A DNA stretch of 64,000 bases, from NCBI RefSeq assembly GCF_028368855.1, contig NZ_JAQNCY010000003.1, forward strand, positions 1-64,000. Reading direction: 5' to 3'. The stretch's first letter is position 1. Every line of letters begins with the position of its first letter. Shown here piece by piece: positions 1 through 64,000 of this stretch. Position numbers and translations under genes: made by a program. This stretch comes from Leisingera sp. SS27 (GTDB lineage Bacteria > Pseudomonadota > Alphaproteobacteria > Rhodobacterales > Rhodobacteraceae). The notes beneath the pieces are model-generated. The model saw only the letters and a list, made by a program, of their open reading frames with translations. It did no database searches and was not told the origin of the DNA.

Positions 1-46
1 ACCTAGTAAAATCCAACATCTCTCTAAACGATACAATAACACCTGA

Positions 47-431
<385 letters not shown>

Positions 432-437
<6 letters not shown>

Positions 438-520
438 GACGAACGACTTATCAAGCGCCGCCAAGGAATCTGGAACTCCCGCCGTGAAAAAGTCGATCAG
501 ATTCGTGAACTGATTGACTC
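432..520 (+). pseudogene. 3' fragment of an ORF interrupted by the IS66-type unit
   Basis: The plus strand carries about 30 codons (LEDERLIKRRQGIW then REKVDQIRELI). They run into the left end of the 7-kb unit. If the unit and one copy of the 8-bp duplication are removed, the frame continues as ELIESEVN and stops at TAG 7589-7591. The stop overlaps the ribosome binding site of the small ORF at 7606. The protein is not recognised and its 5' part is missing, replaced by recombinase debris. Confidence 0.5.
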
Positions 521-542
521 GTAAGCGTTGCATCCGACCCCT
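521..542 (+). repeat. left IS66-type terminal inverted repeat
   Basis: It begins GTAAGCGTTGC, the same as the inward-reading right end. It abuts the 8-bp duplication attgactc at 513-520. Confidence 0.75.
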
Positions 543-577
543 TATTTGGCGTCTTCAGACATAGGCCTCTAAAGCCT

Positions 578-600
578 GTATTGGCGCTATGCGCCAATAC
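578..600. repeat. perfect inverted repeat downstream of nadV
   Basis: GTATTGGCGC and its exact complement are separated by TAT. The repeat lies between the unit's left end and the nadV stop. No T-tract follows on either strand, so an intrinsic terminator is doubtful. It may slow 3' exonucleases or mark a recombination point. No gene is seen in 543-782. Confidence 0.5.
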
Positions 601-782
601 GAGAACTCAAATTTGCGCACTTTGCGGCCCTGAACCGACGTTCGCCATGAGCGCCAACGCTGCAATGCAGCTTCTCAAAGGCAGACTTTCACCACGAGAT
701 CAGCATCCAAACGGAATTGAGGTTTTTTGTGGAGAAGGCCAAGGCCGCCCTGCAAAACAAGGCGGACTTGGCAGGGTTGCAA

Positions 783-2207
783 CTATGCGATCAGGCCAAC
801 GCGTTTCCGAATGGCTTCAAAACTCTGACGCGCGATGATCTCGCCATCCCGGAAAACTGTTTTCAGCGCGTCGTGGCCGGACGGGATGTTACCGTATGGG
901 CGAACCACAAACTTGCCCGCATCTGTTTCCATCACACCAAGACGCCCTTTCTTCGAGGTTTTGCTGCCCGCGGCAGTGATCGGGTCTTTGAAGACGTCGC
1001 GCCATTCCCCGTTCACACAGATGGCCGAGCTTTTCATCGAGTATGAGAACGTATCCCGATCCAGTTTCTGCAGCAGGCCTGCGCCCATGCCAAAAGCGAT
1101 GTTGCCAATGGCAAGGCCTCGCTCAATCATCCGGTCCATGATCCGGACAATAGAGGTCTTGTTCACCCCGTCGCCCTGGATCACCCGCACCTGGCTGGGC
1201 AGGATACGGAAATTGTTCGGGGTCAAGGAATAGCCGAACCTCTCCATCAGCGCCTCGATCACATCGGGCACGATCTGCAACGGGTCGCCGCTGTCGGGGC
1301 GTATGACAAGCACCCCGTCACGGGCCAATACCGTGTCGCGCAGCTCAGTGCCCCAATACTCCCGCACCGCCCGCATCAGATCGTAGCTGTCCGAAACACA
1401 GGCGATGATCCCTTGGGGGTTGTCCGCAAGGAACTGCCGCATGAAGTCTAGCTCTCCATCCGCACCGAAAGAGGTCACGGTGCTGTGCTCTGTCGCAGGG
1501 ATCGAGAAACCGGCCATGCCGGCACCGTAAACGTTGCGGGCAAGTACAAGCCCGCCCACTGTGTCGGTGCCCATCGAATTCACCAAATGCGCAGCTCCGC
1601 CGATTGCAGCACTTTCGGCGCTGGTGGCACCGCGCGCACCGAAGTCGTGCAGTTTGAAGGCAAGGCCTTCGTCGCTGCCATCCGTGCGGATCAGGCGGTC
1701 CCGGATTTGCCGTACAACGTAGTTTGAAATGGTCGCGACGGTGCTGGGATACCAGACGGCCCGAAGGAACCGGGTTTCCAGAAAGCCGGGCAAGGCCCAG
1801 CATTTGGGATCGGTATTCACAATTCTGACCTGCGGGATCGAGACCGGGGCAATCGTTCCTTCCGCCAGGGCGTCAATCTGCACGGGCAAAAGCCCGTCGT
1901 GCGCATCAATGATGTGCTGAAACATTTCGACATAGAGCGAAAGGCCGTGGGCTTCGATAAAGGGGGTGGCCTCGTCCAGCATGGCTTGGGTGACGATGCG
2001 CCCTTCCAGCTTCACCAGTTCAGCCTGAAGGCCGAAAAACAGGACCTCATCGATCTCACCATCGGGTCGGCGCGGCTCGATATAGGCAAAGACCTGTTCA
2101 GTGCCTTCGGGAAATTGCTTGGGGTGGCTGTATTTGTAGCTGTCCGTGTCGAGCAGGAAATTGCCCGTAGCAACACTGTTTGCAAAATTTGATGTTTGCA
2201 TCATCAT
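783..2207 (-). CDS. nadV: nicotinamide phosphoribosyltransferase
   Basis: Converts nicotinamide and PRPP to NMN, the first step of the non-deamidating NAD salvage route, in the cytosol. The 474-residue length is normal for NadV/NAMPT. Visible signatures are HDFGARG near 187, the phosphorylated-histidine motif PATEHST with His about 241, and RPDSGDP near 303. The start is the first of three consecutive ATGs, which has AGGAGG nine bases upstream; an in-frame upstream ATG has no such site. It lies 88 bases after nadM and is surely co-transcribed with it. It looks intact, unlike every other cargo gene of this unit. NadV is found on plasmids and phages. Confidence 0.93.
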   Translation of the reverse strand: MMMQTSNFANSVATGNFLLDTDSYKYSHPKQFPEGTEQVFAYIEPRRPDGEIDEVLFFGLQAELVKLEGRIVTQAMLDEATPFIEAHGLSLYVEMFQHIIDAHDGLLPVQIDALAEGTIAPVSIPQVRIVNTDPKCWALPGFLETRFLRAVWYPSTVATISNYVVRQIRDRLIRTDGSDEGLAFKLHDFGARGATSAESAAIGGAAHLVNSMGTDTVGGLVLARNVYGAGMAGFSIPATEHSTVTSFGADGELDFMRQFLADNPQGIIACVSDSYDLMRAVREYWGTELRDTVLARDGVLVIRPDSGDPLQIVPDVIEALMERFGYSLTPNNFRILPSQVRVIQGDGVNKTSIVRIMDRMIERGLAIGNIAFGMGAGLLQKLDRDTFSYSMKSSAICVNGEWRDVFKDPITAAGSKTSKKGRLGVMETDAGKFVVRPYGNIPSGHDALKTVFRDGEIIARQSFEAIRKRVGLIA

Positions 2208-2295
2208 GGCTCCAGTCCTCCTTGGATTGGATATGTGAAGCCGTACCGGACCTCCCGGCAGGCTGGGGATCATGGCCCCGGCGGGGCCGATGAAT

Positions 2296-3402
2296 TCAGT
2301 GCATCCGGCTCATCAGAACCGAAGAATAGGCAAAGGGCACATTGGGCACCAATGCCTGAATGATGTCGAAGTGATCTTCGAACATCACATCCGGGGTCAG
2401 CTGATTGACCGGCATCCAGAAGGCGCGTTTGGCGTCATCCGCGCCTTTGACCTTTTCCTGCGCCTTGCCATCAATCAGCTCGAACTTGAACGCTTCGGTG
2501 CGCACCCAGCCTCGTTCGGAGCGATCCGGGTGGTCGAACACCTGCCGCGCGGCGATCCGGCCCTCCAGCAGCTTGCGCGGAATGTTCAGGCGGGTTTCCT
2601 CGATCAGCTCGCGGATTGCTGCCTCTTGCGCAGTTTCTTTCTGGAGGTGCCCGCCAGGCAAAGCATACAGTCCTTGCCCCGGAGCCTTGGCCCGTTCGAC
2701 CAGCAGAATATGCCCGTTCTGGACCACCACCGCATCGGCGCAGTCCGCAGGGATTTCATGTCCAAACGCGGCAACTGCCTTTCGGTAGTTCTCGCGATAG
2801 GCCTGATTATACGCCGCCTCTGCGCGGATTTGAGCCACCGCGCCTGTGTTTTGCTCCATCCATGAAACAACCTGATCGGTTTCAACCGCACCGAAGGTGT
2901 CACGCAATTTCGCAACGGGAGCTTTATCCAGGAACAGCCCGGCGCGCATGTCGGTGGCATTCAAAACAGTGGATCCGTTGCGTTCCGCCTCTACTGAGAC
3001 AGCTTCGAGCTCCGGAAACCAGCGCAAGTAGCGGCTGCTTTCATCCTTATCATGCCCGACCAGAACAATCCGGGCATCCGCCCGCGCAATCCCTTGGGTT
3101 CTTAAGTGAAGATCAATCGCCGTGCGCACATTGCCTGCCCAGGTCTTGTCGTCATACAGAGTATCGATCAGCGGGAGGTATGTGATGTCCGCCGTGCAAC
3201 CAGCAGATTTCATAGCTGTGGTGATGAAGTCCGCCCGTTCCGTCCATTTGAACGCGTTCTTCTCTGATCTCGGCCGGAAAGCCGATCCGATCAGCGTCAA
3301 CGTTTGATCTGAGATTTGTGAAGCATGTTCGAACAGCTGACGGTGCCCTTTGTGAAAAGGCTGAAACCGTCCAATGATCACTGAAAGCGTGACCTGTGTC
3401 AT
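2296..3402 (-). CDS. nadM: bifunctional NMN adenylyltransferase / Nudix hydrolase
   Basis: The N-terminal half (1-170) is a nucleotidyltransferase with GRFQPFHKGH at 11-20, which joins NMN and ATP to give NAD. The C-terminal half has a full Nudix box (GX5EX7REUXEE) at 250-270 and probably hydrolyses ADP-ribose or a related dinucleotide. Together with nadV it forms a complete nicotinamide-to-NAD route. The ATG at 3402 has GGAGGT six bases upstream. It overlaps the stop of a 10-codon upstream reading frame in an ATGA junction. The fused architecture is known in NadM proteins of bacteria such as Synechocystis and Francisella. The gene shows no lesion. Confidence 0.92.
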   Translation of the reverse strand: MTQVTLSVIIGRFQPFHKGHRQLFEHASQISDQTLTLIGSAFRPRSEKNAFKWTERADFITTAMKSAGCTADITYLPLIDTLYDDKTWAGNVRTAIDLHLRTQGIARADARIVLVGHDKDESSRYLRWFPELEAVSVEAERNGSTVLNATDMRAGLFLDKAPVAKLRDTFGAVETDQVVSWMEQNTGAVAQIRAEAAYNQAYRENYRKAVAAFGHEIPADCADAVVVQNGHILLVERAKAPGQGLYALPGGHLQKETAQEAAIRELIEETRLNIPRKLLEGRIAARQVFDHPDRSERGWVRTEAFKFELIDGKAQEKVKGADDAKRAFWMPVNQLTPDVMFEDHFDIIQALVPNVPFAYSSVLMSRMH

Positions 3403-3431
3403 AGCGCGACCTCCGCGATATCAATGTGCAT
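3399..3431 (-). CDS. possible 10-aa leader peptide of nadM (MHIDIAEVAL)
   Basis: An ATG at 3431 is preceded by AAGGAGGT at a spacing of five bases, a stronger site than most in the window. The frame runs ten codons and its TGA shares bases with the nadM ATG (ATGA). The ribosome binding site lies in the loop of the palindrome at 3425-3453, so folding of the RNA could occlude it. It may couple or attenuate nadM translation. It could be chance, as the frame is very short. Confidence 0.4.
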   Translation of the reverse strand: MHIDIAEVAL

Positions 3432-3453
3432 GCAAGACCTCCTTGCATGCACA
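3425..3453. promoter_or_regulatory. 12-bp-arm palindrome over the nadM start site
   Basis: TGTGCATGCAAG and its exact complement are separated by five bases. It begins immediately downstream of the -10 box, so a bound repressor would block initiation. In the RNA the same sequence makes a hairpin presenting GGAGG in the loop. No regulator gene lies beside it. Operator and RNA-hairpin roles are both possible. Confidence 0.65.
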
Positions 3454-3455
3454 AT

Positions 3456-3484
3456 TAGATATGTCGCTCAGTTCGGGTTGTCAA
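3456..3484 (-). promoter_or_regulatory. strong sigma-70-type promoter for nadM-nadV
   Basis: Reading on the minus strand, TTGACA (3479-3484) is followed after 17 bases by TATCTA (3456-3461). The -35 box is a perfect consensus and the spacing is optimal. Transcription would begin inside the palindrome. Confidence 0.7.
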
Positions 3485-3621
3485 CTATAGGTAGCGCGCT
3501 CGCGCGCCCACAGCCTGCTTCGGTTTCCCGCGAAAGATCTGATCGCACTCTTCCGCGCGCATAGTGCCGATCGGACGACCCAGATTTTGCTTTGTCGCCG
3601 AAACTCGTACGGAACCGTCCT

Positions 3622-4994
3622 CTAGGCCCCGCCGGACGCAGTCATCACGACCTCGTCCTCGGCCATCCATCCATTGGAAATCAGAAACCTGTGGATCGTG
3701 TCCGGAGCCTCGGAATAGAGCACAAGCGCGAGGCTCTTTTCTGCACGAGTGCACGTGGCATAGAGCAAGCGGCGGGTTTACTCGATCGTGGTTTCCTCGC
3801 CCTCGTCCGCCTTTTTCTGTGCGGTTCGGCCCAAGGGCTTCACCTCGAACAGCGTCTCGTAAGAGGCACGGCCCTTGAAGCGTGTGTGCACATCGTCGGC
3901 GATCACCATGACCCGAGGAAACTCGAGCCCCTTAACCCCTTGGTGGGTGCCATAGGGGCTGCGGTCTTCGACATAGTCGAGGTAGCGTGCCACCTGGGAA
4001 AACGGGGCGGCAATTGCTTGCGTACAGGCCTCGGTGATGGTGGTTGCTATGGGTGGTGTGTCCTCGGGCGTAGTCAGGCCCTGCTCGTAAAAAGTGGGAC
4101 CAAGCTCGGCAAGAATGTCGGCCATGTCCTGGGCCACGGGACTGTTGTCAGGCAAACAGGGCCGAAGCTGATCTGGGATCGGGAACAGCCGGTGCTCGGC
4201 CACCACCGCTAACACTTCGGCACAACTCGGATCCCGTTCGTCCTTAAATAGCGTCATCAGCGCCGCGACACCCGCCCGCGCCGCGTCAAGGCCAGAGGCT
4301 TGGCCCGCGCGCCGCCCGGATATCTCTCTTATCGACCAGCGGTGAGCCGTCGCGCAGCACCGCCAAAGCAGCAAGGGCGTCCCCATTCCTTTGTGCCGTC
4401 ACCAAAGGAAAGACCCGGTGGGTGAAAAGCCGCATCGCGGGCAAGGTGCCATCGCGAACCCGTCCTTTAGCTTGTCAGGTTTGCTCAGGGGCCCAAACAG
4501 CTCACTAAAGCCAAGACGTGCGGCAGCCATGTGACGCTCGATCGTCAGGGTCTTGATCGCCTCCGCGTCCTGCCATGCGCGGTCTTCGGTGATGCGGGCC
4601 ATTTCCGCCCGGGTCCAAGCTTCAAATGCCGCGCGATCCGTGCCCTCGCTTGGCGCAAGAAAGACGCGCACGGTGCCACCCGGTTTGTCTTCGCGCGCAC
4701 GCTGCTGGCGGCCATCATCGTCGCGCCTGATCGCATTCGCCAAGTCCACGATCCGCGCGCAGCTGCGGTGGTTCATCTGTTTGGCGGGTTGCGCGAAATC
4801 CCCCACCCTTTGGTCGAGATCGCGCAAACCATCAGTGTAAGTGCGCTGCATCGTGTCCCCGAGCAACCCTAGGGCGATGCGGCCGCGATGGCGCGCCTCG
4901 AAGGTCAAAAGCGCCTCCATCAATGGTTTAATCGTGTCCTGGCTCTCGTCGATCAGGATGAACGGGTAGCGCCCCAGAACGATCTTCTGGAATG
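3622..4994 (-). pseudogene. UvrD-family helicase, C-terminal two thirds (broken)
   Basis: This part begins right after the IS3 element with QKIVLGRYPFILIDESQDT, which contains the UvrD Walker B motif. It continues through QMNHRS and ends with motif VI-like RRLLYATCTRAEKSLAL. A frameshift near 4400-4460 breaks it, and an in-frame TAA at 3778-3780 separates TIE from TRRLLYATC. The frame finally stops at TAG 3622-3624. Joined to 6224-6742 it would give about 630 residues of a superfamily 1A helicase. Such helicases occur in both repair and phage-defence systems; no partner nuclease is visible. Confidence 0.75.
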
Positions 4995-5030
4995 TACGTG
5001 TCCCGTTTTCGTGCCGCTCCTGGTGCTCGT

Positions 5031-5888
5031 TTATGCCACTTTCCGTTCGAATGCGACCGGGCTTTTCCAACCCAATGCTGAGTGCCGTCGGCGCGGATTG
5101 TAGAAGCCGTTGATGTACTGGAAGATGGCCATTTCAGCGTCTCGGCGTGTTGGCCATGACCTGCGCCAGATCAACTCGGCTTTGATTGTTTTGAAGAATG
5201 TTTCGACAGCAGAGTTGTCATAGCAATTGCCCTTCCCGCTCATCGACGCCTGGAACCCATGCTGGCGCAGGGTCTTCTGATAGTCGTGCGAGCAGTACTG
5301 GCTGCCGCGGTCCGTATGATGGATGCAGCCCTTCGGTGGCCGTCTCAATGCGACGGCCATCTTCAATGCCCGGATCGCCAGGTCGCGCTTCATGCGATTG
5401 CTCACGGCCCAGCCGATGACACGCCGGGAATGCAAATCCAAAATCACGGCAAGATAGAGCCAGCCTTCCCGTGTCCAGACATAGCTGATGTCGCCCGCCC
5501 ATTTCTGGTTGGGCTGATCCGCTGAGAAGTCCCGGTTCAAAAGGTTCGGCGCAATGTTGAAGGCATGATTACTGTCGGTCGTTACCTTGTATTTCTTTGA
5601 GCGTTCGACCCGTATTCCGTTCTCGCGCATCAAGCGCCCGACGCGACGGTGTCCGACGTTCAGGCCAAGTTCCTTCAACTCTTCAGTCATCCTCGGGCGG
5701 CCGTAGCTCCCCAGGCTGAGACGGGATTGTTCCTTGATGTGGGCCAGAATAACCATGTCGGTTCGCTGCCTTCGGCTGGCGGGACGGCTGCGATAGGCGC
5801 GCAAGCCTCGTTCGCTGACATTCATAACCCGACAAAGGCGGCTGGTCGGGAGGCCTCGGCCATGCTCCTCAATGAACCGAAACCTCAT
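5031..5888 (-). CDS. IS3-family transposase OrfB (DDE integrase domain)
   Basis: A 285-residue rve-domain transposase. The catalytic acidic residues are visible in GDISYVWTREGW, HHTDRGSQYC and NSAVETFFKTIKAEL. An HTH_21-like segment lies at about 45-95 and the C-terminus is the usual NPRRRHSALG. Its start overlaps the end of orfA. The A-rich run ctaaaaaag (complement of 5918-5925) is a plausible -1 slippage site that would make the OrfAB fusion transposase. Confidence 0.93.
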   Translation of the reverse strand: MRFRFIEEHGRGLPTSRLCRVMNVSERGLRAYRSRPASRRQRTDMVILAHIKEQSRLSLGSYGRPRMTEELKELGLNVGHRRVGRLMRENGIRVERSKKYKVTTDSNHAFNIAPNLLNRDFSADQPNQKWAGDISYVWTREGWLYLAVILDLHSRRVIGWAVSNRMKRDLAIRALKMAVALRRPPKGCIHHTDRGSQYCSHDYQKTLRQHGFQASMSGKGNCYDNSAVETFFKTIKAELIWRRSWPTRRDAEMAIFQYINGFYNPRRRHSALGWKSPVAFERKVA

Positions 5889-6160
5889 GGCTTTTGGCTC
5901 GCGAAGAAGGCTGTGGCCTTTTTTAGAATATCCCTCTCCTCCTTGAGAATACGGTTCTCGCGTCGAAGCCGCTCATTCTCGCGGGCAAGGTCCAGGTCTT
6001 TGTCCGGCACCATTTCCGTATCGCGCTGCGTCGTGATCCACTTGTTCAGTGTCGATACGCCGACACCCAAATCAGACGCCACCTGTTTGCATGTCAGTCC
6101 GCTGGTCAGCGCGATCCGCACCGCATCAGCGCGGAATTCGTCCGTCCGTTTCGTTCCCAT
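5885..6160 (-). CDS. IS3-family transposase OrfA (HTH_Tnp_1)
   Basis: A 91-residue DNA-binding subunit beginning MGTKRTDEFRADAVRIAL. It has a helix-turn-helix (KQVASDLGVGVSTLNKWI) followed by a leucine-zipper region (LARENERLRRENRILKEE). The ATG at 6160 has AAAGGAG upstream and is preferred to an in-frame ATG seven codons earlier. Confidence 0.92.
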   Translation of the reverse strand: MGTKRTDEFRADAVRIALTSGLTCKQVASDLGVGVSTLNKWITTQRDTEMVPDKDLDLARENERLRRENRILKEERDILKKATAFFASQKP

Positions 6161-6223
6161 AGCTTGTCTCCTTTGGTGCAATAAATGCTATCAAAGGAGC
6201 GGCATCAAACCGCAACACGACCA

Positions 6224-6742
6224 GAATGTCTCGCTTTCAGTCAGGAAATGCGCGGCGAGCGCGACGACCTAGGTATGTTGCAGCGCATCGCGGCCGAAAT
6301 TGTCCCCCACGGGCGCGTAGGTGAAGGCGCGGATCTCGGCCAGGCGCTCCAGCCGCTTTGTCTTGGAGGCCATCTTCTTGACGCGTTTGTCATGGGCGTC
6401 GGTGCCCGCCCGGCCCTTTGCATGGGCTGCCTGGATCTCGGCGATCTCTGTCTGCAAGCGGCTCTCCAGCCAGCCCCTAATATCCGCCGTGCGTCCCTCG
6501 ATAAGCGACCAAGCGAAGCTGTGGATGGTCTGCACCTGAAACACCGGATCGGCCTTGACGCGGCGCGTGATCTCATCTGCGGCGGTGTTGGCATAGGTGA
6601 TCACGCCGATCTTGCGGCAATGTTTGCGCAAGGTGGTCAGGGCCTGTGTGTCCAACTCCTCCAGTGCGTCCTTGAGAGCGCGCGTTTTGCCCGATCCCGC
6701 CCCGGCAAAGAGAAAGAAGCTGCACGGCTGATCGAGGGACAT
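6224..6742 (-). pseudogene. UvrD-family helicase, N-terminal third (broken)
   Basis: It contains the Walker A motif FLFAGAGSGKTRAL near the start and motif Ia/Ib-like VITYANTAADEI and VQTIHSF. After DALQHT an in-frame TAG appears, and the downstream codons continue recognisably as VVALAAHFLTESETF up to the IS3 junction. The 5' end is fused at about 6743 to the tail of IS66 tnpB, so the true start is probably missing. It lines up with 3622-4994 once the IS is removed. Confidence 0.75.
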
Positions 6743-7089
6743 GCTGCCTTCGGTTTCCTCGTTTTTCGCGGGACAACCCGCTGCCAATCCAACCCCTCGA
6801 ACAGCGTTTCGAACTGGGATCGATTGATGGTGATGACGCCATCGGTCATTTGGGGCCACACAAAGCCTGCCCCTTCAATCCGCTTTTAGGTCATTACAAG
6901 GCCGGTGCCGTCCCGAACGATGATCTTCATTCGGTCAGCTGTCTTAGATCGAAAGATGAAAACCGCGCCGTTGAAGGGGGCCAGTTCAAATTCGTTCATA
7001 ACGATAGCGGCCAAACCATCCATGCCTTTTCGAAAATTGACGGGCTTGGAGGCCAAGTAGAGTTTGAAATTACCGGAGGGCGAAATCAT
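6743..7089 (-). pseudogene. tnpB: IS66-family TnpB (IS66 Orf2), nonsense-mutated
   Basis: The N-terminal part MISPSGNFKLYLASKPVNFR ends at an in-frame TAA after GTGLVMT. In the same frame the family's C-terminal part follows (KRIEGAGFVWPQMTDG, then LFEGLDWQRV). A single codon change therefore killed an otherwise recognisable TnpB. The gene then runs straight into helicase sequence, with no tnpC behind it. It overlaps tnpA in an ATGA junction, as usual for IS66. Confidence 0.85.
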
Positions 7090-7487
7090 GCACGGGCCTC
7101 CAAAGAGAGAATAACCTTGATCAAGTCATCGACTGGATACGTCGATGGCAGCGAAATTTCGATTTCGCGCCCGCGCAGTGTTACACTGGCGACGGAATTG
7201 ACGCAGGTTTCCATTGGCCCATCATTTTGAATCGCGATTTCAGAGAAAAAGGCGTCTTCCGTCTCTGTTGTCTTCCTGATCCGCGAAGCTTTGACGTCGG
7301 CGCGCCACTTGTAGACGAGCGATTGCGAGACGTTGCATTCCTTAATGACGTCAGCCAGGATCAACTCGCCGTTGTCGAGCTTCTCATTCACGAACCTCTT
7401 GAAGCTCTGAGGCCAGACTCGGCGGCCTCCGGCATGGACTTCGATTGTGAACCCATAGGCTGTAAATGATTTCGGAAAGTGTCCCAT
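7086..7487 (-). CDS. tnpA: IS66-family TnpA (transposase accessory protein)
   Basis: A 133-residue IS66 Orf1-type protein. The central helix-turn-helix reads ILADVIKECNVSQSLVYKWR and the family's short C-terminal strand region follows. GAGG lies upstream of the ATG. It sits about 85 bases inside the right inverted repeat, the normal place for the first IS66 gene. It looks full length, but the element lacks tnpC and cannot transpose by itself. Confidence 0.85.
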   Translation of the reverse strand: MGHFPKSFTAYGFTIEVHAGGRRVWPQSFKRFVNEKLDNGELILADVIKECNVSQSLVYKWRADVKASRIRKTTETEDAFFSEIAIQNDGPMETCVNSVASVTLRGREIEISLPSTYPVDDLIKVILSLEARA

Positions 7488-7550
7488 GGCTGCTACCTCG
7501 TATTTCGGGCAGTATGCTATGGCGCTAATCAGTTGAGCGGTGGCTGATTA

Positions 7551-7572
7551 GGGGGGCAGAAGCAACGCTTAC
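7551..7572 (-). repeat. right IS66-type terminal inverted repeat
   Basis: Reading inward on the minus strand it begins GTAAGCGTTGC, as does the left end. It is followed outside by attgaatc (7573-7580), the partner of the 8-bp duplication. Confidence 0.75.
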
Positions 7573-7605
7573 ATTGAATCTGAGGTGAACTAGGAGAAAG
7601 CAATT

Positions 7606-7746
7606 ATGTCTAACATTGTGAAGAAGCTTGCTGCTGAAGTTAAGGCTGCTGCAAGCCCCGAGGCTCCGTTTTCGGGAGTTACGAAAGCGATTCTCCGAGC
7701 AGCCAACGCTGAGTGGGTAAAGGAAATTCCAGACTTACCGGCATAG
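7606..7746 (+). CDS. small hypothetical protein, 46 aa
   Basis: The frame starts MSNIVKKLAAEVKAAASP and ends KEIPDLPA. AGGAG precedes the ATG by about ten bases and overlaps the stop of the ORF that the 7-kb unit interrupted, so the two were probably an operon. Base composition is lower in GC than the neighbouring cob genes. It looks helical and lysine/alanine rich. No function is recognised. Confidence 0.45.
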   Translation: MSNIVKKLAAEVKAAASPEAPFSGVTKAILRAANAEWVKEIPDLPA

Positions 7747-7974
7747 TATAGTCGCAAATGCGCAACTTTGAACGGATTGCTCGATGGCGCAGATTGTCGC
7801 TCTTGAAGCTGGCCTTGTCGGAGACATGATCTGGGACCGGGGGGAGGAGGACAAGCCGCGCGCTGTCCGGGCCGGGGCTGATCAATCCGTAAACGTCCGT
7901 CTCGATTGTCCCATTCCTTGCTCCTTTCGTGGACAGCGGGAATTTACCCAGATTTCCTGAAATCGGGACGAAGT
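7747..7974. other. gap without a supportable gene
   Basis: Open frames here are short, have no ribosome binding site and cross recombinase debris. Nothing structured was seen. It is probably decayed island sequence. Confidence 0.5.
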
Positions 7975-8073
7975 TCACGAGACCCGTTTGCCTGTTTGCG
8001 GACCCTCGACGCAGCGAATCCGGTTCCAGAGCAGCCGGCTGTTGTAGAGTTCATTGTCCAGAATTTCGGAGCC
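7975..8073 (-). pseudogene. serine recombinase middle fragment
   Basis: The minus strand reads GSEILDNELYNSRLLWNRIR and then CVEGPQTGKRVS before a stop. This matches the recombinase-domain block that in intact large serine recombinases reads roughly GIL.NELY.GRLVWNR...DP.TGKRVSR. Orientation and order fit the C-terminal remnant at 80-437. The old recombinase gene was therefore split and mostly lost. Confidence 0.65.
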
Positions 8074-8133
8074 GCGCGTTTGTGTGGGCATACAGGTTGC
8101 CCGCAAGGGCTCACACCATCCCTGAGAGCGCGG

Positions 8134-8886
8134 TCATTCCCGTCTCAGCAAGTAGATATCCATGATCCACCCGTGCAAGGTGCGCGCTTCAGCGCGAGTT
8201 TTGATGATCTGGCCGGTAACGCTAGCCAGAGAACCGGATATGGAAACCTGGTTCTCCATTCCCGCATAGGCGGTCCAGAAGATTTCCACCCCTTTCGGGT
8301 CGATCGCCTGAAAGGAGCATTCCCCGTCCAGCATGATGACCAGCGTATCGGCGCTGTCCGGCCAGCCGGTTTCACGCAGCTGCCGTCCGGTGGTGATGGT
8401 GAAGGGGGCGCCGATCTCGTTGACAGGGATCGCATGCGCCGCGGTCAGTGCTTGGATTGAGGTGATGCCCGGGATCACCGTCAGCTTGATTTCGGCTAGT
8501 TTCTGCAGCCGCTCTGCGATCCGCATGGTGCTGTCATAAAGCGACGGGTCGCCCCAAACCAAGAACCCGGCCTTGCCACCCTCTGGCAGGTTCTCGGTGA
8601 TGTTCTGCCACCAGATTTCCGCAATGGCGTCGTGCCAGTCGTCCACCCGCTTGCGGTAGCTCTGGGTAGCTTCGTCGCGCACCGGCAGGGCAAATTCCAC
8701 AATCTTCGGGCCATCGCCCCGGATCGTCTGGTTGCAGATCTCGCGCCGGAGCCCCGCCAGGTCGTCCTTGCCCGCGCCCTTGTTAGGGATCAGGATCAGA
8801 TCCTGCGCGTTCAGCGCCTCGATCGCCTGCAGTGTCATGTGCTGCGGGTTGCCGGTGCCGATGCCGATCAGGGAAAGCTCAATCAT
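8134..8886 (-). CDS. cobF: precorrin-6A synthase (deacetylating)
   Basis: SAM-dependent methylation of precorrin-5 at C-1 with loss of acetate, in the aerobic corrin pathway. At 250 residues it matches CobF. The N-terminus IELSLIGIGTGNPQHMTLQA and the block VWGDPSLYDSTMRIA are those of the tetrapyrrole methylase fold. It is the last gene of the run cbtB-cbtA-His-rich protein-cobF and the first chromosomal gene after the island. Confidence 0.95.
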   Translation of the reverse strand: MIELSLIGIGTGNPQHMTLQAIEALNAQDLILIPNKGAGKDDLAGLRREICNQTIRGDGPKIVEFALPVRDEATQSYRKRVDDWHDAIAEIWWQNITENLPEGGKAGFLVWGDPSLYDSTMRIAERLQKLAEIKLTVIPGITSIQALTAAHAIPVNEIGAPFTITTGRQLRETGWPDSADTLVIMLDGECSFQAIDPKGVEIFWTAYAGMENQVSISGSLASVTGQIIKTRAEARTLHGWIMDIYLLRRE

Positions 8887-8961
8887 GGCGGGGGCCTTTC
8901 ACATGAAAACACGGCCCTCTATGGGGCCGTGCAATTTGTCTTGCAAGCCGGGATTTACGGC

Positions 8962-9462
8962 TCAGGAGCCTTCGCCTGCGGGAACGGTTATTTTCGCTTC
9001 CACCGGCTGGCCGCCCACCAGCAGCGCGCTGTGGCTGTTGGTGTTGAGCGAGACCTTGACTTCCGCGCCTTCCGGCAGGGCAGGTATATGCATCCAGCTG
9101 GCGTAGAGCCGGGCGAGTTTCTCGCCGTTCACATAAACATGCGCGTGGCCTTCGCCTTCCACGTCCGCAGCGGAGGCGTTTTCAGGGGCAAAGCGGAAGT
9201 TCTGCGGCGTGACCTGCAGGTTCCAGCCGCTCATCGGGTCCTTGTGCAGCTGGATGGCAACGCTGGGAGCGTCCGGGCCTGCGGGCAGGCTGACCGATTG
9301 GGAGTGGTCATGCGCTGCCATTCCGGCATGGCCGCCGCCGTGATGCGCGGGGGCGCCGTGGTCATGGCCGTCGAAGGTGACGCCATTACCGGCCGCAATC
9401 ACGAAACCGGCGCCGCCGCCAAACACCAGGCCGATCGCAAACAGGGCAAGAGAGCGGGACAT
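8962..9462 (-). CDS. His-rich periplasmic protein next to cobalt transporter
   Basis: 166 residues starting MSRSLALFAIGLVFGGGAGF, a signal peptide or N-terminal anchor. A histidine-rich stretch follows (HDHGAPAHHGGGHAG, then AAHDHSQ), which would bind Co, Ni or Zn. The rest looks like a small beta domain. GAGGA precedes the ATG at 9462, and an upstream extension of the frame lacks signal character. It lies between cbtA and cobF in a riboswitch-led operon. A periplasmic cobalt chaperone or sensor is inferred; the family is not recognised. Confidence 0.7.
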   Translation of the reverse strand: MSRSLALFAIGLVFGGGAGFVIAAGNGVTFDGHDHGAPAHHGGGHAGMAAHDHSQSVSLPAGPDAPSVAIQLHKDPMSGWNLQVTPQNFRFAPENASAADVEGEGHAHVYVNGEKLARLYASWMHIPALPEGAEVKVSLNTNSHSALLVGGQPVEAKITVPAGEGS

Positions 9463-9529
9463 CTGTTCATCCTCTGAAAAAAGAAATTCCCCGCCGGGTG
9501 CGGCCGGCGGGGAGTGTCTGGGCGCCGTG

Positions 9530-10228
9530 TCAGGCCGCGGCTTCCGCACGCTTGCCTTCTGCCTGCCAGAAGTATCCGGCAAAGCTGCCCAGCAGAGCCC
9601 AGGCTGTCATCCCGATGCCAAAAGCGCGGGCGGCAAACAGGGCGCCGATCTCGGTCGGGACCGGGCCGGAGAAGCTCTCGGGCTCGGGCGCGCCGATGAT
9701 ATGCGGCCCCATAAGCAGCAGAGCCGCGATCAGGATGCTGACCAGATTGCCGCCAAATGCGATCAGCCACATGGCAACGCCTGCGGCGGCCACGGTGACG
9801 GTCCACCAGATCTGGCGCGCGCCCACGTCGGCAGCGGCGACACCGGGAACCTCGGGCGCCAGCGACAGGCCGGGCGCGAAGTGGAAGGTGATGAACCCCG
9901 CCAGGCCCCACAAGAGGCCGGTGCGCGCGTTGATCTCATGGCCCTGGCGCTCGGCCACCGACATCAGCGCCGCCATCACCAGCGCATAGCCGGTGTAGGT
10001 CAGCATGGTGAAGATGATGCTGAGGCCATCGCGCACCGGCTCGGCGAACAGGCCGGGCAGGTCGGGATGAGCGGTTACGGGGTCAGCTCCGAAATGCACC
10101 AGCTCGCCACCCTCGTAGAGTTCGGCGTGGAGCAGCACGGGCTGTACGAAATACAGCTGCAGCAGGGCGGTAATCAGCCCTGCTGCAGCACCAGCGAACA
10201 GGCCGCTGGTCAGAATGCGACTGAACAT
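9530..10228 (-). CDS. cbtA: cobalt transporter subunit CbtA
   Basis: 232-residue inner-membrane protein with about five to six hydrophobic segments (first at FSRILTSGLFAGAAAGLITA). Conserved His and acidic residues lie in the first loop. CbtA/CbtB are predicted B12-riboswitch-controlled cobalt uptake proteins. The start at 10228 lies four bases after the cbtB stop and has AAGG upstream. Confidence 0.9.
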   Translation of the reverse strand: MFSRILTSGLFAGAAAGLITALLQLYFVQPVLLHAELYEGGELVHFGADPVTAHPDLPGLFAEPVRDGLSIIFTMLTYTGYALVMAALMSVAERQGHEINARTGLLWGLAGFITFHFAPGLSLAPEVPGVAAADVGARQIWWTVTVAAAGVAMWLIAFGGNLVSILIAALLLMGPHIIGAPEPESFSGPVPTEIGALFAARAFGIGMTAWALLGSFAGYFWQAEGKRAEAAA

Positions 10229-10232
10229 GGCC

Positions 10233-10403
10233 TTAGTGGCAGGGGAAGCCGGTTGCGTGGCGCACGTCATGCGCGGCGTCGTGCAGGGCAGATGCCTGAA
10301 CATGGCCGGTCAGCGTGATGATCCCCAGCCCCAGAACCACTGCAAACAGTGCCGGAAGAACACTGGTGCCAGCGGCGGAAGCCTTAAGCGTCTTGGTCGT
10401 CAT
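10233..10403 (-). CDS. cbtB: cobalt transporter subunit CbtB
   Basis: A 56-residue protein with one transmembrane segment (PALFAVVLGLGIITLTG) and the CbtB C-terminal signature HDVRHATGFPCH, which carries the likely metal ligands. AAGGAGG stands seven bases before the ATG. It is the first gene after the cobalamin riboswitch and is followed at once by cbtA. Confidence 0.92.
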   Translation of the reverse strand: MTTKTLKASAAGTSVLPALFAVVLGLGIITLTGHVQASALHDAAHDVRHATGFPCH

Positions 10404-10444
10404 TTCTAGTCCTCCTTACCGTCACACCCGACGGCATAAGTTTT

Positions 10445-10628
10445 CGTTTCCACACGGCCGGTCTCCTGACTCGCGGGTCGCTGCTGCCTTCCTCCTTCCC
10501 GGCTTGCGCCAGTGGATAGTGGAAGGCCGCTCGCCGCTCACAGTCGCGGGGGCGGTTGAGGCTTCGGTGCCGCGATTTGGTCCACCGTCCTCATTCCCGT
10601 TTCAGTCCCAGTGCTTAGGCACTATCAG
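10445..10628 (-). promoter_or_regulatory. cobalamin riboswitch 1 (cbtB leader)
   Basis: On the minus strand the core elements appear in order: GGGAATGAGGACGGTG, CCGCCCCCGCGACTG, CCACTGG, GCCGGGAAGG, and the B12 box AGTCAGGAGACCGGCC at about 10458-10473. It ends about 40 bases before cbtB. It should lower expression of cobalt uptake and cobF when adenosylcobalamin is plentiful. Confidence 0.93.
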
Positions 10629-10721
10629 ACACCGTATCGGATTGTTTTGCCCCGTGCGGCTCGCTCCGGTCAAGGACGAAACCGCCAATCCGGAGCGCTT
10701 CAGCGTCACAGAGCAGGTGGA

Positions 10722-11057
10722 TCAGCCAATATCGGCCGGAATGCGGGCAATCGCCTTGAACCGCAGGTTGCCCAGGGGCCGTGCGTCGGCGAAATTGCCG
10801 TCGGCGCTGTCTTGATACATCCGCAGGAAAGTCAGGATGTCCGGCAGGTCCGCCGCGGTGACCTCGCCGAACAGGTAGGCGGTCTTGCCGCTTTGCCGTA
10901 CCGCCAGCGTCTGCGGCCGCTTGCAGCCGGACATGCAGTCCACCTGCTGCAGCCTTGCCTGCACCCCGGCCGTCTCCAGCGCTGCAGCAGCCTGTCCGAA
11001 CAGGGCAGGGTCTGCGTCTCGGCAGGTGCGGCACAGGGTGAGAGTGGGCAGGCTCAT
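10722..11057 (-). CDS. DUF1636 family metal-binding protein (second copy)
   Basis: 111 residues, starting with CRTCRDADPALF, then CMSGCKRPQTLAV, giving a CxxC...CxxxC arrangement like thioredoxin-fold [2Fe-2S] ferredoxins. DUF1636 proteins are common in alphaproteobacterial cob clusters and are suspected to serve the cobalt chelation or reduction steps. It overlaps cobA in an ATGA junction. A paralogue stands at 23950-24360. Confidence 0.85.
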   Translation of the reverse strand: MSLPTLTLCRTCRDADPALFGQAAAALETAGVQARLQQVDCMSGCKRPQTLAVRQSGKTAYLFGEVTAADLPDILTFLRMYQDSADGNFADARPLGNLRFKAIARIPADIG

Positions 11058-11788
11058 GCGCCGGGCAGCTCCTGATCGGCCAGAGGGCCGTACAGGATCA
11101 GCACCGGCGCCTTAGTCTCCATCGCGCGCAAGACGGCCGGCAGCTCGCCCACGGTGTGGCAGAACAGTTTCTGCTCAGGAGTGGAAACGCCCTGCGCCAC
11201 CAGCGCGTGGGTGTCCGCGGGCAGGCCCGCTTCCATCAGCTTTTCCGCCAGCGCTGCAAAGGTGCTTTTGCCCATATAGACCACGGTTGTGGCATGCGGG
11301 TCGGCCAGCGCCGCCATGTTCAGATCGTCCGGTAGACCGCCGGTCACGTCATGGCCAGTGATGAACTGCAGCCGCCGGGCTGTCAGCCGCCGGGTGAGCG
11401 GAATGTTGGCCGCCGCTGCCGCCGCTGAGGCTGCGGTGACGCCGGGCACGATCTCGAACCCGATGCCGGCCTCGCGCAGTGCAGTCATCTCTTCTTCCAG
11501 CCGTCCGAAGACGCCGGAGTCCCCGGACTTCAGGCGTACCACGTTCAGACCGCTCTGGGCGTAATCGACCAGCAGCTGGCTCACATGGTCCTGTTTGGGC
11601 GAGGGGCGGCCGGCGCGTTTGCCTACACCCACCAGATCGGCATCCGCGCGGGCATGGCTCAGGATCGGGCCGGACGACAGGTCGTCAAACAGGATAGCAT
11701 CCGCGGCCTCCAGCCGTTTCACGGCCTTGACCGTCAGCAGTTCCGGGTCGCCGGGGCCGGAGGAGACAAAGCTCACAAAACCGCTCAT
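11054..11788 (-). CDS. cobA: uroporphyrinogen-III C-methyltransferase
   Basis: Makes precorrin-2 by two SAM-dependent methylations and so commits uroporphyrinogen III to the corrin or sirohaem route. The 244-residue single-domain protein shows VSFVSSGPGDPELLTVKA, VRLKSGDSGVFGR and VPGVTAASAAAA. No CysG-type dehydrogenase domain is attached. It overlaps cobB by four bases. Confidence 0.95.
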   Translation of the reverse strand: MSGFVSFVSSGPGDPELLTVKAVKRLEAADAILFDDLSSGPILSHARADADLVGVGKRAGRPSPKQDHVSQLLVDYAQSGLNVVRLKSGDSGVFGRLEEEMTALREAGIGFEIVPGVTAASAAAAAANIPLTRRLTARRLQFITGHDVTGGLPDDLNMAALADPHATTVVYMGKSTFAALAEKLMEAGLPADTHALVAQGVSTPEQKLFCHTVGELPAVLRAMETKAPVLILYGPLADQELPGA

Positions 11789-13104
11789 CCCTGCTCTCCC
11801 GTGATCAGGTGGAAGAAGGTGCCGGTCACATTGCCCTTGATCGAGCCAGTCTCCGGCACCGGGTTGCCGTCCGCGTCCATAACATTTGCCAGCGGCGCGT
11901 CGGGCTCTTCCAGAATGGTGGAGTAATGGAACTCATGACCGCGCAGCGCAGTGCCCGCACCGAAGCCCGGCATGCCTGCTTGCAAAATGGCGCGGCGGTA
12001 ACCGAGGTGGAACTTGCGCTTCTCGTAGGAGGTTACAAGTCCCAGGAGGCCCAGCATTCGGTGGCGGTTGCCCGCCTTGTCGATCAGTGCCTCGCCAAGG
12101 GCCATGTAGCCGCCGCATTCCCCATGCACCGGTTTGGTCTCGGCGTGCTTGCGGACACCGGCGCGGAAGGTTTCTGCCGCCGCCAGGGCAGGCCCGTGCA
12201 GCTCCGGGTAGCCGCCGGGCAGCCAGACCAGATCGGCGTCCGCCGCGGGTGCCTCATCAGCGAGCGGCGAGAACGGCAGTATTTCTGCCCCCGCCGCGCG
12301 CCAGCCTTCCAGCAGGTGCGGGTAGGTGAAGGAGAACGCCGCATCGCGCGCCAGCGCAATCCGCTGGGCGGGCGGCTTGGGCAGGTTTGCGGGCACAGGC
12401 GCTTGACCGGCCAGTGCCGCCGCCTTGATCGCCTCCAGATCCACATGCTCGCGCAGAAACGCGGCATAGCCTGCAATGGCGGCTTCCAGATCAGGATGCT
12501 CCACCGCTTGGATCAGGCCCAGATGGCGCTCCGGCAGGGTCAGGTCACCGCGCCGGGGCAGGGAACCCAGCACCTTGATGCCTGCCTTCTCCATTCCCAG
12601 CCGGGTCAGCCGCTCATGCCGCGGGCTGGCAACCCGGTTCAGGATCACCCCGGCAAAGGGCAGTTCGGGATCGTAATTCTTGAACCCCAGTGCGGTGGCC
12701 GCGGCGGATTGCGCCTGACCGCCCACATCAACGACCAGCACCACAGGCCAGCCCATGCGTTTTGCGGTCTCGGCAGAGGAGCCAAAGCCCGATTGCCCGC
12801 GTGTTGCCACACCGTCGTAAAGCCCCATGGAGCCTTCGCCGACGCAGATTTCGGCACCTGCCGACTGGGCAGTGACCGCAGCCAGCAGACCGCCGTCCAT
12901 TGCCCAGGTATCGAGGTTAAAGCTGGGCCGCTTCGCCGCCGCGAGATGAAAGGCGGGGTCGATATAATCCGGGCCGCTCTTGTAGGGCTGCACGGTCAGG
13001 CCGTCCTCTGCCAGCGCGCGCAACAGGCCCAGCATGACCGTGGTCTTGCCGGTGCCCGAGGAGGGCGCCGAAATCATCAGTCCGGGAGGGTTCATGCTTG
13101 TCAT
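11785..13104 (-). CDS. cobB: cobyrinate/hydrogenobyrinate a,c-diamide synthase
   Basis: Glutamine-dependent amidation of the a and c side chains. 439 residues: an N-terminal MinD-like ATPase with P-loop SAPSSGTGKTTV, and a C-terminal class I glutamine amidotransferase with the nucleophile in VHGECGGYMALGE. A GAGGGG site precedes the ATG. In this aerobic pathway the product is hydrogenobyrinic acid a,c-diamide, the substrate of CobNST. Confidence 0.95.
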   Translation of the reverse strand: MTSMNPPGLMISAPSSGTGKTTVMLGLLRALAEDGLTVQPYKSGPDYIDPAFHLAAAKRPSFNLDTWAMDGGLLAAVTAQSAGAEICVGEGSMGLYDGVATRGQSGFGSSAETAKRMGWPVVLVVDVGGQAQSAAATALGFKNYDPELPFAGVILNRVASPRHERLTRLGMEKAGIKVLGSLPRRGDLTLPERHLGLIQAVEHPDLEAAIAGYAAFLREHVDLEAIKAAALAGQAPVPANLPKPPAQRIALARDAAFSFTYPHLLEGWRAAGAEILPFSPLADEAPAADADLVWLPGGYPELHGPALAAAETFRAGVRKHAETKPVHGECGGYMALGEALIDKAGNRHRMLGLLGLVTSYEKRKFHLGYRRAILQAGMPGFGAGTALRGHEFHYSTILEEPDAPLANVMDADGNPVPETGSIKGNVTGTFFHLITGEQG

Positions 13105-13116
13105 TGTAGTTTCCCC

Positions 13117-13911
13117 TCAGTCGTCGCCATGGTTCCAGCTCGACCAAGGGCTGTCGGCGCTTTGCGGCCGGTAGCGGCGGTCGTAGTCGGTGGAGTAAAG
13201 ACAGCTTTCGTCAAAGCCCTCGCCCTTCAGCACCGGTCCCACCAGAATGAGGGCCGTGCGGGAGATCTTTTCGTCCAGCGACTCTTTGAGGGTTTCCAAA
13301 GTGGCGCGGATGATCTGCTGATCCGGCCAGCTGGCGCGGTAGACCACCGCCACCGGACAGTCGGCACCGTAATGCGGCGTCAGGCTGTCCACCACATGGT
13401 CCAGATTGCCGATCGACAGGTGGATCGCCAGCGTGGTCCCGGTACGCGCAAAATTCTCCAGCGACTCATCTGCAGGCATGGAAGAGGCGCGCCCCGGCGT
13501 GCGGGTCAGCACCACAGATTGGCCCAGGCCCGGCAGGGTCAGTTCGGTTCCCAGCGCCGCAGCCGCGGCGGCAAAGGATGGCACGCCGGGGGTGACGCTG
13601 ACCGGGATGCCCTCGGCCTTCAGGCGGCGGATCTGCTCGCCCATGGCCGACCACACCGACAGGTCGCCGGAATGCAGCCGCGCCACGTCCTGGCCTGCCT
13701 CATGCGCTGCCTTGATCTCTGCCACAATGGCATCCAGATCCATTGCTGCGGTGTTCACGATTTTCGCATCCGCCGGGCAGTGGCTCAGGATTTCCTCCGG
13801 CACCAGCGAGCCCGCGTACAGGCACACCGGGCAGGAGGCGATAATGTCGCGCCCGCGCAGGGTCAGAAGGTCGGCAGCGCCCGGTCCGGCGCCAATGAAG
13901 TGAACGGTCAT
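13117..13911 (-). CDS. cobM: precorrin-4 C11-methyltransferase
   Basis: 264-residue tetrapyrrole methylase starting [18 protein letters not shown] with the CobM/CbiF block [12 protein letters not shown]. It methylates C-11 to give precorrin-5. It overlaps cobE by four bases and sits 12 bases before cobB. Confidence 0.95.
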
Positions 13912-14285
13912 GGCTCAAGTCTTTCTGCTATGGCCACGGTGGCAAGCCCATCCGCGGTGACAACTCTGGGGGCGAGAAGGCGCGCCCCGGCGCCCGGTAC
14001 CCCGTGGCGCGCCCCGGCCAGCGCCGCGGCTTCCGCCAGCGACCCGGTGCCGAACCGCGCTTTGATCCTTGGCGAGCAGGTCAATGTCTGCTCCCCGGCA
14101 ATATCCTGTTCCTGCAATGCAATCACCGGCAGGCCGATGCTACGCGCCAACTCCTGCATGGCGGGTGCTTGTGCCTTCTCGGTGACGGACGCCAGCGCAT
14201 CCACTTGTGCGCCGGTCAGCGCCAAAGCCGCTTGCAAATCCGCCGCCGTGGCGGCACTGCGAAAACCGATGCCTGCCACTTTCAT
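13908..14285 (-). CDS. cobE: cobalamin biosynthesis protein CobE (CbiG C-terminal domain)
   Basis: 125 residues beginning [20 protein letters not shown], the fold of the CbiG C-terminal domain. The start at 14285 overlaps the cobL stop (ATGA); a longer upstream frame would run through cobL. CobE is needed for the pathway in Pseudomonas denitrificans, but its exact role is less clear than its neighbours'. Confidence 0.88.
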
Positions 14286-15478
14286 CGCGTGACGCTCCAC
14301 TGAATTACGGGCCGCGCCCGGCGCCAATCACGCATTGATCCCAACGGGCCTGCCTCGGCAATCTCTGCTTTCAGCAGATGCCCGCCACGGGCGGCATGGG
14401 ATTGCATCAGCAGGGTCTCGGTTTCCAGTGTGACGCCATTGGCAACCAGCCTTGTGCCTGCGGGCAGGATGCCCCACAAATGGTCCAGCAATGCTTGCGA
14501 GCCGCCACCGCCGATGAACACGCAATCGGGCAGGGGGTGGCCGTCCAGCACATCCGGTGCCTTGCCCGCCACTGCGGTCATCCGGTGATCTACCCCAAAC
14601 GCCGCGGCGTTGGCCTTGATGTTTTTCAGCCGGTTCTCGCGCGGCTCAAAGGTGATAGCGCGCGCGCCCCGTGCCGCCAGGCACCACTCGACCGAGACAG
14701 AACCAGAGCCGCCGCCGATGTCCCAAAGCAGCTCACCTGCGCGCGGGGCCAGCGCCGACAGGGTCAGCGCCCGGACCGGACGCTTCGTGATCTGGCCGTC
14801 GCTGATGAAATGCGCATCGGCCAGCCCCGAAGCCTGCGGCAGCCCGGGCCGCATGGCCTCGATGGCCATAAGGACCGGCGCCCCCCCGGGCGGCACATCC
14901 CAGCCTTCGGCAGTGGTGCGGTGCAGCTGTTCCCTGGGGCCGCCCAGCCGCTCCAAAACGGTCAGTTCAGCATCAGGCTGACCATGTGCAAACAGCCATT
15001 GCGCCAGCTCCGCCGGGGCCTTGCCGTCCCGCAGGGTGCAGATGACCCGCACACCTCGCCCCAGCAGGGGCAGAAGCCGGGCATAAGGCGCGGCATGCAG
15101 GCCAAGGCACAGGACGTCCTCCAGCTTCCAGCCCAGCCGGTTGGCCGCCAGCGCGAAACAGGACGGCACCGGGTGCGAGACCCACTCATCGGGCGCCAGA
15201 TCCCGCATCAGCGAGCCGCCGGCGCCATGCCAGAACGGATCGCCGGAGGCGAGAACAGCCACTTTGTGCCCGCGCAGCGCCAGCACCGGCTCAGTCGAGA
15301 ACGGCACCGGCCAGGGCTGGCCTTTGCTGCCCGCAACCGCCAGCTCCAGATGCCGCGGGCCGCCGAAAATAACTTCAGCTTCCGCGAGCGCCTTCCGGCT
15401 TGCATCGCTCAGGCCTTCCAGTCCATTTTCGCCCAGACCAACGATTGTGAGCCAGTGCTTGGAAAGGCCATCAGACAT
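14282..15478 (-). CDS. cobL: precorrin-6Y C5,15-methyltransferase (decarboxylating)
   Basis: 398-residue fusion: an N-terminal CbiE-type methylase (WLTIVGLGENGLEGLSDA) and, from about 205, a CbiT-type Rossmann methyltransferase (LLWDIGGGSGSVSVEWCLAA). It methylates C-5 and C-15 and decarboxylates the acetate at C-12. The start ATG at 15478 is chosen because AAGGA lies eight bases upstream. It shares two bases with the ATG of the divergent cobK. Confidence 0.94.
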   Translation of the reverse strand: MSDGLSKHWLTIVGLGENGLEGLSDASRKALAEAEVIFGGPRHLELAVAGSKGQPWPVPFSTEPVLALRGHKVAVLASGDPFWHGAGGSLMRDLAPDEWVSHPVPSCFALAANRLGWKLEDVLCLGLHAAPYARLLPLLGRGVRVICTLRDGKAPAELAQWLFAHGQPDAELTVLERLGGPREQLHRTTAEGWDVPPGGAPVLMAIEAMRPGLPQASGLADAHFISDGQITKRPVRALTLSALAPRAGELLWDIGGGSGSVSVEWCLAARGARAITFEPRENRLKNIKANAAAFGVDHRMTAVAGKAPDVLDGHPLPDCVFIGGGGSQALLDHLWGILPAGTRLVANGVTLETETLLMQSHAARGGHLLKAEIAEAGPLGSMRDWRRARPVIQWSVTR

Positions 15479-16217
15479 GACACGCATCCTTCTTCTGGGC
15501 GGCACCTCTGAGGCCTCGACGCTGGCAAAGACCTTGGCCAGCGTGGATATGGATGCAGTGTTTTCCTACGCGGGCCGCACCGCCAAACCGGTCAGCCAGC
15601 CGCTGCCCACCCGTGTTGGCGGTTTTGGCGGCGTGCAAGGACTGGCGGCCTATTTGCAGGCCGAATGCATTACCCATGTGGTTGACGCAACCCATCCCTT
15701 CGCGGCGCAGATGAGCACCAATGCGGTCCGCGCCTGCGACGCGGCGGGGGTGCCGCTTTGCGCCTTTGAACGCCCGGCCTGGCAGGCGGGCGAGGGTGAC
15801 TACTGGGTTCATGCGGACAGTATTGAGGGTGCCGTAAATGCCCTGCCCGATACTCCGGCGCGGGTGTTTCTGGCCATCGGCAAGCAGAACCTTGCGCAAT
15901 TCGCGGCCAAGCCCCAGCACCATTACCTCCTGCGCTTGGTGGACGCGCCGGAGGCGCCTCTGCCGCTGCCGCGCACCACGGTTGAAATCGCCCGCGGGCC
16001 GTTTGACGTCGCGGGCGACACAGCGCTGATGCAGCGCCATGGCATCACCCATTTGGTCGCCAAGAACGCAGGCGGCGCGGGCGCTGAGGCCAAGCTCACT
16101 GCTGCGCGAGACCTTGGCCTGCCGGTCATCATGATCGGCAGACCGCAGGTGCCCGAACGGCCCGTCAAGGGCTGCGTGGCAGAAGTGATGGCTTGGCTTT
16201 CCCATTCCGCGACTTAA
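15477..16217 (+). CDS. cobK: precorrin-6A reductase
   Basis: 246-residue NADPH-dependent reductase (ILLLGGTSEASTLAKTLA, then HVVDATHPFAAQMSTNA) converting precorrin-6A to 6B. It is the only plus-strand gene inside the minus-strand cob block. Its ATG at 15477 overlaps the cobL start codon head to head, and its TAA (16215-16217) overlaps the cobJ stop tail to tail. A weak AAAGG lies upstream, inside cobL. Any promoter must lie in cobL codons. Confidence 0.95.
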   Translation: MTRILLLGGTSEASTLAKTLASVDMDAVFSYAGRTAKPVSQPLPTRVGGFGGVQGLAAYLQAECITHVVDATHPFAAQMSTNAVRACDAAGVPLCAFERPAWQAGEGDYWVHADSIEGAVNALPDTPARVFLAIGKQNLAQFAAKPQHHYLLRLVDAPEAPLPLPRTTVEIARGPFDVAGDTALMQRHGITHLVAKNAGGAGAEAKLTAARDLGLPVIMIGRPQVPERPVKGCVAEVMAWLSHSAT

Positions 16218-16978
16218 TCCTCGGCCGCGTAACGCGGGGTATAGACGTAGTTGCCAATCCGCCGGGTGTCTCGGTTGCCGACAATCACCACGGTGCGCAT
16301 GTCGGCCATCTCGGGTGTCGCGTCCTTCAGCGGCACGGTCAGCAGCTCCTGTCCTGGTTTTGTCACATCGCGGGCAAAGGTGATCAGCGTGTCCTGGCCG
16401 CAGGCCGCGCGCAGGATTTCCAGCGCGCGGGCAAACTGATGCGGCCGCGACTTGGAGCGCGGGTTGTAAAACGCCATCGCCAGACCAGCCTCGCCCACCA
16501 GCTGCAGACGCTTTTCGATCAGGCTCCAGGGCTTCAGGTTATCGCTGAGGTTTATGGCCGCAAAATCATGCCCCAAAGGCGCGCCGATGGCAGCAGCAGC
16601 GGCCAGCATTGCGGTAATGCCGGGCAGCACCTTAATCTCCAGCTCCAGCCATTCGGGGTGGCTTTCCGCGCCGTTTTCCAGCGCCTCAAACACGGCAGAG
16701 GCCATCGCGAATACCCCTGGATCGCCGGAGGACACTACGACCACTCGCTTGCCCTCAGCCGCCATTTCCAGCGCATGGGTGGCGCGGTCCACCTCGACCC
16801 GGTTGTCGGTGGCGTGCAGGGTCAGCCCCTCGCGCGGCGCGATGCGCTTCACATAGGGTATATAGCCGACGATATCAGTGGCTTCCCCGATGGCGCCGCT
16901 CACTTCCAGCGTCACCAGCGCCTCGTTGCCGGGGCCGAGCCCTGCAATCACAACCCAGCCATTTTTTGTATTGCTCAT
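16214..16978 (-). CDS. cobJ: precorrin-3B C17-methyltransferase
   Basis: 254-residue tetrapyrrole methylase (WVVIAGLGPGNEALVTLEV, VVVVSSGDPGVFAMA, MAFYNPRSKSRP) that carries out ring contraction with methylation at C-17. It overlaps cobI by four bases and ends on the shared TTAA with cobK. Confidence 0.95.
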   Translation of the reverse strand: MSNTKNGWVVIAGLGPGNEALVTLEVSGAIGEATDIVGYIPYVKRIAPREGLTLHATDNRVEVDRATHALEMAAEGKRVVVVSSGDPGVFAMASAVFEALENGAESHPEWLELEIKVLPGITAMLAAAAAIGAPLGHDFAAINLSDNLKPWSLIEKRLQLVGEAGLAMAFYNPRSKSRPHQFARALEILRAACGQDTLITFARDVTKPGQELLTVPLKDATPEMADMRTVVIVGNRDTRRIGNYVYTPRYAAED

Positions 16979-17691
16979 GGCCGCCGCCCCTGTCCGTGCA
17001 CCAATACGATGGAGAAATAGGGCACCTCGCCTTGGATCTCGGACAGCTTCTGCACGGTCTGCCCCGGCATGGTGCCGCGTTCGACCAGCCAGGCGTCATC
17101 CGCGCGGCCCGCACGCTCCAGCGCGCGGCGCAGCTTGGGCAGGTTGCGGCCGATCTTCATCACCACCAGCGCGTCGGTCTCGGACGCGCGTTTGGCCAGT
17201 TCATCCTCGCTGAGGGTGGCCATCGCCACGGTCAGCACATCGTCGCCCCAGGTGATCGGCTGGCCGGAGGCGGTCCAGCAGCCGGACATGCCGGTGATGC
17301 CAGGCACAATCTCCTGTTCCGCGCGGCCCTGCAGGCGGGTGTAGAGGTGCATGTAGGAGCCGTAAAGAAACGGGTCGCCCTCGCAGAGCACCACCACGTC
17401 TTCGCCTTCTGCGATCTCGGCCAGTGTATCAGCCCACTGGTCATAAAACTCGCCCAGAACACGATTGTATTCGGGGTCCGAGAAATGGATCTCGGTCGTT
17501 ACCGGATATTCCATCGCATGTTCGGTGACGCCGTCCGCCAGCATGCCCTCGACGATGGCACGGGCCTGGCCTTGGCGTCCTGCCTTGCGGAAATAGGCGA
17601 TGTGGCGCGCGCCGGAGATCAGCCGGTGCGACCGCACGCTCATCAGGTCGGGATCACCGGGGCCAAGCCCTGCGCAGATGACTTTGCCCAT
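16975..17691 (-). CDS. cobI: precorrin-2 C20-methyltransferase
   Basis: 238-residue tetrapyrrole methylase starting KVICAGLGPGDPDLMSVRS, with VVLCEGDPFLYGSYMHLY and IVPGITGMSGCW. It methylates precorrin-2 at C-20. It lies two bases after cobH and overlaps cobJ. Confidence 0.95.
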   Translation of the reverse strand: MGKVICAGLGPGDPDLMSVRSHRLISGARHIAYFRKAGRQGQARAIVEGMLADGVTEHAMEYPVTTEIHFSDPEYNRVLGEFYDQWADTLAEIAEGEDVVVLCEGDPFLYGSYMHLYTRLQGRAEQEIVPGITGMSGCWTASGQPITWGDDVLTVAMATLSEDELAKRASETDALVVMKIGRNLPKLRRALERAGRADDAWLVERGTMPGQTVQKLSEIQGEVPYFSIVLVHGQGRRP

Positions 17692-17693
17692 CG

Positions 17694-18323
17694 TTACTCT
17701 TTCCAGCTTGCCAGCGCGTTAATAGCTGCGACGGTGATGGCGGAGCCGCCCAAGCGGCCCTTCACGATCATCGACGGTACAGGGAGGTCTTCCATCAGCG
17801 CCTCCTTGGATTCCATCGCGCCGACAAAACCCACCGGGCAGCCGATGATGGCAGCAGGGCGGGGGCAGGACGGGTCCTTCAGCATGTTCAGCAGGTGGAA
17901 CAGCGCTGTGGGGGCGTTGCCGATGGCGACCACGGCGCCCTCCAGTTTAGGACGCCACAGTTCGAGGGCTGCGGCAGAGCGGGTGTTGGACATTTCCTTG
18001 GCCAGCTCCGGCACCTTCGGGTCGCGCAAAGTGCAGATCACCTCGTTGTCCGCGGGCAGGCGCGGGCGGGTGATGCCTTCGGACACCATGTAAGCGTCGC
18101 AGAGGATAGGCGCGCCGTTGGCAAGTGCTGCGCGGGCGGTTTCGGCCATGCCTTCGGAGAAGCGCACATGCTCTTCCAGCCCCACCATGCCTGCGGCGTG
18201 GATCATGCGCACGACAACGCTTTCCTCGTCCTTGCTGAAGCGAGCCAGATCGGCCTCGCGGCGGATGGTGGCAAAGCTCTCGGCGTAGATCGCGGCGCCG
18301 TTGGTTTCATAGGTGTGGAGCAT
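17694..18323 (-). CDS. cobH: precorrin-8X methylmutase
   Basis: 209 residues. Moves the C-11 methyl to C-12, giving hydrogenobyrinic acid. The CobH/CbiC blocks are IIGCPVGFVGAMESKEAL and the catalytic-histidine region MIHAAGMVGLEEHVRFS. It follows cobG by one base. Confidence 0.96.
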   Translation of the reverse strand: MLHTYETNGAAIYAESFATIRREADLARFSKDEESVVVRMIHAAGMVGLEEHVRFSEGMAETARAALANGAPILCDAYMVSEGITRPRLPADNEVICTLRDPKVPELAKEMSNTRSAAALELWRPKLEGAVVAIGNAPTALFHLLNMLKDPSCPRPAAIIGCPVGFVGAMESKEALMEDLPVPSMIVKGRLGGSAITVAAINALASWKE

Positions 18324-18324
18324 G

Positions 18325-19485
18325 TCAGCTGCCCTCTTTCAGAAGTTCGGGAGCGGCGCGCAGTACGGCGGCGCTCAGGCGGGTCTTTAGCGGCTGATCC
18401 GCGGCAGTGCCATTGCGGATCAGGGAGAATTCGTTTTTGCCGGTGGCGGTCAGGGTCAGCGGCGCGGCGTCCGGGCAAGCGCAGCCTTTGGCGCAGCCGG
18501 AGACATGCAGGCGGGTCCCCGCGGGGACATGCGGAGCCAGGTCACGGGCCAGATTGCGGGTCGCCGATAGCGCCTGCAGGCAACCGGGTGCGCCGGTGCA
18601 GGCGGTGACTTGCAGGCGCGGGTCGGCCGCATCCAGGATCAGGCCGGGCAGGGGCGGCAGGTTCTCCGGGCTTTCCACCAGCAGCATCCGCCACGGGGTG
18701 AGGCGGATCGGCCCATGGCCTGCCAATTGCGCGAGCGTCGCTGCGGGCATCTGGCCGAACTCCAAAGCGGCAAGCGCCCCTGCGTGAACAATGCTTGGTG
18801 TTGCGGTGAAAGCGGTTCTTGCCACCGGTGCAGCATGCGCCGCCGGCGGCCCGCGGCGCGCGATAAGACGGTGCATTCTGCCGCGCCCCTCAGGCGCGCC
18901 GCCCTGTTCCAGAAACCATCGGGCAAGCGCCAGGGCTTCGGGCACGGCGGATTCACGTGTAACGGGCTTGCCGGTGTCCGCACCGTCTGCGCGCAGGAGC
19001 AGAGTGGCGCCAGAGCGCTCTATGCGGATGTCAGCTGAAATGCCCTGCAGAACGGGCGCGAGGCCGCAATCCACGGCAAAGCCAAATTTGCCTGGCAGGG
19101 TTAGGTCCGTTGCCGCGCTCAGCGCCGCGCCCAGCTCGGATGCGATGGCATGGGTGTCGTCGCCCTTTGCCCAGAAAGGAGACAGAAGAACATTGCGGCG
19201 GGCTTCGGCCTGTGCGTCCGGGTCTATCAGCCCCAGATCACGCAAAGCATTGATCAGCTCCTCATGCGCCTCTTCACGGATGCCGCGCATCTGCAGATTG
19301 GCACGGGCGGAAATATCCAGCAAGCCGTTTCCGTAGGCTTCCGACAGCCGCGCGACTTCGCGGGCCTGATCCTGTGTCAGCCGCCCCAGCGGCGCACGCA
19401 CACGCACCACCAGCCCGTCACCGGACATCATAGGCCGCAAGGCGCCAGGGCACCAGCCATAGACCTTGGGGGTGGCGGCACTCAT
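18325..19485 (-). CDS. cobG: precorrin-3B synthase
   Basis: 386-residue sirohaem/Fe-S mono-oxygenase related to nitrite and sulfite reductases, which makes this the oxygen-dependent pathway. Cluster cysteines appear as CTGAPGC and CAKGCACP near the C-terminus. The ATG at 19485 overlaps the cobN stop (ATGA) and is preferred to an upstream ATG inside cobN. Confidence 0.94.
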   Translation of the reverse strand: MSAATPKVYGWCPGALRPMMSGDGLVVRVRAPLGRLTQDQAREVARLSEAYGNGLLDISARANLQMRGIREEAHEELINALRDLGLIDPDAQAEARRNVLLSPFWAKGDDTHAIASELGAALSAATDLTLPGKFGFAVDCGLAPVLQGISADIRIERSGATLLLRADGADTGKPVTRESAVPEALALARWFLEQGGAPEGRGRMHRLIARRGPPAAHAAPVARTAFTATPSIVHAGALAALEFGQMPAATLAQLAGHGPIRLTPWRMLLVESPENLPPLPGLILDAADPRLQVTACTGAPGCLQALSATRNLARDLAPHVPAGTRLHVSGCAKGCACPDAAPLTLTATGKNEFSLIRNGTAADQPLKTRLSAAVLRAAPELLKEGS

Positions 19486-22400
19486 GCTGCGCCCTCCAGT
19501 TCTGCCATGATGGAATTGCGCCGGGTGCTCCATAGGCCTGCTTCGAACAGCGCCCGGAAGCGGTCGCGCATGGCCTGCAGAGCTTCGGGGTTTTTGCGCT
19601 CCATGAAAGCCACCAGATCGTCACGGCCCAGGGTGGCCTCAAAATAGAGATCAAACAGATGCGGCTGCACCACTTGCGCCAGATGTGCAAAGGCAGCCAT
19701 GTGATCGAGTGTGGCTGCAATCTCAGCCGCGCCGCGGAAGCCGTGACCCATCATAGAGGTCGCCCAGTCCGGGTTGGCGGCGCGGGCGCGGGTGACGCGG
19801 GCGATTTCCTCGCCCAAGCTGCGCGCCTGCGGCTTGTCCGGGCGGGTGGCGTCCATGTGGTAGAGCGCCGGAGCCTTTTGGCCGATGCGGGCCATGGCGG
19901 CGGCAAAACCTGCCTCATGGGCGGCATAATCGGAGGCGATCAGCAGGTCGGTTTCCGGCAGGTCCTGCAGATGCACAAAGCTGTCAGCGCCCTGCAGGCG
20001 GGTTTCCAGCGCCGCGCGGGCGTCTGTGATGATGCCCTTGGCGTCGATGGCGTGGGAGGACGCGTTGAGCCAAGCCTCACCCGCTGCCGCGCGCGCTGCG
20101 TCGGAATAATCATCCAGATGCGGGTTCATCGACAGCCCGTACTGGCCAGGCTTGGGGCCGAAGACACGAGGTGTTTCAGTGAGATAGGGGTTGTCGGCCT
20201 GGGTTTCCTCGCGGGCGGCCAGCGCGGCGGCGGCACTTTCGAACATCTGGGCAAGGCCTGGGAAGACATCGCGGAAAAGGCCGGACACGCGCAGAGTCAC
20301 GTCGATGCGCGGGCGGTTCAGCATCGGCAGCGGCAGCACCTCAAAGCCGGAGACGCGTTCGGAGCCTTCGTCCCACTTGGGCGCGAGGCCCGCAAGGTGC
20401 AGCGCCATGGCAAACTCCTCACCCGCGGTGCGCATGGTGGCGGAGCCCCAGAGGTCGATCACCAGCCCCTTGGGCCAGTCGCCGTGGTCCTGGAGGTGGC
20501 GGCGCAGCAGTTCTTCCGCCAGTTTGACCCCTTGCGCATGCGCCGCCCGCGACGGCACCGCCCGCGGGTCGGTGGTAAAGAGGTTGCGCCCCGTGGGGAT
20601 CACATCGGCGCGGCCGCGGAAGGGGGAGCCGGAGGGGCCGGGGGTGACGATCCTGCCGTCCAGCGCGGCAATCAGCCCGGCGCGTTCCTCCGCCCCGCAT
20701 TGGCCGGCGCCGAAAACATGCAGCCCCTCGCCGTACTGGCTTTCCTTGATGTCGCAGACAAAGGCGTCGATGCGGGTGATTGCCTCGGCAGGGGACGTGT
20801 CGGGCGTGAGGCCGAGGTCGGCCTCCACGCCGGTGCCCTGCGCTTCGGCGCGGATGTCGCCGATCAGCCGGTCGCGGCGGGCCGGGTCGAGGCCGTCGGC
20901 GGTGGAGTATTCGTCTAGCAGGCTTTCGAGCCGCGCCATGCCCTCGGGCAGGTTTGTTTGCCCCAGCGGCGGAGGCAGGTGGCCGATGGTGACGGCGCCG
21001 ATACGGCGCTTGGCCTGGGCGGCCTCGCCGGGGTCATTGACGATGAACGGGTAGGCGACGGGCAGCGGGCCGGTCAGAACCTCGGGCCAGCAGGCACCCG
21101 ACAGCGCGACTGCCTTGCCCGGCAGCCATTCCAGCGTGCCGTGGGCGCCGATGTGGATGAGGGCGTCGGTTTGCTCCCGCAGCCACAGGTAAAACGCCAC
21201 ATAGGCATGGCGCGGGGTGCGGTCGAGATCGTGGTAGTCGTCGACCCGGGTTTTCACCTCGCCGCGCTCGGGCTGCAGCGCGATCAGGGCGTTGCCTGCG
21301 TGCAAGGCTTTGAAATGAAGGGCGCCATTACGGCAGTCAATGTCTTCTTCCGGGTCCCCCCAGGCCTCAGCCAATGTGCCCTGCAGGTCTTGCGGCAAGG
21401 TGGAGAGGGCCTGGCGGTAGTCCTCCAGCGGGACGCTGAGGGTCTCTTCCATCAGGCGCAGACCGGTGTTTTCGAGCGCTTCGACGGCGTAGCCCTGGGC
21501 GGCCAGCTCACCCAAGATCTCGTCGCAGGAGGCCAGTGCGTCGAGGCCGACGGCATGGGCCAGGTTGTGGTCGCGGCCGGGATAGGTGGAGAGGATCAAG
21601 GCGAGGCGTTTGTCTGCATTCGCCAGCTTGGCGAGGCGCAGCCAGCCCTCTACACGGTCCACGGCAGCCTTGATGCGGCCCGCGTCGGCACGGTGGGCAA
21701 AGCGGGAGTATTGCAGGTCCGGGTCCTTCTTGCCCGGCGATTTGAAGCTGACAACGCCTGCGAAGATGCGGCCGTCGACCTCAGGCAGGACGACATGCAT
21801 CGCGAGGTCGGCAGGCGACAGCCCGCGGTCGGCCTCGGCCCAGTCCCTTTTGCGGGCGGTGGATAGAGCGACTTGGAACACCGGGCAGCCGGTTACGGAA
21901 AGTGGCGAGGCGCTGCCGTCGGTGCCTTGGGCGGAAAACGCGGTGGCGTTGATGATGGCGGCCGGGTTCAGGGCGGGTAGTTTTTCGCGCAGCCAGTCTG
22001 CGGCGGAGGGGGCCTTTAGGCTGGCCGCAAAGGTACCATAGGCGGCGTAGCCGCGGGTGCGCAGTTCCTCGATCAGCGCATCCACCGGCGCGGTATCGGC
22101 AGCGGTGAGGTAGGAGCGGTAGAAGCTCACCAGCACCAGCGGTTTGTCCTGCGGCGGCAGATCCGCGAGCACGCCCTTGGCCGGATCGTAGAAGCCGTGC
22201 TGAGGCATGGATTTGAGGCCAAGCACTGGGCCTGCGTAAAGCCCCGCGGCGAGCGACAACTGGGCCAGCGCGGCCTGAGCGGCGACGGCGCCGCCGGCGT
22301 CGCAAAGGGATTGCAGGCGGTGCAGGGTGGAGACGGGCAGGGTGGAGAGCTCATCCAGCCGCGCGTCCTCGCGCCCGTCGGCGGGCAGGATCGCCAGTGC

Positions 22401-22727
22401 GATACCCTTGCGGCGGGCGAGATCCTGCAGGGTGGCAAGGCCATAGGACCAGTAGCTTTCGCCGCCGATCAGACGGACGAGGACGCCCTTGGCGCCCTCC
22501 AGCGTTTGTTCCGCGTAGACGTCTACCGACAACGGGTGCTTGAGCGCCACCAGGTTGGCGAGGCGCAGGGAGGGCAGTTTGCCGTCCGCGCGGTGCCAGC
22601 CGGCCGCGAAGGCGCCGAGGTCGCTGTCGGAAAACGACAGAACCACAAGGTCCGCAGGCGTCTGCCCGAGGTCCTGCGGGGTGTCGGTCTCGTCAAGGCC
22701 GTGGCTTTCGCGGAAGACGACGTGCAT
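19482..22727 (-). CDS. cobN: cobaltochelatase subunit CobN
   Basis: 1,081-residue large subunit of the ATP-dependent aerobic cobalt chelatase, which inserts Co(II) into hydrogenobyrinic acid a,c-diamide with CobS and CobT (not in this window). Landmarks include IGAHGTLEWLPGKAVALSG, VIDLWGSATMRTAGEEFA and MMGHGFRGAAEIAATLDHM. It is shorter than the roughly 1,275-residue Pseudomonas denitrificans protein, but no internal break is seen. It ends in an overlap with cobG. Confidence 0.94.
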   Translation of the reverse strand: MHVVFRESHGLDETDTPQDLGQTPADLVVLSFSDSDLGAFAAGWHRADGKLPSLRLANLVALKHPLSVDVYAEQTLEGAKGVLVRLIGGESYWSYGLATLQDLARRKGIALAILPADGREDARLDELSTLPVSTLHRLQSLCDAGGAVAAQAALAQLSLAAGLYAGPVLGLKSMPQHGFYDPAKGVLADLPPQDKPLVLVSFYRSYLTAADTAPVDALIEELRTRGYAAYGTFAASLKAPSAADWLREKLPALNPAAIINATAFSAQGTDGSASPLSVTGCPVFQVALSTARKRDWAEADRGLSPADLAMHVVLPEVDGRIFAGVVSFKSPGKKDPDLQYSRFAHRADAGRIKAAVDRVEGWLRLAKLANADKRLALILSTYPGRDHNLAHAVGLDALASCDEILGELAAQGYAVEALENTGLRLMEETLSVPLEDYRQALSTLPQDLQGTLAEAWGDPEEDIDCRNGALHFKALHAGNALIALQPERGEVKTRVDDYHDLDRTPRHAYVAFYLWLREQTDALIHIGAHGTLEWLPGKAVALSGACWPEVLTGPLPVAYPFIVNDPGEAAQAKRRIGAVTIGHLPPPLGQTNLPEGMARLESLLDEYSTADGLDPARRDRLIGDIRAEAQGTGVEADLGLTPDTSPAEAITRIDAFVCDIKESQYGEGLHVFGAGQCGAEERAGLIAALDGRIVTPGPSGSPFRGRADVIPTGRNLFTTDPRAVPSRAAHAQGVKLAEELLRRHLQDHGDWPKGLVIDLWGSATMRTAGEEFAMALHLAGLAPKWDEGSERVSGFEVLPLPMLNRPRIDVTLRVSGLFRDVFPGLAQMFESAAAALAAREETQADNPYLTETPRVFGPKPGQYGLSMNPHLDDYSDAARAAAGEAWLNASSHAIDAKGIITDARAALETRLQGADSFVHLQDLPETDLLIASDYAAHEAGFAAAMARIGQKAPALYHMDATRPDKPQARSLGEEIARVTRARAANPDWATSMMGHGFRGAAEIAATLDHMAAFAHLAQVVQPHLFDLYFEATLGRDDLVAFMERKNPEALQAMRDRFRALFEAGLWSTRRNSIMAELEGAA

Positions 22728-22768
22728 GGGTCAGGCCTTTGTATTCTGGTAAGCAATGGGCGCTCTGA

Positions 22769-22859
22769 GGGCTGCGCCCGAGCCTGGGAGGGGGCGAATG
22801 CGCCCTCCCATTTTGCCGGAGGCAAACCTTTGGTTTGACGGGAGGGTCGGGCGCAGCCC
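22769..22859. repeat. nested inverted repeats between cobW and cobN
   Basis: The outer arms GGGCTGCGCCCGA (22769-22781) and its exact complement (22847-22859) enclose an inner hairpin GGGAGGG...CCCTCCC (22786-22809). It fills the only sizeable gap of this operon. It could be a transcript-stabilising or attenuating structure, or a dispersed palindromic repeat. Confidence 0.6.
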
Positions 22860-22912
22860 GGCCTGCGGCCGGGCACTGTCATGTGAATTGATGCGCCAGA
22901 CCGGCATCAGCT

Positions 22913-23947
22913 TCAGGCCCCCAGCTCGGCGCGGATGGCCTGTTCGTCGATGTCGTCGTGCTCGGCGATGACCACCAGGGCGGTCTTGCGCGGCTGCGCA
23001 CCCCAGGGCTGATCGTACTGGGCGCGCAGGCGCTCGCCCACGGCCTGAACCAGCATCCGCATCGGTTTCCCCTCCACCGCGACATAGCCCTTGACGCGCA
23101 GGATGTTGCGCTCGCGGGCAAGTTTCACGATGGCATTCTGCAGTGCTTCCGGGTCGGAGACTTCGCCCATTTCGACAACGATGCTTTCAAAATCGTCATG
23201 CTCGTGGTCGTGGTGGCCGTCGTGGTGGCTGGGGCGGGCTTCCAGATCGTCCTCGGCTGCCGCACCCAAGCCCAGGATAATGCGCGGGTCGATGACGCCT
23301 TCGCTCATCGGCAGGATCGGCAGTTTGCGGGGCGCCTCGGATTCGATCACCGAACGGGCCTTCTCGACGCCTGCGTCGCCGGCCAGATCGGCCTTGGACA
23401 AGAGCACGATGTCGGCGCAGGAGATCTGGTCCTCGAACACCTCGGACAGCGGGGTTTCGTGGTCGATGCTGTCATCGGCCTCGCGCTGGGCCTGCACAGC
23501 GTCCAGGTCAGGTGCAAACTGGCCCTTGGCAACCGCTTCGGCATCGGCCAGGGCGATCACGCCGTCGACAGTGATGCGGGAGCGGATCGCGGGCCAGTCG
23601 AACGCCTTCAAGAGCGGCTTGGGCAGGGCGAGGCCGGAGGTTTCGATCACGATGTGATCTGGCTTTTCCGGCAGGTCCATCAGCTGTTCGATGGTGGGGA
23701 TGAAGTCATCCGCCACGGTGCAGCAGATGCAGCCGTTGGCCAGCTCCATGATGTTCTCCGCCGGGCAGTTCTCATCAGCGCAGGACTTCAGGATATCGCC
23801 ATCGACGCCGGCCGTGCCGAACTCATTGACCACAACCGCCAGACGCTTGCCCTGCGGGTTCTGCATCAGGTGGCGGATCAGCGTTGTTTTCCCAGCGCCC
23901 AGAAAGCCGGTGATGACGGTGACGGGGATCTTGTTGAGGTCGCTCAT
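22913..23947 (-). CDS. cobW: CobW-type GTP-dependent metallochaperone
   Basis: 344-residue G3E GTPase. Walker A GFLGAGKTTLIRH, NEFGTAG, the metal-binding CXCC in NGCICC, the guanine motif SKADL, and a histidine-rich spacer (HHDGHHDHEHDD) before the CobW C-terminal domain. It probably delivers cobalt to CobNST. The ATG at 23947 follows the DUF1636 stop by two bases; a longer frame runs into that gene. Confidence 0.95.
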   Translation of the reverse strand: MSDLNKIPVTVITGFLGAGKTTLIRHLMQNPQGKRLAVVVNEFGTAGVDGDILKSCADENCPAENIMELANGCICCTVADDFIPTIEQLMDLPEKPDHIVIETSGLALPKPLLKAFDWPAIRSRITVDGVIALADAEAVAKGQFAPDLDAVQAQREADDSIDHETPLSEVFEDQISCADIVLLSKADLAGDAGVEKARSVIESEAPRKLPILPMSEGVIDPRIILGLGAAAEDDLEARPSHHDGHHDHEHDDFESIVVEMGEVSDPEALQNAIVKLARERNILRVKGYVAVEGKPMRMLVQAVGERLRAQYDQPWGAQPRKTALVVIAEHDDIDEQAIRAELGA

Positions 23948-23949
23948 GT

Positions 23950-24360
23950 TTACTCCTCGGAGAAGAACTTGGCCGGCGGGATGCGGGCAACGGATTGCTT
24001 GCGGAAGGTCTGCGGACGCTCGCGCCACGGCACGACGCCGTCAGCGGTGGAGGCATAGGCGGCGGCGCCTTCCAAAATCTCGGGAACGTGCTGGTCCGGG
24101 TCGAGGTCGCCATAAACATAGGTCCAGCGTTCCTCGCCGCCGATCAGGGCAACAGCGCAGCCGCGTTTGCAGGAGGACAGGCATTCGACACCGCGCAGGC
24201 GGACGCCTTCGGGCATCCCGGCCTCTTCCAGGGCGGCGTGCAGGATGGCGCCGGGGCGGGCGGCCTCAGGGTCGGCGCCTTCGCGGCGGCAGGTAAGGCA
24301 AACGGTCAATGTGACCGGTCCCGGGGTGCTGGCAGTCTTTTCTGCCATGTCGTCAGCCAT
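23950..24360 (-). CDS. DUF1636 family metal-binding protein (first copy)
   Basis: 136 residues with CLTCRREGADP near the N-terminus and CLSSCKRGCAVAL later, a thioredoxin-like [2Fe-2S] pattern. It is the first gene after riboswitch 2, with AGGAGA before its ATG, and is packed against cobW. Function is inferred only from context: cobalt handling or electron supply. Confidence 0.86.
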   Translation of the reverse strand: MADDMAEKTASTPGPVTLTVCLTCRREGADPEAARPGAILHAALEEAGMPEGVRLRGVECLSSCKRGCAVALIGGEERWTYVYGDLDPDQHVPEILEGAAAYASTADGVVPWRERPQTFRKQSVARIPPAKFFSEE

Positions 24361-24469
24361 TGGCGCGTCTCCTGTCGCGGCAGGGCGTGCGGGATGGCCA
24401 GAAAGAAGCTGTATCGTGCCAGCCTCTCACCCGGTCGCAGAACACCCCGTCTGCCCGTTGATCTCTCTC

Positions 24470-24648
24470 TCGCTGGCAGGTCTCCCGGCTTGCGGATGCC
24501 AAGGCGCACGCCTTGCCGGCCATCCTGCCTTCCCGGGTGTTTTCCCAGTGGCATGGCGGCCTCATCCGGTCACGGTCGCGGGGGCGGCTGTGCTTGAGCT
24601 TCTTGAAAGCCTTCACATTCCCTCTTCGCCTGTTTTCACAGGAACCAG
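24470..24648 (-). promoter_or_regulatory. cobalamin riboswitch 2 (DUF1636-cobW-cobN leader)
   Basis: On the minus strand: GAGGGAATGTGAAGG, CCGCCCCCGCGACCG, GCCACTGGG, CCCGGGAAGG and the B12 box AGCCGGGAGACCTGCC at about 24474-24489. It lies about 110 bases before the DUF1636 gene and should control the operon down to at least cobJ. Confidence 0.94.
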
Positions 24649-24714
24649 CTGAACCCCCTTGCGCTATGGCGGGCTTCTTTGTCAAGACATGGGGCCAAAC
24701 AGCTGGAGAGCCCC

Positions 24715-25350
24715 ATGAGCGAAAAGTCCGAAACCGGCATTTCAGAAGAAGAAGCCGCCCGTCACGCATCGAAGATGGCCAAGAAGAAGGCCGCGCGTGA
24801 TCGCATGATGAAGACGAAGGAGGGCGAGAAGGGCCTGATCATTGTTCACACCGGTCCTGGCAAGGGCAAATCCTCTTCGGGTTTCGGAATGATCATGCGC
24901 TGTATCGCGCATGGGATGCCGTCCGCAGTGGTGCAGTTCATCAAGGGCGCCTGGCAGACCGGTGAGCGGACCCTGATCGAGGAAAACTTCAGCGATCTCT
25001 GCCAGTTCTATGCGATGGGCGAGGGCTTCACCTGGGAGACCCAGGACAAGGCCCGCGATATCGCCGCCGCCCAGAAGGGCTGGGAAAAGGCCAAGGAGAT
25101 GATCCTGGACGAGCGCAACACGATGGTGCTGCTGGATGAGATTAACATCGCCCTGCGCTATGAGTACCTGGACCTGGAGGAGGTGCTTGAGTTCCTGGTG
25201 GAGCAGAAGCCACCGATGACCCATGTGGTGCTGACGGGCCGCAACGCCAAGGAAGAGCTGATCGAGATCGCCGATCTGGTGACCGAAATGGGGCAGATCA
25301 AGCATCCGTTCCGCGCCGGTGTGAAGGCGCAGAAGGGCGTGGAATTTTAA
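24715..25350 (+). CDS. cobO: cob(I)yrinic acid a,c-diamide adenosyltransferase
   Basis: 211-residue BtuR/CobO-type enzyme that adds the 5'-deoxyadenosyl ligand. P-loop VHTGPGKGKSSSGFG, then DEINIALRY and HVVLTGRNA. GGAGA precedes the ATG at 24715. It is divergent from the riboswitch-2 operon, so its promoter must share the region around 24650-24700. Confidence 0.95.
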   Translation: MSEKSETGISEEEAARHASKMAKKKAARDRMMKTKEGEKGLIIVHTGPGKGKSSSGFGMIMRCIAHGMPSAVVQFIKGAWQTGERTLIEENFSDLCQFYAMGEGFTWETQDKARDIAAAQKGWEKAKEMILDERNTMVLLDEINIALRYEYLDLEEVLEFLVEQKPPMTHVVLTGRNAKEELIEIADLVTEMGQIKHPFRAGVKAQKGVEF

Positions 25351-25413
25351 GAACTTTCGCCCGGCCGGCAGGCCGGGCCGCGCCGCAGCTCGCGTTGGCA
25401 CGCCCCCTTTGCG

Positions 25414-26997
25414 TTATGCCGCGAGCTGTGACGCTTTTCCTTGAATATAGGCATCCACCGCCGCGCGCTGGGCTTCATCCAGCCGCAGCCCCAGCTTGGT
25501 CCGCCGCCACAGGTAGTCGTCGCCTGTTCGCACCCACTCGCGGCCAATCGCCCAATCCAGTTCCCGCGCTGTGATGGTGGCGCCGAAGTCTTGCCCCAGA
25601 TCAGCGGCAGACTTGGCATCGCCCAGCACTTCCCAGGCCTCAGAGCCATAAGCGCGGATCAGGCGGCGGGTTCCGTAGGGAGACAGGAACGGATAGTCCG
25701 CTGCGAGTTTGCCTTGCAGCTTTTCCACATCCGCCACCGCAAAATCACCGCCGGGCAGGGCAATGCCTGCGGTCCAGTCCGCGGGCAGCTGGGGGAACAC
25801 TTCGCCGATCTTTGCCAGCGCGGCCTCCGCCAGCTTGCGGTAGGTGGTGATCTTGCCGCCGAAGACATTCAGGAGAGGCGCCTGGGCCTGATCCAGTGTC
25901 AGCACATACTCGCGGGTCGCCGCGGTGGCAGAGCTGGCACCGTCATCATAGAGCGGGCGCACGCCGGAGTAGGTCCAGACGATATCGTCGCGGCTCAGCG
26001 GCTGATTGAAGTACCCGGACGCGAAATCAATCAGATAGTCCTGCTCGGCTGCAGTGCATTCCGGTGCGGTCTCCGGATCCGGATGATCGGCGTCGGTGGT
26101 GCCGATCAGGGTGAAGTCTTCCTCATAGGGAATGGCAAAAATGATCCGCCCGTCGGTGCCTTGGAAGAAATAGCAGCGGCCGTGGTCGAACAGTTTCGGC
26201 ACCACGATATGGCTGCCGCGCACCAGGCGGATGTTTTCGCGGCTGTTTTGGCCCAGCTTCTGGTGCAGCACGTCGGCAACCCATGGCCCGCCTGCATTGA
26301 CCAGCATTTTCGCGCGGCGCTGTTGGGTGTCGCCGCTGGCCTGATCCTGCAGGGTGATCACCCAGTGATCAGCGCGGCGCTCGGCGGACAGCACCTTGGT
26401 CCGGGTCAGAATCTCGGCGCCGCGGGCCTGTGCGTCGCGGGCGTTCAGTACCACCAGACGGGCATCCTCGATCCAGCAGTCGGAGTATTCAAAGGCGGTC
26501 TTGAACTTGTCCTTCAGAGGGCGGCCCGCCGGGTCGGCGGCTAGGTCCAGTTTCGCTGTGCCGGGCAGAATGCCGCGTTTGCCCAGGCTGTCATACAGGA
26601 ACAGTCCCAGACGGATCAGCCAGGCCGGGCGGCGGCCCTTCATCCATGGCATGAAGGTTGTGAGCAGCTTGGAGGTCGGTGTCTCGCTGTCGAACCGCAT
26701 GTCTTTGTGAAACGGCAGCACGAACCGCATCGGCCAGGAGATATGCGGCATTGCCTTCAAGAGCACCTCGCGCTCGATCAGCGCTTCGCGCACCAGGCGG
26801 AACTCGAAGTACTCCAGATAACGCAAGCCGCCATGGAACAGTTTGGTCGAGGCCGAGGAGGTGGCCGAGGCGAGGTCATTCATCTCTGCCAGCGTCACCG
26901 ACAACCCGCGGCCCGCGGCGTCGCGGGCGATGCCGCAGCCGTTGATGCCGCCGCCGATGATGAAGAGGTCCGTAAAAGGCGTGTCAGTCATTTTCAC
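25414..26997 (-). CDS. glpD: FAD-dependent glycerol-3-phosphate dehydrogenase
   Basis: 527 residues. Peripheral membrane flavoenzyme oxidising glycerol 3-phosphate to DHAP. FAD-binding FIIGGGINGCGIARDAAGRG at the N-terminus; substrate-side TKLFHGGLRYLE follows. The GTG at 26997, or the ATG two codons later, overlaps the end of glpR, so the pair is co-transcribed. Confidence 0.95.
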   Translation of the reverse strand: MKMTDTPFTDLFIIGGGINGCGIARDAAGRGLSVTLAEMNDLASATSSASTKLFHGGLRYLEYFEFRLVREALIEREVLLKAMPHISWPMRFVLPFHKDMRFDSETPTSKLLTTFMPWMKGRRPAWLIRLGLFLYDSLGKRGILPGTAKLDLAADPAGRPLKDKFKTAFEYSDCWIEDARLVVLNARDAQARGAEILTRTKVLSAERRADHWVITLQDQASGDTQQRRAKMLVNAGGPWVADVLHQKLGQNSRENIRLVRGSHIVVPKLFDHGRCYFFQGTDGRIIFAIPYEEDFTLIGTTDADHPDPETAPECTAAEQDYLIDFASGYFNQPLSRDDIVWTYSGVRPLYDDGASSATAATREYVLTLDQAQAPLLNVFGGKITTYRKLAEAALAKIGEVFPQLPADWTAGIALPGGDFAVADVEKLQGKLAADYPFLSPYGTRRLIRAYGSEAWEVLGDAKSAADLGQDFGATITARELDWAIGREWVRTGDDYLWRRTKLGLRLDEAQRAAVDAYIQGKASQLAA

Positions 26998-27769
26998 TGC
27001 TTTCGTTTTGTCCTGCGGTCAGGATGCGGGTGCCGGCCGCCTGTGCGGCTTCGGCAAATTCTGCGGGAACCGGGCGGTCGGTGATGACGACATCCAGATC
27101 CGCCACTTCACAAATGCGCACTGGTGCGGAGCGGCCGAACTTGCTGCCGTCGCAGACCAGCACTTTTTGGCGGGCGTTTGTCAGGATTGCGCGGGCGACC
27201 GAAACCTCGCGGGCGTCGTGGTCCATCACTGCGCCATCAGCGTCCAGGGCGGAGGCGCCGATGACGGCGAAATCCACCTTGTAGCGGGCGAAGAAATCCA
27301 TCGCGTCCTGGCCGACGATAGCGCCGTCGCTCTGCCGGACGGTGCCGCCGGCCAGGATCAGCTCCTTGGCCTGTCCGCCCATCATCATGTTGATAATGTT
27401 TATATTGTTGGAAAGAACGGTGAGGCCGCTGTGGCTGGACAGCGCCCGGGCAACCTGTTCGGTGGAGGTGCCGATGTTGAGCGAAAGCGAGCAGTTGTCG
27501 GGGATCAGCTCTGCCGCCAGAGCGGCCATCGCCAGTTTGTTGCCGGCGTTCAGCTTGCGCCGGTCCTCGTAGCCCTGGCTGGCGGCGGAGCTAACGCGGA
27601 CGGCACCCCCATGCACGCGGGACAGCGCGCCGCGGGCCGACAGGTCGCGCAGGTCTGCGCGCACGGTCTGCAGGGAGACGCCAAAGCGGCGGGAGAGATC
27701 CTCGACCTCAACCCGGTCATACCGGTTCAAGAGTGAGATGATTTCGTTTTGACGGCCCAGTGCATCCAT
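26984..27769 (-). CDS. glpR: DeoR-family glycerol-3-phosphate regulon repressor
   Basis: 261 residues. N-terminal DeoR helix-turn-helix (RQNEIISLLNRYDRVEVEDL, RRFGVSLQTVRADLRDLS) and a sugar-phosphate-sensing domain with LSLNIGTSTEQVARAL. The start at 27769 (MDALGRQNEI) is chosen because the frame upstream has no DeoR character. It probably represses its own operon with glpD. The 137 bases upstream hold its promoter, with no clear boxes seen. Confidence 0.9.
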   Translation of the reverse strand: MDALGRQNEIISLLNRYDRVEVEDLSRRFGVSLQTVRADLRDLSARGALSRVHGGAVRVSSAASQGYEDRRKLNAGNKLAMAALAAELIPDNCSLSLNIGTSTEQVARALSSHSGLTVLSNNINIINMMMGGQAKELILAGGTVRQSDGAIVGQDAMDFFARYKVDFAVIGASALDADGAVMDHDAREVSVARAILTNARQKVLVCDGSKFGRSAPVRICEVADLDVVITDRPVPAEFAEAAQAAGTRILTAGQNESSEND

Positions 27770-27906
27770 ATGCTTTCCTTTCGCTGCGATTCTATAGCGC
27801 ATTGGGTGCGGAGGGTCATCATTTGTTTTCGCATCTTTTCGCTTTCGTCTAAAGCGAAAGGGGGCGCCATTTCTGGTGCGCCCATGAGTGTCTTGTTTGC
27901 CGTGTG

Positions 27907-28986
27907 TCAGTTGAGCGGGATCAGGTGATTGTCCCAAGCCAGATCCGCGCGGTGCAGCAGCTGCAGTCCTGTATTAGAGATGGCATAGAACTGGCCGGTT
28001 CCGGTGCTGGCGGTGAACCCTCCTGCGGCGGCGGCCAGCCCGCAGACGTCGCTCATCCTGTGTTCCTGCAGCAGCATACCGCTGACAGTGTCCATCACCT
28101 GCAGCACGCCGCCGCGGGGGGAGGTGACGCCGATCTGGCTGCCGTCGGCGGAAAACGCAATGGAGCCGCCGTAGCCCTGCATGTTCAGCACCCGCGCGTC
28201 GTCCTCGGCCAGCAGGAAGGGGGCGCTGCCGGGATTATGCAGGCCCGCGGTGGGGACTTGCTCTCCCAGGTCTCCCTGCCACTGCATGGCAAAGCCTACG
28301 GTGCCATCCGCGCGCATAGCCAAGTGCCGGATCGAGTTCAGGTGCAACTCCTGCGGCAGTTCCATCTGGTCCTTCAGTTGACCCTCGAAGCTCAGATAGC
28401 TGAGGTTCGGGCGCATGTCGGCAAGGTTCAGCTTGGCGCGACCGCTGTCGGGGTGGGTCTCGATGCCGCCATTGGCCACCGCCAGCCCCGGCGCATCGCG
28501 GCGCAAAAGCATATCGTGCGGTCCTATGCCGCCGGAGGGGAAAACAGCAATACGGCGGTAGTCGCCGCGGGCCTCCCAGACGCCGATCACGCCGCGGGCG
28601 TTTTCATAGTCGTTCTCGGTGGTGAACAAGCGGCTGCCGTCCGGCGAAAACACACCGTGGCCGTAGAAGTGGTGGCCTGCAGGCGGCTCCAGCCGGGCGA
28701 GGACGGAACCGGTGCGGCAGTCGATCACATCGGCAAACCGGCCCGGGCGGCGGGCAAAGGCGACGGCCTCCGGACGGCTGGGATGCGCTGCTGCCGCGTG
28801 GCCGCGGCCGGGCAGGGGGTGGCGGAACAGGATTTTGCCGGTTTCGGTGAGGCCCGCCAGCAGGAAGTCGCCGCTGGTTTCTTTGCCGGCGGACAGGAAG
28901 GCCGGGCTGCCCGCAGCGGCCCAGCTGGGTCGCGGGATAAGGGCGGAGGCCACCAGGCCGACCAGAAATCCGCGGCGCGAGGTCAT
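27907..28986 (-). CDS. DUF1513 protein with Tat signal
   Basis: 359-residue beta-propeller-like periplasmic protein. A twin-arginine signal TSRRGFLVGLVASALIPR ends in an AxA-type site (SWAAAG). It is the last gene of the iron block after the second imelysin. The imelysin/di-haem/DUF1513 set is recurrent in marine alphaproteobacteria, where it is thought to act in iron acquisition; the biochemical role of DUF1513 is not established. Confidence 0.88.
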   Translation of the reverse strand: MTSRRGFLVGLVASALIPRPSWAAAGSPAFLSAGKETSGDFLLAGLTETGKILFRHPLPGRGHAAAAHPSRPEAVAFARRPGRFADVIDCRTGSVLARLEPPAGHHFYGHGVFSPDGSRLFTTENDYENARGVIGVWEARGDYRRIAVFPSGGIGPHDMLLRRDAPGLAVANGGIETHPDSGRAKLNLADMRPNLSYLSFEGQLKDQMELPQELHLNSIRHLAMRADGTVGFAMQWQGDLGEQVPTAGLHNPGSAPFLLAEDDARVLNMQGYGGSIAFSADGSQIGVTSPRGGVLQVMDTVSGMLLQEHRMSDVCGLAAAAGGFTASTGTGQFYAISNTGLQLLHRADLAWDNHLIPLN

Positions 28987-29002
28987 GGCGGGGTCCCTTC
29001 CG

Positions 29003-29998
29003 TCAGTCGCCGTCAAGCGAATTGAAACCTGCGGCCACGCCGAGAGCCGGGCCAAGGCGTTCAGAGGCAAGCGCGCGAAGGTCTTTCACCTGCTGGCGCA
29101 GGGCCTCAATCCGGATGCGGGCGTCGGGGTCCGCGACACCTGCAAAGACAAGGTCGTTCAGCGCTTCGGCGCGGTTGCGGACCTTTTGAAAGCCGTGCAA
29201 GAGGTCAGCCTTCAGGGCAACATCATCCTGCGCCAAGGCCAGCGCCAGCGGCTCCATCGCGTTCAGCGACAGCAGCACATGGCGCAGGCTGCGCCCGGAG
29301 CGGCGGGCCTCGGCACGGCCAGGGCGGGGCTTGTCATAGGTGCCGAGCGGGCGGCCCAGGCGCATGTCGTCCAAGACCTGCAGTCCGGTCGTCAGCGCCT
29401 TCAGCAGTTCCTGGGTGATTTCGTCTTCGCTGCGGTAGCGGGCGGCGGGTGCGCGCATTTCGGTGGCGTAGTTCGCCTCCCAATCCGCGGCGATGGCCTG
29501 CGATGTGGCAGCTATATCCGCGCTGATGGCGCGGGTCAGGGTGCAGCGGTATTCCGCGCTGCCGGCGGAGGAGAGTTCGGGGTCGTACAGGAGGTATTCC
29601 AGCGCGTAAAACCCGCGGGCGGCGATGCTATAGCTGGCGAATGCGGCCGGGTCGGTGATGCCCTCATCCTCGCTGCGGATCAGGGCGGCCAGGGCCTTGG
29701 GGGTTTTGCCGCGGCTGTCGGGCCAGAAGGCCAGCGCAAAGGCGCGGCTGTCCGTTTCCGTCGGGCCGAAGCGGTAGTGGCTGGCGGCAATCCAGGCGTC
29801 AAAGGCCTCGCCATAGGCTGCGCGCAGGGATCCGGACTTCGGCGCGCAATTGGCTTGGGCAGCATTGGCCAGCGCGGCTGTATCCGCTTCAAGCGCCGCA
29901 AAGGCCGGGACAATCAGCTGGTTGGTAATGCTGCTGGAGAGATCGGATGCGGCTGCAGGCGCTGCCGCGAGGGCCAGGGCAAGGGCCAAGGCGCGCAT
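29003..29998 (-). CDS. imelysin family protein (short paralogue)
   Basis: 331 residues with a signal peptide ([19 protein letters not shown]). It is an imelysin-like helical domain, but the usual GxHxxE motif reads GFYALE, so the histidine is Tyr. The gene overlaps the stop of the di-haem gene by one base. Compare the 422-residue imelysin at 32439, which keeps GYHAIE. A periplasmic iron- or haem-linked role is inferred from the family. Confidence 0.88.
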   Translation of the reverse strand: MRALALALALAAAPAAASDLSSSITNQLIVPAFAALEADTAALANAAQANCAPKSGSLRAAYGEAFDAWIAASHYRFGPTETDSRAFALAFWPDSRGKTPKALAALIRSEDEGITDPAAFASYSIAARGFYALEYLLYDPELSSAGSAEYRCTLTRAISADIAATSQAIAADWEANYATEMRAPAARYRSEDEITQELLKALTTGLQVLDDMRLGRPLGTYDKPRPGRAEARRSGRSLRHVLLSLNAMEPLALALAQDDVALKADLLHGFQKVRNRAEALNDLVFAGVADPDARIRIEALRQQVKDLRALASERLGPALGVAAGFNSLDGD

Positions 29999-31527
29999 CA
30001 GAGGCTCTCCAGGAAAGAAATCAGGGCGGCACGTTCCTGCGGCGGCAGCTCTACAACGCGGGCTTTCGCGGCTTCGGCTTCGCCGCCATGCCACAGGACG
30101 GCTTCCAGCAAGGTGCGGGCGCGGCCGTCGTGCAGGAAGGTTGCGCGGGGCGACACCTGCTGCGTCAGGCCAATGCCCCAGAGCGGTGCGGTGCGCCATT
30201 CGCGGCCCGTGGCGCGGCCTTCGGGGCGGTTGTCGGCCAGACCCTCGCCCATGTCGTGCAGCAACAGGTCGGAGTAGGGCCAGATCAGCTGGAAACTCTG
30301 CTCCGGACGGTCTGTCAACCGGTGAGTCACGTATTTCGGCACATGGCAGGAGGCGCAGCCCGTATCATAAAACACCTGTTTCCCGCGAAGAATTTCGGGG
30401 TCGCCGGTGCCGCGGCGGGCGGGCACGCCGAGGTTGCGGCTGTAGAAGGTCACCAGATCCATATTGGGCTGGTCGATCTCGGTTTCACGGGAATCACCGC
30501 CGCCATGCGGAGCGGATTGGCAGGCCGCTTGCAGATCGGTGCATTCGCCCGCGTGGGCCGGGAACAGCGGGGTGGAGATGCCGATATCACCGGAAAACGC
30601 GCCTGCGGATTGCTCATGCACGGTTGGCGAGCCGGCTTTCAGCCCGAAACGGCCCAGCATGATCTGGTGGAATTCCCGCGACCAGACCAGATTGGCGCGG
30701 CCGGAGATGCCGTCGCCGTTGGCGTCTTCCTCGTCTGCATGGGCGAGGATGTCCGCGGCAGGGATCGCTTCCAGCAGGCCCAGGCCGATCATCGGCGGCG
30801 CCACGCGGGGGCTGAGCATCGCGCCGTCCGCCAGCGGGCCATAGCCGAGATCGGCAGCGGTATAGCTGGGGCGGCGCAGGGTGGCGGTCTCATTGCCATT
30901 CAGGGCGACCTCGATTTCCTCGTATGCGACCTGCAGCTTGTACTCCGGCGCGACGCCGGGGGCTGAGAAATCCTGCAGCTGGTTGCCATAGTTCGGATCC
31001 TGCGCGGTGCCGATGTAGTCTGTGATCTCTTGCATCTCCGGCGGCACCGGGCCGGGGACGGAAATCCGCAGGAACATGGTTGTTGAACTGTAGTCCGGCT
31101 GCTCCGGCACGTGGCCGCGCCCGTCCTTCAGATGGCAGCGCTGGCAAGACCGTGCGTTGTAGAGCGGGCCAAGCCCGTCCGAGGCCTTGGTCGAGGCGGG
31201 CGAGAACACCCAGATCTTCTTGAACAGCCCGTTGCCGAGCTTGAATTCCAATTCCTGTTCAAAGCTGAGGTTGGCGGAATGTTGCGAGAATGCCTCGTCA
31301 TCCGATCGGGCGCGCACGGTGGCGGCGCCTGCGGGCAGGTTTTCAAACGGCTCTGCCGCCGAGAAATCCGCGGCGGGCGCAACCGCTCCGGCAATCCGGG
31401 CGCGTTCGGCATCAGTGCGGGGCAGGGGGGAGAGGTGCGGCTCTGCCTGGTACTGGCTGGCCAGGTCCAGCGCCGCAACGGGGCTGGCCGCCGCAAGCGC
31501 GGCAGCCAGTGCAATGTTAGTCTTCAA
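29998..31527 (-). CDS. di-haem oxidoreductase (DUF1111, c-type)
   Basis: 509 residues starting at TTG 31527, which gives a clean signal peptide ([19 protein letters not shown]). The TTG lies inside the last codons of bfr. Two haem-binding motifs, CQRCH and CASCH, plus an EF-hand-like [14 protein letters not shown]. The family is related to bacterial cytochrome c peroxidases/MauG and accompanies imelysins. It may oxidise or reduce iron in the periplasm. An upstream ATG at 31605 would put about 26 extra residues before the signal and is disfavoured. Confidence 0.87.
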
Positions 31528-32005
31528 CCTCTGCCATCTTTGTGGCGTTGAGCTGGGCATAGTTTTCGGCACCGATCCGGTCATGCAGTTCAAGCTGTGT
31601 CTCAAGGAAATCGATATGGCCTTCTTCGTCGGCCATCAGGTCTTCAAACAGCTTTTGGGTGACATAGTCGCCCGCGGTGTTGCAGGCGTCGCGGGCTTCC
31701 TTGTAGAGCGCACGGGCGTCCACTTCGGCAGCAAGGTCGCATTCGAGGGTTTCTTTGGGGGTCTGGCCAATCCGCAACGGGTCAAGCTTTTGCAGGTTCG
31801 GGTGGCCGCCCAGGAACAAAATCCTTTCAATCAATTTGTCCGCGTGCTGCATCTCCTCGATGCTTTCCTCGCGGCTTTTCTTGGCCATGCTGCCCAGGCC
31901 CCAATCGTCCTGCAGCCGGTAATGCAGCCAGTACTGGCTGACCGCCGTCAGCTCATGCCGCAGAGCCTTGTTCAGATGGTCGATAACCTTGGCGTCGCCC
32001 TTCAT
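31517..32005 (-). CDS. bfr: bacterioferritin
   Basis: 162-residue haem-containing ferritin. Ferroxidase residues Glu18, Glu51, His54 and the [10 protein letters not shown] block, and the haem ligand Met52, are all present. GGGAG lies before the ATG. It overlaps the end of bfd by 53 bases and the start of the di-haem gene by 11, a tightly packed iron storage and release unit. Confidence 0.96.
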
Positions 32006-32246
32006 TATTCTTCTCCCGAATTATTCCAGCGCGTAAATTCGCAAGCTGCGCAGGTACTTCCAGCTTACTGCTGGCACGCATGGTGTCGAGGAAAAGCGGC
32101 ATGCAACCGCCGCAATCGGCGGATTTTCCCAGCGCGTGATAGATCTTGCCGGGAGTGATTATCGTTTCAGGGTCGGCGCTTCGCATCCAGTCGATGGCGG
32201 CGCGGATATCGTGGTCCGAGATCTGTGTGCAGTGGCAAACGATCAT
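31953..32246 (-). CDS. bfd: bacterioferritin-associated ferredoxin
   Basis: 97 residues starting [20 protein letters not shown] with CGGC later: the CxC...CxxC [2Fe-2S] pattern of Bfd, which reduces bacterioferritin iron for release. The C-terminal tail is longer than in E. coli Bfd (64 residues) and overlaps bfr in another frame, so the last 20 or so residues may be loosely constrained. Confidence 0.93.
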
Positions 32247-32249
32247 GCT

Positions 32250-32360
32250 GCCTGCGTCCTTGCCTGCTGGCCGCAAAGGCCAAGTGATTCCGTTGGAAAA
32301 TATATCCGACAAAATTACTGGGGTTTCAAGTGTTATTCAGAGTGAAACACTAAGGAATTG
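32250..32360 (-). promoter_or_regulatory. candidate promoter/operator of the bfd-bfr iron operon
   Basis: The AT-rich gap carries TTGAAA followed 19 bases later by TATATT on the minus strand. Upstream is an imperfect palindrome with arms AGTGTT and AACACT about 11 bases apart (near 32330-32353). An iron-responsive regulator is likely, but I cannot assign the site to Irr, RirA or Fur. Confidence 0.4.
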
Positions 32361-32438
32361 ACGGATGTCTGCTGGCAACACAGGAAGGACCACAGAAAAC
32401 GCGGCCCTTCTCAGATGTGATCTGTGGTTTGAATACGT

Positions 32439-33707
32439 TCAGTTGAAGACGGCCGAGGGGTTGTCGAGACTGTCGGAGCCTTCGAATGCAACGCCATCCA
32501 GCTTCAGCGCGGACACCACACGTTCAATTGAGCGGGTCTGGCCGATCAGCCCGTTGACGCCGCCCATGACAAGCGCTTCGCCGGCCTCATTGCCCTGCGC
32601 CAGCATCTGGTCATATGAGAAGCCGGCCTCTGCAGCGGTTTTGATGCGGCCAAGTGCCAGCATGGTGGCGGACAGCTTGGTGCGCAACTCCGAGTCCAAC
32701 GTGGCGTCTTTTTCGGTCACCAGATCCGATAGGGAGGGGCCGGATACCAGTTCGCCGTTCACCCGCACGTATTCGCCGAGGTAGACGTTCTGCACGCCCA
32801 ACCCATCGTAGTAGTGGCTGTTGTGGGTGTTGTCGGAGAAGCAGTCGTGCTCTTCCTCCGGGTCGTTCAGCATCAGGCCCAGACGCATCCGCTCACCTGC
32901 CTGTTCACCGTAGGACAATGAGCCCATGCCGGTCAGCATCGCGGTGATGCCTGCGTCCTCATCCGCCAGCAGTGCGGCGCGGGCGTCGCCGGCCTCGCCC
33001 CATTGCGCGGTGATCCACTCCAGATCGGAAATCAGCAGATCGGTCGCCGCCTGCAGATATTCGCCGCGGCGACCGCAGTTGCCGCCGGTGCAGGTGTCGC
33101 CCTGCGCGTAATCGGTCCAGGGCCGGTCGCCGGTGCCGTGCTCAGTCCCTTTCAGGTCCTGGCCCCAGAGCAGGAATTCGATGGCGTGGTAGCCGGTGGC
33201 GACATTGGCCTCGATCCCGTCAGCCTCGTGCAGGGCGCCTTCCAGCAGTTCCGGGGTGATCCTGGCAGCGTCGACCACCCTGCCGGACAGCTCAAAACTG
33301 GGATTGGCGATCACATTCAGTGCTGCCAGGGTGTTTTCGTCGCTAGGGCCGCCATATGACGCATCCACATAGTCGATCAGCCCTTCGTCGAGCGGCCAGG
33401 CGTTCACCTTGCCTTCCCAATCGTCTACGATGGGATTGCCGAAGCGGAACACCTCGGATTGCTGATAGGGCACGCGGGCCGCGATCCAGGCGGCACGGGC
33501 GGCTTCCAGGTTTTCAGCCGACGGCTGCGCCACCAGCGTGTCGACGGTGGCCTTGAGCACCTGCGCGGTGGCCAGGCTATCCTGGTACTTTGCTTCGGCG
33601 ATATTGGCGTAGTTGGTTAGCACCGCCGCCTTGTCAGCGGCCAGGCCAGCGGTGGAGCCAACGGTTAGACCGGTGAGGGCAGCGCCCGCTAAAAAGACGG
33701 TTTTCAT
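32439..33707 (-). CDS. imelysin family iron-uptake protein (IrpA-like)
   Basis: 422 residues with signal peptide (KTVFLAGAALTGLTVGS, mature after GLAAD). It has the imelysin GYHAIEFLLWG motif, and a CTGGNCGRRG segment that may form a disulfide. It follows the 159-residue Cys-rich gene by 28 bases, so it belongs to the hemP-led transcript. Confidence 0.92.
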   Translation of the reverse strand: MKTVFLAGAALTGLTVGSTAGLAADKAAVLTNYANIAEAKYQDSLATAQVLKATVDTLVAQPSAENLEAARAAWIAARVPYQQSEVFRFGNPIVDDWEGKVNAWPLDEGLIDYVDASYGGPSDENTLAALNVIANPSFELSGRVVDAARITPELLEGALHEADGIEANVATGYHAIEFLLWGQDLKGTEHGTGDRPWTDYAQGDTCTGGNCGRRGEYLQAATDLLISDLEWITAQWGEAGDARAALLADEDAGITAMLTGMGSLSYGEQAGERMRLGLMLNDPEEEHDCFSDNTHNSHYYDGLGVQNVYLGEYVRVNGELVSGPSLSDLVTEKDATLDSELRTKLSATMLALGRIKTAAEAGFSYDQMLAQGNEAGEALVMGGVNGLIGQTRSIERVVSALKLDGVAFEGSDSLDNPSAVFN

Positions 33708-33735
33708 CAGCTAAGTCCTTAGGTTCGATAAAAGT

Positions 33736-34215
33736 TCAGTGGAGTGTGGCGGTGTCCGGGCGGACCGGCTGTGCGGGCGGTTGCAGACCCATGATCTGCT
33801 GCATCAGCAGCCCGCAGTCAGAGGCAAGCTGCGCAAGCTCCGGCACCTTGCGCGGGGTGACGATCAGCGAGGCCAGCACGTGGGCGTCGTCCTGCTGGCC
33901 TTCCGCGGCCGAAGCCAGCAGGTTGGCAAAGCAGTTTTCATCCGCGCCCAGGCATCTGCAGGTCATGCCGTGGCGCACCAGCGGGCGGCGGCCATGGGCG
34001 GCGCAGAAATTGCACAAGTAACCAAAGGCCTCAAAGGCGGCATCGGCGAGTTCGGGGCCGAAGTTCACCTCGAAATCACGGCGCATCTGCGCCCGGGTCT
34101 CCTCGCCGGAAAACCAATGGCGCAGGTAGATTACCGCGCCGGCCTCCAGCGGCGGCAGGTCCGACAGGGTGCCGACGGTGACCCCGCCGCGGGGATGGAG
34201 AGCTGCGCCGCTCAT
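33736..34215 (-). CDS. Cys-rich protein between hemP and imelysin
   Basis: 159 residues of unrecognised family. The N-terminal half is hydrophilic; the middle has CNFCAAHGRRPLVRHGMTC followed by CLGADENCF, five cysteines in about 30 residues that could hold a metal or Fe-S centre. It overlaps hemP by four bases (ATGA). The context is haem and iron uptake. Confidence 0.75.
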   Translation of the reverse strand: MSGAALHPRGGVTVGTLSDLPPLEAGAVIYLRHWFSGEETRAQMRRDFEVNFGPELADAAFEAFGYLCNFCAAHGRRPLVRHGMTCRCLGADENCFANLLASAAEGQQDDAHVLASLIVTPRKVPELAQLASDCGLLMQQIMGLQPPAQPVRPDTATLH

Positions 34216-34382
34216 TTGGTCAGGATCAGCTTGCCTGCGCGGGTGATGCGCAGCGAATAGATCTGGCCGTTCAACAGGATACGGGCCTGGGTGCCGCCGC
34301 GGGTCAGGTCCTCTGCGTGATAAGTCGGGAAGACCTCGGCGGTGGCCTCAGTCGGGACAGGTTTGGAAGTAATCTGGTTCAT
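34212..34382 (-). CDS. hemP: hemin uptake protein HemP
   Basis: 56 residues ending in the HemP core LTRGGTQARILLNGQIYSLR then ITRAGKLILTK. The ATG at 34382 overlaps the stop of a 55-codon upstream frame. In other bacteria HemP/HmuP is a small activator or accessory protein of haem uptake and is iron-repressed. Confidence 0.93.
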   Translation of the reverse strand: MNQITSKPVPTEATAEVFPTYHAEDLTRGGTQARILLNGQIYSLRITRAGKLILTK

Positions 34383-34546
34383 GACGTGCGCCCATCGCTG
34401 AATTCCGCCCTGTCCAGAAGCCATTCCAGACAAAAACCGGACAATGCACCGGAGGGTGCAAAGACCTGCGGCCACAATTGGCGCATGTCCTCGGACTCCG
34501 GTTCCTTGATGTCAGGGCCGCTGGGGCGGCGCACACTGGTCGGCAT
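34379..34546 (-). CDS. small protein upstream of hemP, 55 aa
   Basis: It begins MPTSVRRPSGPDIKEPESED and includes WPQVFAPSGALSGFCLEW. Its TGA shares bases with the hemP ATG, implying coupled translation. The ribosome binding site is weak. An AT-rich upstream stretch (about 34610-34680) contains TTGACA and could be the promoter of the whole hemP transcript. No function recognised. Confidence 0.45.
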   Translation of the reverse strand: MPTSVRRPSGPDIKEPESEDMRQLWPQVFAPSGALSGFCLEWLLDRAEFSDGRTS

Positions 34547-34703
34547 GGGGGCGATCTCGGTTGATTGAATGTCACTCGGGCTCGCCCGATCTGAGTCAGG
34601 CTGGCTGGAATGCTGTATACCTGATTTATTTACTCACCTATGTCAATCCGAGTTTTTTAGTCGGAAATAAATTTTGCGCAACGGCAAGAGGATGGCAAAA
34701 GAA

Positions 34704-34726
34704 AAGGCCGCCCCTGGGGCGGCCTT
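34704..34726 (-). terminator. intrinsic terminator of metG
   Basis: AAGGCCGCCCC pairs with GGGGCGGCCTT, followed on the minus strand by TTTTCTTTT. It lies 24 bases beyond the metG stop. Confidence 0.88.
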
Positions 34727-34749
34727 CATACCAGTTATTTCCTGTTGCT

Positions 34750-36468
34750 TCAGGCGCGGGTTCCAGAGAAACGTTCCTGCCACTCTTCGCGCTGCTCGTC
34801 GGTGATCTTGGCAAACAGCACCTCCGGCACCGTGAAGCCATGGCCCGCAGGCAGGGCCGACAGAGCCGCCGCTACATCGTCAGGCCAGCTGCGGTCATCC
34901 GAGTTCAGCGCTGCCATCAGGGTGTCTGAGGCCTGCGGGATGAAAGGGGCGGACAGCACGGCGTAAAGGCGGATCAGATTGAGGCCCAGGCGCACCTGCG
35001 CAGCGGCACGTTCGGGGTCTTCCTTGAACACCGACCAGGGCGCGGCGGACTGCAGGTATTCATTTCCGGCAACCCAGATCGCCCGCAGCTCCTGCGCCGA
35101 TTTGCGGACCTCCATCGATTCCATATGGCCCTCATAGGCGCGGATGCGGGTGGTGAGTTCGTCAATCAGCGCCTGCTCCTGCGCGCCGTATTCCCCGCCT
35201 GCCGGAACCTCTTCACCGAATTTGGAACGGCAGAATTTGGTGATGCGGCTGACGAAGTTGCCCAGCACGTCGGCCAGATCCTTGTTCACCGACTGCTGGA
35301 AGTTCTCCCAGGTGAATTCAGAGTCGCTGCTTTCGGGAGCGTGGGACAGCAGCCACCAGCGCCAGTAATCCGCGGGAAGGATCTCCAGCGCCTGGTCCAT
35401 GAAGACGCCGCGGCCTTGGCTGGTGGAGAACTGGCCGCCGTCGTAGTTCAGGTAGTTGAAAGACTTCAGGTGATCGACCATCTTCCACGGCTCGCCGGAG
35501 CCGAGGATGGTGGCCGGGAAGGACAGGGTGTGGAAGGGGACGTTGTCCTTGCCCATGAACTGGACGTATTTGACGTCCTCGGCGCCCTTGTCGGTGCGCC
35601 ACCAGCGCTGCCAGTCGGCGTCGGATTTGCCGTTGGCATCAGCCCATTCGCGAGAGGCCGCGATATATTCGATCGGTGCGTCGAACCAGACGTAAAAGAC
35701 CTTGCCTTCCATGCCCGGCCAGTCCTCACCGCCTTTCTTGACCGGCACGCCCCAGTCCAAGTCGCGGGTGATGCCGCGGTCCTGCAGGCCGTCGCCGTCA
35801 TGCAGCCACTTCTTGGCGATGGAGGTGGTCAGCACCGGCCAGTCGTTCTTGCTGTCAATCCAGGCGTCAAGCTGATCCTTCAGCTGCGACTGGCACAGAT
35901 ACAGGTGCTTGGTCTCGCGCACTTCCAGGTCGGTGGAGCCGGAAACTGCCGAGCGCGGGTTGATCAGGTCTGTCGGGTCCAGTTGCTTGGTGCATTCCTC
36001 GCATTGGTCGCCGCGGGCCTTTTCATAGCCGCAGTTGGGGCAGGTGCCTTCGATATAGCGGTCGGGCAGGAAGCGGCCGTCAGCGTTGGAGTAGACCTGT
36101 TTTTCGGTCACTTCGCGGATCAGGCCTGCCTCAGCCAGCTTGCCGGCGAAATGCTGGGTCAGCGCGTGGTTCTGCGGGCTGGAGGAGCGGCCGAAATGAT
36201 CAAACGACAGGGCAAAGCCCTTGGCGATTTCCGCCTGGGTCTCATGCATCGCAGCGCAGTATTCCGCCACCGGCTGGTTGGCTTTGGCTGCGGCCAGTTC
36301 CGCCGGGGTGCCGTGCTCGTCGGTGGCGCAGAGGAACATCACCTCATTGCCGCGTCCGCGCTGGAAACGGGCGTAAAGGTCGGCCGGCAGCTGGCTTCCC
36401 ACCAGGTTGCCCAGATGCTTGATCCCGTTGATATAGGGGATCGCCGAAGTGATCAGAATGCGTGCCAT
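34750..36468 (-). CDS. metG: methionyl-tRNA synthetase
   Basis: 572-residue class I synthetase. HIGH-type motif IKHLGNL, a zinc knuckle CPNC...CEEC (about 148-165), WFDAPIEYI, and the KMSKS-equivalent QFSTSQG. The lead Lys of that loop is Gln here. There is no C-terminal tRNA-binding appendix. The start [12 protein letters not shown] is chosen over an ATG three codons earlier by family alignment. Confidence 0.95.
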
Positions 36469-36633
36469 GCCATCCATCCAGGTAATACGTCAAAGGCCCG
36501 TCTAACGCATGGCGCAGGCGGCGGGAACCCCGCCTGCAGAATTCGCTGGAAATAAGAGGCGGGCGTGCAGTTCATGCTTGAACTGCAATCCGGGCTGGCG
36601 CACTCAGGGGTTGTGAAACTCTATCTTAAACCC

Positions 36634-36683
36634 TTGAAAGCTCACAAGAGCGTTACCATATGATTTGTATGCCACGGCATACA
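36634..36683 (+). promoter_or_regulatory. candidate promoter and palindromic operator of yqiJ-yqiK
   Basis: TTGAAA (36634-36639) is followed by TATGAT (36659-36664, spacing 19) or CATATG (spacing 17). Directly downstream lies the palindrome TGTATGCC-AC-GGCATACA (36666-36683), two bases before a TTG. A repressor there would cover the transcription start. Confidence 0.5.
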
Positions 36684-36702
36684 TTTGAGAGGCATTCCAT
36701 CG

Positions 36703-37455
36703 GTGTTCAACTTTCTGCTTGATGGCGCATTTGCGCCGTTCTCCCTTGCACTCGCCCTGCTGGGCGGGCTGGCGGCCCTGGAGCTTGCGGCTTTGCTGCT
36801 TGGCGGCAGCCTGATCAGCGGTGATGGCGAAGCGGGGATAGACGGTGCAGATGGGGCCGGCGCAGGCGGGTTTCCCGATGCCGGCGATTTGGGTGCTGAT
36901 GCCGCTGCGGACGCGTTGGGCGATCTGGGAGACATAGATCTTGCGGATATCGACGGTGCGGATGCGCTGGACAATGCCGGAGCTGCAGACGCTTCGGGCA
37001 GCCTGGCGTCCTGGCTGGGTCTGGGGCGGATGCCGATGCTGATCTGGCTGGCGGCAGTCCTGATGGGGTTCGGCCTCAGCGGCATTGGCCTGCAGATGGT
37101 GCTGACGTCTTATCTGGGCTTTACAGCGCCTGTCTGGATGGCGGCACTGCCCGCAGGCGCCTTTGGCCTGTGGTTCGCGCGCGGCTTCGGCGGGATCTTT
37201 GCCAGGGCTTTGCCGCAAACCGAAACAGAGGCGCTGTCAGAGCGCAGTCTGGGCCGCCGCCGCGGGGTGATCACTCAGGGAACCGCGGCCGCAGGACGCC
37301 CGGCCGAGGTGCGCGTCATGGATGGTTACGGCAACGCCCATTACCTGCGCGCTGAACCTTTCGCTGCAGGCGAGGAACTGGCCCAGGGCACCGAGGTGCT
37401 GGTGATGCGCGACCGCCGCAAGGACCGCTTTGTGCTGATCGCACTGTCTGAATAA
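36703..37455 (+). CDS. yqiJ: YqiJ-family membrane protein, flotillin partner
   Basis: About 250 residues. First transmembrane segment FSLALALLGGLAALELAALL, then an Asp/Gly/Ala-rich loop of about 60 residues (GIDGADGAGAGGFPDAGDL and on), then two transmembrane segments and a C-terminal OB-fold-like NfeD domain (RRRGVITQGTAAAGRPAEVR). It forms the NfeD-like half of the pair with YqiK. GTG 36703 with GAGAGG upstream is taken as start; TTG 36685 is the alternative. Confidence 0.8.
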   Translation: MFNFLLDGAFAPFSLALALLGGLAALELAALLLGGSLISGDGEAGIDGADGAGAGGFPDAGDLGADAAADALGDLGDIDLADIDGADALDNAGAADASGSLASWLGLGRMPMLIWLAAVLMGFGLSGIGLQMVLTSYLGFTAPVWMAALPAGAFGLWFARGFGGIFARALPQTETEALSERSLGRRRGVITQGTAAAGRPAEVRVMDGYGNAHYLRAEPFAAGEELAQGTEVLVMRDRRKDRFVLIALSE

Positions 37456-37530
37456 CCTGCCGGACTGGTCCGTCCGGCTCACTGAAACCAAAAAAACACT
37501 GAAATCCTATTATCCAAGGAGGCATTCCGC

Positions 37531-39282
37531 ATGGAACTTCAATTCATGCTCATTGTAGTGGTGAGCGCTCTTGTCTTTCTTCTGGTCTTCGGCCTGGTTC
37601 TGGGCCGGCTTTACAAACGGTCATCCCGCGAGATCAGCCTGGTGCGGACCGGGGCTAACGGAAAGAAAGTCATCATGGATGGCGGCGTTCTGGTGGTGCC
37701 GCTGCTGCATGAGGTGAGCCCGGTCAACATGAAGACCCTGCGTCTGGAAGTGCAGCGCAACAATGACGGCGCGCTGATCACCAAAGACCGGATGCGCGTT
37801 GATGTTGGCGTCGAGTTCTACGTCTCTGTTATGGCGACGGTTGAGGGCATCGCCCGCGCCGCGCAGACACTGGGCGACCGCACCTTTGATGTGGAGCAGC
37901 TGCGCGAGATGATCGAGGGCAAGCTGGTGGACGGCCTGCGCGCGGTTGCGGCGCAGATGACCATGGACGGGCTGCACGAAAACCGTGCCGACTTTGTTCA
38001 AGAGGTGCAGAATGCCGTGTCCGAGGACCTTCTGAAGAATGGTTTGTCGTTGGAATCGGTGTCGCTGACCGCATTGGACCAGACCCCGTTCGAGGCGCTG
38101 GATGAGAACAACGCCTTTAACGCGGTGGGCATGCGCAAGCTGGCGGAGGTGATTGCCACCTCCAAGAAGGAGCGCGCGCAGATTGATGCTGAGGCTGAGG
38201 TCGCAGTGCGCCGTGCGGCGATGGAGGCGGAGCGCCAGCGCCTGGCTATCGAACAGGACGAAGAGCAGGCCAAGATTGAACAGGCCAAGCAGGTCGAGAC
38301 CATGAAGGCGGCGCAGGAGGCAGAGATCGCCCAGCGGCGCGAGGACTCGATGCGCGAGACCGAACGCGCCCGGATTGCACGTGAAGAGGCCATCCGTTCG
38401 GCGGACATCGCCCGCGAAGCCAAGATCCGCGACGCTGAAATCGCCAAGGAACGCGCTGTCCGCGAGGCGGAAATCGCAAAGGAACGCGAACTGGAAGTGG
38501 CGGAGCAGGAGCGCCAGATCATCATCGCGCAGAAGTCCGAGGAGGAAAGCCGTGCGCGGGCGTCTGCAGACCTGGCCCGGGCCGAGGCAACCAAGGCAAC
38601 CGAAGCGGTGGCAACTGCCCGCCAGGTGGCCGAGGCCGAGCGTCTGAAGCAGATCACCCTGATTGAGGCCACCCGCGAAGCCGAGCGTCAGGCGACCGGC
38701 ATCCGCCTGGCGGCACAGGCAGAGAAGGAAGCGGCCGCCGACCGCGCCGAAGCCCGCCGCGAGGAAGCGCAGGCCGAAGCGGATGCGCTCAATATCCGGG
38801 CCGAGGCCAAGAAGAATGACATGCTGGCTGAGGCGGAAGGCAAGCGGGCGATTGTCGATGCGGAAAACGCCCTGTCGGGTGAGCTGGTCCGGATGAAGAT
38901 CGACCTGGCCCGGATCGAGGCGATGCCCGCGATCATCAGCGAGATGGTGAAGCCGGCTGAGAAGATCGACTCGATCAAGATCCACCAGGTCAGCGGCATC
39001 GGTGCCGGTGCGCCCTATACCGCGGCAGGTGCTGCCAGCAACGGCGAAAAGCCGGTGGTGAACCAGGCGCTGGATTCGATCATGGGCATGGCCGTGCAGA
39101 TGCCTGCGCTGAAAAAGCTGGGCGAGGAACTGGGCCTGTCGATGGAAAACGGTGTCAGCGGAGTTGCCAGCCAGGCGCTGGGTGTTGACGCAGACGATAC
39201 CGCGGCGGCGGAGGTGCCTTTGCTGAATGGCGCAGCCGGAAAGGCTCAGGCGCCGGAGGCTGTGGAAGCTGCCAAGGACTGA
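37531..39282 (+). CDS. yqiK: flotillin family protein YqiK
   Basis: 583 residues. N-terminal membrane anchor (LIVVVSALVFLLVFGLVLG), SPFH/Band-7 domain to about 190, then a long Glu/Ala/Arg coiled coil (AREAKIRDAEIAKERAVREA and similar) to about 430 and a flotillin-type C-terminus. It scaffolds membrane microdomains. AAGGAGG precedes the ATG. It is co-transcribed with yqiJ. Confidence 0.94.
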   Translation: MELQFMLIVVVSALVFLLVFGLVLGRLYKRSSREISLVRTGANGKKVIMDGGVLVVPLLHEVSPVNMKTLRLEVQRNNDGALITKDRMRVDVGVEFYVSVMATVEGIARAAQTLGDRTFDVEQLREMIEGKLVDGLRAVAAQMTMDGLHENRADFVQEVQNAVSEDLLKNGLSLESVSLTALDQTPFEALDENNAFNAVGMRKLAEVIATSKKERAQIDAEAEVAVRRAAMEAERQRLAIEQDEEQAKIEQAKQVETMKAAQEAEIAQRREDSMRETERARIAREEAIRSADIAREAKIRDAEIAKERAVREAEIAKERELEVAEQERQIIIAQKSEEESRARASADLARAEATKATEAVATARQVAEAERLKQITLIEATREAERQATGIRLAAQAEKEAAADRAEARREEAQAEADALNIRAEAKKNDMLAEAEGKRAIVDAENALSGELVRMKIDLARIEAMPAIISEMVKPAEKIDSIKIHQVSGIGAGAPYTAAGAASNGEKPVVNQALDSIMGMAVQMPALKKLGEELGLSMENGVSGVASQALGVDADDTAAAEVPLLNGAAGKAQAPEAVEAAKD

Positions 39283-39300
39283 ATGCCGCAGGAAAAATGA

Positions 39301-39329
39301 AAAGAGGGCCGGGAAACCAGCCCTCTTTT
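39301..39329. terminator. bidirectional intrinsic terminator after yqiK
   Basis: AAAGAGGGC and GCCCTCTTT are separated by ten bases, with a T-run on the plus strand and an A/T-rich flank on the other. It lies between convergent yqiK and the 73-residue gene. Confidence 0.8.
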
Positions 39330-39363
39330 CTTGTGCGGGTGAGTGGTGGCTGCCGCAGGCTGT

Positions 39364-39585
39364 TCAACGCCAGTAGTTGTTGGCCTGCGATACGGTTTGG
39401 AAATTCACCGCCACTACATGCGACACGGCAATCAGGCTGTCGTAGTTGCTGGCATATCCCGGCCGCATCTTGTTGCGTGCGTCTTCATCGGGCTGGGTCA
39501 GTTTCACCGCCATCCGCGAAAGTTTGATTGCCAGCTGGTAGCCTTCTTCTGGTGTTGCGGTTTTCAGGTTGGGTAGCCAGGACAT
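39364..39585 (-). CDS. hypothetical protein, 73 aa
   Basis: Starts MSWLPNLKTATPEEGYQLAI and ends NFQTVSQANNYWR. GGAG lies upstream of the ATG at 39585. Probably a helical cytosolic protein. It is divergent from the OhrR-like gene and shares its 100-base control region, so it may be its target. Family not recognised. Confidence 0.65.
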   Translation of the reverse strand: MSWLPNLKTATPEEGYQLAIKLSRMAVKLTQPDEDARNKMRPGYASNYDSLIAVSHVVAVNFQTVSQANNYWR

Positions 39586-39600
39586 GTTGTCTCCAATTTG

Positions 39601-39671
39601 TATCGTGCGCGACCTATATTCAGACATTGACGGCGGCCGGGACCGGAGTCAAGAAGTGAATCGTGCGCGAT
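39601..39671. promoter_or_regulatory. repeated ATCGTGCGCGA motif in OhrR-like control region
   Basis: ATCGTGCGCGA occurs at 39602-39612 and 39660-39670, each followed by an AT-rich TATATT or TATTTA. The 58-base spacing and position between divergent genes suit paired binding sites for the adjacent regulator. Confidence 0.45.
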
Positions 39672-39688
39672 ATTTAATGGGGCTGATC

Positions 39689-40156
39689 ATGAAACCGTCC
39701 GACGTTCCAAACCGTGCAGGCGATCTGTTCTGTTTTGGGCTTTATACAGCCTCTCATGCGGTGAACCGGGCCTACGCGCCGCATTTGAAGAAGCTGGGCC
39801 TGACCTATCCGCAATATATCACACTGACTCTGTTGTGGGAGGAAGACAGCCAGATGGTGAATGCGCTGGCGCAGAAGCTGGGGATGGAAACCAGCACGCT
39901 GACTCCGCTCGTCAAGCGGCTGGAGGCCATGGGCCATGTCACCCGCTGCAAGAGCGCGTCGGATGGGCGCGCTGTGGAGGTTCGGCTGACGGCGCAGGGC
40001 AGGGCGCTCGCGGCAAAAGCCCCGGAGGTGACAGCCTGCATGATCGGCCAGACCGGATTGACTCTGGCTGAGCTGGAAGCCCTGCAGCGGCTGTTGTTCA
40101 AGCTGCGGAACGGCCTTCAACCCACGCAGCAGCCTGCCCTTGGGGAGGGGCGCTAG
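39689..40156 (+). CDS. MarR-family regulator, OhrR-like
   Basis: 155 residues. The N-terminal LFCFGLYTASHAVNRAYAPH matches the redox-sensing cysteine region of OhrR; the winged helix follows (LAQKLGMETSTLTPLVKRLE). It may sense organic hydroperoxides. No ohr gene is adjacent. ATG 39689 is chosen from alignment. Its stop overlaps that of the convergent MFS gene. Confidence 0.85.
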   Translation: MKPSDVPNRAGDLFCFGLYTASHAVNRAYAPHLKKLGLTYPQYITLTLLWEEDSQMVNALAQKLGMETSTLTPLVKRLEAMGHVTRCKSASDGRAVEVRLTAQGRALAAKAPEVTACMIGQTGLTLAELEALQRLLFKLRNGLQPTQQPALGEGR

Positions 40157-41376
40157 CGCCCCTCGCGTGAGCGTTTCAGCAGGCGGCCGATAGTGAAGGA
40201 GGTGCGCGGCGCATAGACATAGCTGGTGCGCTCTGCCGGGGTGGCGCGGACTTTCATCCGGCTGAGGCCAAAGGCGATCAGAGCCAAGTGGCCGCAGGCG
40301 ACATAGGCAAACAGCGCCGTCGGGCCGAAGCTGTCGATCAGCGCCGAGGAGACATAGGGCGAGGCGATGGCGCCAAGCGCGTACCAGAACATCAGCGCGG
40401 CCGACAGCTCAACCCGTTCGGCAGACGTGGCAAAGTCGTTGGCATGGGCGGCAGAGACCGAGAAGATCGGGAAAGTGGTGAAGCCGAAGAACCCGGCTGC
40501 CAGCATCACGCCCAGAGTGCCGGTGCCGCTGGCGGCCATGGTAATAGCGCAGCTGAGGATGGCGATGCCGGACAGCCAGATTAGCACCCAGCGGCGGTCG
40601 TATTTGTCGGCGAGCCAGCCCATCGGATACTGCGCCAGCGCGCCGCCCAGGACGAAAGAGGCAAGGAAGAAGGCGATCTGGCCGATTTCCAGACCGACCT
40701 CCTGGCCATAGACCGGGCCGACCATCCGGAAGGAGGCGGAGCTGAGCGCCGAAACGATCACGCCTGCCACTGCCAGCGGTGAACAGCGCCACGCCAGTTT
40801 GGGGCGCAACCGGGGGGCGTCGGGGGTTTCCGGCTGGCTGGCCTTGGTCAGCGTGAGCGGCAGCAGGGCCGCACAGCACACCACGGCCAGAAGATTGTAA
40901 GAGATGTAAACCGCAGGCGGCAGCACCGCGATGATCAGCTGCGCCGCCAGCGATGCACTCATGTCGGCAATCCGGTAGGTGCCCATGGCACGGCCGCGGT
41001 TTTCATTGGTGACCTTGGCGTTCAGCCAGGCCTCGATCACCGTATAGGCGCCGGCCACGCAAAGGCCGGAAGCGATCCGCATTGCCGCCCAGGCATAGGG
41101 GTTTTCCGTCAGCGTGTGGCCCAAGAGGCCCATTGCCCCCAGTGCGGTACAGACCGCAAAGGCGCGGGAATGGCCGACATTGCCCATCAGCCGCGGCGCC
41201 CACCAGCAGCCGATGAAGAAGCCGAAGAAATGGGCCGAGCCGAGGAGGCCGATCTGCTCCTTGGTGAAGTTGAGCGTCAGGCCGGAGATCGCATCGAGCG
41301 GGCCGACGCCCCCCGTGGACAGCTGCAGCAGGATGACGGAGAGGAACAGGGCGGCAAAGGAGACGATCAGGCGCAT
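40153..41376 (-). CDS. MFS transporter
   Basis: 407 residues, about 12 transmembrane segments, with MFS loop motifs near WWAPRLMGNVGHSRAF and GWLADKYDRRWVL. Substrate unknown. It converges on the OhrR-like gene with a four-base overlap. Confidence 0.9.
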   Translation of the reverse strand: MRLIVSFAALFLSVILLQLSTGGVGPLDAISGLTLNFTKEQIGLLGSAHFFGFFIGCWWAPRLMGNVGHSRAFAVCTALGAMGLLGHTLTENPYAWAAMRIASGLCVAGAYTVIEAWLNAKVTNENRGRAMGTYRIADMSASLAAQLIIAVLPPAVYISYNLLAVVCCAALLPLTLTKASQPETPDAPRLRPKLAWRCSPLAVAGVIVSALSSASFRMVGPVYGQEVGLEIGQIAFFLASFVLGGALAQYPMGWLADKYDRRWVLIWLSGIAILSCAITMAASGTGTLGVMLAAGFFGFTTFPIFSVSAAHANDFATSAERVELSAALMFWYALGAIASPYVSSALIDSFGPTALFAYVACGHLALIAFGLSRMKVRATPAERTSYVYAPRTSFTIGRLLKRSREGR

Positions 41377-41492
41377 AACGTTGCGACCATGACAGGCTGA
41401 CGCGGCATTGCCAGCCGGTTTCCGCCAAACCTGTGTCGTATTTCTGCGCGGCGGTGTTTTTCGGCATCTGCGCCGGTGCCGGGGCGGCGGCT

Positions 41493-42083
41493 CTAGCCCG
41501 CGCGGCGGATGCGGGCCTTGATGGCGAGGCGGACGCGGTCGGCAACCAGATCCCCATAGCCGGTGGCGCCGAAGGCGGCGCGGCTCAGCTGGCCTGTCAG
41601 CTGCACATCCAGCTCGCTGAGGTCATCCGGGGCGCTGCCGGGGCGGCGGTAGAGTGCAGCCTGCAGGGTGAGCGGGCGGGTGGTCCCGCGCAGGGTAAGC
41701 TCTCCTTCGATCGCGGCACCGCCCGAGATCCGCCCGTCCGGTCCGAGCCGGACACGGGTGGAGCGGAAGCGGATCTGCGGGTGGCGTGCGGTGTCTAGGA
41801 CACCGGGGCCTTTCAGCGCTTCGGTGGCAAACACCAGTCCGGTGCGGGCACGGCGGGCGTCGAGAGTGATGTCGGCCTGGCTGCGGGCCAGGCTCTGCGG
41901 GTCGATGCGGATGCGGGCCTTGGAGACCGGAAGGCGCCCGTGCTGCGGCTGGCCGCTGAGCAAGAAGGTGAACCGCACATCGGTTGCCTCCGGCACCAGC
42001 TGATATGCCAAGGGCGCCGCCCTCAGCGCTTGCGGCGCCAGCAGCGCCGCTGTGAGACCGGCGAGCAGTTTGCGCCGCTGCAT
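41493..42083 (-). CDS. YceI family protein
   Basis: 196 residues. Signal sequence MQRRKLLAGLTAALLAPQALR is arginine-rich, possibly Tat-like. The mature part has the YceI lipocalin-like blocks (YQLVPEATDVRFTF, and FRSTRV then LTLRGTTRPLTL). It probably binds an isoprenoid lipid in the periplasm. Confidence 0.87.
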   Translation of the reverse strand: MQRRKLLAGLTAALLAPQALRAAPLAYQLVPEATDVRFTFLLSGQPQHGRLPVSKARIRIDPQSLARSQADITLDARRARTGLVFATEALKGPGVLDTARHPQIRFRSTRVRLGPDGRISGGAAIEGELTLRGTTRPLTLQAALYRRPGSAPDDLSELDVQLTGQLSRAAFGATGYGDLVADRVRLAIKARIRRAG

Positions 42084-42245
42084 TCGGTGTGTGACCAACA
42101 GTGCTTTCCTTTGCGCTTATGTGCTGCAGGCAGAGTGTAGCCGGATTGGCGGGGTCTGGCTGCTCACTTTCGCGCGTGCGGCCGTGAGGCGCGGGAGGGG
42201 GAGGCTCTCCCGCCAGGCGGCGGCTTTTGGCAAAGCCTTTGCCTG

Positions 42246-42284
42246 TTGGGCCCGGCACCGGGCGACGCCCGGTGCCGGGCCCAA
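42246..42284. terminator. 18-bp-arm perfect hairpin after imuA
   Basis: TTGGGCCCGGCACCGGGC and its exact complement are separated by GAC. It begins six bases past the imuA stop on the minus strand. There is no strong T-run, so it may be a stabilising hairpin or an insulator rather than a classic terminator. Confidence 0.55.
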
Positions 42285-42289
42285 TGCCG

Positions 42290-43033
42290 CTAGGTCAGCG
42301 CTGGCGCAGCCAGCGGTGACTGCGGTTGCGGGAGAACCCGGGAAGCCGCAGGGCGTGCGGTCTGCTGGCTGGCCGCGCCGGGCGGCAGCGGGGCGGCCTG
42401 CAGCGGGCCGCCTGCACGGGCCCGGGCGATCTGCCAGCTGCGCGGCGGCAGTGTGCGGGCGCGCAGACGCTGCAATGTCCAGCACATGCGGCTGCCCGCC
42501 GGGGAGCGTCCGGCCGCCCCGCAGCTGGCGGGCAGGCCGCTGGCGGGGCGGGGCGCATGGGCCAGGTGCCAGCGGCTTTCGATGCCCTGGGCGCCGCCCA
42601 GGCCGGGGGTCAGCAGCAGGCCGACCGGCGCCGGGCCGAAGGTGCCGCCAGCCTCTGCCGCCAGATGCAGCCGCCGCACCGGGGTCATGGCGGGCGGCTC
42701 TGCCAGCTCTGCCACTACCAGCGCCGCCGCGCCGCCGCGCAGAGTTTCTTCCATTGCCCAGAGCAAGTCCTCTGTCCGGGCGGTTTGCACGAACAGGAAC
42801 CGCGCCGGGCTGGCATCCTCCGCCATCCCGTCCGGGTTCAGCGGTTTGCCGGCTTGCGGTGCGGACAGCCACAGCACCGGTCCCTGGGCCGCAGCAGCCA
42901 GCCACAGCGCAAAACTGTGGCGGGCGGGGCCGCAGGCCTCATGCACCCGGGCCAGTTCCAGCGCCACCCCCTCTGTCAGGGACAGCGCCGGGCGGGGTTT
43001 GCGGCTGCGGCAGGAAAGCAGATGAGTCGGCAT
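42290..43033 (-). CDS. imuA: ImuA-like (RecA-related) mutagenesis protein, orphan
   Basis: 247 residues with the rhodobacterial ImuA pattern: VHEACGPARHSFALWLA, LNPDGMAEDASP, LLWAMEETLRGG, and LTPGLGGAQGIESRWHLAH. ImuA normally works with ImuB and DnaE2 in SOS mutagenesis, usually in one operon. Neither follows here. The C-terminal 40 residues are Pro/Ala rich. Confidence 0.7.
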   Translation of the reverse strand: MPTHLLSCRSRKPRPALSLTEGVALELARVHEACGPARHSFALWLAAAAQGPVLWLSAPQAGKPLNPDGMAEDASPARFLFVQTARTEDLLWAMEETLRGGAAALVVAELAEPPAMTPVRRLHLAAEAGGTFGPAPVGLLLTPGLGGAQGIESRWHLAHAPRPASGLPASCGAAGRSPAGSRMCWTLQRLRARTLPPRSWQIARARAGGPLQAAPLPPGAASQQTARPAASRVLPQPQSPLAAPALT

Positions 43034-43118
43034 GCCGGCAAACTAACATGTTCGCTTTTTGTTCTCAATCGGCTCAAGTTGCCGGAGCCGCCTGTTTTCG
43101 TGCGCGGTGCGGCGGGCT

Positions 43119-43520
43119 TCAGCTTTCGCGCGGCACCACCGGGCCGCCCTGTTTGGCCCATTCGGTGAAGCCGCCCTGAAGATGCACCACCGGTTTCAGC
43201 CCCATCTCCATCGCCGCGCGGGCGCTCAGGGCCGAGCGCCAGGCGCTGGCACAGTAGAAGACATAAGTCTTGTCCTGGTTGAACACAGGCTTGTGATAGG
43301 GGCTGTCCGGGTCGATCCAGAACTCCAGCATGCCGCGCGGGCAGGAAAACGCGCCGGGAATCATACCGCTGCGCTGCAGTTCGCGGATGTCGCGCAGGTC
43401 GATGAAAACGTAATTTTCGTCCAGCACTTTCTGCTTGGCGTCCTCGACGCTCATCGTCTCCACAAGGCTGTTGGCCTCCGCGAGCAGCGCCTTGACGCCC
43501 TTGGTGATCTGTTGCGGCAT
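43119..43520 (-). CDS. rhodanese-domain protein
   Basis: 133-residue single rhodanese domain; active-site loop CASAWRSA with the catalytic cysteine, and VFIDLRDIRELQRSG upstream. The start at 43520 (MPQQITKG) is chosen over a longer low-quality frame. A sulfur transferase role is inferred; substrate unknown. It is divergent from the aldo/keto reductase. Confidence 0.9.
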   Translation of the reverse strand: MPQQITKGVKALLAEANSLVETMSVEDAKQKVLDENYVFIDLRDIRELQRSGMIPGAFSCPRGMLEFWIDPDSPYHKPVFNQDKTYVFYCASAWRSALSARAAMEMGLKPVVHLQGGFTEWAKQGGPVVPRES

Positions 43521-43642
43521 CTCATCTCTCCTCCTCGGTTTGCCCGCAGGCTGGCGGGTTTGCGCCGCGGGGGCAAGCCGCTTGCACTTGCCGCCCTGCC
43601 GGTTAGGGTCGCGGTCAGATCCGCAGCAGGGGAGCGCGCAAG

Positions 43643-44686
43643 ATGAAAATGAACCCGTTGGGCCGCACCGGCATGAAGGTGTCCGAACTGTGCCTGGGCA
43701 CGATGACATTCGGCACCCAGACGCCCGAGGAAGAGGCGCATGCGCAGATGGATATGGCGCTGGCGGGTGGCGTGAACTTTATCGACACTGCCGAGATGTA
43801 CCCGGTGAATCCGGTCAGCGCGGAGACCCTGGGCAACAGCGAACGCATCATCGGCACCTGGAACGCAAAGACCGGACGGCGGGGCGAGTATATCCTGGCG
43901 ACCAAACATTCCGGCGAGGGGATGAAACACGTGCGCGGCGGGGCGCCGATTTCCTCTAGAACCATCGCGCCCACCGTGGAGGCCTCGCTGAAGCGGCTGA
44001 AGACGGATTACATCGACCTCTACCAGTTCCACTGGCCAAACCGGGGCAGCTACATGTTCCGGCAGAACTGGACTTATGATCCCTCAAGCCAGAATCGCGA
44101 AGAGACGCTGGCCAATATGGAGGACTGTCTGGAAGCGCTGCAGCGCGAGGTGGAGCGCGGCACCATCCGCGCCTTTGGCCTGTCCAACGAGAGCGCCTGG
44201 GGCACCGCGCAATGGCTGCGGCTGGCGGAGGCGAAGGGCTGGCCGCGGGTGGCCTCAATCCAGAACGAATACTCGCTGGTCTGCCGGATGTATGACACCG
44301 ACCTGGCCGAGCTGAGCGTCAATGAGGACGTCGGCCTGATGGCATTTTCGCCGCTGGGCACCGGATTGCTGACCGGAAAATACCAGGACGGGGCGGTGCC
44401 GGAAGGCTCGCGCAAGTCCATCAGCCCGGAGCTTGGCGGACGCCACAGCCCGCGGGTTTATGATGCGGTGGCGGCCTATCTGGAGATCGCGGCGCGCCAC
44501 GGGCTGGACCCGGTGCACATGGCGCTGGCCTGGTGCCGCACGCGGCCGTTCATGGCCTCGGCGATCTTTGGCGCCACCCGTCTGGCGCAGCTGGAGCATA
44601 TTTTGAAATCGGTGGAGCTGGAACTGAGCCAGGAAGTGCTGGACGAGATCAATGCTGCGCATCGGATGCATCCGATGCCTTATTGA
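43643..44686 (+). CDS. aldo/keto reductase
   Basis: 347 residues, Tas-like. LGRTGMKVSELCLGTMTFG, catalytic Asp/Tyr in NFIDTAEMYP, YIDLYQFHWP, and RAFGLSNESAWG. NADPH-dependent carbonyl reduction; natural substrate unknown. Confidence 0.93.
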   Translation: MKMNPLGRTGMKVSELCLGTMTFGTQTPEEEAHAQMDMALAGGVNFIDTAEMYPVNPVSAETLGNSERIIGTWNAKTGRRGEYILATKHSGEGMKHVRGGAPISSRTIAPTVEASLKRLKTDYIDLYQFHWPNRGSYMFRQNWTYDPSSQNREETLANMEDCLEALQREVERGTIRAFGLSNESAWGTAQWLRLAEAKGWPRVASIQNEYSLVCRMYDTDLAELSVNEDVGLMAFSPLGTGLLTGKYQDGAVPEGSRKSISPELGGRHSPRVYDAVAAYLEIAARHGLDPVHMALAWCRTRPFMASAIFGATRLAQLEHILKSVELELSQEVLDEINAAHRMHPMPY

Positions 44687-44697
44687 GGCGGGCGGAG

Positions 44698-44733
44698 GAG
44701 GGGGTGCTGCCCCCTCTTGCGCTTGAGGCGCAA
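44698..44733. terminator. two tandem hairpins between convergent genes
   Basis: GAGGGGG/CCCCCTC (44698-44716) is followed by TTGCGC/GCGCAA (44717-44733), between the convergent ends of the aldo/keto reductase and the AraC-type regulator. Probably stops transcription from both sides. Confidence 0.5.
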
Positions 44734-44780
44734 TTCACCCCCGGGATATTTTCAGCCAGATGAAGAGGATCCTGCCGGGA

Positions 44781-45764
44781 TTAATGCGCGGTCGGGCGGG
44801 CCTGTTCCTGGCGCAGGTCGCGGGCGGAGGTGCCATGTGCGGTGCGGAAGGCACGGGCGAAGCTGGACTGCGAGGTGAAACCGGTCGCCATCGCCACATC
44901 CATCAGCGGCATCGCGGTGTCGGTCACCAGGCGGCGGGCCTCGGCCAGGCGCAGTTGCAGGTAGTGATCCTGCGGCGTGGTGTTGAGCTTGAGCCGGAAC
45001 TGCTGCTGCAGGCTGCGCGGGCTGGTGCCCAGGGTCTCGGCGATCATCGCCAGCGGCAGCGGCTCATCCAGCGAGGCCTCCATCAGCGCGTTGGCCTTGG
45101 CGGTGAGGGCACTGTGGCCGCGGTTGCCCAGGCGGCTTTGCGGCCGCGGCAGGGCGGCAGGTCCATCGAACAGAAACAGCCCGGCCACGCGGGAGGCAAA
45201 GCCTGCGCCATGGCGGGCGCTGATGATGTGCAGCATCATCTCGATCGCGGGGGTGGCGCCGCCGGAGGTCAGGCGGGCATCCGAGACGGTGAAACGGTCG
45301 TTGCGGGCGTCCACCTCCGGAAAACGGGCGGAGAAGTTCTCGAGGTCTTCCCAGTGGGTGGTGGCGGGGTGGCCGTCCAGCAGGCCTGCCTCGGCCATCA
45401 GCCACGGCCCGCCGTCGATGCCGGCAATGGTGGCGCCACTGGCGGCGATGCGGCGCAGGCCTGCCAGCAGGCTGGGGGTGGCATGGCGCGCCAGCTGGAA
45501 GCCCGCGACGACAATCAGCAGCTCGCAGCCCTGCAGCCGGGCCAGCGGAAAGCTGGGCACGGTGAGGCCGCTGGTCAGCATCGGCCGCTCGGCTGTGACA
45601 CTGACATAATCCCAATCAAAGGCGGCCCGCCCGGCCAGCCGGTTGGCGGCGCGCATCGGGTCCACCGCCGCGGCAAAGGACAGCGTGTTGCATTCGTCCA
45701 GAACCAGAACCGCTGTTTTCAGCGGCCGGTTCTCGGGCTGCAGGATGTTTTTTGCGGATTTCAT
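44781..45764 (-). CDS. cdhR: GlxA-type AraC regulator of carnitine genes (CdhR-like)
   Basis: 327 residues: a DJ-1/PfpI-like amidase-fold domain (VLVLDECNTLSFAAAVDPMR, VVAGFQLARHA) and a C-terminal AraC domain (MIAETLGTSPRSLQQQFRLK, MDVAMATGFTSQSSFARAFR). It is divergent from the BKACE gene, as CdhR is from cdhCAB in pseudomonads. It should activate the operon in response to carnitine. The start at 45764 fits the GlxA-family N-terminus. Confidence 0.88.
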   Translation of the reverse strand: MKSAKNILQPENRPLKTAVLVLDECNTLSFAAAVDPMRAANRLAGRAAFDWDYVSVTAERPMLTSGLTVPSFPLARLQGCELLIVVAGFQLARHATPSLLAGLRRIAASGATIAGIDGGPWLMAEAGLLDGHPATTHWEDLENFSARFPEVDARNDRFTVSDARLTSGGATPAIEMMLHIISARHGAGFASRVAGLFLFDGPAALPRPQSRLGNRGHSALTAKANALMEASLDEPLPLAMIAETLGTSPRSLQQQFRLKLNTTPQDHYLQLRLAEARRLVTDTAMPLMDVAMATGFTSQSSFARAFRTAHGTSARDLRQEQARPTAH

Positions 45765-45897
45765 CAACTTCGATTCGCCTGGTGTAAACTGTGCCGCAAA
45801 AGGCTGCGGCAGAGTCGCCTGCAACGCAAATCGGAATCTGGGGAGGAGCCTGGGGATAACCCGCGGCAAAACCCTGTACATCGAAGGGAAAAGAAAA

Positions 45898-46815
45898 ATG
45901 CCTCTGGAAATGAACCGGGACGTCTTCATCACCTGTGCCGTGACCGGCTCTGGCGGCACCCAGGATCGCAGCCCGCACGTGCCGCGCAGCCCCAAGCAAA
46001 TCGCCGATAGTGCCATCGCCGCGGCCAAGGCCGGGGCCGCCGTGGTGCATTGCCACGTGCGCGATCCCGAGACCGGCGTGCCGTCGCGCCGCTTGGAACT
46101 GTACCGCGAAGTGACCGACCGGATCCGTGATGCTGAGGTGGATGTGGTGTTGAACCTGACCGCGGGCATGGGCGGCGACATGGTGTTTGGCGACACAGAA
46201 AACCCGCTGCCGTTGAAAGAGGCGGGCACCGACATGGTAGGCGCGACCGAGCGGATGGCCCATATCGCCGAATGCCTGCCGGAAATCTGCACGCTGGACT
46301 GCGGCACCATGAACTTTGCCGAAGCCGATTACGTGATGACCAACACGCCGGGGATGCTGCGGGCAATGGGGCAGATGATGACCGATCTGGGTGTGAAGCC
46401 GGAGATCGAGGCCTTTGACACCGGCCACCTGTGGTTTGCCAAGCAGTTGGTCAAAGAGGGAATTCTGGAGCCGAACGCGCTGGTGCAGCTGTGCATGGGG
46501 GTGCCGTGGGGCGCGCCGGATGATCTGAATACCTTTATGGCGATGGTCAATAACGTGCCGGACGACTGGACCTTCTCGGCCTTTGCGCTGGGTCGCAACC
46601 AGATGGCCTATGCGGCACAATCAGTGCTGGCGGGCGGCAATGTGCGGGTCGGTTTGGAAGACAACCTGTGGCTCGACAAGGGCGTGCTGGCAGAAAACTG
46701 GCAGCTGGTCGAGCGGGCCAACACCATCGTCTCGAACATGGGCGCGCGGGTGATCGGCCCCGCCGACGTGCGCGAGAAGCTGGGGCTGACCAAGCGCGCG
46801 CCGGTGGCGAAGTAA
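45898..46815 (+). CDS. cdhC: 3-dehydrocarnitine-cleaving BKACE enzyme
   Basis: 305-residue DUF849/BKACE protein: VFITCAVTGSGGTQDRSPHV, the zinc-ligand pair VVHCHVRD, and LFxxGVPWGAP-like MGVPWGAPDDLN. With acetyl-CoA it converts 3-dehydrocarnitine to betainyl-CoA and acetoacetate. Context of carnitine dehydrogenase and CdhR fixes the likely substrate within this mixed family. Confidence 0.88.
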   Translation: MPLEMNRDVFITCAVTGSGGTQDRSPHVPRSPKQIADSAIAAAKAGAAVVHCHVRDPETGVPSRRLELYREVTDRIRDAEVDVVLNLTAGMGGDMVFGDTENPLPLKEAGTDMVGATERMAHIAECLPEICTLDCGTMNFAEADYVMTNTPGMLRAMGQMMTDLGVKPEIEAFDTGHLWFAKQLVKEGILEPNALVQLCMGVPWGAPDDLNTFMAMVNNVPDDWTFSAFALGRNQMAYAAQSVLAGGNVRVGLEDNLWLDKGVLAENWQLVERANTIVSNMGARVIGPADVREKLGLTKRAPVAK

Positions 46816-46840
46816 GCGGATTTTCGAGGGGGTGCCACGC

Positions 46841-46880
46841 GTGCACCCCCTGTACACCCCCTGTACACCCCCTGTGCACC
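46841..46880. repeat. 11-bp tandem repeat (CACCCCCTGTA)
   Basis: Slightly more than three copies of an 11-base unit, with the outer copies reading gtgcacc instead of gtacacc. It lies between the BKACE gene and the small membrane-protein gene. Too short and direct for CRISPR. It is a likely site of slippage. Confidence 0.85.
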
Positions 46881-46954
46881 GGCCATTGGGTCCTGCTTGA
46901 ACTTGGGAGCGAAAACCCAATGATGCGAATGATAACCAACAAGGGGATTTCAGC

Positions 46955-47290
46955 ATGGTTTTGGTAATGACGCTTCCGTTTGCAGGGATTGTTAGTCTTT
47001 CTGCCTTTCTTCAGGCAAGCGATGGCGGATGGAGGTACTTTGCCGCCGCGGTAGCCATGATGGCTGCAGCGTTGGCCGCTCCGGCATTTCTTCATGAGGG
47101 CTGGCAACAGGATGGGCAAATTGCGTTTCTCGTGGGAAGCGGCTTCAACGCTGGTGCATTGGTGTTGGCGGGCGCAGTGATCGGTTTGATCGGCAAGCGA
47201 TTCAGTACAGCGGGAAAAGTAGGAGGCGTGGCATTTCTTGTCGGTATTGCCACGCTATGGACCTGGACTTGGATGAGTATTCTGACATGA
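46955..47290 (+). CDS. small four-helix membrane protein in carnitine operon
   Basis: 111 residues with about four hydrophobic helices (PFAGIVSLSAFLQ, YFAAAVAMMAAALAAPAFL, GSGFNAGALVLAGAVIGLIG, VGGVAFLVGIATLWTW). AAGGGG stands eight bases before the ATG. Its TGA overlaps the dehydrogenase ATG (ATGA), so it must be co-translated with it. Codon use is less GC-rich than both neighbours, suggesting a later insertion. Family not recognised; a role in substrate entry is possible but unproven. Confidence 0.7.
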   Translation: MVLVMTLPFAGIVSLSAFLQASDGGWRYFAAAVAMMAAALAAPAFLHEGWQQDGQIAFLVGSGFNAGALVLAGAVIGLIGKRFSTAGKVGGVAFLVGIATLWTWTWMSILT

Positions 47291-48759
47291 AAACAGCAGC
47301 AATCATCGGCGGCGGGGTTATCGGCGGCGGCTGGGCCGCGCGGTTCCTTCTGAACGGCTGGAACGTGCGGGTGTTCGACCCGGACCCGGAAGCAGAGCGC
47401 AAGATCGGCGAAGTGCTGGGGAATGCCCGGCGGAGCTTGCCCGGTCTGGGCAATGTGGCGCTGCCCGCAGAGGGCACTCTGACCTTCCATGAGACCATCG
47501 CGGACGCGGTGAAAGACGCGGAGTGGATACAGGAGAGCGTGCCGGAGCGTCTGGACCTGAAACAGAAGGTCTATGCTGAGTTGCAGGCGCATTGCGCGCC
47601 GGATGCGGTGATCGGCTCGTCCACTTCCGGCTTCAAGCCGTCGCAATTGCAGGACGGGCGCGAGAACCCGGGCCAGATCGTGGTCGCGCATCCGTTCAAC
47701 CCAGTCTACCTGCTGCCGTTGGCCGAGCTGGTCACCACCGAGGCCAACCCGGCCGGTGTCATCGACCGGGCCAAGGAGATCATCACTGCCATCGGCATGT
47801 ATCCCCTGCACCTGAAGAAGGAAATCGACGCCCATGTGGCCGACCGGTTCCTGGAAGCGGTCTGGCGCGAGGCGCTGTGGCTGGTCAAGGACGGCATCGC
47901 CACCACCGAAGAGATTGACAACGCGATCCGCTACGGCTTTGGCATCCGCTGGGCGCAGATGGGCCTGTTCGAGACCTACCGGGTGGCCGGCGGTGAAGCG
48001 GGGATGAAGCATTTCATGGCACAGTTTGGCCCCTGCCTTAGCTGGCCCTGGACCAAGCTGATGGATGTGCCGGAATTTACCGACGAGCTGGTGGACCTGA
48101 TCGCGGGCCAGTCGGACGAGCAGTCCGGCCAGTATTCGATCCGCGAGCTGGAGCGGCACCGGGACGACAACCTGGTCGGTATGATGCGGGCGCTGGGCGC
48201 AAACAACTGGGGCGCCGGCGCGGTGCAGAACAGCCATGACCTGAACCGCGAGGGCGAGGCGGGCTTGGTGCGCCAGATCGAAGATCTGGAAGACCTGAGC
48301 CAGCCGGTGCTGACCCAGAGCCGCGTGGTGCCGCTGGATTGGACCGACTACAACGGCCATATGACCGAGAGCCGCTATCTGGACGCGTTCGCGCAATCCA
48401 CTGACCGGCTGATGATGATCATCGGCTGCGATGCGGAGTATATCGCCAACGGCGGCAGCTACTTCACCGCCGAGACTCATATCCGCCATATCGACGAGGT
48501 GCATGCGGGCGACCCGATCCAGGTGCGCACCCGGGTGATCATGGGGGCAGGCAAGAAGATGCACCTGTGGCACGAGATGTTCTGTGGCGAGCGGCTGCTG
48601 GCGACCGGTGAGCATATGCTGCTGCATGTGGACCTGAAGACCCGCCGCTCCGCCCCGCCTGCGCCGCATATCGAGGCCAATCTGGTCAAGCTGGCCGAGG
48701 CCCATGCGGCGCTGCCGGTGCCCGATGGGCTGGGCCGCGCCATTGGTGCGCCGCGGTGA
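47287..48759 (+). CDS. cdhAB: carnitine 3-dehydrogenase fused to betainyl-CoA thioesterase
   Basis: 490 residues. Residues 1-315 form a 3-hydroxyacyl-CoA-dehydrogenase-like NAD domain (AIIGGGVIGGGWAARFLLNG, ESVPERLDLK, VAHPFNPVYLLPL). Residues 340-480 form a hot-dog thioesterase (VVPLDWTDYNGHMTESRYLD). The first half oxidises L-carnitine to 3-dehydrocarnitine. The second probably hydrolyses betainyl-CoA made by the BKACE enzyme. In pseudomonads these are separate cdhA and cdhB genes. Confidence 0.92.
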   Translation: MKTAAIIGGGVIGGGWAARFLLNGWNVRVFDPDPEAERKIGEVLGNARRSLPGLGNVALPAEGTLTFHETIADAVKDAEWIQESVPERLDLKQKVYAELQAHCAPDAVIGSSTSGFKPSQLQDGRENPGQIVVAHPFNPVYLLPLAELVTTEANPAGVIDRAKEIITAIGMYPLHLKKEIDAHVADRFLEAVWREALWLVKDGIATTEEIDNAIRYGFGIRWAQMGLFETYRVAGGEAGMKHFMAQFGPCLSWPWTKLMDVPEFTDELVDLIAGQSDEQSGQYSIRELERHRDDNLVGMMRALGANNWGAGAVQNSHDLNREGEAGLVRQIEDLEDLSQPVLTQSRVVPLDWTDYNGHMTESRYLDAFAQSTDRLMMIIGCDAEYIANGGSYFTAETHIRHIDEVHAGDPIQVRTRVIMGAGKKMHLWHEMFCGERLLATGEHMLLHVDLKTRRSAPPAPHIEANLVKLAEAHAALPVPDGLGRAIGAPR

Positions 48760-49529
48760 GCGCTGAAGGAGTGAGCCGGGTTCTGGTCACCGCCGGCGGG
48801 TCTGGCATCGGCCGGGCAATGGCCGAGGGTTTTGCCGCTGTCGGGCATCAGGTCTGGGTCACGGATGTGAGCGCAGTGGCGCTGGCAGACGTGCCGGAGG
48901 GCTGGCGCACGACGGCAGTGGATGCCACCGATGAGGCGGGCGTTAAAGCGCTGTTTGCGGAGATCGCCGAGGTTTGGGGCGGGCTCGATGTGCTTTGCGC
49001 CAATGCGGGCATCGCCGGACCAACGGCGCTGATTGAGGACATCGCGCTGGAGGACTGGCGCAAATGTGTAAGCGTCAACCTTGAGGGCTGCTTTCTGGCT
49101 GCCAAATATGCGGCACCTTTGATGAAGGCCGCCAAGGCCGGGTCTATCATCGTGACGTCCTCGACTGCCGGGCAGTACGGCTACCCGAACCGGGCGCCTT
49201 ATTGTTCCGCCAAGTGGGCTGTCATCGGGCTGATGAAGACACTGGCGATGGAGCTGGGACCGTTTGGCATCCGTGCCAATGTGATCTGCCCCGGCGCGGT
49301 GGAAGGGCCGCGGATGGAGGGCGTGCTGGAACGCGAGGCCGCGGCCAAGGGCATGACCCGGGATGAGGTCTATGCGGGCTATGCCGCGGGCACCTCGATG
49401 GGGCGGTTTGTCGAGGCCAGCGACATTGCCAATATGGCGGTGTTCCTCGGCTCGGACGCGGCGCGGCTGGTTTCGGGGCAGGTGATAGCGGTGGATGGCC
49501 ATACTGAGAACCCGGATCCGAAGGTGTAA
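48756..49529 (+). CDS. SDR-family oxidoreductase
   Basis: 257 residues. Nucleotide motif VTAGGSGIGRAMAEG, NAG in LCANAGIAG, and catalytic YCSAK. The GTG at 48756 overlaps the previous stop (GTGA). As the last gene of the carnitine operon it may act on a carnitine-related hydroxy acid or the other enantiomer; this is inference. Confidence 0.88.
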   Translation: MSAEGVSRVLVTAGGSGIGRAMAEGFAAVGHQVWVTDVSAVALADVPEGWRTTAVDATDEAGVKALFAEIAEVWGGLDVLCANAGIAGPTALIEDIALEDWRKCVSVNLEGCFLAAKYAAPLMKAAKAGSIIVTSSTAGQYGYPNRAPYCSAKWAVIGLMKTLAMELGPFGIRANVICPGAVEGPRMEGVLEREAAAKGMTRDEVYAGYAAGTSMGRFVEASDIANMAVFLGSDAARLVSGQVIAVDGHTENPDPKV

Positions 49530-49550
49530 GCAGGGCTGAACGGGTGGGTC

Positions 49551-49621
49551 ACGTTTCCCGGCGCGGGAAACGTCCCGGAAAACACGTGTTTTCCGAGCCG
49601 GAATTCGCGCCGAATTCCGGC
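49551..49621. repeat. triple-hairpin module, copy 1 (71 bp)
   Basis: Three palindromes in tandem: ACGTTTCCCGG-C-GCGGGAAACGT region (49551-49573), GGAAAACACGTGTTTTCC (within 49574-49596), and GCCGGAATTCG-CGC-CGAATTCCGGC (49597-49621). It lies between convergent SDR and XRE genes. An inverted copy lies at 52671-52741 with 66 of 71 bases identical. Probably a bidirectional terminator or a mobile palindromic repeat. Confidence 0.85.
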
Positions 49622-49637
49622 GGCCCTGCTGCTATGT

Positions 49638-50498
49638 TCAGGAAATCGCCGCCCTGAGCGCGCGCAGCCGCCCCGGCAGCTGCCGTGCGGTGATATCGGC
49701 TTCGCGCACCAGGTTGTCGAAATGGCTGGTGAAGGTGGCGATCCTTTCCTTGTCGCGGAAGGCGAGATAATGGGTGCCGGCGTAAAAGACGCACAGAAGC
49801 GGCCCGAAGATCGTGATCGGTGAAGAGTAAAGCCGCTTGGCGTCGAACAGGTAGATGCGCAGGCGGGGGTAGAGCTGTTCGCAGAGGCGTTCGAACTGAT
49901 CCAGCTGCTCCAGCCGGATCTCCAGCGGCAGGCCCTCGTAATAGCCCACGCCATGGGCAAAGCTGTCGAGTTCATAAAGCGGCAGGGCGATTTCATAATC
50001 TGACGGCGACTGGCGCATCCAGGTGAGCCGGTCCTCGGAGGCGCCGATGGCCTGATCTGCGGTGCGGCCCAGGTGCGGGGCGTATTCCCACTCCAGCAGC
50101 GCCCGGGTTTTCAGCATGTCAGGCAGCGCAGCGGGGACGTGGCGGATCTTGTAGCCCTCGGCCTCCTGGTGCCAGTCGAAGATCCGTTCATCGACCAGTG
50201 CGCGGGGGGCCTCAGACAGGGTGAGGCTGGAGGCCAGCAATTCGGCGGCGCTCTCGGGGCGGTCAGAGAGGCTGAGCAGCCAGTCGGCGGAGACCCCCAG
50301 CGCCCCGGCGCAGGCGCCGACCACATGCGCGTTCGGCAGCCGCGCGCCCTCATCCGTCAGCAGCTGCGAGATGGTGGAGCGGTCAACGCCGATGGCGCGG
50401 GCCAGGGCGCTTTGGCTGAGGCCGCTGTCGCGCAGGGCCTTGTTCAATCTTTGCCGGAACTGCTCAGCCCGCACCCGTTTGTCGATATTTTCTATCAT
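49638..50498 (-). CDS. XRE-family regulator
   Basis: 286 residues. N-terminal helix-turn-helix (SQSALARAIGVDRSTISQLL), then about 200 residues with several aromatic patches and no recognised effector domain. Start MIENIDKRVRAEQ at 50498; the upstream frame crosses the control region. It is divergent from the DUF2061/desaturase pair and probably controls them and itself through the adjoining palindrome. Confidence 0.82.
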   Translation of the reverse strand: MIENIDKRVRAEQFRQRLNKALRDSGLSQSALARAIGVDRSTISQLLTDEGARLPNAHVVGACAGALGVSADWLLSLSDRPESAAELLASSLTLSEAPRALVDERIFDWHQEAEGYKIRHVPAALPDMLKTRALLEWEYAPHLGRTADQAIGASEDRLTWMRQSPSDYEIALPLYELDSFAHGVGYYEGLPLEIRLEQLDQFERLCEQLYPRLRIYLFDAKRLYSSPITIFGPLLCVFYAGTHYLAFRDKERIATFTSHFDNLVREADITARQLPGRLRALRAAIS

Positions 50499-50515
50499 GT
50501 GATTTGAAATATCAC
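50499..50515. promoter_or_regulatory. palindrome at the XRE start codon
   Basis: GTGAT-TTGAAAT-ATCAC directly abuts the XRE ATG, in the gap to the divergent DUF2061 gene. It is a good candidate operator for self-repression. Confidence 0.5.
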
Positions 50516-50612
50516 GAATGGTGGGTTTTGTTAACTGCATTCGGAATTCTGCACAGTCTGCGGCTGCGGTAGTTTGGAAACAAGCACTTATCGAAGACAT
50601 TCAGGAGGCAGG

Positions 50613-50819
50613 ATGGAAACGCGCAGGCGCTCCATAGTTAAGGCGGTGATTTGGAACGCCCTCGGGCTGATGACGATGACGCTGGTGGGGCTGGTTGCCA
50701 CCGGGTCGGTTAAGGCGGGTGGGATGATGGCGCTGGTCAACACAGGCATCGGGTTCACGGTCTATCTTTTCTATGAGCGCGCCTGGGCAAAGATCAGCTG
50801 GGGGCGCAGCCATGTCTGA
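50613..50819 (+). CDS. DUF2061 small membrane protein
   Basis: 68 residues, METRRRSIVKAVIWNALGLM followed by a second hydrophobic helix and YERAWAKISWG, the DUF2061 pattern. CAGGAGG lies upstream of the ATG. It overlaps the desaturase start by eight bases, so the two proteins are probably partners. Confidence 0.85.
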   Translation: METRRRSIVKAVIWNALGLMTMTLVGLVATGSVKAGGMMALVNTGIGFTVYLFYERAWAKISWGRSHV

Positions 50820-51726
50820 GCGCTGCAGCGAATACATGCCACGGGGCGTGGAGTGGGGTACGCTGGGGCTGATCCTGGGCTGCTACGGCGGCTGGCTGGG
50901 GGTGCTGTGGCTGCTGCCGCAGGTCAGCCTGGTACTGACGGTGCTGGTGCTGGGCGTGATGGCGGCGCTGCATTCCTCGCTGACCCATGAGGCGCTGCAC
51001 GGGCATCCGTTTCGCAGCCGCCGGCTGAACGAGGCGCTGATGTTCTTTCCGCTGAGCCTGGCGATACCCTTTGGCCGGTTCCGCGACACCCATCTGGCGC
51101 ATCACGAGGATGAGGCGCTGACGGATCCCTATGATGATCCGGAGAGCAATTTTCAGGATCCGGCGGTCTGGGCGCGGCTGCCCGTCTGGCGCAGGGCGCT
51201 CTTGCGGGTGAACAACACGCTGCTGGGCCGGGTGCTGCTGGGGCCGCTGATCGGGCAGATCTGTTTCATGGCGGGCGATTGGCGGCTGGCGCGCCGGGGC
51301 GAGCCGGGCATTGTCCGCGACTGGGGCTTGCACGCCGTTGGTCTGGCGGCGGTGGTCTGGGTGGTTCTGCAATCGCCGGCGCCGCTGTCGGCGGCACTTG
51401 CCGGGGCCTATCTTGGCCTTGGCCTGCTGAAAATCCGCACCTTCCTGGAGCACCGCGCGCATGAGACCGCGCGCGGCCGCACCGTGGTGATCGAGGACAA
51501 GGGGCCGTTGGCCTTTCTGTTCCTGAACAACAACCTGCACATCGTGCACCACATGCATCCGGGCGTGCCCTGGCATGCGCTGCCGCGGCTCTACCGGTCG
51601 CGCCGGGAGGAGTTCCTGGCAGCCAATGACGGCTATATCTACAGCAACTACCTGCAGATTTTCCGCAACTACCTGTTGCGCGCCAAGGACCCGGTGCCGC
51701 ATCCGCTCTGGCAGCAGGGGGAATAA
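50812..51726 (+). CDS. fatty acid desaturase
   Basis: 304-residue di-iron membrane enzyme. Three histidine boxes: HEALHGH, HLAHHE and HIVHHMH. About four to five transmembrane segments. It would introduce a double bond or hydroxyl into a lipid acyl or sphingoid chain; the target is unknown. Confidence 0.88.
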   Translation: MSERCSEYMPRGVEWGTLGLILGCYGGWLGVLWLLPQVSLVLTVLVLGVMAALHSSLTHEALHGHPFRSRRLNEALMFFPLSLAIPFGRFRDTHLAHHEDEALTDPYDDPESNFQDPAVWARLPVWRRALLRVNNTLLGRVLLGPLIGQICFMAGDWRLARRGEPGIVRDWGLHAVGLAAVVWVVLQSPAPLSAALAGAYLGLGLLKIRTFLEHRAHETARGRTVVIEDKGPLAFLFLNNNLHIVHHMHPGVPWHALPRLYRSRREEFLAANDGYIYSNYLQIFRNYLLRAKDPVPHPLWQQGE

Positions 51727-51744
51727 GGGCGCATAAGCGGAGGC

Positions 51745-52647
51745 ATGTTTGCCTGGATCCCCGTTTCCATAGCTGCTGCCAGCTTTCAGACCGTGCGCTT
51801 CATGCTGCAGAAGGTCCTAAGCAGCGTGACGCTGTCGCCGGGCGGAGCCACCTTCGCCCGGTTTGTCTATTCCGCACCGTTCATCCTGGCCGGGCTGGCC
51901 GCCTACCTAATGGTGTCGGGGCGTAGCCTGCCGGAACTGGGCGCGAAATTCTGGATGTTCGCAGCCATCGGCGGCACCGCGCAGATCCTGGCCACCGTCT
52001 GCGTGGTGGCCCTGTTCAAGCAGCGCAATTTTGCGGTCGGCATCACCTTCAAGAAGACCGAAGTTATTCAGACTGCCATCGTCGGGCTGGCGGTGCTGGG
52101 AGATCCGGTCAGCCTTGGCGGCTGGGTTGCGATCCTGATCGGGCTGACGGCGGTGCTGGTTCTGTCCAAGACGCCGGATGCGGCAGGCCCCTGGTGGCGG
52201 CATCTGACCAACCGGGCATCCCAGCTGGGGCTGGGGTCCGGGGTTCTGTTTGCCTTTTCCGCGGTCAGCTACCGCGGGGCGTCGCTGCAGCTGGGCGATC
52301 TGGAGCCCATGTTTCGCGCGGGCGTGACGCTGGCGGCGGTGGTGAGCCTGCAGACGCTTTTCATGCTGGTCTGGCTGGGCCTGCGCGAGAAGGGCGAGAT
52401 CGCCCGGGTATGGCAGGCACGCAAAGTTGCGGTTTGGGTGGGGCTGACCAGCATGGGCGGCTCGTTCTGCTGGTTCTGGGCCTTCACCCTGCAAAACGCC
52501 GCTTATGTGAAGGCGGTGGGGCAGGTTGAGCTGCTGCTGTCGCTGCTGGCCTCCGTGCTGTTCTTCAAGGAAAAGGTCACGGGCCGCGAACTGGCAGGGA
52601 TGGGGCTTCTGGTGGTGTCGATCCTGGTGCTGGTTCTGGCCCTCTGA
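51745..52647 (+). CDS. EamA/DMT-family transporter
   Basis: 300 residues with ten hydrophobic segments in two EamA repeats. The second half ends with GQVELLLSLLASVLFFKEKV, the usual DMT closing pattern. Substrate unknown. It is 18 bases after the desaturase and probably in its operon. Confidence 0.88.
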   Translation: MFAWIPVSIAAASFQTVRFMLQKVLSSVTLSPGGATFARFVYSAPFILAGLAAYLMVSGRSLPELGAKFWMFAAIGGTAQILATVCVVALFKQRNFAVGITFKKTEVIQTAIVGLAVLGDPVSLGGWVAILIGLTAVLVLSKTPDAAGPWWRHLTNRASQLGLGSGVLFAFSAVSYRGASLQLGDLEPMFRAGVTLAAVVSLQTLFMLVWLGLREKGEIARVWQARKVAVWVGLTSMGGSFCWFWAFTLQNAAYVKAVGQVELLLSLLASVLFFKEKVTGRELAGMGLLVVSILVLVLAL

Positions 52648-52670
52648 AGCGCCGCGCCTGCGCCAGGGCC

Positions 52671-52741
52671 GCCGGAATTATGCGATAATTCCGGCTCGGA
52701 AAACATGTGTTTTCCGGGACGTTTCCCGCGCCGGGAAACGT
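52671..52741. repeat. triple-hairpin module, copy 2 (71 bp, inverted)
   Basis: GCCGGAATTAT-GCG-ATAATTCCGGC (52671-52695), then GGAAAACATGTGTTTTCC, then ACGTTTCCCG...CGGGAAACGT (52719-52741). It is the reverse complement of copy 1 with five differences, four of which form two compensated base pairs. It lies between convergent EamA and Nudix genes; its last base is the first base of the Nudix stop codon (complement). Confidence 0.85.
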
Positions 52742-53472
52742 TACCCGTCGGCGGGCATCGGATAGCCCTTGAGGCGCAGGAACAGGCTGGCCTCGTCGTT
52801 GTTGTGGAAATAGGGCACGCTTTGCGGCGGCTCTGCGTCTCGGACGCGGGCGGTGACTTCAGCAAGCACAACTTCGGTGATGAAAGGCAGATCGAAGCTG
52901 CGCACCTGGCTGAGCGGGATCCATTGCAGATGCGACAGCTCATCCGCGGCGCGGGAGAAATCGTCCAGGTCGCCGGTGATCTGATCGGCATCGACCAGGA
53001 AAAAACGGGCGTCAAAGCGGCGCGGGCGGCCCGGCGGAGTCAGGGCGCGGAACACGAATTGCATCGCACGGGCTGAAGGAATGTGGCCGGTGGCGGCAAA
53101 GCTCTGCCAGTCTTCGGGGATGTCGCCCTGCCAGCCGCCGGGTTCGCCCAGGATCAGGCCGGTTTCCTCCCACAGCTCGCGCACCGCAGCGACGGCGAGG
53201 GCGTGGTGCGCGTCTGCGGGTGCCTTGTCTGCGAGGCGCTCCTGGCAGACCGGCGAAATCGGTGAGGCCAGCGGGACCTCTGCGTCGGCCACATCCACGG
53301 CGCCGCCGGGAAAGACGAATTTGTTCGGCATGAAGGCGGCCTTGGCGCCGCGCTGACCCATCAGCACCTGCGGATCATCGGACATCCGGCCGCGCATGGC
53401 GATCACTGTTGCCGCATTGCGGATGGCCGTCTTGTCGGTTGTGGTCTCGCCGCTGAGATATGTCTCGCTCAT
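52741..53472 (-). CDS. NUDIX hydrolase
   Basis: 243 residues. The box is split: GGAVDVADAEVP early and AVRELWEETGLIL about 40 residues later, so a long insertion separates its two halves, as in NUDT19-like proteins. ATPase-like motifs are absent. The likely substrate is a CoA or nucleotide diphosphate derivative. Confidence 0.88.
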   Translation of the reverse strand: MSETYLSGETTTDKTAIRNAATVIAMRGRMSDDPQVLMGQRGAKAAFMPNKFVFPGGAVDVADAEVPLASPISPVCQERLADKAPADAHHALAVAAVRELWEETGLILGEPGGWQGDIPEDWQSFAATGHIPSARAMQFVFRALTPPGRPRRFDARFFLVDADQITGDLDDFSRAADELSHLQWIPLSQVRSFDLPFITEVVLAEVTARVRDAEPPQSVPYFHNNDEASLFLRLKGYPMPADG

Positions 53473-53476
53473 GGTC

Positions 53477-53893
53477 TTACTGCCCTTGTCCTGCCGGGGT
53501 GTCCTTGCCGAAGCCGTGCATCCGCCGCGCCCATTGATAGGCGATGACGATCCCCTTCATCCGCGGCAGAAGATAGAGGGAAGACGCGAGGCAGCCAATC
53601 GCGAAAACCGTGAACATTACCAGGGGCTCCGGCCGGTAGGAGAAATAGACCACATGCATCAGCGGCGCCATGATGTGGCCGACGATCAGGATGGTGAGGT
53701 AGGCCGGGCCGTCATCGGCGCGGGCATGGGTCAAGTCGAGGCCGCAGGTGCTGCAGGTCTCGTTCACCTTGAGATAGGAATGCAGCAGTTTGCCCTGGCC
53801 GCAGTCCGGGCAGCGGCAGCGCCAGCCCTTGGCCAGGGCAGGCATGGTTGGGCGGTCGTCTTCCTGGGCCGGGACGGCGGGGGACTGGGTCAT
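53477..53893 (-). CDS. DUF983 protein
   Basis: 138 residues. Zinc-ribbon-like CRCPDCGQGKLLHSYLKV and CSTCGLDL, followed by two transmembrane helices and YQWARRMHGFG, the DUF983 pattern. It precedes the Nudix gene by four bases. Function unknown. Confidence 0.9.
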   Translation of the reverse strand: MTQSPAVPAQEDDRPTMPALAKGWRCRCPDCGQGKLLHSYLKVNETCSTCGLDLTHARADDGPAYLTILIVGHIMAPLMHVVYFSYRPEPLVMFTVFAIGCLASSLYLLPRMKGIVIAYQWARRMHGFGKDTPAGQGQ

Positions 53894-54093
53894 GTCTTTT
53901 TCCTGTGTGCTGCGGGTATCTTTGCGCGCCTGCGGAGCTGGTTAAAGGGGAAAGCCCGGTTTATGCGCCGGTTTGCCGCAACGGGACGGCGGCTGAAACT
54001 TTTTTCGCATTACTGCGACGGAAGCGCAGGGCTGTGGCGTTTTTTCTGTGCATCGGGCAGCAAGATGCTGCCGCAGGACAAAGGAAAGACGAC

Positions 54094-54552
54094 ATGAAAC
54101 ACGTCAAATTCATCGCCCTGATCGTGGCGGCTGCAGGCATGACCGCTGGCAGCGCGGCTTTGGCCAAGGGGTTTGGCCATTACGGGCCGAAGATGTCCTT
54201 TGAGGAGATCGACGCCGACGGCAACGGCGAGGTGACCAAGGCGGAGATCCAGGCGATGAAGGACGCGCATTTCGCCAAGGCAGACAGCAATGGCGACGGC
54301 AAGCTGTCGCTGGAGGAAATGCAGGCGCGGGCAAATGACCGCGCTGCGCATATGCTGGAACGCTTTGACAAGGACGGCGATGGCGCGTTGAGTATGGACG
54401 AGATGCCGCAGCCGCGCCGGGCGGGCAGGATGTTCGACCGGATGGATGCCGATGGCAGCGGCGGCATCTCCAAGGAAGAGTTTGAAGAGGCCCGGGCGCG
54501 CCACAGCGGCAAGCGGTGGCATGGCCATGGGGATGAAACGGAGCAGAACTGA
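54094..54552 (+). CDS. secreted EF-hand calcium-binding protein
   Basis: 152 residues. Signal peptide (VKFIALIVAAAGMTAGSAAL). Four EF-hand loops: DADGNGEVTKAE, DSNGDGKLSLEE, DKDGDGALSMDE and DADGSGGISKEE. AAGGAAAG lies before the ATG. It is 10 bases before the ECF sigma gene, so the four genes 54094-56056 form one operon. Confidence 0.9.
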   Translation: MKHVKFIALIVAAAGMTAGSAALAKGFGHYGPKMSFEEIDADGNGEVTKAEIQAMKDAHFAKADSNGDGKLSLEEMQARANDRAAHMLERFDKDGDGALSMDEMPQPRRAGRMFDRMDADGSGGISKEEFEEARARHSGKRWHGHGDETEQN

Positions 54553-54562
54553 TCGCTGAGGC

Positions 54563-55201
54563 GTGCTGCAGAACGCGGAAATATCACGGCGCCGGGCCCC
54601 TGCTGCGGGTCCGGCAGCCATGAACGCAGCGGCGGAGGAGGCCTCCGACGATGCGCTTCTGGTGCTTTATGCCAATGGCGACAGCCGGGCCGCGGCAGAG
54701 CTGACCGCGCGGCTGGGGCCGCGGGTCTATGGCGTCGCGATGCGGGTGATGGGGATCCGTGCCGAGGCCGAGGATGTGACCCAGGAGGCGATGCTGCGCC
54801 TTTGGAAGATGGCGCCGGAGTGGCGGCCGGGGGAGGCGCAGGTGTCGACTTGGCTGTACCGGGTGGCGATGAACCTGTGCATCGACCGCAAGCGGCGCGC
54901 CCGCGGTGGCCACGTGGATCTGGACGCGGTGCCGGAGCCGCCGGACCCGGGCCGCTCGGCCGTGGAGCATCTGCAGGACGGCGCGCGCCAGGATGCACTG
55001 CAGGCAGCATTGATGCAATTGCCGGAACGGCAGCGGCAGGCGGTGGTGCTGCGGCACCTGGAAGAGCTTTCGAACCCGGAGATTGCCGGGATCATGGACA
55101 TCAGCACCGAGGCGGTCGAAAGTCTGACCGCCCGGGGTAAACGGGCGCTGGCTGCGGCTCTGGCCGGGCGGCGCGAAGAATTGGGGTATAGCGATGGCTG
55201 A
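54563..55201 (+). CDS. ECF sigma factor
   Basis: 212 residues. Region 2 (VTQEAMLRLWKMAPEWRPGE, TWLYRVAMNLCIDRKRR) and region 4 (LPERQRQAVVLRHLEELSNP, TARGKRALAAAL). The start is GTG 54563 or ATG 54620; neither has a strong ribosome binding site. It overlaps the next gene by eight bases. Confidence 0.88.
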   Translation: MLQNAEISRRRAPAAGPAAMNAAAEEASDDALLVLYANGDSRAAAELTARLGPRVYGVAMRVMGIRAEAEDVTQEAMLRLWKMAPEWRPGEAQVSTWLYRVAMNLCIDRKRRARGGHVDLDAVPEPPDPGRSAVEHLQDGARQDALQAALMQLPERQRQAVVLRHLEELSNPEIAGIMDISTEAVESLTARGKRALAAALAGRREELGYSDG

Positions 55202-55568
55202 GACGGATAAATCACTGCAGGAGCTGGACGGCCTGTTTGCTGCGGCGCGCAGTGAGCCGCGCGCGCTGCCGGATCATCTGAGCGCCGCAATCCTGGCGGA
55301 TGCGGCGCATGTGCAGCCGGGCGGCCAGCCCGCGGCACCTGCCCGGGCGGCGCGGCAGCCGCTGTGGCGGCAATTGGCAGAGGCGCTTGGCGGCTGGCCG
55401 GCGCTGGGCGGGCTGGCCGCGGCCAGCGCGGCAGGTCTGTGGATCGGGCTTGCACCGCCCGCGTTTATGCCGGACCCGGCGGCGCTGGCCGGGTATGAGG
55501 ACAGCAGCACCGCCTTTGCGGACGGCAGTTATGACATGGCGCTGATGCTGAGCGAGGACCTGCAATGA
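55194..55568 (+). CDS. single-pass membrane protein, probable anti-sigma factor
   Basis: 124 residues with a cytosolic N-terminal part (LQELDGLFAAARSEPRALPD), one transmembrane segment ([17 protein letters not shown]) and a short periplasmic tail. Gene order directly after the sigma factor and its topology suggest an anti-sigma factor. No zinc-binding HxxxCxxC motif is present. Confidence 0.65.
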   Translation: MAETDKSLQELDGLFAAARSEPRALPDHLSAAILADAAHVQPGGQPAAPARAARQPLWRQLAEALGGWPALGGLAAASAAGLWIGLAPPAFMPDPAALAGYEDSSTAFADGSYDMALMLSEDLQ

Positions 55569-56056
55569 CTGCGGAGGCAAAACCCAGGATGAAGCTGTGG
55601 CTGAAACTGCTGCTGGCGGGATCGCTGGCGCTGAATCTCGCGGTGATCGGCATCGCGGCCGGAGCAGCCTGGCGGTTCAGCGGCAAGGACAGGCACTGGC
55701 AGCGGCCGCCGTCGGTGGGGGCGATGATCTTCCGCGAGCTGGACCGCGATACCCGCAAGGCGCTGCGGCAGAGGGCGGGCGGTGATCACGGCAGCTACTT
55801 CAAGCGCCGCCATGCAGAGGGCGAGGCGGTCATTGCGGCCCTGCGCCGTGAGGATTTCGATGCTGAGGCATTGCTGGCTATGCTGAAGGGGCAGGCAGAG
55901 GCGCGTCATGCCTTCCATAGCAGCGTGCAGGAGGCCTGGGTGCGCAAGCTGGAAAGGATGGCGCCGGAAGAGCGGGCGGCCTTTGCAGATCGTATGGAGG
56001 CGCGGATGCAGCAGGCGGGCAAATACTGGCACCGCAAGCGGGAAGGACGGGACTGA
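55565..56056 (+). CDS. periplasmic heavy-metal sensor family protein (CnrX/ZraP-like)
   Basis: 163 residues: N-terminal anchor (LWLKLLLAGSLALNLAVIGI) and a periplasmic helical hairpin rich in Arg, Glu and His (KRRHAEGEAVIAALRREDFD). CnrX-type proteins sense metals and release an ECF sigma factor. Overlaps the anti-sigma gene by four bases. Confidence 0.82.
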   Translation: MTAEAKPRMKLWLKLLLAGSLALNLAVIGIAAGAAWRFSGKDRHWQRPPSVGAMIFRELDRDTRKALRQRAGGDHGSYFKRRHAEGEAVIAALRREDFDAEALLAMLKGQAEARHAFHSSVQEAWVRKLERMAPEERAAFADRMEARMQQAGKYWHRKREGRD

Positions 56057-56140
56057 TCCGTCTGCAGCGGATCCTGACCCAAGCCAAGGGGCCGCTGGAA
56101 CGGTTGCTTTTTCTGCTGGAGCGCGAACGGTTGCGGCGGT

Positions 56141-57535
56141 TCAGGCGGCCTCTGTGCACTCCGGCGTCAGGGTTACCTGATTGCGGCCCGCGTTCTTGGC
56201 ATCATAAAGCGCCTGGTCGGCCTTTTCGACCAGTGCCGCAGTGCTGCCGCCGTGGCCTGCGCCGCCCATCACCGCGCCGACGCTGATCGTGACTTTGACC
56301 GGTTCGGCGGCACCCGGCACCTGAAACGGGGTGCTGTTGATCGCATTGCACAGGGCAATGGCAGCCAGGCTGGCCTCCGGCTCGGTGGCGCCGGGCAGTA
56401 CCGCCATGAATTCCTCGCCGCCGACGCGGGCCAGCAGGTCCGCCGGCCCCAGCACCGCCTGCATGCGGCGGGCGGCCTCGATCAGCACGGCATCGCCGGC
56501 CGGGTGGCCATAGACATCGTTGATCCGTTTGAAGTGATCCAGATCGGCCAGCATGACGGCAAATTTCTCGCCGGTCTCAGCAGCTGAATGCGCCACACGA
56601 TCCAGAAAAGGCTTGGCATAGCGGCGGTTGTAGAGGCCGGTCATCGGGTCCAGGTTGGCAGCGCGCAAGCCATTGCGGACGCTGTCGCGCATCAGGTCGT
56701 TGCGGGCTTTGTGCTGCAGCTGCGTGTTCAGGCGCAGGGCAAGCTCCTGGACATCGAACCCGGTTTGCAGCACGTCGTGTGCGCCGCGGTCCAGCGCCTC
56801 TGCCGCGATGTGCGGATCAGCGGGGTTGGGCACGGCAATCACCACTGATTTGCGGGTGGCAGCGCGGGCGCGCAGATCGGCCAGCAGGCGCAGCCCGGGG
56901 CCGGCTGACGCCTCGTTCAGCTCAATGATGATGGCATCCGCCACAGGCGCCTGCATCAGGCCCTGAATGTCGCTGATGGCATGGGTGCGGAGTGCATAGG
57001 GCAGGGTGCGTGAGAGACGGTCGCGCCAGGCCATGGCCGTGCGCGGGTCCTCGGCCACCACGGCCACGGTGGCATCGCGCAGGCTCTCGCTGCCGGCGCG
57101 GTCGCACAGCGGCAGGATGAAACCCTGCGAGGCGTCGCGCTGCAGGTTCAGCTCCTCGCTGGCGCTGCGTGCGCGCAGCAGGCTGCGGATGCGGGCCTGC
57201 AGGATCACGTCGTCCACCGGTTGTTGCAGCACATCGTCAATGCCTTCTGCCAGCGCCTGCAGCCGGGCCTGGTGGCCCTCCCAGTCGGACACCGCAATCA
57301 CCGGCAGGTCGGCCAGCCCCTCATCCGCTGCCAGCGTGCGTTTGACATCTGCGGCTGTGCCATCAGGCAGTGACATCGCGGTGAGCACAAGGTCAGGGCG
57401 GCAGGTGCGGGCGGCCTGGAGCACCTCTGCCATGCAGCTGGCCTGGGCGACATCGTAATAGGCAGACGCCAGCTGCACCTTCAGCATGATGCGGTTGGTG
57501 GAGACGCCATCGATGACCAGGATAGTGCCTTGCAC
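56141..57535 (-). CDS. pleD: PleD-like diguanylate cyclase with degenerate receivers
   Basis: 464 residues: two receiver-like domains (1-120 and 150-275) and a GGEEF domain. The first receiver has VIDG instead of the acidic pair, VLTAMSLPDG with Ala in place of the phosphorylatable Asp, and LQQPVDD lacking the Lys. The second is more diverged. The cyclase keeps ADLDHFKRINDVYGH and RVGGEEF, but the inhibitory RxxD reads GPAD. It is likely active but not phosphorylation-controlled. Confidence 0.88.
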   Translation of the reverse strand: MQGTILVIDGVSTNRIMLKVQLASAYYDVAQASCMAEVLQAARTCRPDLVLTAMSLPDGTAADVKRTLAADEGLADLPVIAVSDWEGHQARLQALAEGIDDVLQQPVDDVILQARIRSLLRARSASEELNLQRDASQGFILPLCDRAGSESLRDATVAVVAEDPRTAMAWRDRLSRTLPYALRTHAISDIQGLMQAPVADAIIIELNEASAGPGLRLLADLRARAATRKSVVIAVPNPADPHIAAEALDRGAHDVLQTGFDVQELALRLNTQLQHKARNDLMRDSVRNGLRAANLDPMTGLYNRRYAKPFLDRVAHSAAETGEKFAVMLADLDHFKRINDVYGHPAGDAVLIEAARRMQAVLGPADLLARVGGEEFMAVLPGATEPEASLAAIALCNAINSTPFQVPGAAEPVKVTISVGAVMGGAGHGGSTAALVEKADQALYDAKNAGRNQVTLTPECTEAA

Positions 57536-57650
57536 GCGGTATCCTTTCGCCTCTTGCTAATCCTTTGATTTCCAATTTTGCTGAGACTGGTTAAAAAAAC
57601 GTTTCAGATTTTTACTAAATTGGCCGCAATACGGCAGGAGTGTGGGGAAC

Positions 57651-57935
57651 ATGCGGATTTCCGCTGATGGAGCAGAAACGGTGGCGCTCAAGGCTTTGGC
57701 CTGGCTGGCCGGAAATGACGAGCTTTTGCCGGTTTTTCTGGGCGCCACCGGCGCCTGCGAAGCGGATCTGCGGGCGCAGGCGGCGGAACCGGCATTCCTG
57801 GGATCGGTGCTCGACTTCTTAATGATGGACGATGCCTGGGTTATGCAGTTCTGCGATTCCGAGGGATTGGCCTATGAGATACCGATGCAGGCGCGGATGT
57901 CGCTTCCGGGCGGGGAGCAGGTGAACTGGACTTGA
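57651..57935 (+). CDS. DUF3572 protein
   Basis: 94 residues beginning MRISADGAETVALKALAWLA, with VFLGATG, FLGSVLDFLMMDD and FC near the end, the DUF3572 pattern. AGGAG stands nearby. It may be co-transcribed with the HAD gene. Function unknown. Confidence 0.87.
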   Translation: MRISADGAETVALKALAWLAGNDELLPVFLGATGACEADLRAQAAEPAFLGSVLDFLMMDDAWVMQFCDSEGLAYEIPMQARMSLPGGEQVNWT

Positions 57936-57992
57936 GAATAGCGCGGAGCGGCCCTAGGGTCCGGCCCTGACCCTGAGCAAAAAGGACCTGCA

Positions 57993-58682
57993 ATGACGGT
58001 TGATGCTTTCCTGTTCGACAAGGACGGAACCCTGTTTGACTTTGCCGCCACCTGGGATGGCTGGGCGTCCAAGGTGCTGGAGATACTCTCCAAGGGCGAT
58101 CTTGCCATCAAACAGGGGATGGCAGAGGTTATCAGCTATGACCTGGAGCGCGAGGCTTTCAATCCGGACAGCCTGGTGATCGCCGGCTCCAATGACGAGG
58201 TGGCTGGCGTGCTGGCGCCTTTTGTGACGCATATGGAGGCAGGGGAGCTTGCGGCATTCCTTGCGCAAAGCGCTGCAAATGCCGATCTGGCACCGGCGGT
58301 ACCGCTGGCGGCGTTTCTCGATGGTCTACTGGCACGCGGCAAGGTGCTGGGGGTTATGACCAATGACGCCGAGGTCTCAGCCAGGAGCCAGCTGCAGCGG
58401 GCCGGGGTGCTGGACCGCTTTGCCTTTGTAGCGGGCTGCGACAGCGGTCACGGTGCCAAGCCGGACCCGGATCCGCTGCTGGCGTTCTGCAAGGCCGCGG
58501 GCGTGTCTCCGGACCGGACCGCCATGGTTGGCGACAGCCGCCATGACATGGAAGCAGGTGCGGCGGCCGGGATGCAGCGGATTGCTGTGCTGACCGGAAT
58601 GGCCCTGCGCGAGGAGCTGCTGCCGCACGCGGATATCGTGCTGCCCGACATCGGCCATATCCCCGGCTGGCTGGACCGCTGA
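57993..58682 (+). CDS. HAD-superfamily phosphatase (Gph-like)
   Basis: 229 residues. Motif I FLFDKDGTLFDF, with Lys between the first Asp and Asp+2; motif II VMTNDA; motif IV MVGDSRHDMEAG. Small-molecule phosphatase, possibly phosphoglycolate. Confidence 0.9.
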   Translation: MTVDAFLFDKDGTLFDFAATWDGWASKVLEILSKGDLAIKQGMAEVISYDLEREAFNPDSLVIAGSNDEVAGVLAPFVTHMEAGELAAFLAQSAANADLAPAVPLAAFLDGLLARGKVLGVMTNDAEVSARSQLQRAGVLDRFAFVAGCDSGHGAKPDPDPLLAFCKAAGVSPDRTAMVGDSRHDMEAGAAAGMQRIAVLTGMALREELLPHADIVLPDIGHIPGWLDR

Positions 58683-58736
58683 GCCCCTGATTTGCATCTG
58701 CTGATTCCCGCATGACCACAGGCAAAGGGGCATTCC

Positions 58737-58769
58737 GCCGGCGCGCTGCCCTTGCGTGCCGGCTTTTTT
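58737..58769 (+). terminator. intrinsic terminator after HAD gene
   Basis: GCCGGCGCGC pairs with GCGTGCCGGC (one G-T pair) around a seven-base loop, followed by six T. Confidence 0.85.
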
Positions 58770-58928
58770 GCATGTCAGACTGGGCATATGTGTACAGAAA
58801 TACTCCGGCCCGGCGCTTGATGCGGGAAAAGCGACAGGCGGGGTCGTGAACGGACAGGTTCAGGCGCGCGGGAATGGCGCAGTGTTTGCTTGTCAGCAGG
58901 TGGCAATTCAGACCCAGGGGAGGGCAGC

Positions 58929-60488
58929 ATGGCAGAAACAGGCACACGCAAACGGCGCGGCGGGGGCAGGGCGGGTGCGGCAGCCCGGCGCGGCAGTGCT
59001 GTTCTGGAGCAGATGCCCTGGAATCCGCCGCGCAACATCGACCGCCCCATAGAGCCGCTGAGCGAGGACGGGGTGCAGGCCATCCATGATGGCGCCATGC
59101 GCATCCTCGAAGAGATCGGCATCCAGTTTTTCAACGAGGAAGCGCTGGGGATCTTCAAGCAGGCGGGCGTGAAGGTTGAGGGCGACCTGGTCCGGATGGA
59201 CCGGGACTTTGTCATGGAAATGGTCGCGAAGGCGCCGCGGCAGTGGACCCTCACGCCGCGCAACCCGGAGCGCCGGATCACCGTCGGCGGCGATGTGATG
59301 CTGTTCGGAAACGTGTCCTCGCCGCCCAATTACTGGGACCTGGAGCAGAACAAGAAGACAGCGGGCACCCGCGAGCAATGCCGCAACCTGCTGAAGCTGA
59401 CACAGTACTTCAATTGCATCCACTTTGCCGGCGGCTATCCGGTGGAGCCGGTGGACATCCATGCCTCGGTGCGCCACCTGGATGTGCTCTATGACAAGCT
59501 GACGCTGACCGACAAGGCCATGCACGCCTATTCCCTGGGCAAGGAGCGTGTTGAGGATGTGATGGAAATGGTCCGCATCGCGGGCGGCCACAGCCATGAG
59601 GAATTCGACGCCAGCCCGAAGATGTACACCAACATCAACTCCACTTCACCGCTGAAGCATGATGAGCCGATGATCGACGGCTCGCTGCGGCTGTGCCGCC
59701 GCGGCCAGGGGGTGGTGGTGACGCCCTTCACGCTGGCAGGCGCTATGGCTCCGGTGACCATGGCGGGGGCGGTGGCGCAATCCATCGCGGAATCGCTCTG
59801 CGCAATCGCGCTGTTCCAGTATGTTGCGCCGGGCTGCCCGGTGGCGATCGGCACCTTCACCTCCAATGTGGACATGAAGTCCGGCGCGCCTGCCTTCGGC
59901 ACCCCGGAATATATGCGCTCAACCCAGATGACCGGCCAGATGGCGCGCTTTTACGGGCTGCCGATGCGGGCCTCCGGCGTCTGTGCAGCCAATGTTCCGG
60001 ACGGGCAGGCGATGTGGGAGACCTCCAACTCGCTGTGGTCCGCCGTCCAGTCGGGCAGCAATATGATCTATCACGCGGCTGGCTGGCTGGAGGGCGGGCT
60101 GATCGCCAGCCCTGAAAAGTTCATCATGGATTGCGAAGTGCTGCAGATGATCCAGCGCTACATGGACCCGACGGTCAACGCCACCGGCCCGGACGAAATC
60201 GCCCTGGATGCGATCCGGGAGGTTGGCAACGACGGTCATTTCTTCGGCATCCAGCACACTCAGGACCGCTATACCACGGCGTTCTACCAGCCATTCCTGA
60301 GCGATTGGAGTAACTTTGAGGCCTGGGAGGCCGCAGGGGCCACCTGGACCGCGGAGCGCGCCCACAAGATGTTCAAGGAGATCATCGGGTCCTTCGAGGA
60401 GCCGCCAATGGATGCGGCGATCCGGGATGAACTGGCGGATTTCGTGGCCCGGCGCAAGGCTGAGGGCGGGGCGCCCACTGATTTCTAA
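58929..60488 (+). CDS. MttB-family (trimethylamine methyltransferase-like) protein
   Basis: 519 residues of the corrinoid methyltransferase superfamily: LEEIGIQFFNEEALGIFKQA, VVTPFTLAGAMAPVTMAGAV, and NMIYHAAGWLEGGLIASPEK. There is no in-frame TAG, so no pyrrolysine, placing it among the non-Pyl members that act on betaines such as glycine betaine, proline betaine or carnitine. No corrinoid-protein gene is adjacent. The start at 58929 follows GGAGG. Confidence 0.87.
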   Translation: MAETGTRKRRGGGRAGAAARRGSAVLEQMPWNPPRNIDRPIEPLSEDGVQAIHDGAMRILEEIGIQFFNEEALGIFKQAGVKVEGDLVRMDRDFVMEMVAKAPRQWTLTPRNPERRITVGGDVMLFGNVSSPPNYWDLEQNKKTAGTREQCRNLLKLTQYFNCIHFAGGYPVEPVDIHASVRHLDVLYDKLTLTDKAMHAYSLGKERVEDVMEMVRIAGGHSHEEFDASPKMYTNINSTSPLKHDEPMIDGSLRLCRRGQGVVVTPFTLAGAMAPVTMAGAVAQSIAESLCAIALFQYVAPGCPVAIGTFTSNVDMKSGAPAFGTPEYMRSTQMTGQMARFYGLPMRASGVCAANVPDGQAMWETSNSLWSAVQSGSNMIYHAAGWLEGGLIASPEKFIMDCEVLQMIQRYMDPTVNATGPDEIALDAIREVGNDGHFFGIQHTQDRYTTAFYQPFLSDWSNFEAWEAAGATWTAERAHKMFKEIIGSFEEPPMDAAIRDELADFVARRKAEGGAPTDF

Positions 60489-60509
60489 GATACAATAAAG
60501 CGGTTATTG

Positions 60510-60537
60510 AAGCGGAGGCCAGTCCTCCGCTTTTTTT
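60510..60537 (+). terminator. intrinsic terminator after MttB-family gene
   Basis: AAGCGGAGG and CCTCCGCTT around CCAGT, followed by a run of T. Confidence 0.92.
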
Positions 60538-60538
60538 G

Positions 60539-60852
60539 TGCAAGCTCCGACCGGGCGGTGAATTTCCGCCGGGACAGGGTGGTGCAATGTTCCGAGGGCT
60601 TGCCACTGCGGGCGGGCGGGTACAGTAGTGCAGCTGGTTGCCAGCGCCAGAAGTGGTTGGCCGACGCTCCGGTTGGACTATAATGGCCGGGCTTTGCGCA
60701 GAATTTGTTGGTGAGATTGAGAGTGCAGGTGTGGTGCTAGGGGAAGAAAAAGCGGGATTTTTATACGCTGGACGCTTAAGTGATCTGCTTTGTTGTGCCT
60801 TTCTTAACCAGCACGCGTCAAGACTGTGGCATAGGCAAAGAGGGGCCATTGC
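60539..60852. other. 314-base gap before H-NOX gene
   Basis: No supportable gene. It should contain the promoter of the H-NOX/GGDEF pair; GAGGGG near the end is its likely ribosome binding site. No clear -35/-10 pair or operator was recognised. Confidence 0.5.
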
Positions 60853-61440
60853 ATGCACGGTCTGATCAACAGGGCGATTCAGGCTTTTGTGACGAGTACC
60901 TACGGGGCGGACCGCTGGGAAGAGGTCATGGAGCAGGCCGGACTCGGTTTTACCGAGTTCGAAGCAATGCTGTATTACACTGAGGAGCAGTCCGGCAGCA
61001 TGCTGACTGCGATGGAGACAGTGCTTGCCCGGCCCCTGCCGGAAATGCTGGAGGACATGGGCACCTTTCTGGTATCGAACCCGCAGGTGGAGGCGCTGCG
61101 GCGGTTGCTGCGCTTTGGCGGCGTGACCTATGTGGAATTCCTGCACTCTCTGGATGACCTGCCGGACCGCGCCCGGCTTGCGGTGTCCGACCTGCACCTG
61201 CCGGGTCTGGAATTACTGGAACAGGCGCCGGACCAATTCGAGTTGATCTGCCAGCCCGGACTGCCAGGATACGCGCATGTCCTGATGGGGGTTCTGCGGG
61301 CGATGGCGGATGATTATGGCGATCTGGTCTTTCTGGACCACAGCGGCACCCACGGCGGTGCAGAGGTAATCTCAATCACCCTGGTGGAAACCAAATTCGC
61401 CGCCGGGCGGGAATTTGACTTGGGGGCTCATTCATTATGA
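60853..61440 (+). CDS. H-NOX (haem NO-binding) family protein, haem histidine absent
   Basis: 195 residues. The N-terminus MHGLINRAIQAFVTSTYG matches H-NOX. At the place of the haem-ligating His (NLDALHDH in guanylate cyclase) it reads SLDDLPDR, with Pro104. The YxSxR propionate-binding motif is also not seen; the region reads ELICQPGLPG. It overlaps the GGDEF gene by four bases. NO sensing through an H-NOX/cyclase pair is known in roseobacters, but this copy may bind haem differently or not at all. Confidence 0.85.
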   Translation: MHGLINRAIQAFVTSTYGADRWEEVMEQAGLGFTEFEAMLYYTEEQSGSMLTAMETVLARPLPEMLEDMGTFLVSNPQVEALRRLLRFGGVTYVEFLHSLDDLPDRARLAVSDLHLPGLELLEQAPDQFELICQPGLPGYAHVLMGVLRAMADDYGDLVFLDHSGTHGGAEVISITLVETKFAAGREFDLGAHSL

Positions 61441-62489
61441 TGACACTCCCGCAACTGACCGGAATGGCAGATGTCATCTGCCCGATGTTTGTGATCGTTG
61501 ACCACAAGGGGCGGATCGTTTCGGCCGGTCCCACACTGAAGAAGCTGCGCCCGCAGCTGAACTGGGAAGGGCGGCGCTTCTTCCGGGTGTTTGATCTGTC
61601 CAGGCCCCGGTCGGTCCGGTCAGTGGAAGATCTGCTGGGCTCCGCCGGCAGCAAACTGCATCTGCAGTTCCGGGATGCGCCGCAGACAGGGCTCAAGGGG
61701 GTATGCACGCCGCTGCCGGACGGCCAGGGGGCCTTTCTGAACCTGTCCTTTGGCATCTCGGTGCTGGAGGCCGTGCGCGACTACGACCTGACAAGCGCAG
61801 ATTTTTCCCCCACGGACCTGACCATCGAGATGCTGTATCTGGTTGAGGCGAAATCTGCTGCGATGGAGGCCTCGCGCCAGCTGAACCTGCGGCTTCAAGG
61901 GGCCAAAATCGCTGCTGAAGAACAGGCTTTCACCGATACGCTGACGGGGCTCAAAAACCGCCGGGCTATGGACCATGTACTGGCACGGCTGATCAGCAGC
62001 GGCCGGGAGTTCGCGCTGATGCACCTGGATCTGGATTTCTTCAAGCAGGTCAATGACACGCTGGGCCATGCCGCCGGAGATGCGGTGCTGCAGCAGGCGG
62101 CGCGGATAATGGTGGAATGCACCCGGCAGTCCGACACGGTGGCCCGTGTCGGCGGTGATGAATTTGTGATGATCCTTGAAGGGGTTCTGGATACCGGCAG
62201 GCTTGCGGCGATCGCCAAGCGGCTGATCCAGCGGCTGGAGGAACCGGTTGCGTTCGGTGGTCAGAGCTGCCGGATTTCCGCAAGCGCAGGAACCACCCTT
62301 TCCAATTGGCAAAAGGTTCCGGATGCCCAGGAGCTGCTGAACCAGGCTGATCTCGCGCTCTACGCTGCCAAACGCGCCGGGCGGGCACAGCATTGCTTCT
62401 ACCGTGAGGGCATGGAGAAGAATGGCGCGGCAGCTGCAGGGGCAGAGGCGTCTGCCAGTTCCATGGCATCCCGCGGCCCTGCAAAGTGA
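61437..62489 (+). CDS. diguanylate cyclase with H-NOX-associated domain
   Basis: 350 residues: an HNOBA/PAS-like sensor domain (1-150, CPMFVIVDHKGRIVSAGPTL), a short coiled coil, and a GGDEF domain (LDLDFFKQVNDTLGH, RVGGDEF). The inhibitory RxxD is present as RQSD, so product feedback is expected. Start ATG 61437 overlaps the H-NOX stop. c-di-GMP output of the upstream sensor is inferred. Confidence 0.93.
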   Translation: MMTLPQLTGMADVICPMFVIVDHKGRIVSAGPTLKKLRPQLNWEGRRFFRVFDLSRPRSVRSVEDLLGSAGSKLHLQFRDAPQTGLKGVCTPLPDGQGAFLNLSFGISVLEAVRDYDLTSADFSPTDLTIEMLYLVEAKSAAMEASRQLNLRLQGAKIAAEEQAFTDTLTGLKNRRAMDHVLARLISSGREFALMHLDLDFFKQVNDTLGHAAGDAVLQQAARIMVECTRQSDTVARVGGDEFVMILEGVLDTGRLAAIAKRLIQRLEEPVAFGGQSCRISASAGTTLSNWQKVPDAQELLNQADLALYAAKRAGRAQHCFYREGMEKNGAAAAGAEASASSMASRGPAK

Positions 62490-62779
62490 CCCGGGCTTCG
62501 CCCGTTTAGGACGGGCGGCGGCACAGCAGTCGTGCAAAATGCCCGTAAGAAAAAACTGTGGGGCCTTGCCCGAGCTGAGGCTGCTAACGAATTTCCAGCC
62601 GGACTCCTTAGCCCTTTTGCGGAGCCAGCCGGGTTTATGGAAACGCGGTGCCTTCCGGCCCATGCTCCTCTGATAACCTTTTGCGCTGTCTGCCGGGGGT
62701 GGAGCGCTGACGCTCAATCGGTTAAATTCTGCGGGTACTTTCCTGCAGGAAAGCCGTATCATCTAAAGATCTGGAAAAG
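62490..62779. other. gap between cyclase gene and tRNA-Glu
   Basis: A short hairpin CGGGC-TTC-GCCCG with a few T (62492-62507) probably ends the cyclase transcript. Nothing else is supportable. Confidence 0.5.
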
Positions 62780-62854
62780 TGGCAGCCCGTAGGGGAATCG
62801 AACCCCTCTTTCCAGGTTGAAAACCTGGCGTCCTAACCGATAGACGAACGGGCC
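62780..62854 (-). tRNA. tRNA-Glu (TTC)
   Basis: 75 nt with encoded CCA. The acceptor stem GGCCCGT/ACGGGCT has a G-U top pair. The anticodon loop TTTTCAA gives TTC. T-arm GAGGGGTTCGATTCCCCTA is normal. Confidence 0.97.
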
Positions 62855-62958
62855 ACTCTGTGTGTGAGCGGGTATTTAGTTGTAAGCGCCGGAACCCGCA
62901 AGAGAAAAAATAAGCCTTTGTGAAATTTCTTATCCACAGGCGGCAAGCCTTTGAAAAG

Positions 62959-64000
62959 TCAGGCTTCAGCGGCATCTTCCAGGCGGAGCTGCGGGCTTTG
63001 GCGGCCGCCCCAGGTGTTGATTTCCAGCCGTCCGGCAAAGTGAAAGCGCGCACCGCCGTGGTCCAGCAGCCGCGGGCCCAATGCGGTGTCGAATGCGCCA
63101 AAGCAAATTGCGTCGACGCCGCCGCCCATACCGTCGCTGAGGGACAGTTTCAGGTGGCTTTCACCCACTTTCTTGGCAAAGCGCACCTGCAGGTCCGGCA
63201 GTGCATAGCGCGGGGCGGGGGCGCCGGCGCCGAACGGGCCTGCCTGCTCAATCTGTTCAATCAGATCCACGCTGGCAGCCCCTGGCATCAGGGCGCCGTC
63301 CAGTTTCAGATCCGCGGGGCCGCCTTCTCCTGCGCCCTGTTTTGCAAGGAGCTCGCTCAGACGCTTCATCGCGGGTTCCAGCTTGTCACGCATCACGGTG
63401 AGGCCCGCCGCCATTTTGTGGCCGCCGCCCTTGACCAGCAGCCCTTCTGCGGCCAGCCGCTGGATGGAGGCGCCGAGGTCGACACCTGAAACCGATCGGC
63501 CAGAGCCCTTGCCCTCTTCACCGTCGAAGCCGATCACGACGGCAGGCCGGTTGGCGGCTTCTTTCAGGCGGGAGGCGACGATGCCGACCACGCCCGGGTG
63601 CCAGCCTTCGCCTGCCGCCCAAACCAGCGGGGCCTCCAGACCGCGCTTCTCCGCCTGCTCCAGCGCTGCGGCGCGCACGGCGTTCTCGATGTCGCGGCGT
63701 TCGGTGTTCAGCTGGTCCAGCCGTTCCGCCAGGGCGGCAGCTTCATGCGGATCGTTTGTGGACAGCAGCCGGGCACCCAAGTCCGCCTTGCCGATGCGCC
63801 CGCCTGCATTCACCCGCGGCCCCAGCAGAAAGCCGAGGTGGTACGTGGAGGGCGCTGAATCCATGCGGGAGACGTCAGACAATGCCACCAGCCCGGGCCG
63901 GTTGCGCGCACCCATCACCTTGAGGCCCTGGCGCACCAGCGCCCGGTTGGCGCCGATCAGCGGGGCAACATCCGCCACGGTGGCCAGTGCCACCAGATCC
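62959..64000 (-). CDS. recJ: single-stranded-DNA-specific exonuclease RecJ (5' end beyond window)
   Basis: The 3' part, at least 347 residues, runs off the window edge. It has DHHA1/RecJ blocks LATVADVAPLIGANR, LGPRVNAGGRIGKADLGA, the motif WHPGVVGIVASRLKE, and GGGHKMAAGLTV. The OB-fold C-terminus ends QLRLEDAAEA. 5'-3' ssDNA exonuclease of RecF-pathway repair. Confidence 0.94.
   Translation of the reverse strand, partial: DLVALATVADVAPLIGANRALVRQGLKVMGARNRPGLVALSDVSRMDSAPSTYHLGFLLGPRVNAGGRIGKADLGARLLSTNDPHEAAALAERLDQLNTERRDIENAVRAAALEQAEKRGLEAPLVWAAGEGWHPGVVGIVASRLKEAANRPAVVIGFDGEEGKGSGRSVSGVDLGASIQRLAAEGLLVKGGGHKMAAGLTVMRDKLEPAMKRLSELLAKQGAGEGGPADLKLDGALMPGAASVDLIEQIEQAGPFGAGAPAPRYALPDLQVRFAKKVGESHLKLSLSDGMGGGVDAICFGAFDTALGPRLLDHGGARFHFAGRLEINTWGGRQSPQLRLEDAAEA

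Follow-up and report, generated by a model that had tools for sequence, protein, structure and literature searches.

H-NOX proteins are textbook sensors of NO, in which the haem is held by the proximal ligand His105 and by the YxSxR motif (the haem clamp). In canonical members, NO breaks the Fe–His bond and thereby changes the conformation of the protein. A divergent kind has been described as "Group 5" by Lee-Lopez & Yukl (2022, PMC8738867); in the available text of that study, the group is built from the H-NOX of Paracoccus denitrificans (Pden_3719), fewer than 10% of its members carry the proximal His, which is mostly replaced by Pro, and its genes lie beside GGDEF, MTTB, and HAD genes. The missing His in the H-NOX of P. 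denitrificans and R. sphaeroides was noted by Kumar & Spiro (2017, PMC5588039) and, according to the accessible part of the same paper, a Paracoccus hnoX mutant is partly biofilm-deficient, a dgcAB mutant overproduces biofilm, and NO still acts in the absence of hnoX. Direct measurement of c-di-GMP did not succeed in Paracoccus, according to an excerpt of a further paper (PMC12582929). In Dinoroseobacter shibae, the binding of NO to H-NOX leads to inhibition of the cyclase Dgc1, as stated in passages of two papers (PMC8846402, PMC7232146), the first of them a review that lists it as an NO-binding haem protein.

The locus analyzed here lies near the end of the window, that is, the whole stretch of 64,000 nucleotides examined from Leisingera sp. 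SS27. Its H-NOX belongs to this already described kind, as far as the consulted text of the defining papers goes (PMC8738867, PMC5588039): it is related to the P. denitrificans protein, carries Pro where the proximal His would stand, keeps the glycines, and has GGDEF, MTTB, and HAD genes nearby. In a tblastn comparison with four Paracoccus records, it showed 36.3–37.3% identity over 97% of the query (E 5e-29 to 1e-31). The features of the locus, all on the forward strand, are as follows.

57993..58682, + strand, gene for a HAD-family hydrolase (name taken from an annotated Phaeobacter region)
58890..60488, + strand, upstream gene for an MTTB-family methyltransferase (Pfam)
60853..61440, + strand, group-5 H-NOX (HNOB) gene, 195 amino acids (ORF list, Pfam, phmmer, AlphaFold model)
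61162..61164, + strand, Pro104 codon CCG, aligned with the proximal His that ligates haem (phmmer, multiple alignments)
61249..61263, + strand, codons 133–137, Cys-Gln-Pro-Gly-Leu, where canonical H-NOX have the YxSxR haem clamp, with Cys133 at the Tyr site (alignment)
61405..61422, + strand, C-terminal Gly-Arg-x-Phe-x-Leu tail, residues 185–190 (low model confidence)
61437..61440, + strand, ATGA in which the H-NOX stop overlaps the cyclase start (sequence)
61437..62489, + strand, HNOBA-GGDEF diguanylate cyclase gene, 350 amino acids (ORF, Pfam, model)
61437..61784, + strand, HNOBA part, cyclase residues 1–116 (Pfam, model)
61818..61928, + strand, long helix linking HNOBA to GGDEF, residues 128–164 (model)
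62124..62135, + strand, RQSD, the RxxD product-inhibition site (sequence)
62151..62165, + strand, GGDEF active site (sequence)

The H-NOX gene and its cyclase partner

The 195-residue protein falls into the HNOB family of Pfam (74.8 bits against a cut-off of 25.5), and its gene is the sole HNOB match of a profile search of its own genome, which also holds four GGDEF matches, one copper nitrite reductase gene (nirK) above the family cut-off, and no match to NosP (FIST) at E 0.001. The AlphaFold2 model, computed from an alignment of 60 sequences (the window H-NOX and 59 relatives), has a mean pLDDT of 87.8 and a pTM of 0.83, with only residues 181–195 below 50. In a search with Foldseek and VIA-align 2, the model was placed among H-NOX and sGC beta-1 domains, which occupied 42 rows with Z from 20.9 down to 12.2, before the next Z fell to 9.1. 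Thus, the structure prediction that the sequence-only reading had proposed returned an H-NOX fold, which matches Nostoc H-NOX (2o09; Z 20.3, with an rmsd of 2.4 across 177 residues) and, likewise at Z of about 20, the beta-1 subunit of human guanylate cyclase. Among the human sGC entries, the NO-activated ones gave Z of 20.9, 20.7, and 20.0 and the inactive or unliganded ones 19.6 and 19.2, so that the model would lie closer to the NO-activated state, by a difference that is small and partly within ties.

Against the PDB, phmmer aligned residues 1–155 with Nostoc Alr2278 (4iah, 2o09) with a single gap, at residue 36–37. The stretch LDDLPDR stands on LDNLHAR of Alr2278, which places Pro104 opposite His105, and the clamp YQSTR corresponds to CQPGL. 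The same register was obtained in multiple alignments with 44 canonical H-NOX proteins of the same family, whose ligand column holds 43 His and one Gln. Both observations bear out the sequence-only reading, which had put Pro104 at the place of the haem ligand and had found YxSxR missing. A shifted register exposing another conserved His at the ligand site, the finding that would have overturned that reading, is ruled out, since the ligand region is ungapped, and no such His was found: His98, on the same helix as the ligand position, occurs in only 133 of 249 group-5 loci, and His2 (224/249) belongs to the N-terminal helix, elsewhere in the chain. Canonical H-NOX proteins (Nostoc Alr2278, Shewanella) and sGC beta-1 share with the window protein the fold over approximately residues 1–178 and Gly70, Gly146, and Pro117, whereas the proximal His and YxSxR, by which the former hold haem, are both absent from the latter.

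Despite the loss of these anchors, the gene is under purifying selection, with a median dN/dS of 0.043 within the genus (210 pairs), and it is found in 21 of 21 genus genomes, always with 195 codons and 89–100% identical; codon 104 reads CCG in 19 of them, CCC in one, and TCG (Ser) in one. The nearest named records are those of Leisingera, at 92–98% protein identity, and a Rhodobacteraceae MAG matches at 100%. The intactness of the gene, also claimed from the sequence alone, is thus confirmed. That the H-NOX might be a decaying relic, kept by linkage to the cyclase gene, could be suggested by the loss of the known cofactor-binding residues and by an in-frame stop in two family loci (G290, G196). 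However, gene decay is rejected on the basis of dN/dS and the presence in all genus genomes, and the spread of HNOB over 296 of 394 family genomes, the nearly invariant motifs RRLLRFGG (residues 83–90) and ADDYG (152–156), and the hnoX phenotype in Paracoccus, as given in the accessible part of PMC5588039, further reduce this reading to a very remote one.

That selection has remained strongly purifying in a protein without its haem anchors would also fit a pocket that, once emptied of haem, takes up a small hydrophobic molecule (a lipid, an aromatic compound, or a porphyrin precursor) and signals its presence to the cyclase. TRAPP proteins, one of them with a covalent palmitate, appear in the fold list (6aq3 and 2j3w, Z 8.7 each). 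However, a Z of 8.7 can reflect a mere common arrangement, and the cellulose-synthase proteins BcsD/AxCeSD score above TRAPP (Z 9.1–8.9), so that this model-based reading appears unlikely.

The partner encoded downstream matches HNOBA (26 bits, cut-off 23.4) and GGDEF (148.8 bits, cut-off 23.8) in Pfam. Its model comprises an N-terminal domain (residues 1–116), which we take to be PAS-like, a helix of 37 residues (128–164), and the GGDEF domain; this is presumably the layout of sGC with GGDEF replacing the guanylate cyclase domain. The fold search with the cyclase covered mainly residues 124–327 (GGDEF). As the sequence-only reading had stated, the two genes are joined and the sites of the enzyme are intact: the ATGA overlap, GGDEF, and RQSD are all present. 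The overlap suggests that both genes may be translationally coupled. Over 249 group-5 loci, the H-NOX stop reads ATGA in 140, GTGA in 43, TTGA in 7, and CTGA in 21; since chance gives A, G, or T before three quarters of TGA stops, only the excess of ATGA supports an overlap. Natural fusions of H-NOX and cyclase were also considered: the long open frames examined for this, L083, L086, L110, and L111, had been read upstream of the start. Both flanks are available for 75 of the 80 named loci from the closest relatives, and these carry the cyclase in 75 cases, MTTB in 68, HAD in 69, and a small upstream ORF in 68.

A clamp-less branch in the Rhodobacteraceae

The extent of this kind of H-NOX was determined in a family sample of 394 genomes, approximately one per genus, in which 296 genomes contain HNOB, with 332 matches by hand sum. 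From these, 292 matches were read, namely 290 family loci and the genus loci L001 and L014, the other 40 staying outside. Of the 290 family loci, 245 are followed on the same strand by the gene of an HNOBA-GGDEF partner scoring above 290 bits, and 45 are not. The group-5 set (n = 249) consists of these 245 loci, L001 and L014, and two Paracoccus plasmid records added by hand (L385 and L407, partner scores 262 and 278), L385 being the H-NOX of a P. denitrificans strain other than that of PMC5588039, with Pro104. Two rows from genes with an in-frame stop (L074, His; L294, Asn) were kept in it. The locus L022 (partner 264 bits) was excluded because it keeps the haem site, with His and clamp, and stands outside group 5 on the tree; its inclusion would raise His to 22 and YxSxR to 1/250. 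Among the 45 rows without a partner, L389 is a group-5 row whose contig ends 108 bases past the gene; it lies outside the 249 and brings the group-5 loci of the family sample to 246. The other 44 are canonical (43 His, 1 Gln; YxSxR in 41).

At residue 104, the 249 group-5 loci hold Pro in 179 cases, His in 21, Arg in 12, Gln in 9, Asn in 7, and Ala in 6, followed by Ser (4), Gly (4), Glu (3), Thr (2), Tyr (1), and Asp (1). The YxSxR motif is found in none of them, compared with 41 of the 44 canonical H-NOX proteins of the same family, and it is likewise absent from all 101 loci of the genus and named sets, where residue 104 is Pro in 20 and Ser in one of the 21 genus genomes, and Pro in 65, Ser in 11, Ala in 2, Thr in 1, and Asp in 1 of the 80 named loci. 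Since the clamp is lost in all 249 loci while residue 104 varies, the loss of the clamp, more than that of the His, marks the branch. Position 104 appears to have been freed from its duty as ligand, though its occupancy is non-random, and clamp loss is complete in these alignments; in entropy, column 104 ranks 96 of 195 columns (228 group-5 loci). At least 17 genomes, by hand count, have both a canonical and a group-5 H-NOX. In a class sample of 385 genomes, searched at E 1e-15, the group-5 profile gave nine matches, four of them at 289 bits or more, all from the own family; the other five, at 79–125 bits, have His and clamp, four coming from other families and one from the genome of L022. Therefore, a branch that lacks the haem clamp, mostly lacks the His ligand, and keeps its cyclase is real and far larger than one gene. 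The sequence-only reading, which had supposed such a branch, was right about its existence, whereas the branch itself was already in print, in the parts of PMC8738867 and PMC5588039 consulted.

Cyclase and structural residues are conserved throughout this branch. GGDEF is present in the partners of 248 of the 249 loci (the exception, L378, reads GGD--) and RxxD in 245. In the H-NOX itself, Gly70 is kept in 248 loci (one gap) and Gly146 and Pro117 in all 249; we take these to be hinge and haem-contact residues. Of the 249 group-5 loci, 225 have all three of the R, F, and L residues of the C-terminal tail, compared with none of the 44 canonical ones.

The comparison with Dinoroseobacter, also proposed by the sequence-only reading, was instructive in a different respect from the one intended. 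Locus L387, in genome G055, is probably the H-NOX of D. shibae, by way of a match to plasmid pDSHI01: a piece of 3.3 kb matches at 100% on two of the six contigs of G055, on one of them at the plasmid coordinates (1024–4327), and genomes G249 and G185 also match this piece at 100% (rounded), at other coordinates. The H-NOX of L387 reads DLHDR, with His104 kept, and CIWHR at the clamp site, with no YxSxR. The Dinoroseobacter H-NOX and Dgc1 thus resemble the window pair in belonging to the same branch, in the kind of cyclase, and in the absence of the clamp, but differ in His104 and in the NO binding reported. Since the protein belongs to the minority that keeps His104 (21/249), its NO binding is not transferable to Pro104 proteins, for which it is no stand-in; at the same time, a protein reported to bind NO without the clamp indicates that clamp loss alone need not abolish haem.

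L022, from a genome of the same family, resembles the window pair in having an H-NOX gene before that of a related HNOBA-GGDEF cyclase, but its haem site is intact and its partner extends into an EAL-like stretch, recognized by eye. In quick FastTree trees, from which one His row with more than 60 gaps was omitted, 248 group-5 rows were split from 19 canonical rows with support 99, and L022 was adjacent with support 97, next outside group 5. As L022 combines His, clamp, and an HNOBA-GGDEF partner, the cyclase was probably already a partner before the haem anchors were lost, as judged from one locus and from a quick tree whose outgroup rows do not form one clade and which is in effect unrooted.

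On the same trees, the His104 rows are scattered, with 17 changes for 20 His rows (mean 19.5 and minimum 17 in 200 shuffles); when H-NOX and cyclase are combined in a joint tree, they show 15 changes (200 shuffles, mean 19.4, minimum 16), that is, slight clustering. Pro104 is clustered on both, with 45 changes compared with a mean of 60.3 and a minimum of 51 in the shuffles, and with 37 changes on the joint tree (mean 60.0, minimum 53). Pro104, found in 72% of rows, is inherited and preferred, not a product of drift alone. The clustering of Pro104, together with the slight clustering of His on the joint tree, makes selection at site 104 possible.

Candidate ligands and links to the cyclase

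Haem might still be bound through another residue (His2, His98, or the thiolate of Cys133), which would make the protein a gas sensor with altered chemistry. His2 is found in 224 of 249 group-5 loci and in none of the 44 canonical ones (Lys 37, Tyr 4, Leu 2, Arg 1); Cys133, the sole Cys of the window H-NOX, is present in all 80 named and all 21 genus loci; and the related Dinoroseobacter H-NOX is reported as a haem and NO protein in the available part of PMC8846402. However, His98 and Cys133 are each limited to 133 of the 249 loci and, hence, are not branch-wide, and the clamp is absent. Moreover, His2 is about equally frequent with His104 (17/21) and with Pro104 (162/179) and is therefore no replacement for His104. 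Altogether, another haem ligand seems improbable; a haem-free protein is the likelier of the two on these alignments, in which another ligand and none at all cannot be separated.

Cys133, placed at the Tyr site of the clamp, could instead sense NO or oxidants without haem, through S-nitrosation or oxidation. Haem-free redox sensing by Cys is reported for the H-NOX of V. cholerae in the accessible text of PMC8738867 and PMC7108781, the residue is the only Cys and occurs in every named and genus locus, and the nirK gene of the own genome is a likely source of NO. Nevertheless, only 133 of 249 loci have Cys133 and 24 of 249 H-NOX proteins contain no Cys at all, and HNOB of any kind is not enriched with nirK in the 394 family genomes (41 of 51 nirK genomes compared with 255 of 343 others; p 0.39, with nirK as the sole denitrification marker). 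This form of sensing is thus highly unlikely. In Group 5 as described in the consulted part of PMC8738867, no Cys is conserved group-wide; in the present counts, Cys133 occurs in 133 of 249 loci overall but in every locus of the nearest sets (80/80 and 21/21). The window protein, at 36–37% identity to its Paracoccus relatives, differs in that Cys133 is found in every row read of its own subclade. Cys133 was also considered as a companion of Pro104 and found unassociated with it (102/179 compared with 31/70 non-Pro loci, p 0.09). A role of Trp135, at the Ser site of the clamp, as pocket filler was dropped, as independent tree pairs showed no association, the raw counts being 20/70 in non-Pro104 and 7/179 in Pro104 loci (p 1.7e-7, the best among many columns).

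Links between both proteins were sought by mean-field couplings in the 249 paired sequences, compared with eight row-permuted controls; this control is lenient, since row permutation abolishes common ancestry along with contact. The top inter-protein couplings were 8.4, 7.4, and 6.5, and the best of the eight permutations 5.1–6.6. Residue 104 of the H-NOX couples highest with residue 114 of the cyclase (5.2, compared with 1.9–3.8 when permuted), which is Arg in 125 of 179 loci with Pro104, in 3 of 21 with His104, and in 16 of 49 with other residues. On independent tree pairs, however, the comparison gave 6.4 same and 1.9 opposite with a median p of 0.22, and the link between Pro104 and Arg114 is a hint only. 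Among the top 60 inter-protein couplings, 15 fall in the helix region of the cyclase (117–164; 8.7 expected by length), 25 in HNOBA (21 expected), and 20 in GGDEF (30 expected), and the top 300 couplings contain 89 inter-protein pairs compared with 142 expected. Given this spread and the inter-protein deficit, no docking surface is claimed.

A putative haem-free subunit of a diguanylate cyclase

Taken together, the window H-NOX is best explained, and somewhat more probably than all other readings, as a regulatory subunit that serves its cyclase without haem, having kept the H-NOX fold but most probably ceased to hold haem in the canonical manner. The fold, the loss of both haem anchors, purifying selection, and the consistent pairing with a cyclase whose active and feedback-inhibition sites are intact are observed. 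The H-NOX would dock directly on its cyclase, the product of the overlapping gene, at the HNOBA and helix part and, once docked, would damp the synthesis of c-di-GMP. Without an iron–His tether, it may rest constitutively in the released state that canonical H-NOX proteins reach once NO breaks the Fe–His bond. The direction of this effect in Leisingera, a restraint, would follow by analogy from a distant relative, Paracoccus, in which hnoX and dgcAB mutants behave in opposite ways with regard to biofilm (PMC5588039, from the part available). A broader proposal can be made tentatively, namely that across the Rhodobacteraceae the H-NOX fold, once a haem gas sensor, came to serve a diguanylate cyclase as a receptor or clamp subunit that works without haem: with the haem clamp gone and the ligand site released, residue 104 might lie in most members on the face that touches the cyclase, and the protein might report a signal other than a gas or act as a fixed brake on c-di-GMP. 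The new signal supposed in the sequence-only reading finds nothing in the sequence evidence that would show one.

A search of open papers, within the text available, turned up no subsequent study of the ligand in Group 5, nor any mention of the group-wide loss of YxSxR, the placement of D. shibae, or the Cys133 of the Roseobacter subclade; these additions are modest and may be known already. Members of this branch are annotated as heme NO-binding, yet most of them lack both haem anchors, and the branch is common, with 246 group-5 loci from the sample of 394 family genomes. The published members found are those of Paracoccus, known from genetics and omics and with Pro in the P. denitrificans protein read, and of Dinoroseobacter, which keeps the His and for which NO binding is described; according to the census, the latter cannot represent the former. 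Moreover, the family offers a natural series for the role of haem, from proteins with His and clamp, through those with His but no clamp, to those with Pro and no clamp, all of them accompanied by a related cyclase.

A low-GC start of the window

GC content per 2 kb lies between 0.555 and 0.598 in the first 8 kb of the window, against 0.60–0.68 in the remainder. The following features occupy this end:

47-123, tRNA-Met, at the low-GC end
783-3402 (-) and 5031-5888 (-), island-candidate genes adjoining the tRNA-Met

Next to this tRNA is an NAD salvage pair, made up of a gene of the nicotinamide phosphoribosyltransferase type and one of the cytidylyltransferase-NUDIX type, together with a transposase-type integrase gene. 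Taken together, this region looks like a small island.

Unusual H-NOX loci among relatives

In the H-NOX of locus L064, the proximal His is replaced by Gln while the YxSxR motif is still present; here the ligand seems to have been lost independently, with the clamp retained. Moreover, an in-frame TAA lies within the group-5 H-NOX gene of two genomes of the family (L074 in G290 and L294 in G196). A Leisingera-like locus (L119, 89% protein identity) is on a contig labelled Nocardioides marinus, a record that is probably mislabelled.

Neighbours of the H-NOX/cyclase pair

Genes that accompany the pair in the window include:

58890-60488 (+), MTTB-family protein gene
56141-57535 (-), PleD-like receiver-GGDEF gene

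The MTTB-family gene is retained next to H-NOX in 68 of the 75 named loci (the nearest-relative loci with both flanks). Its 532-aa frame contains no in-frame TAG, the trimethylamine-specific model gives the protein 272 bits, below its 525-bit cut-off, and the product is probably a non-pyrrolysine methyltransferase. The PleD-like receiver-GGDEF gene lies near the pair and has a match upstream in 55/75 named loci, so the neighbourhood is common to two cyclases.
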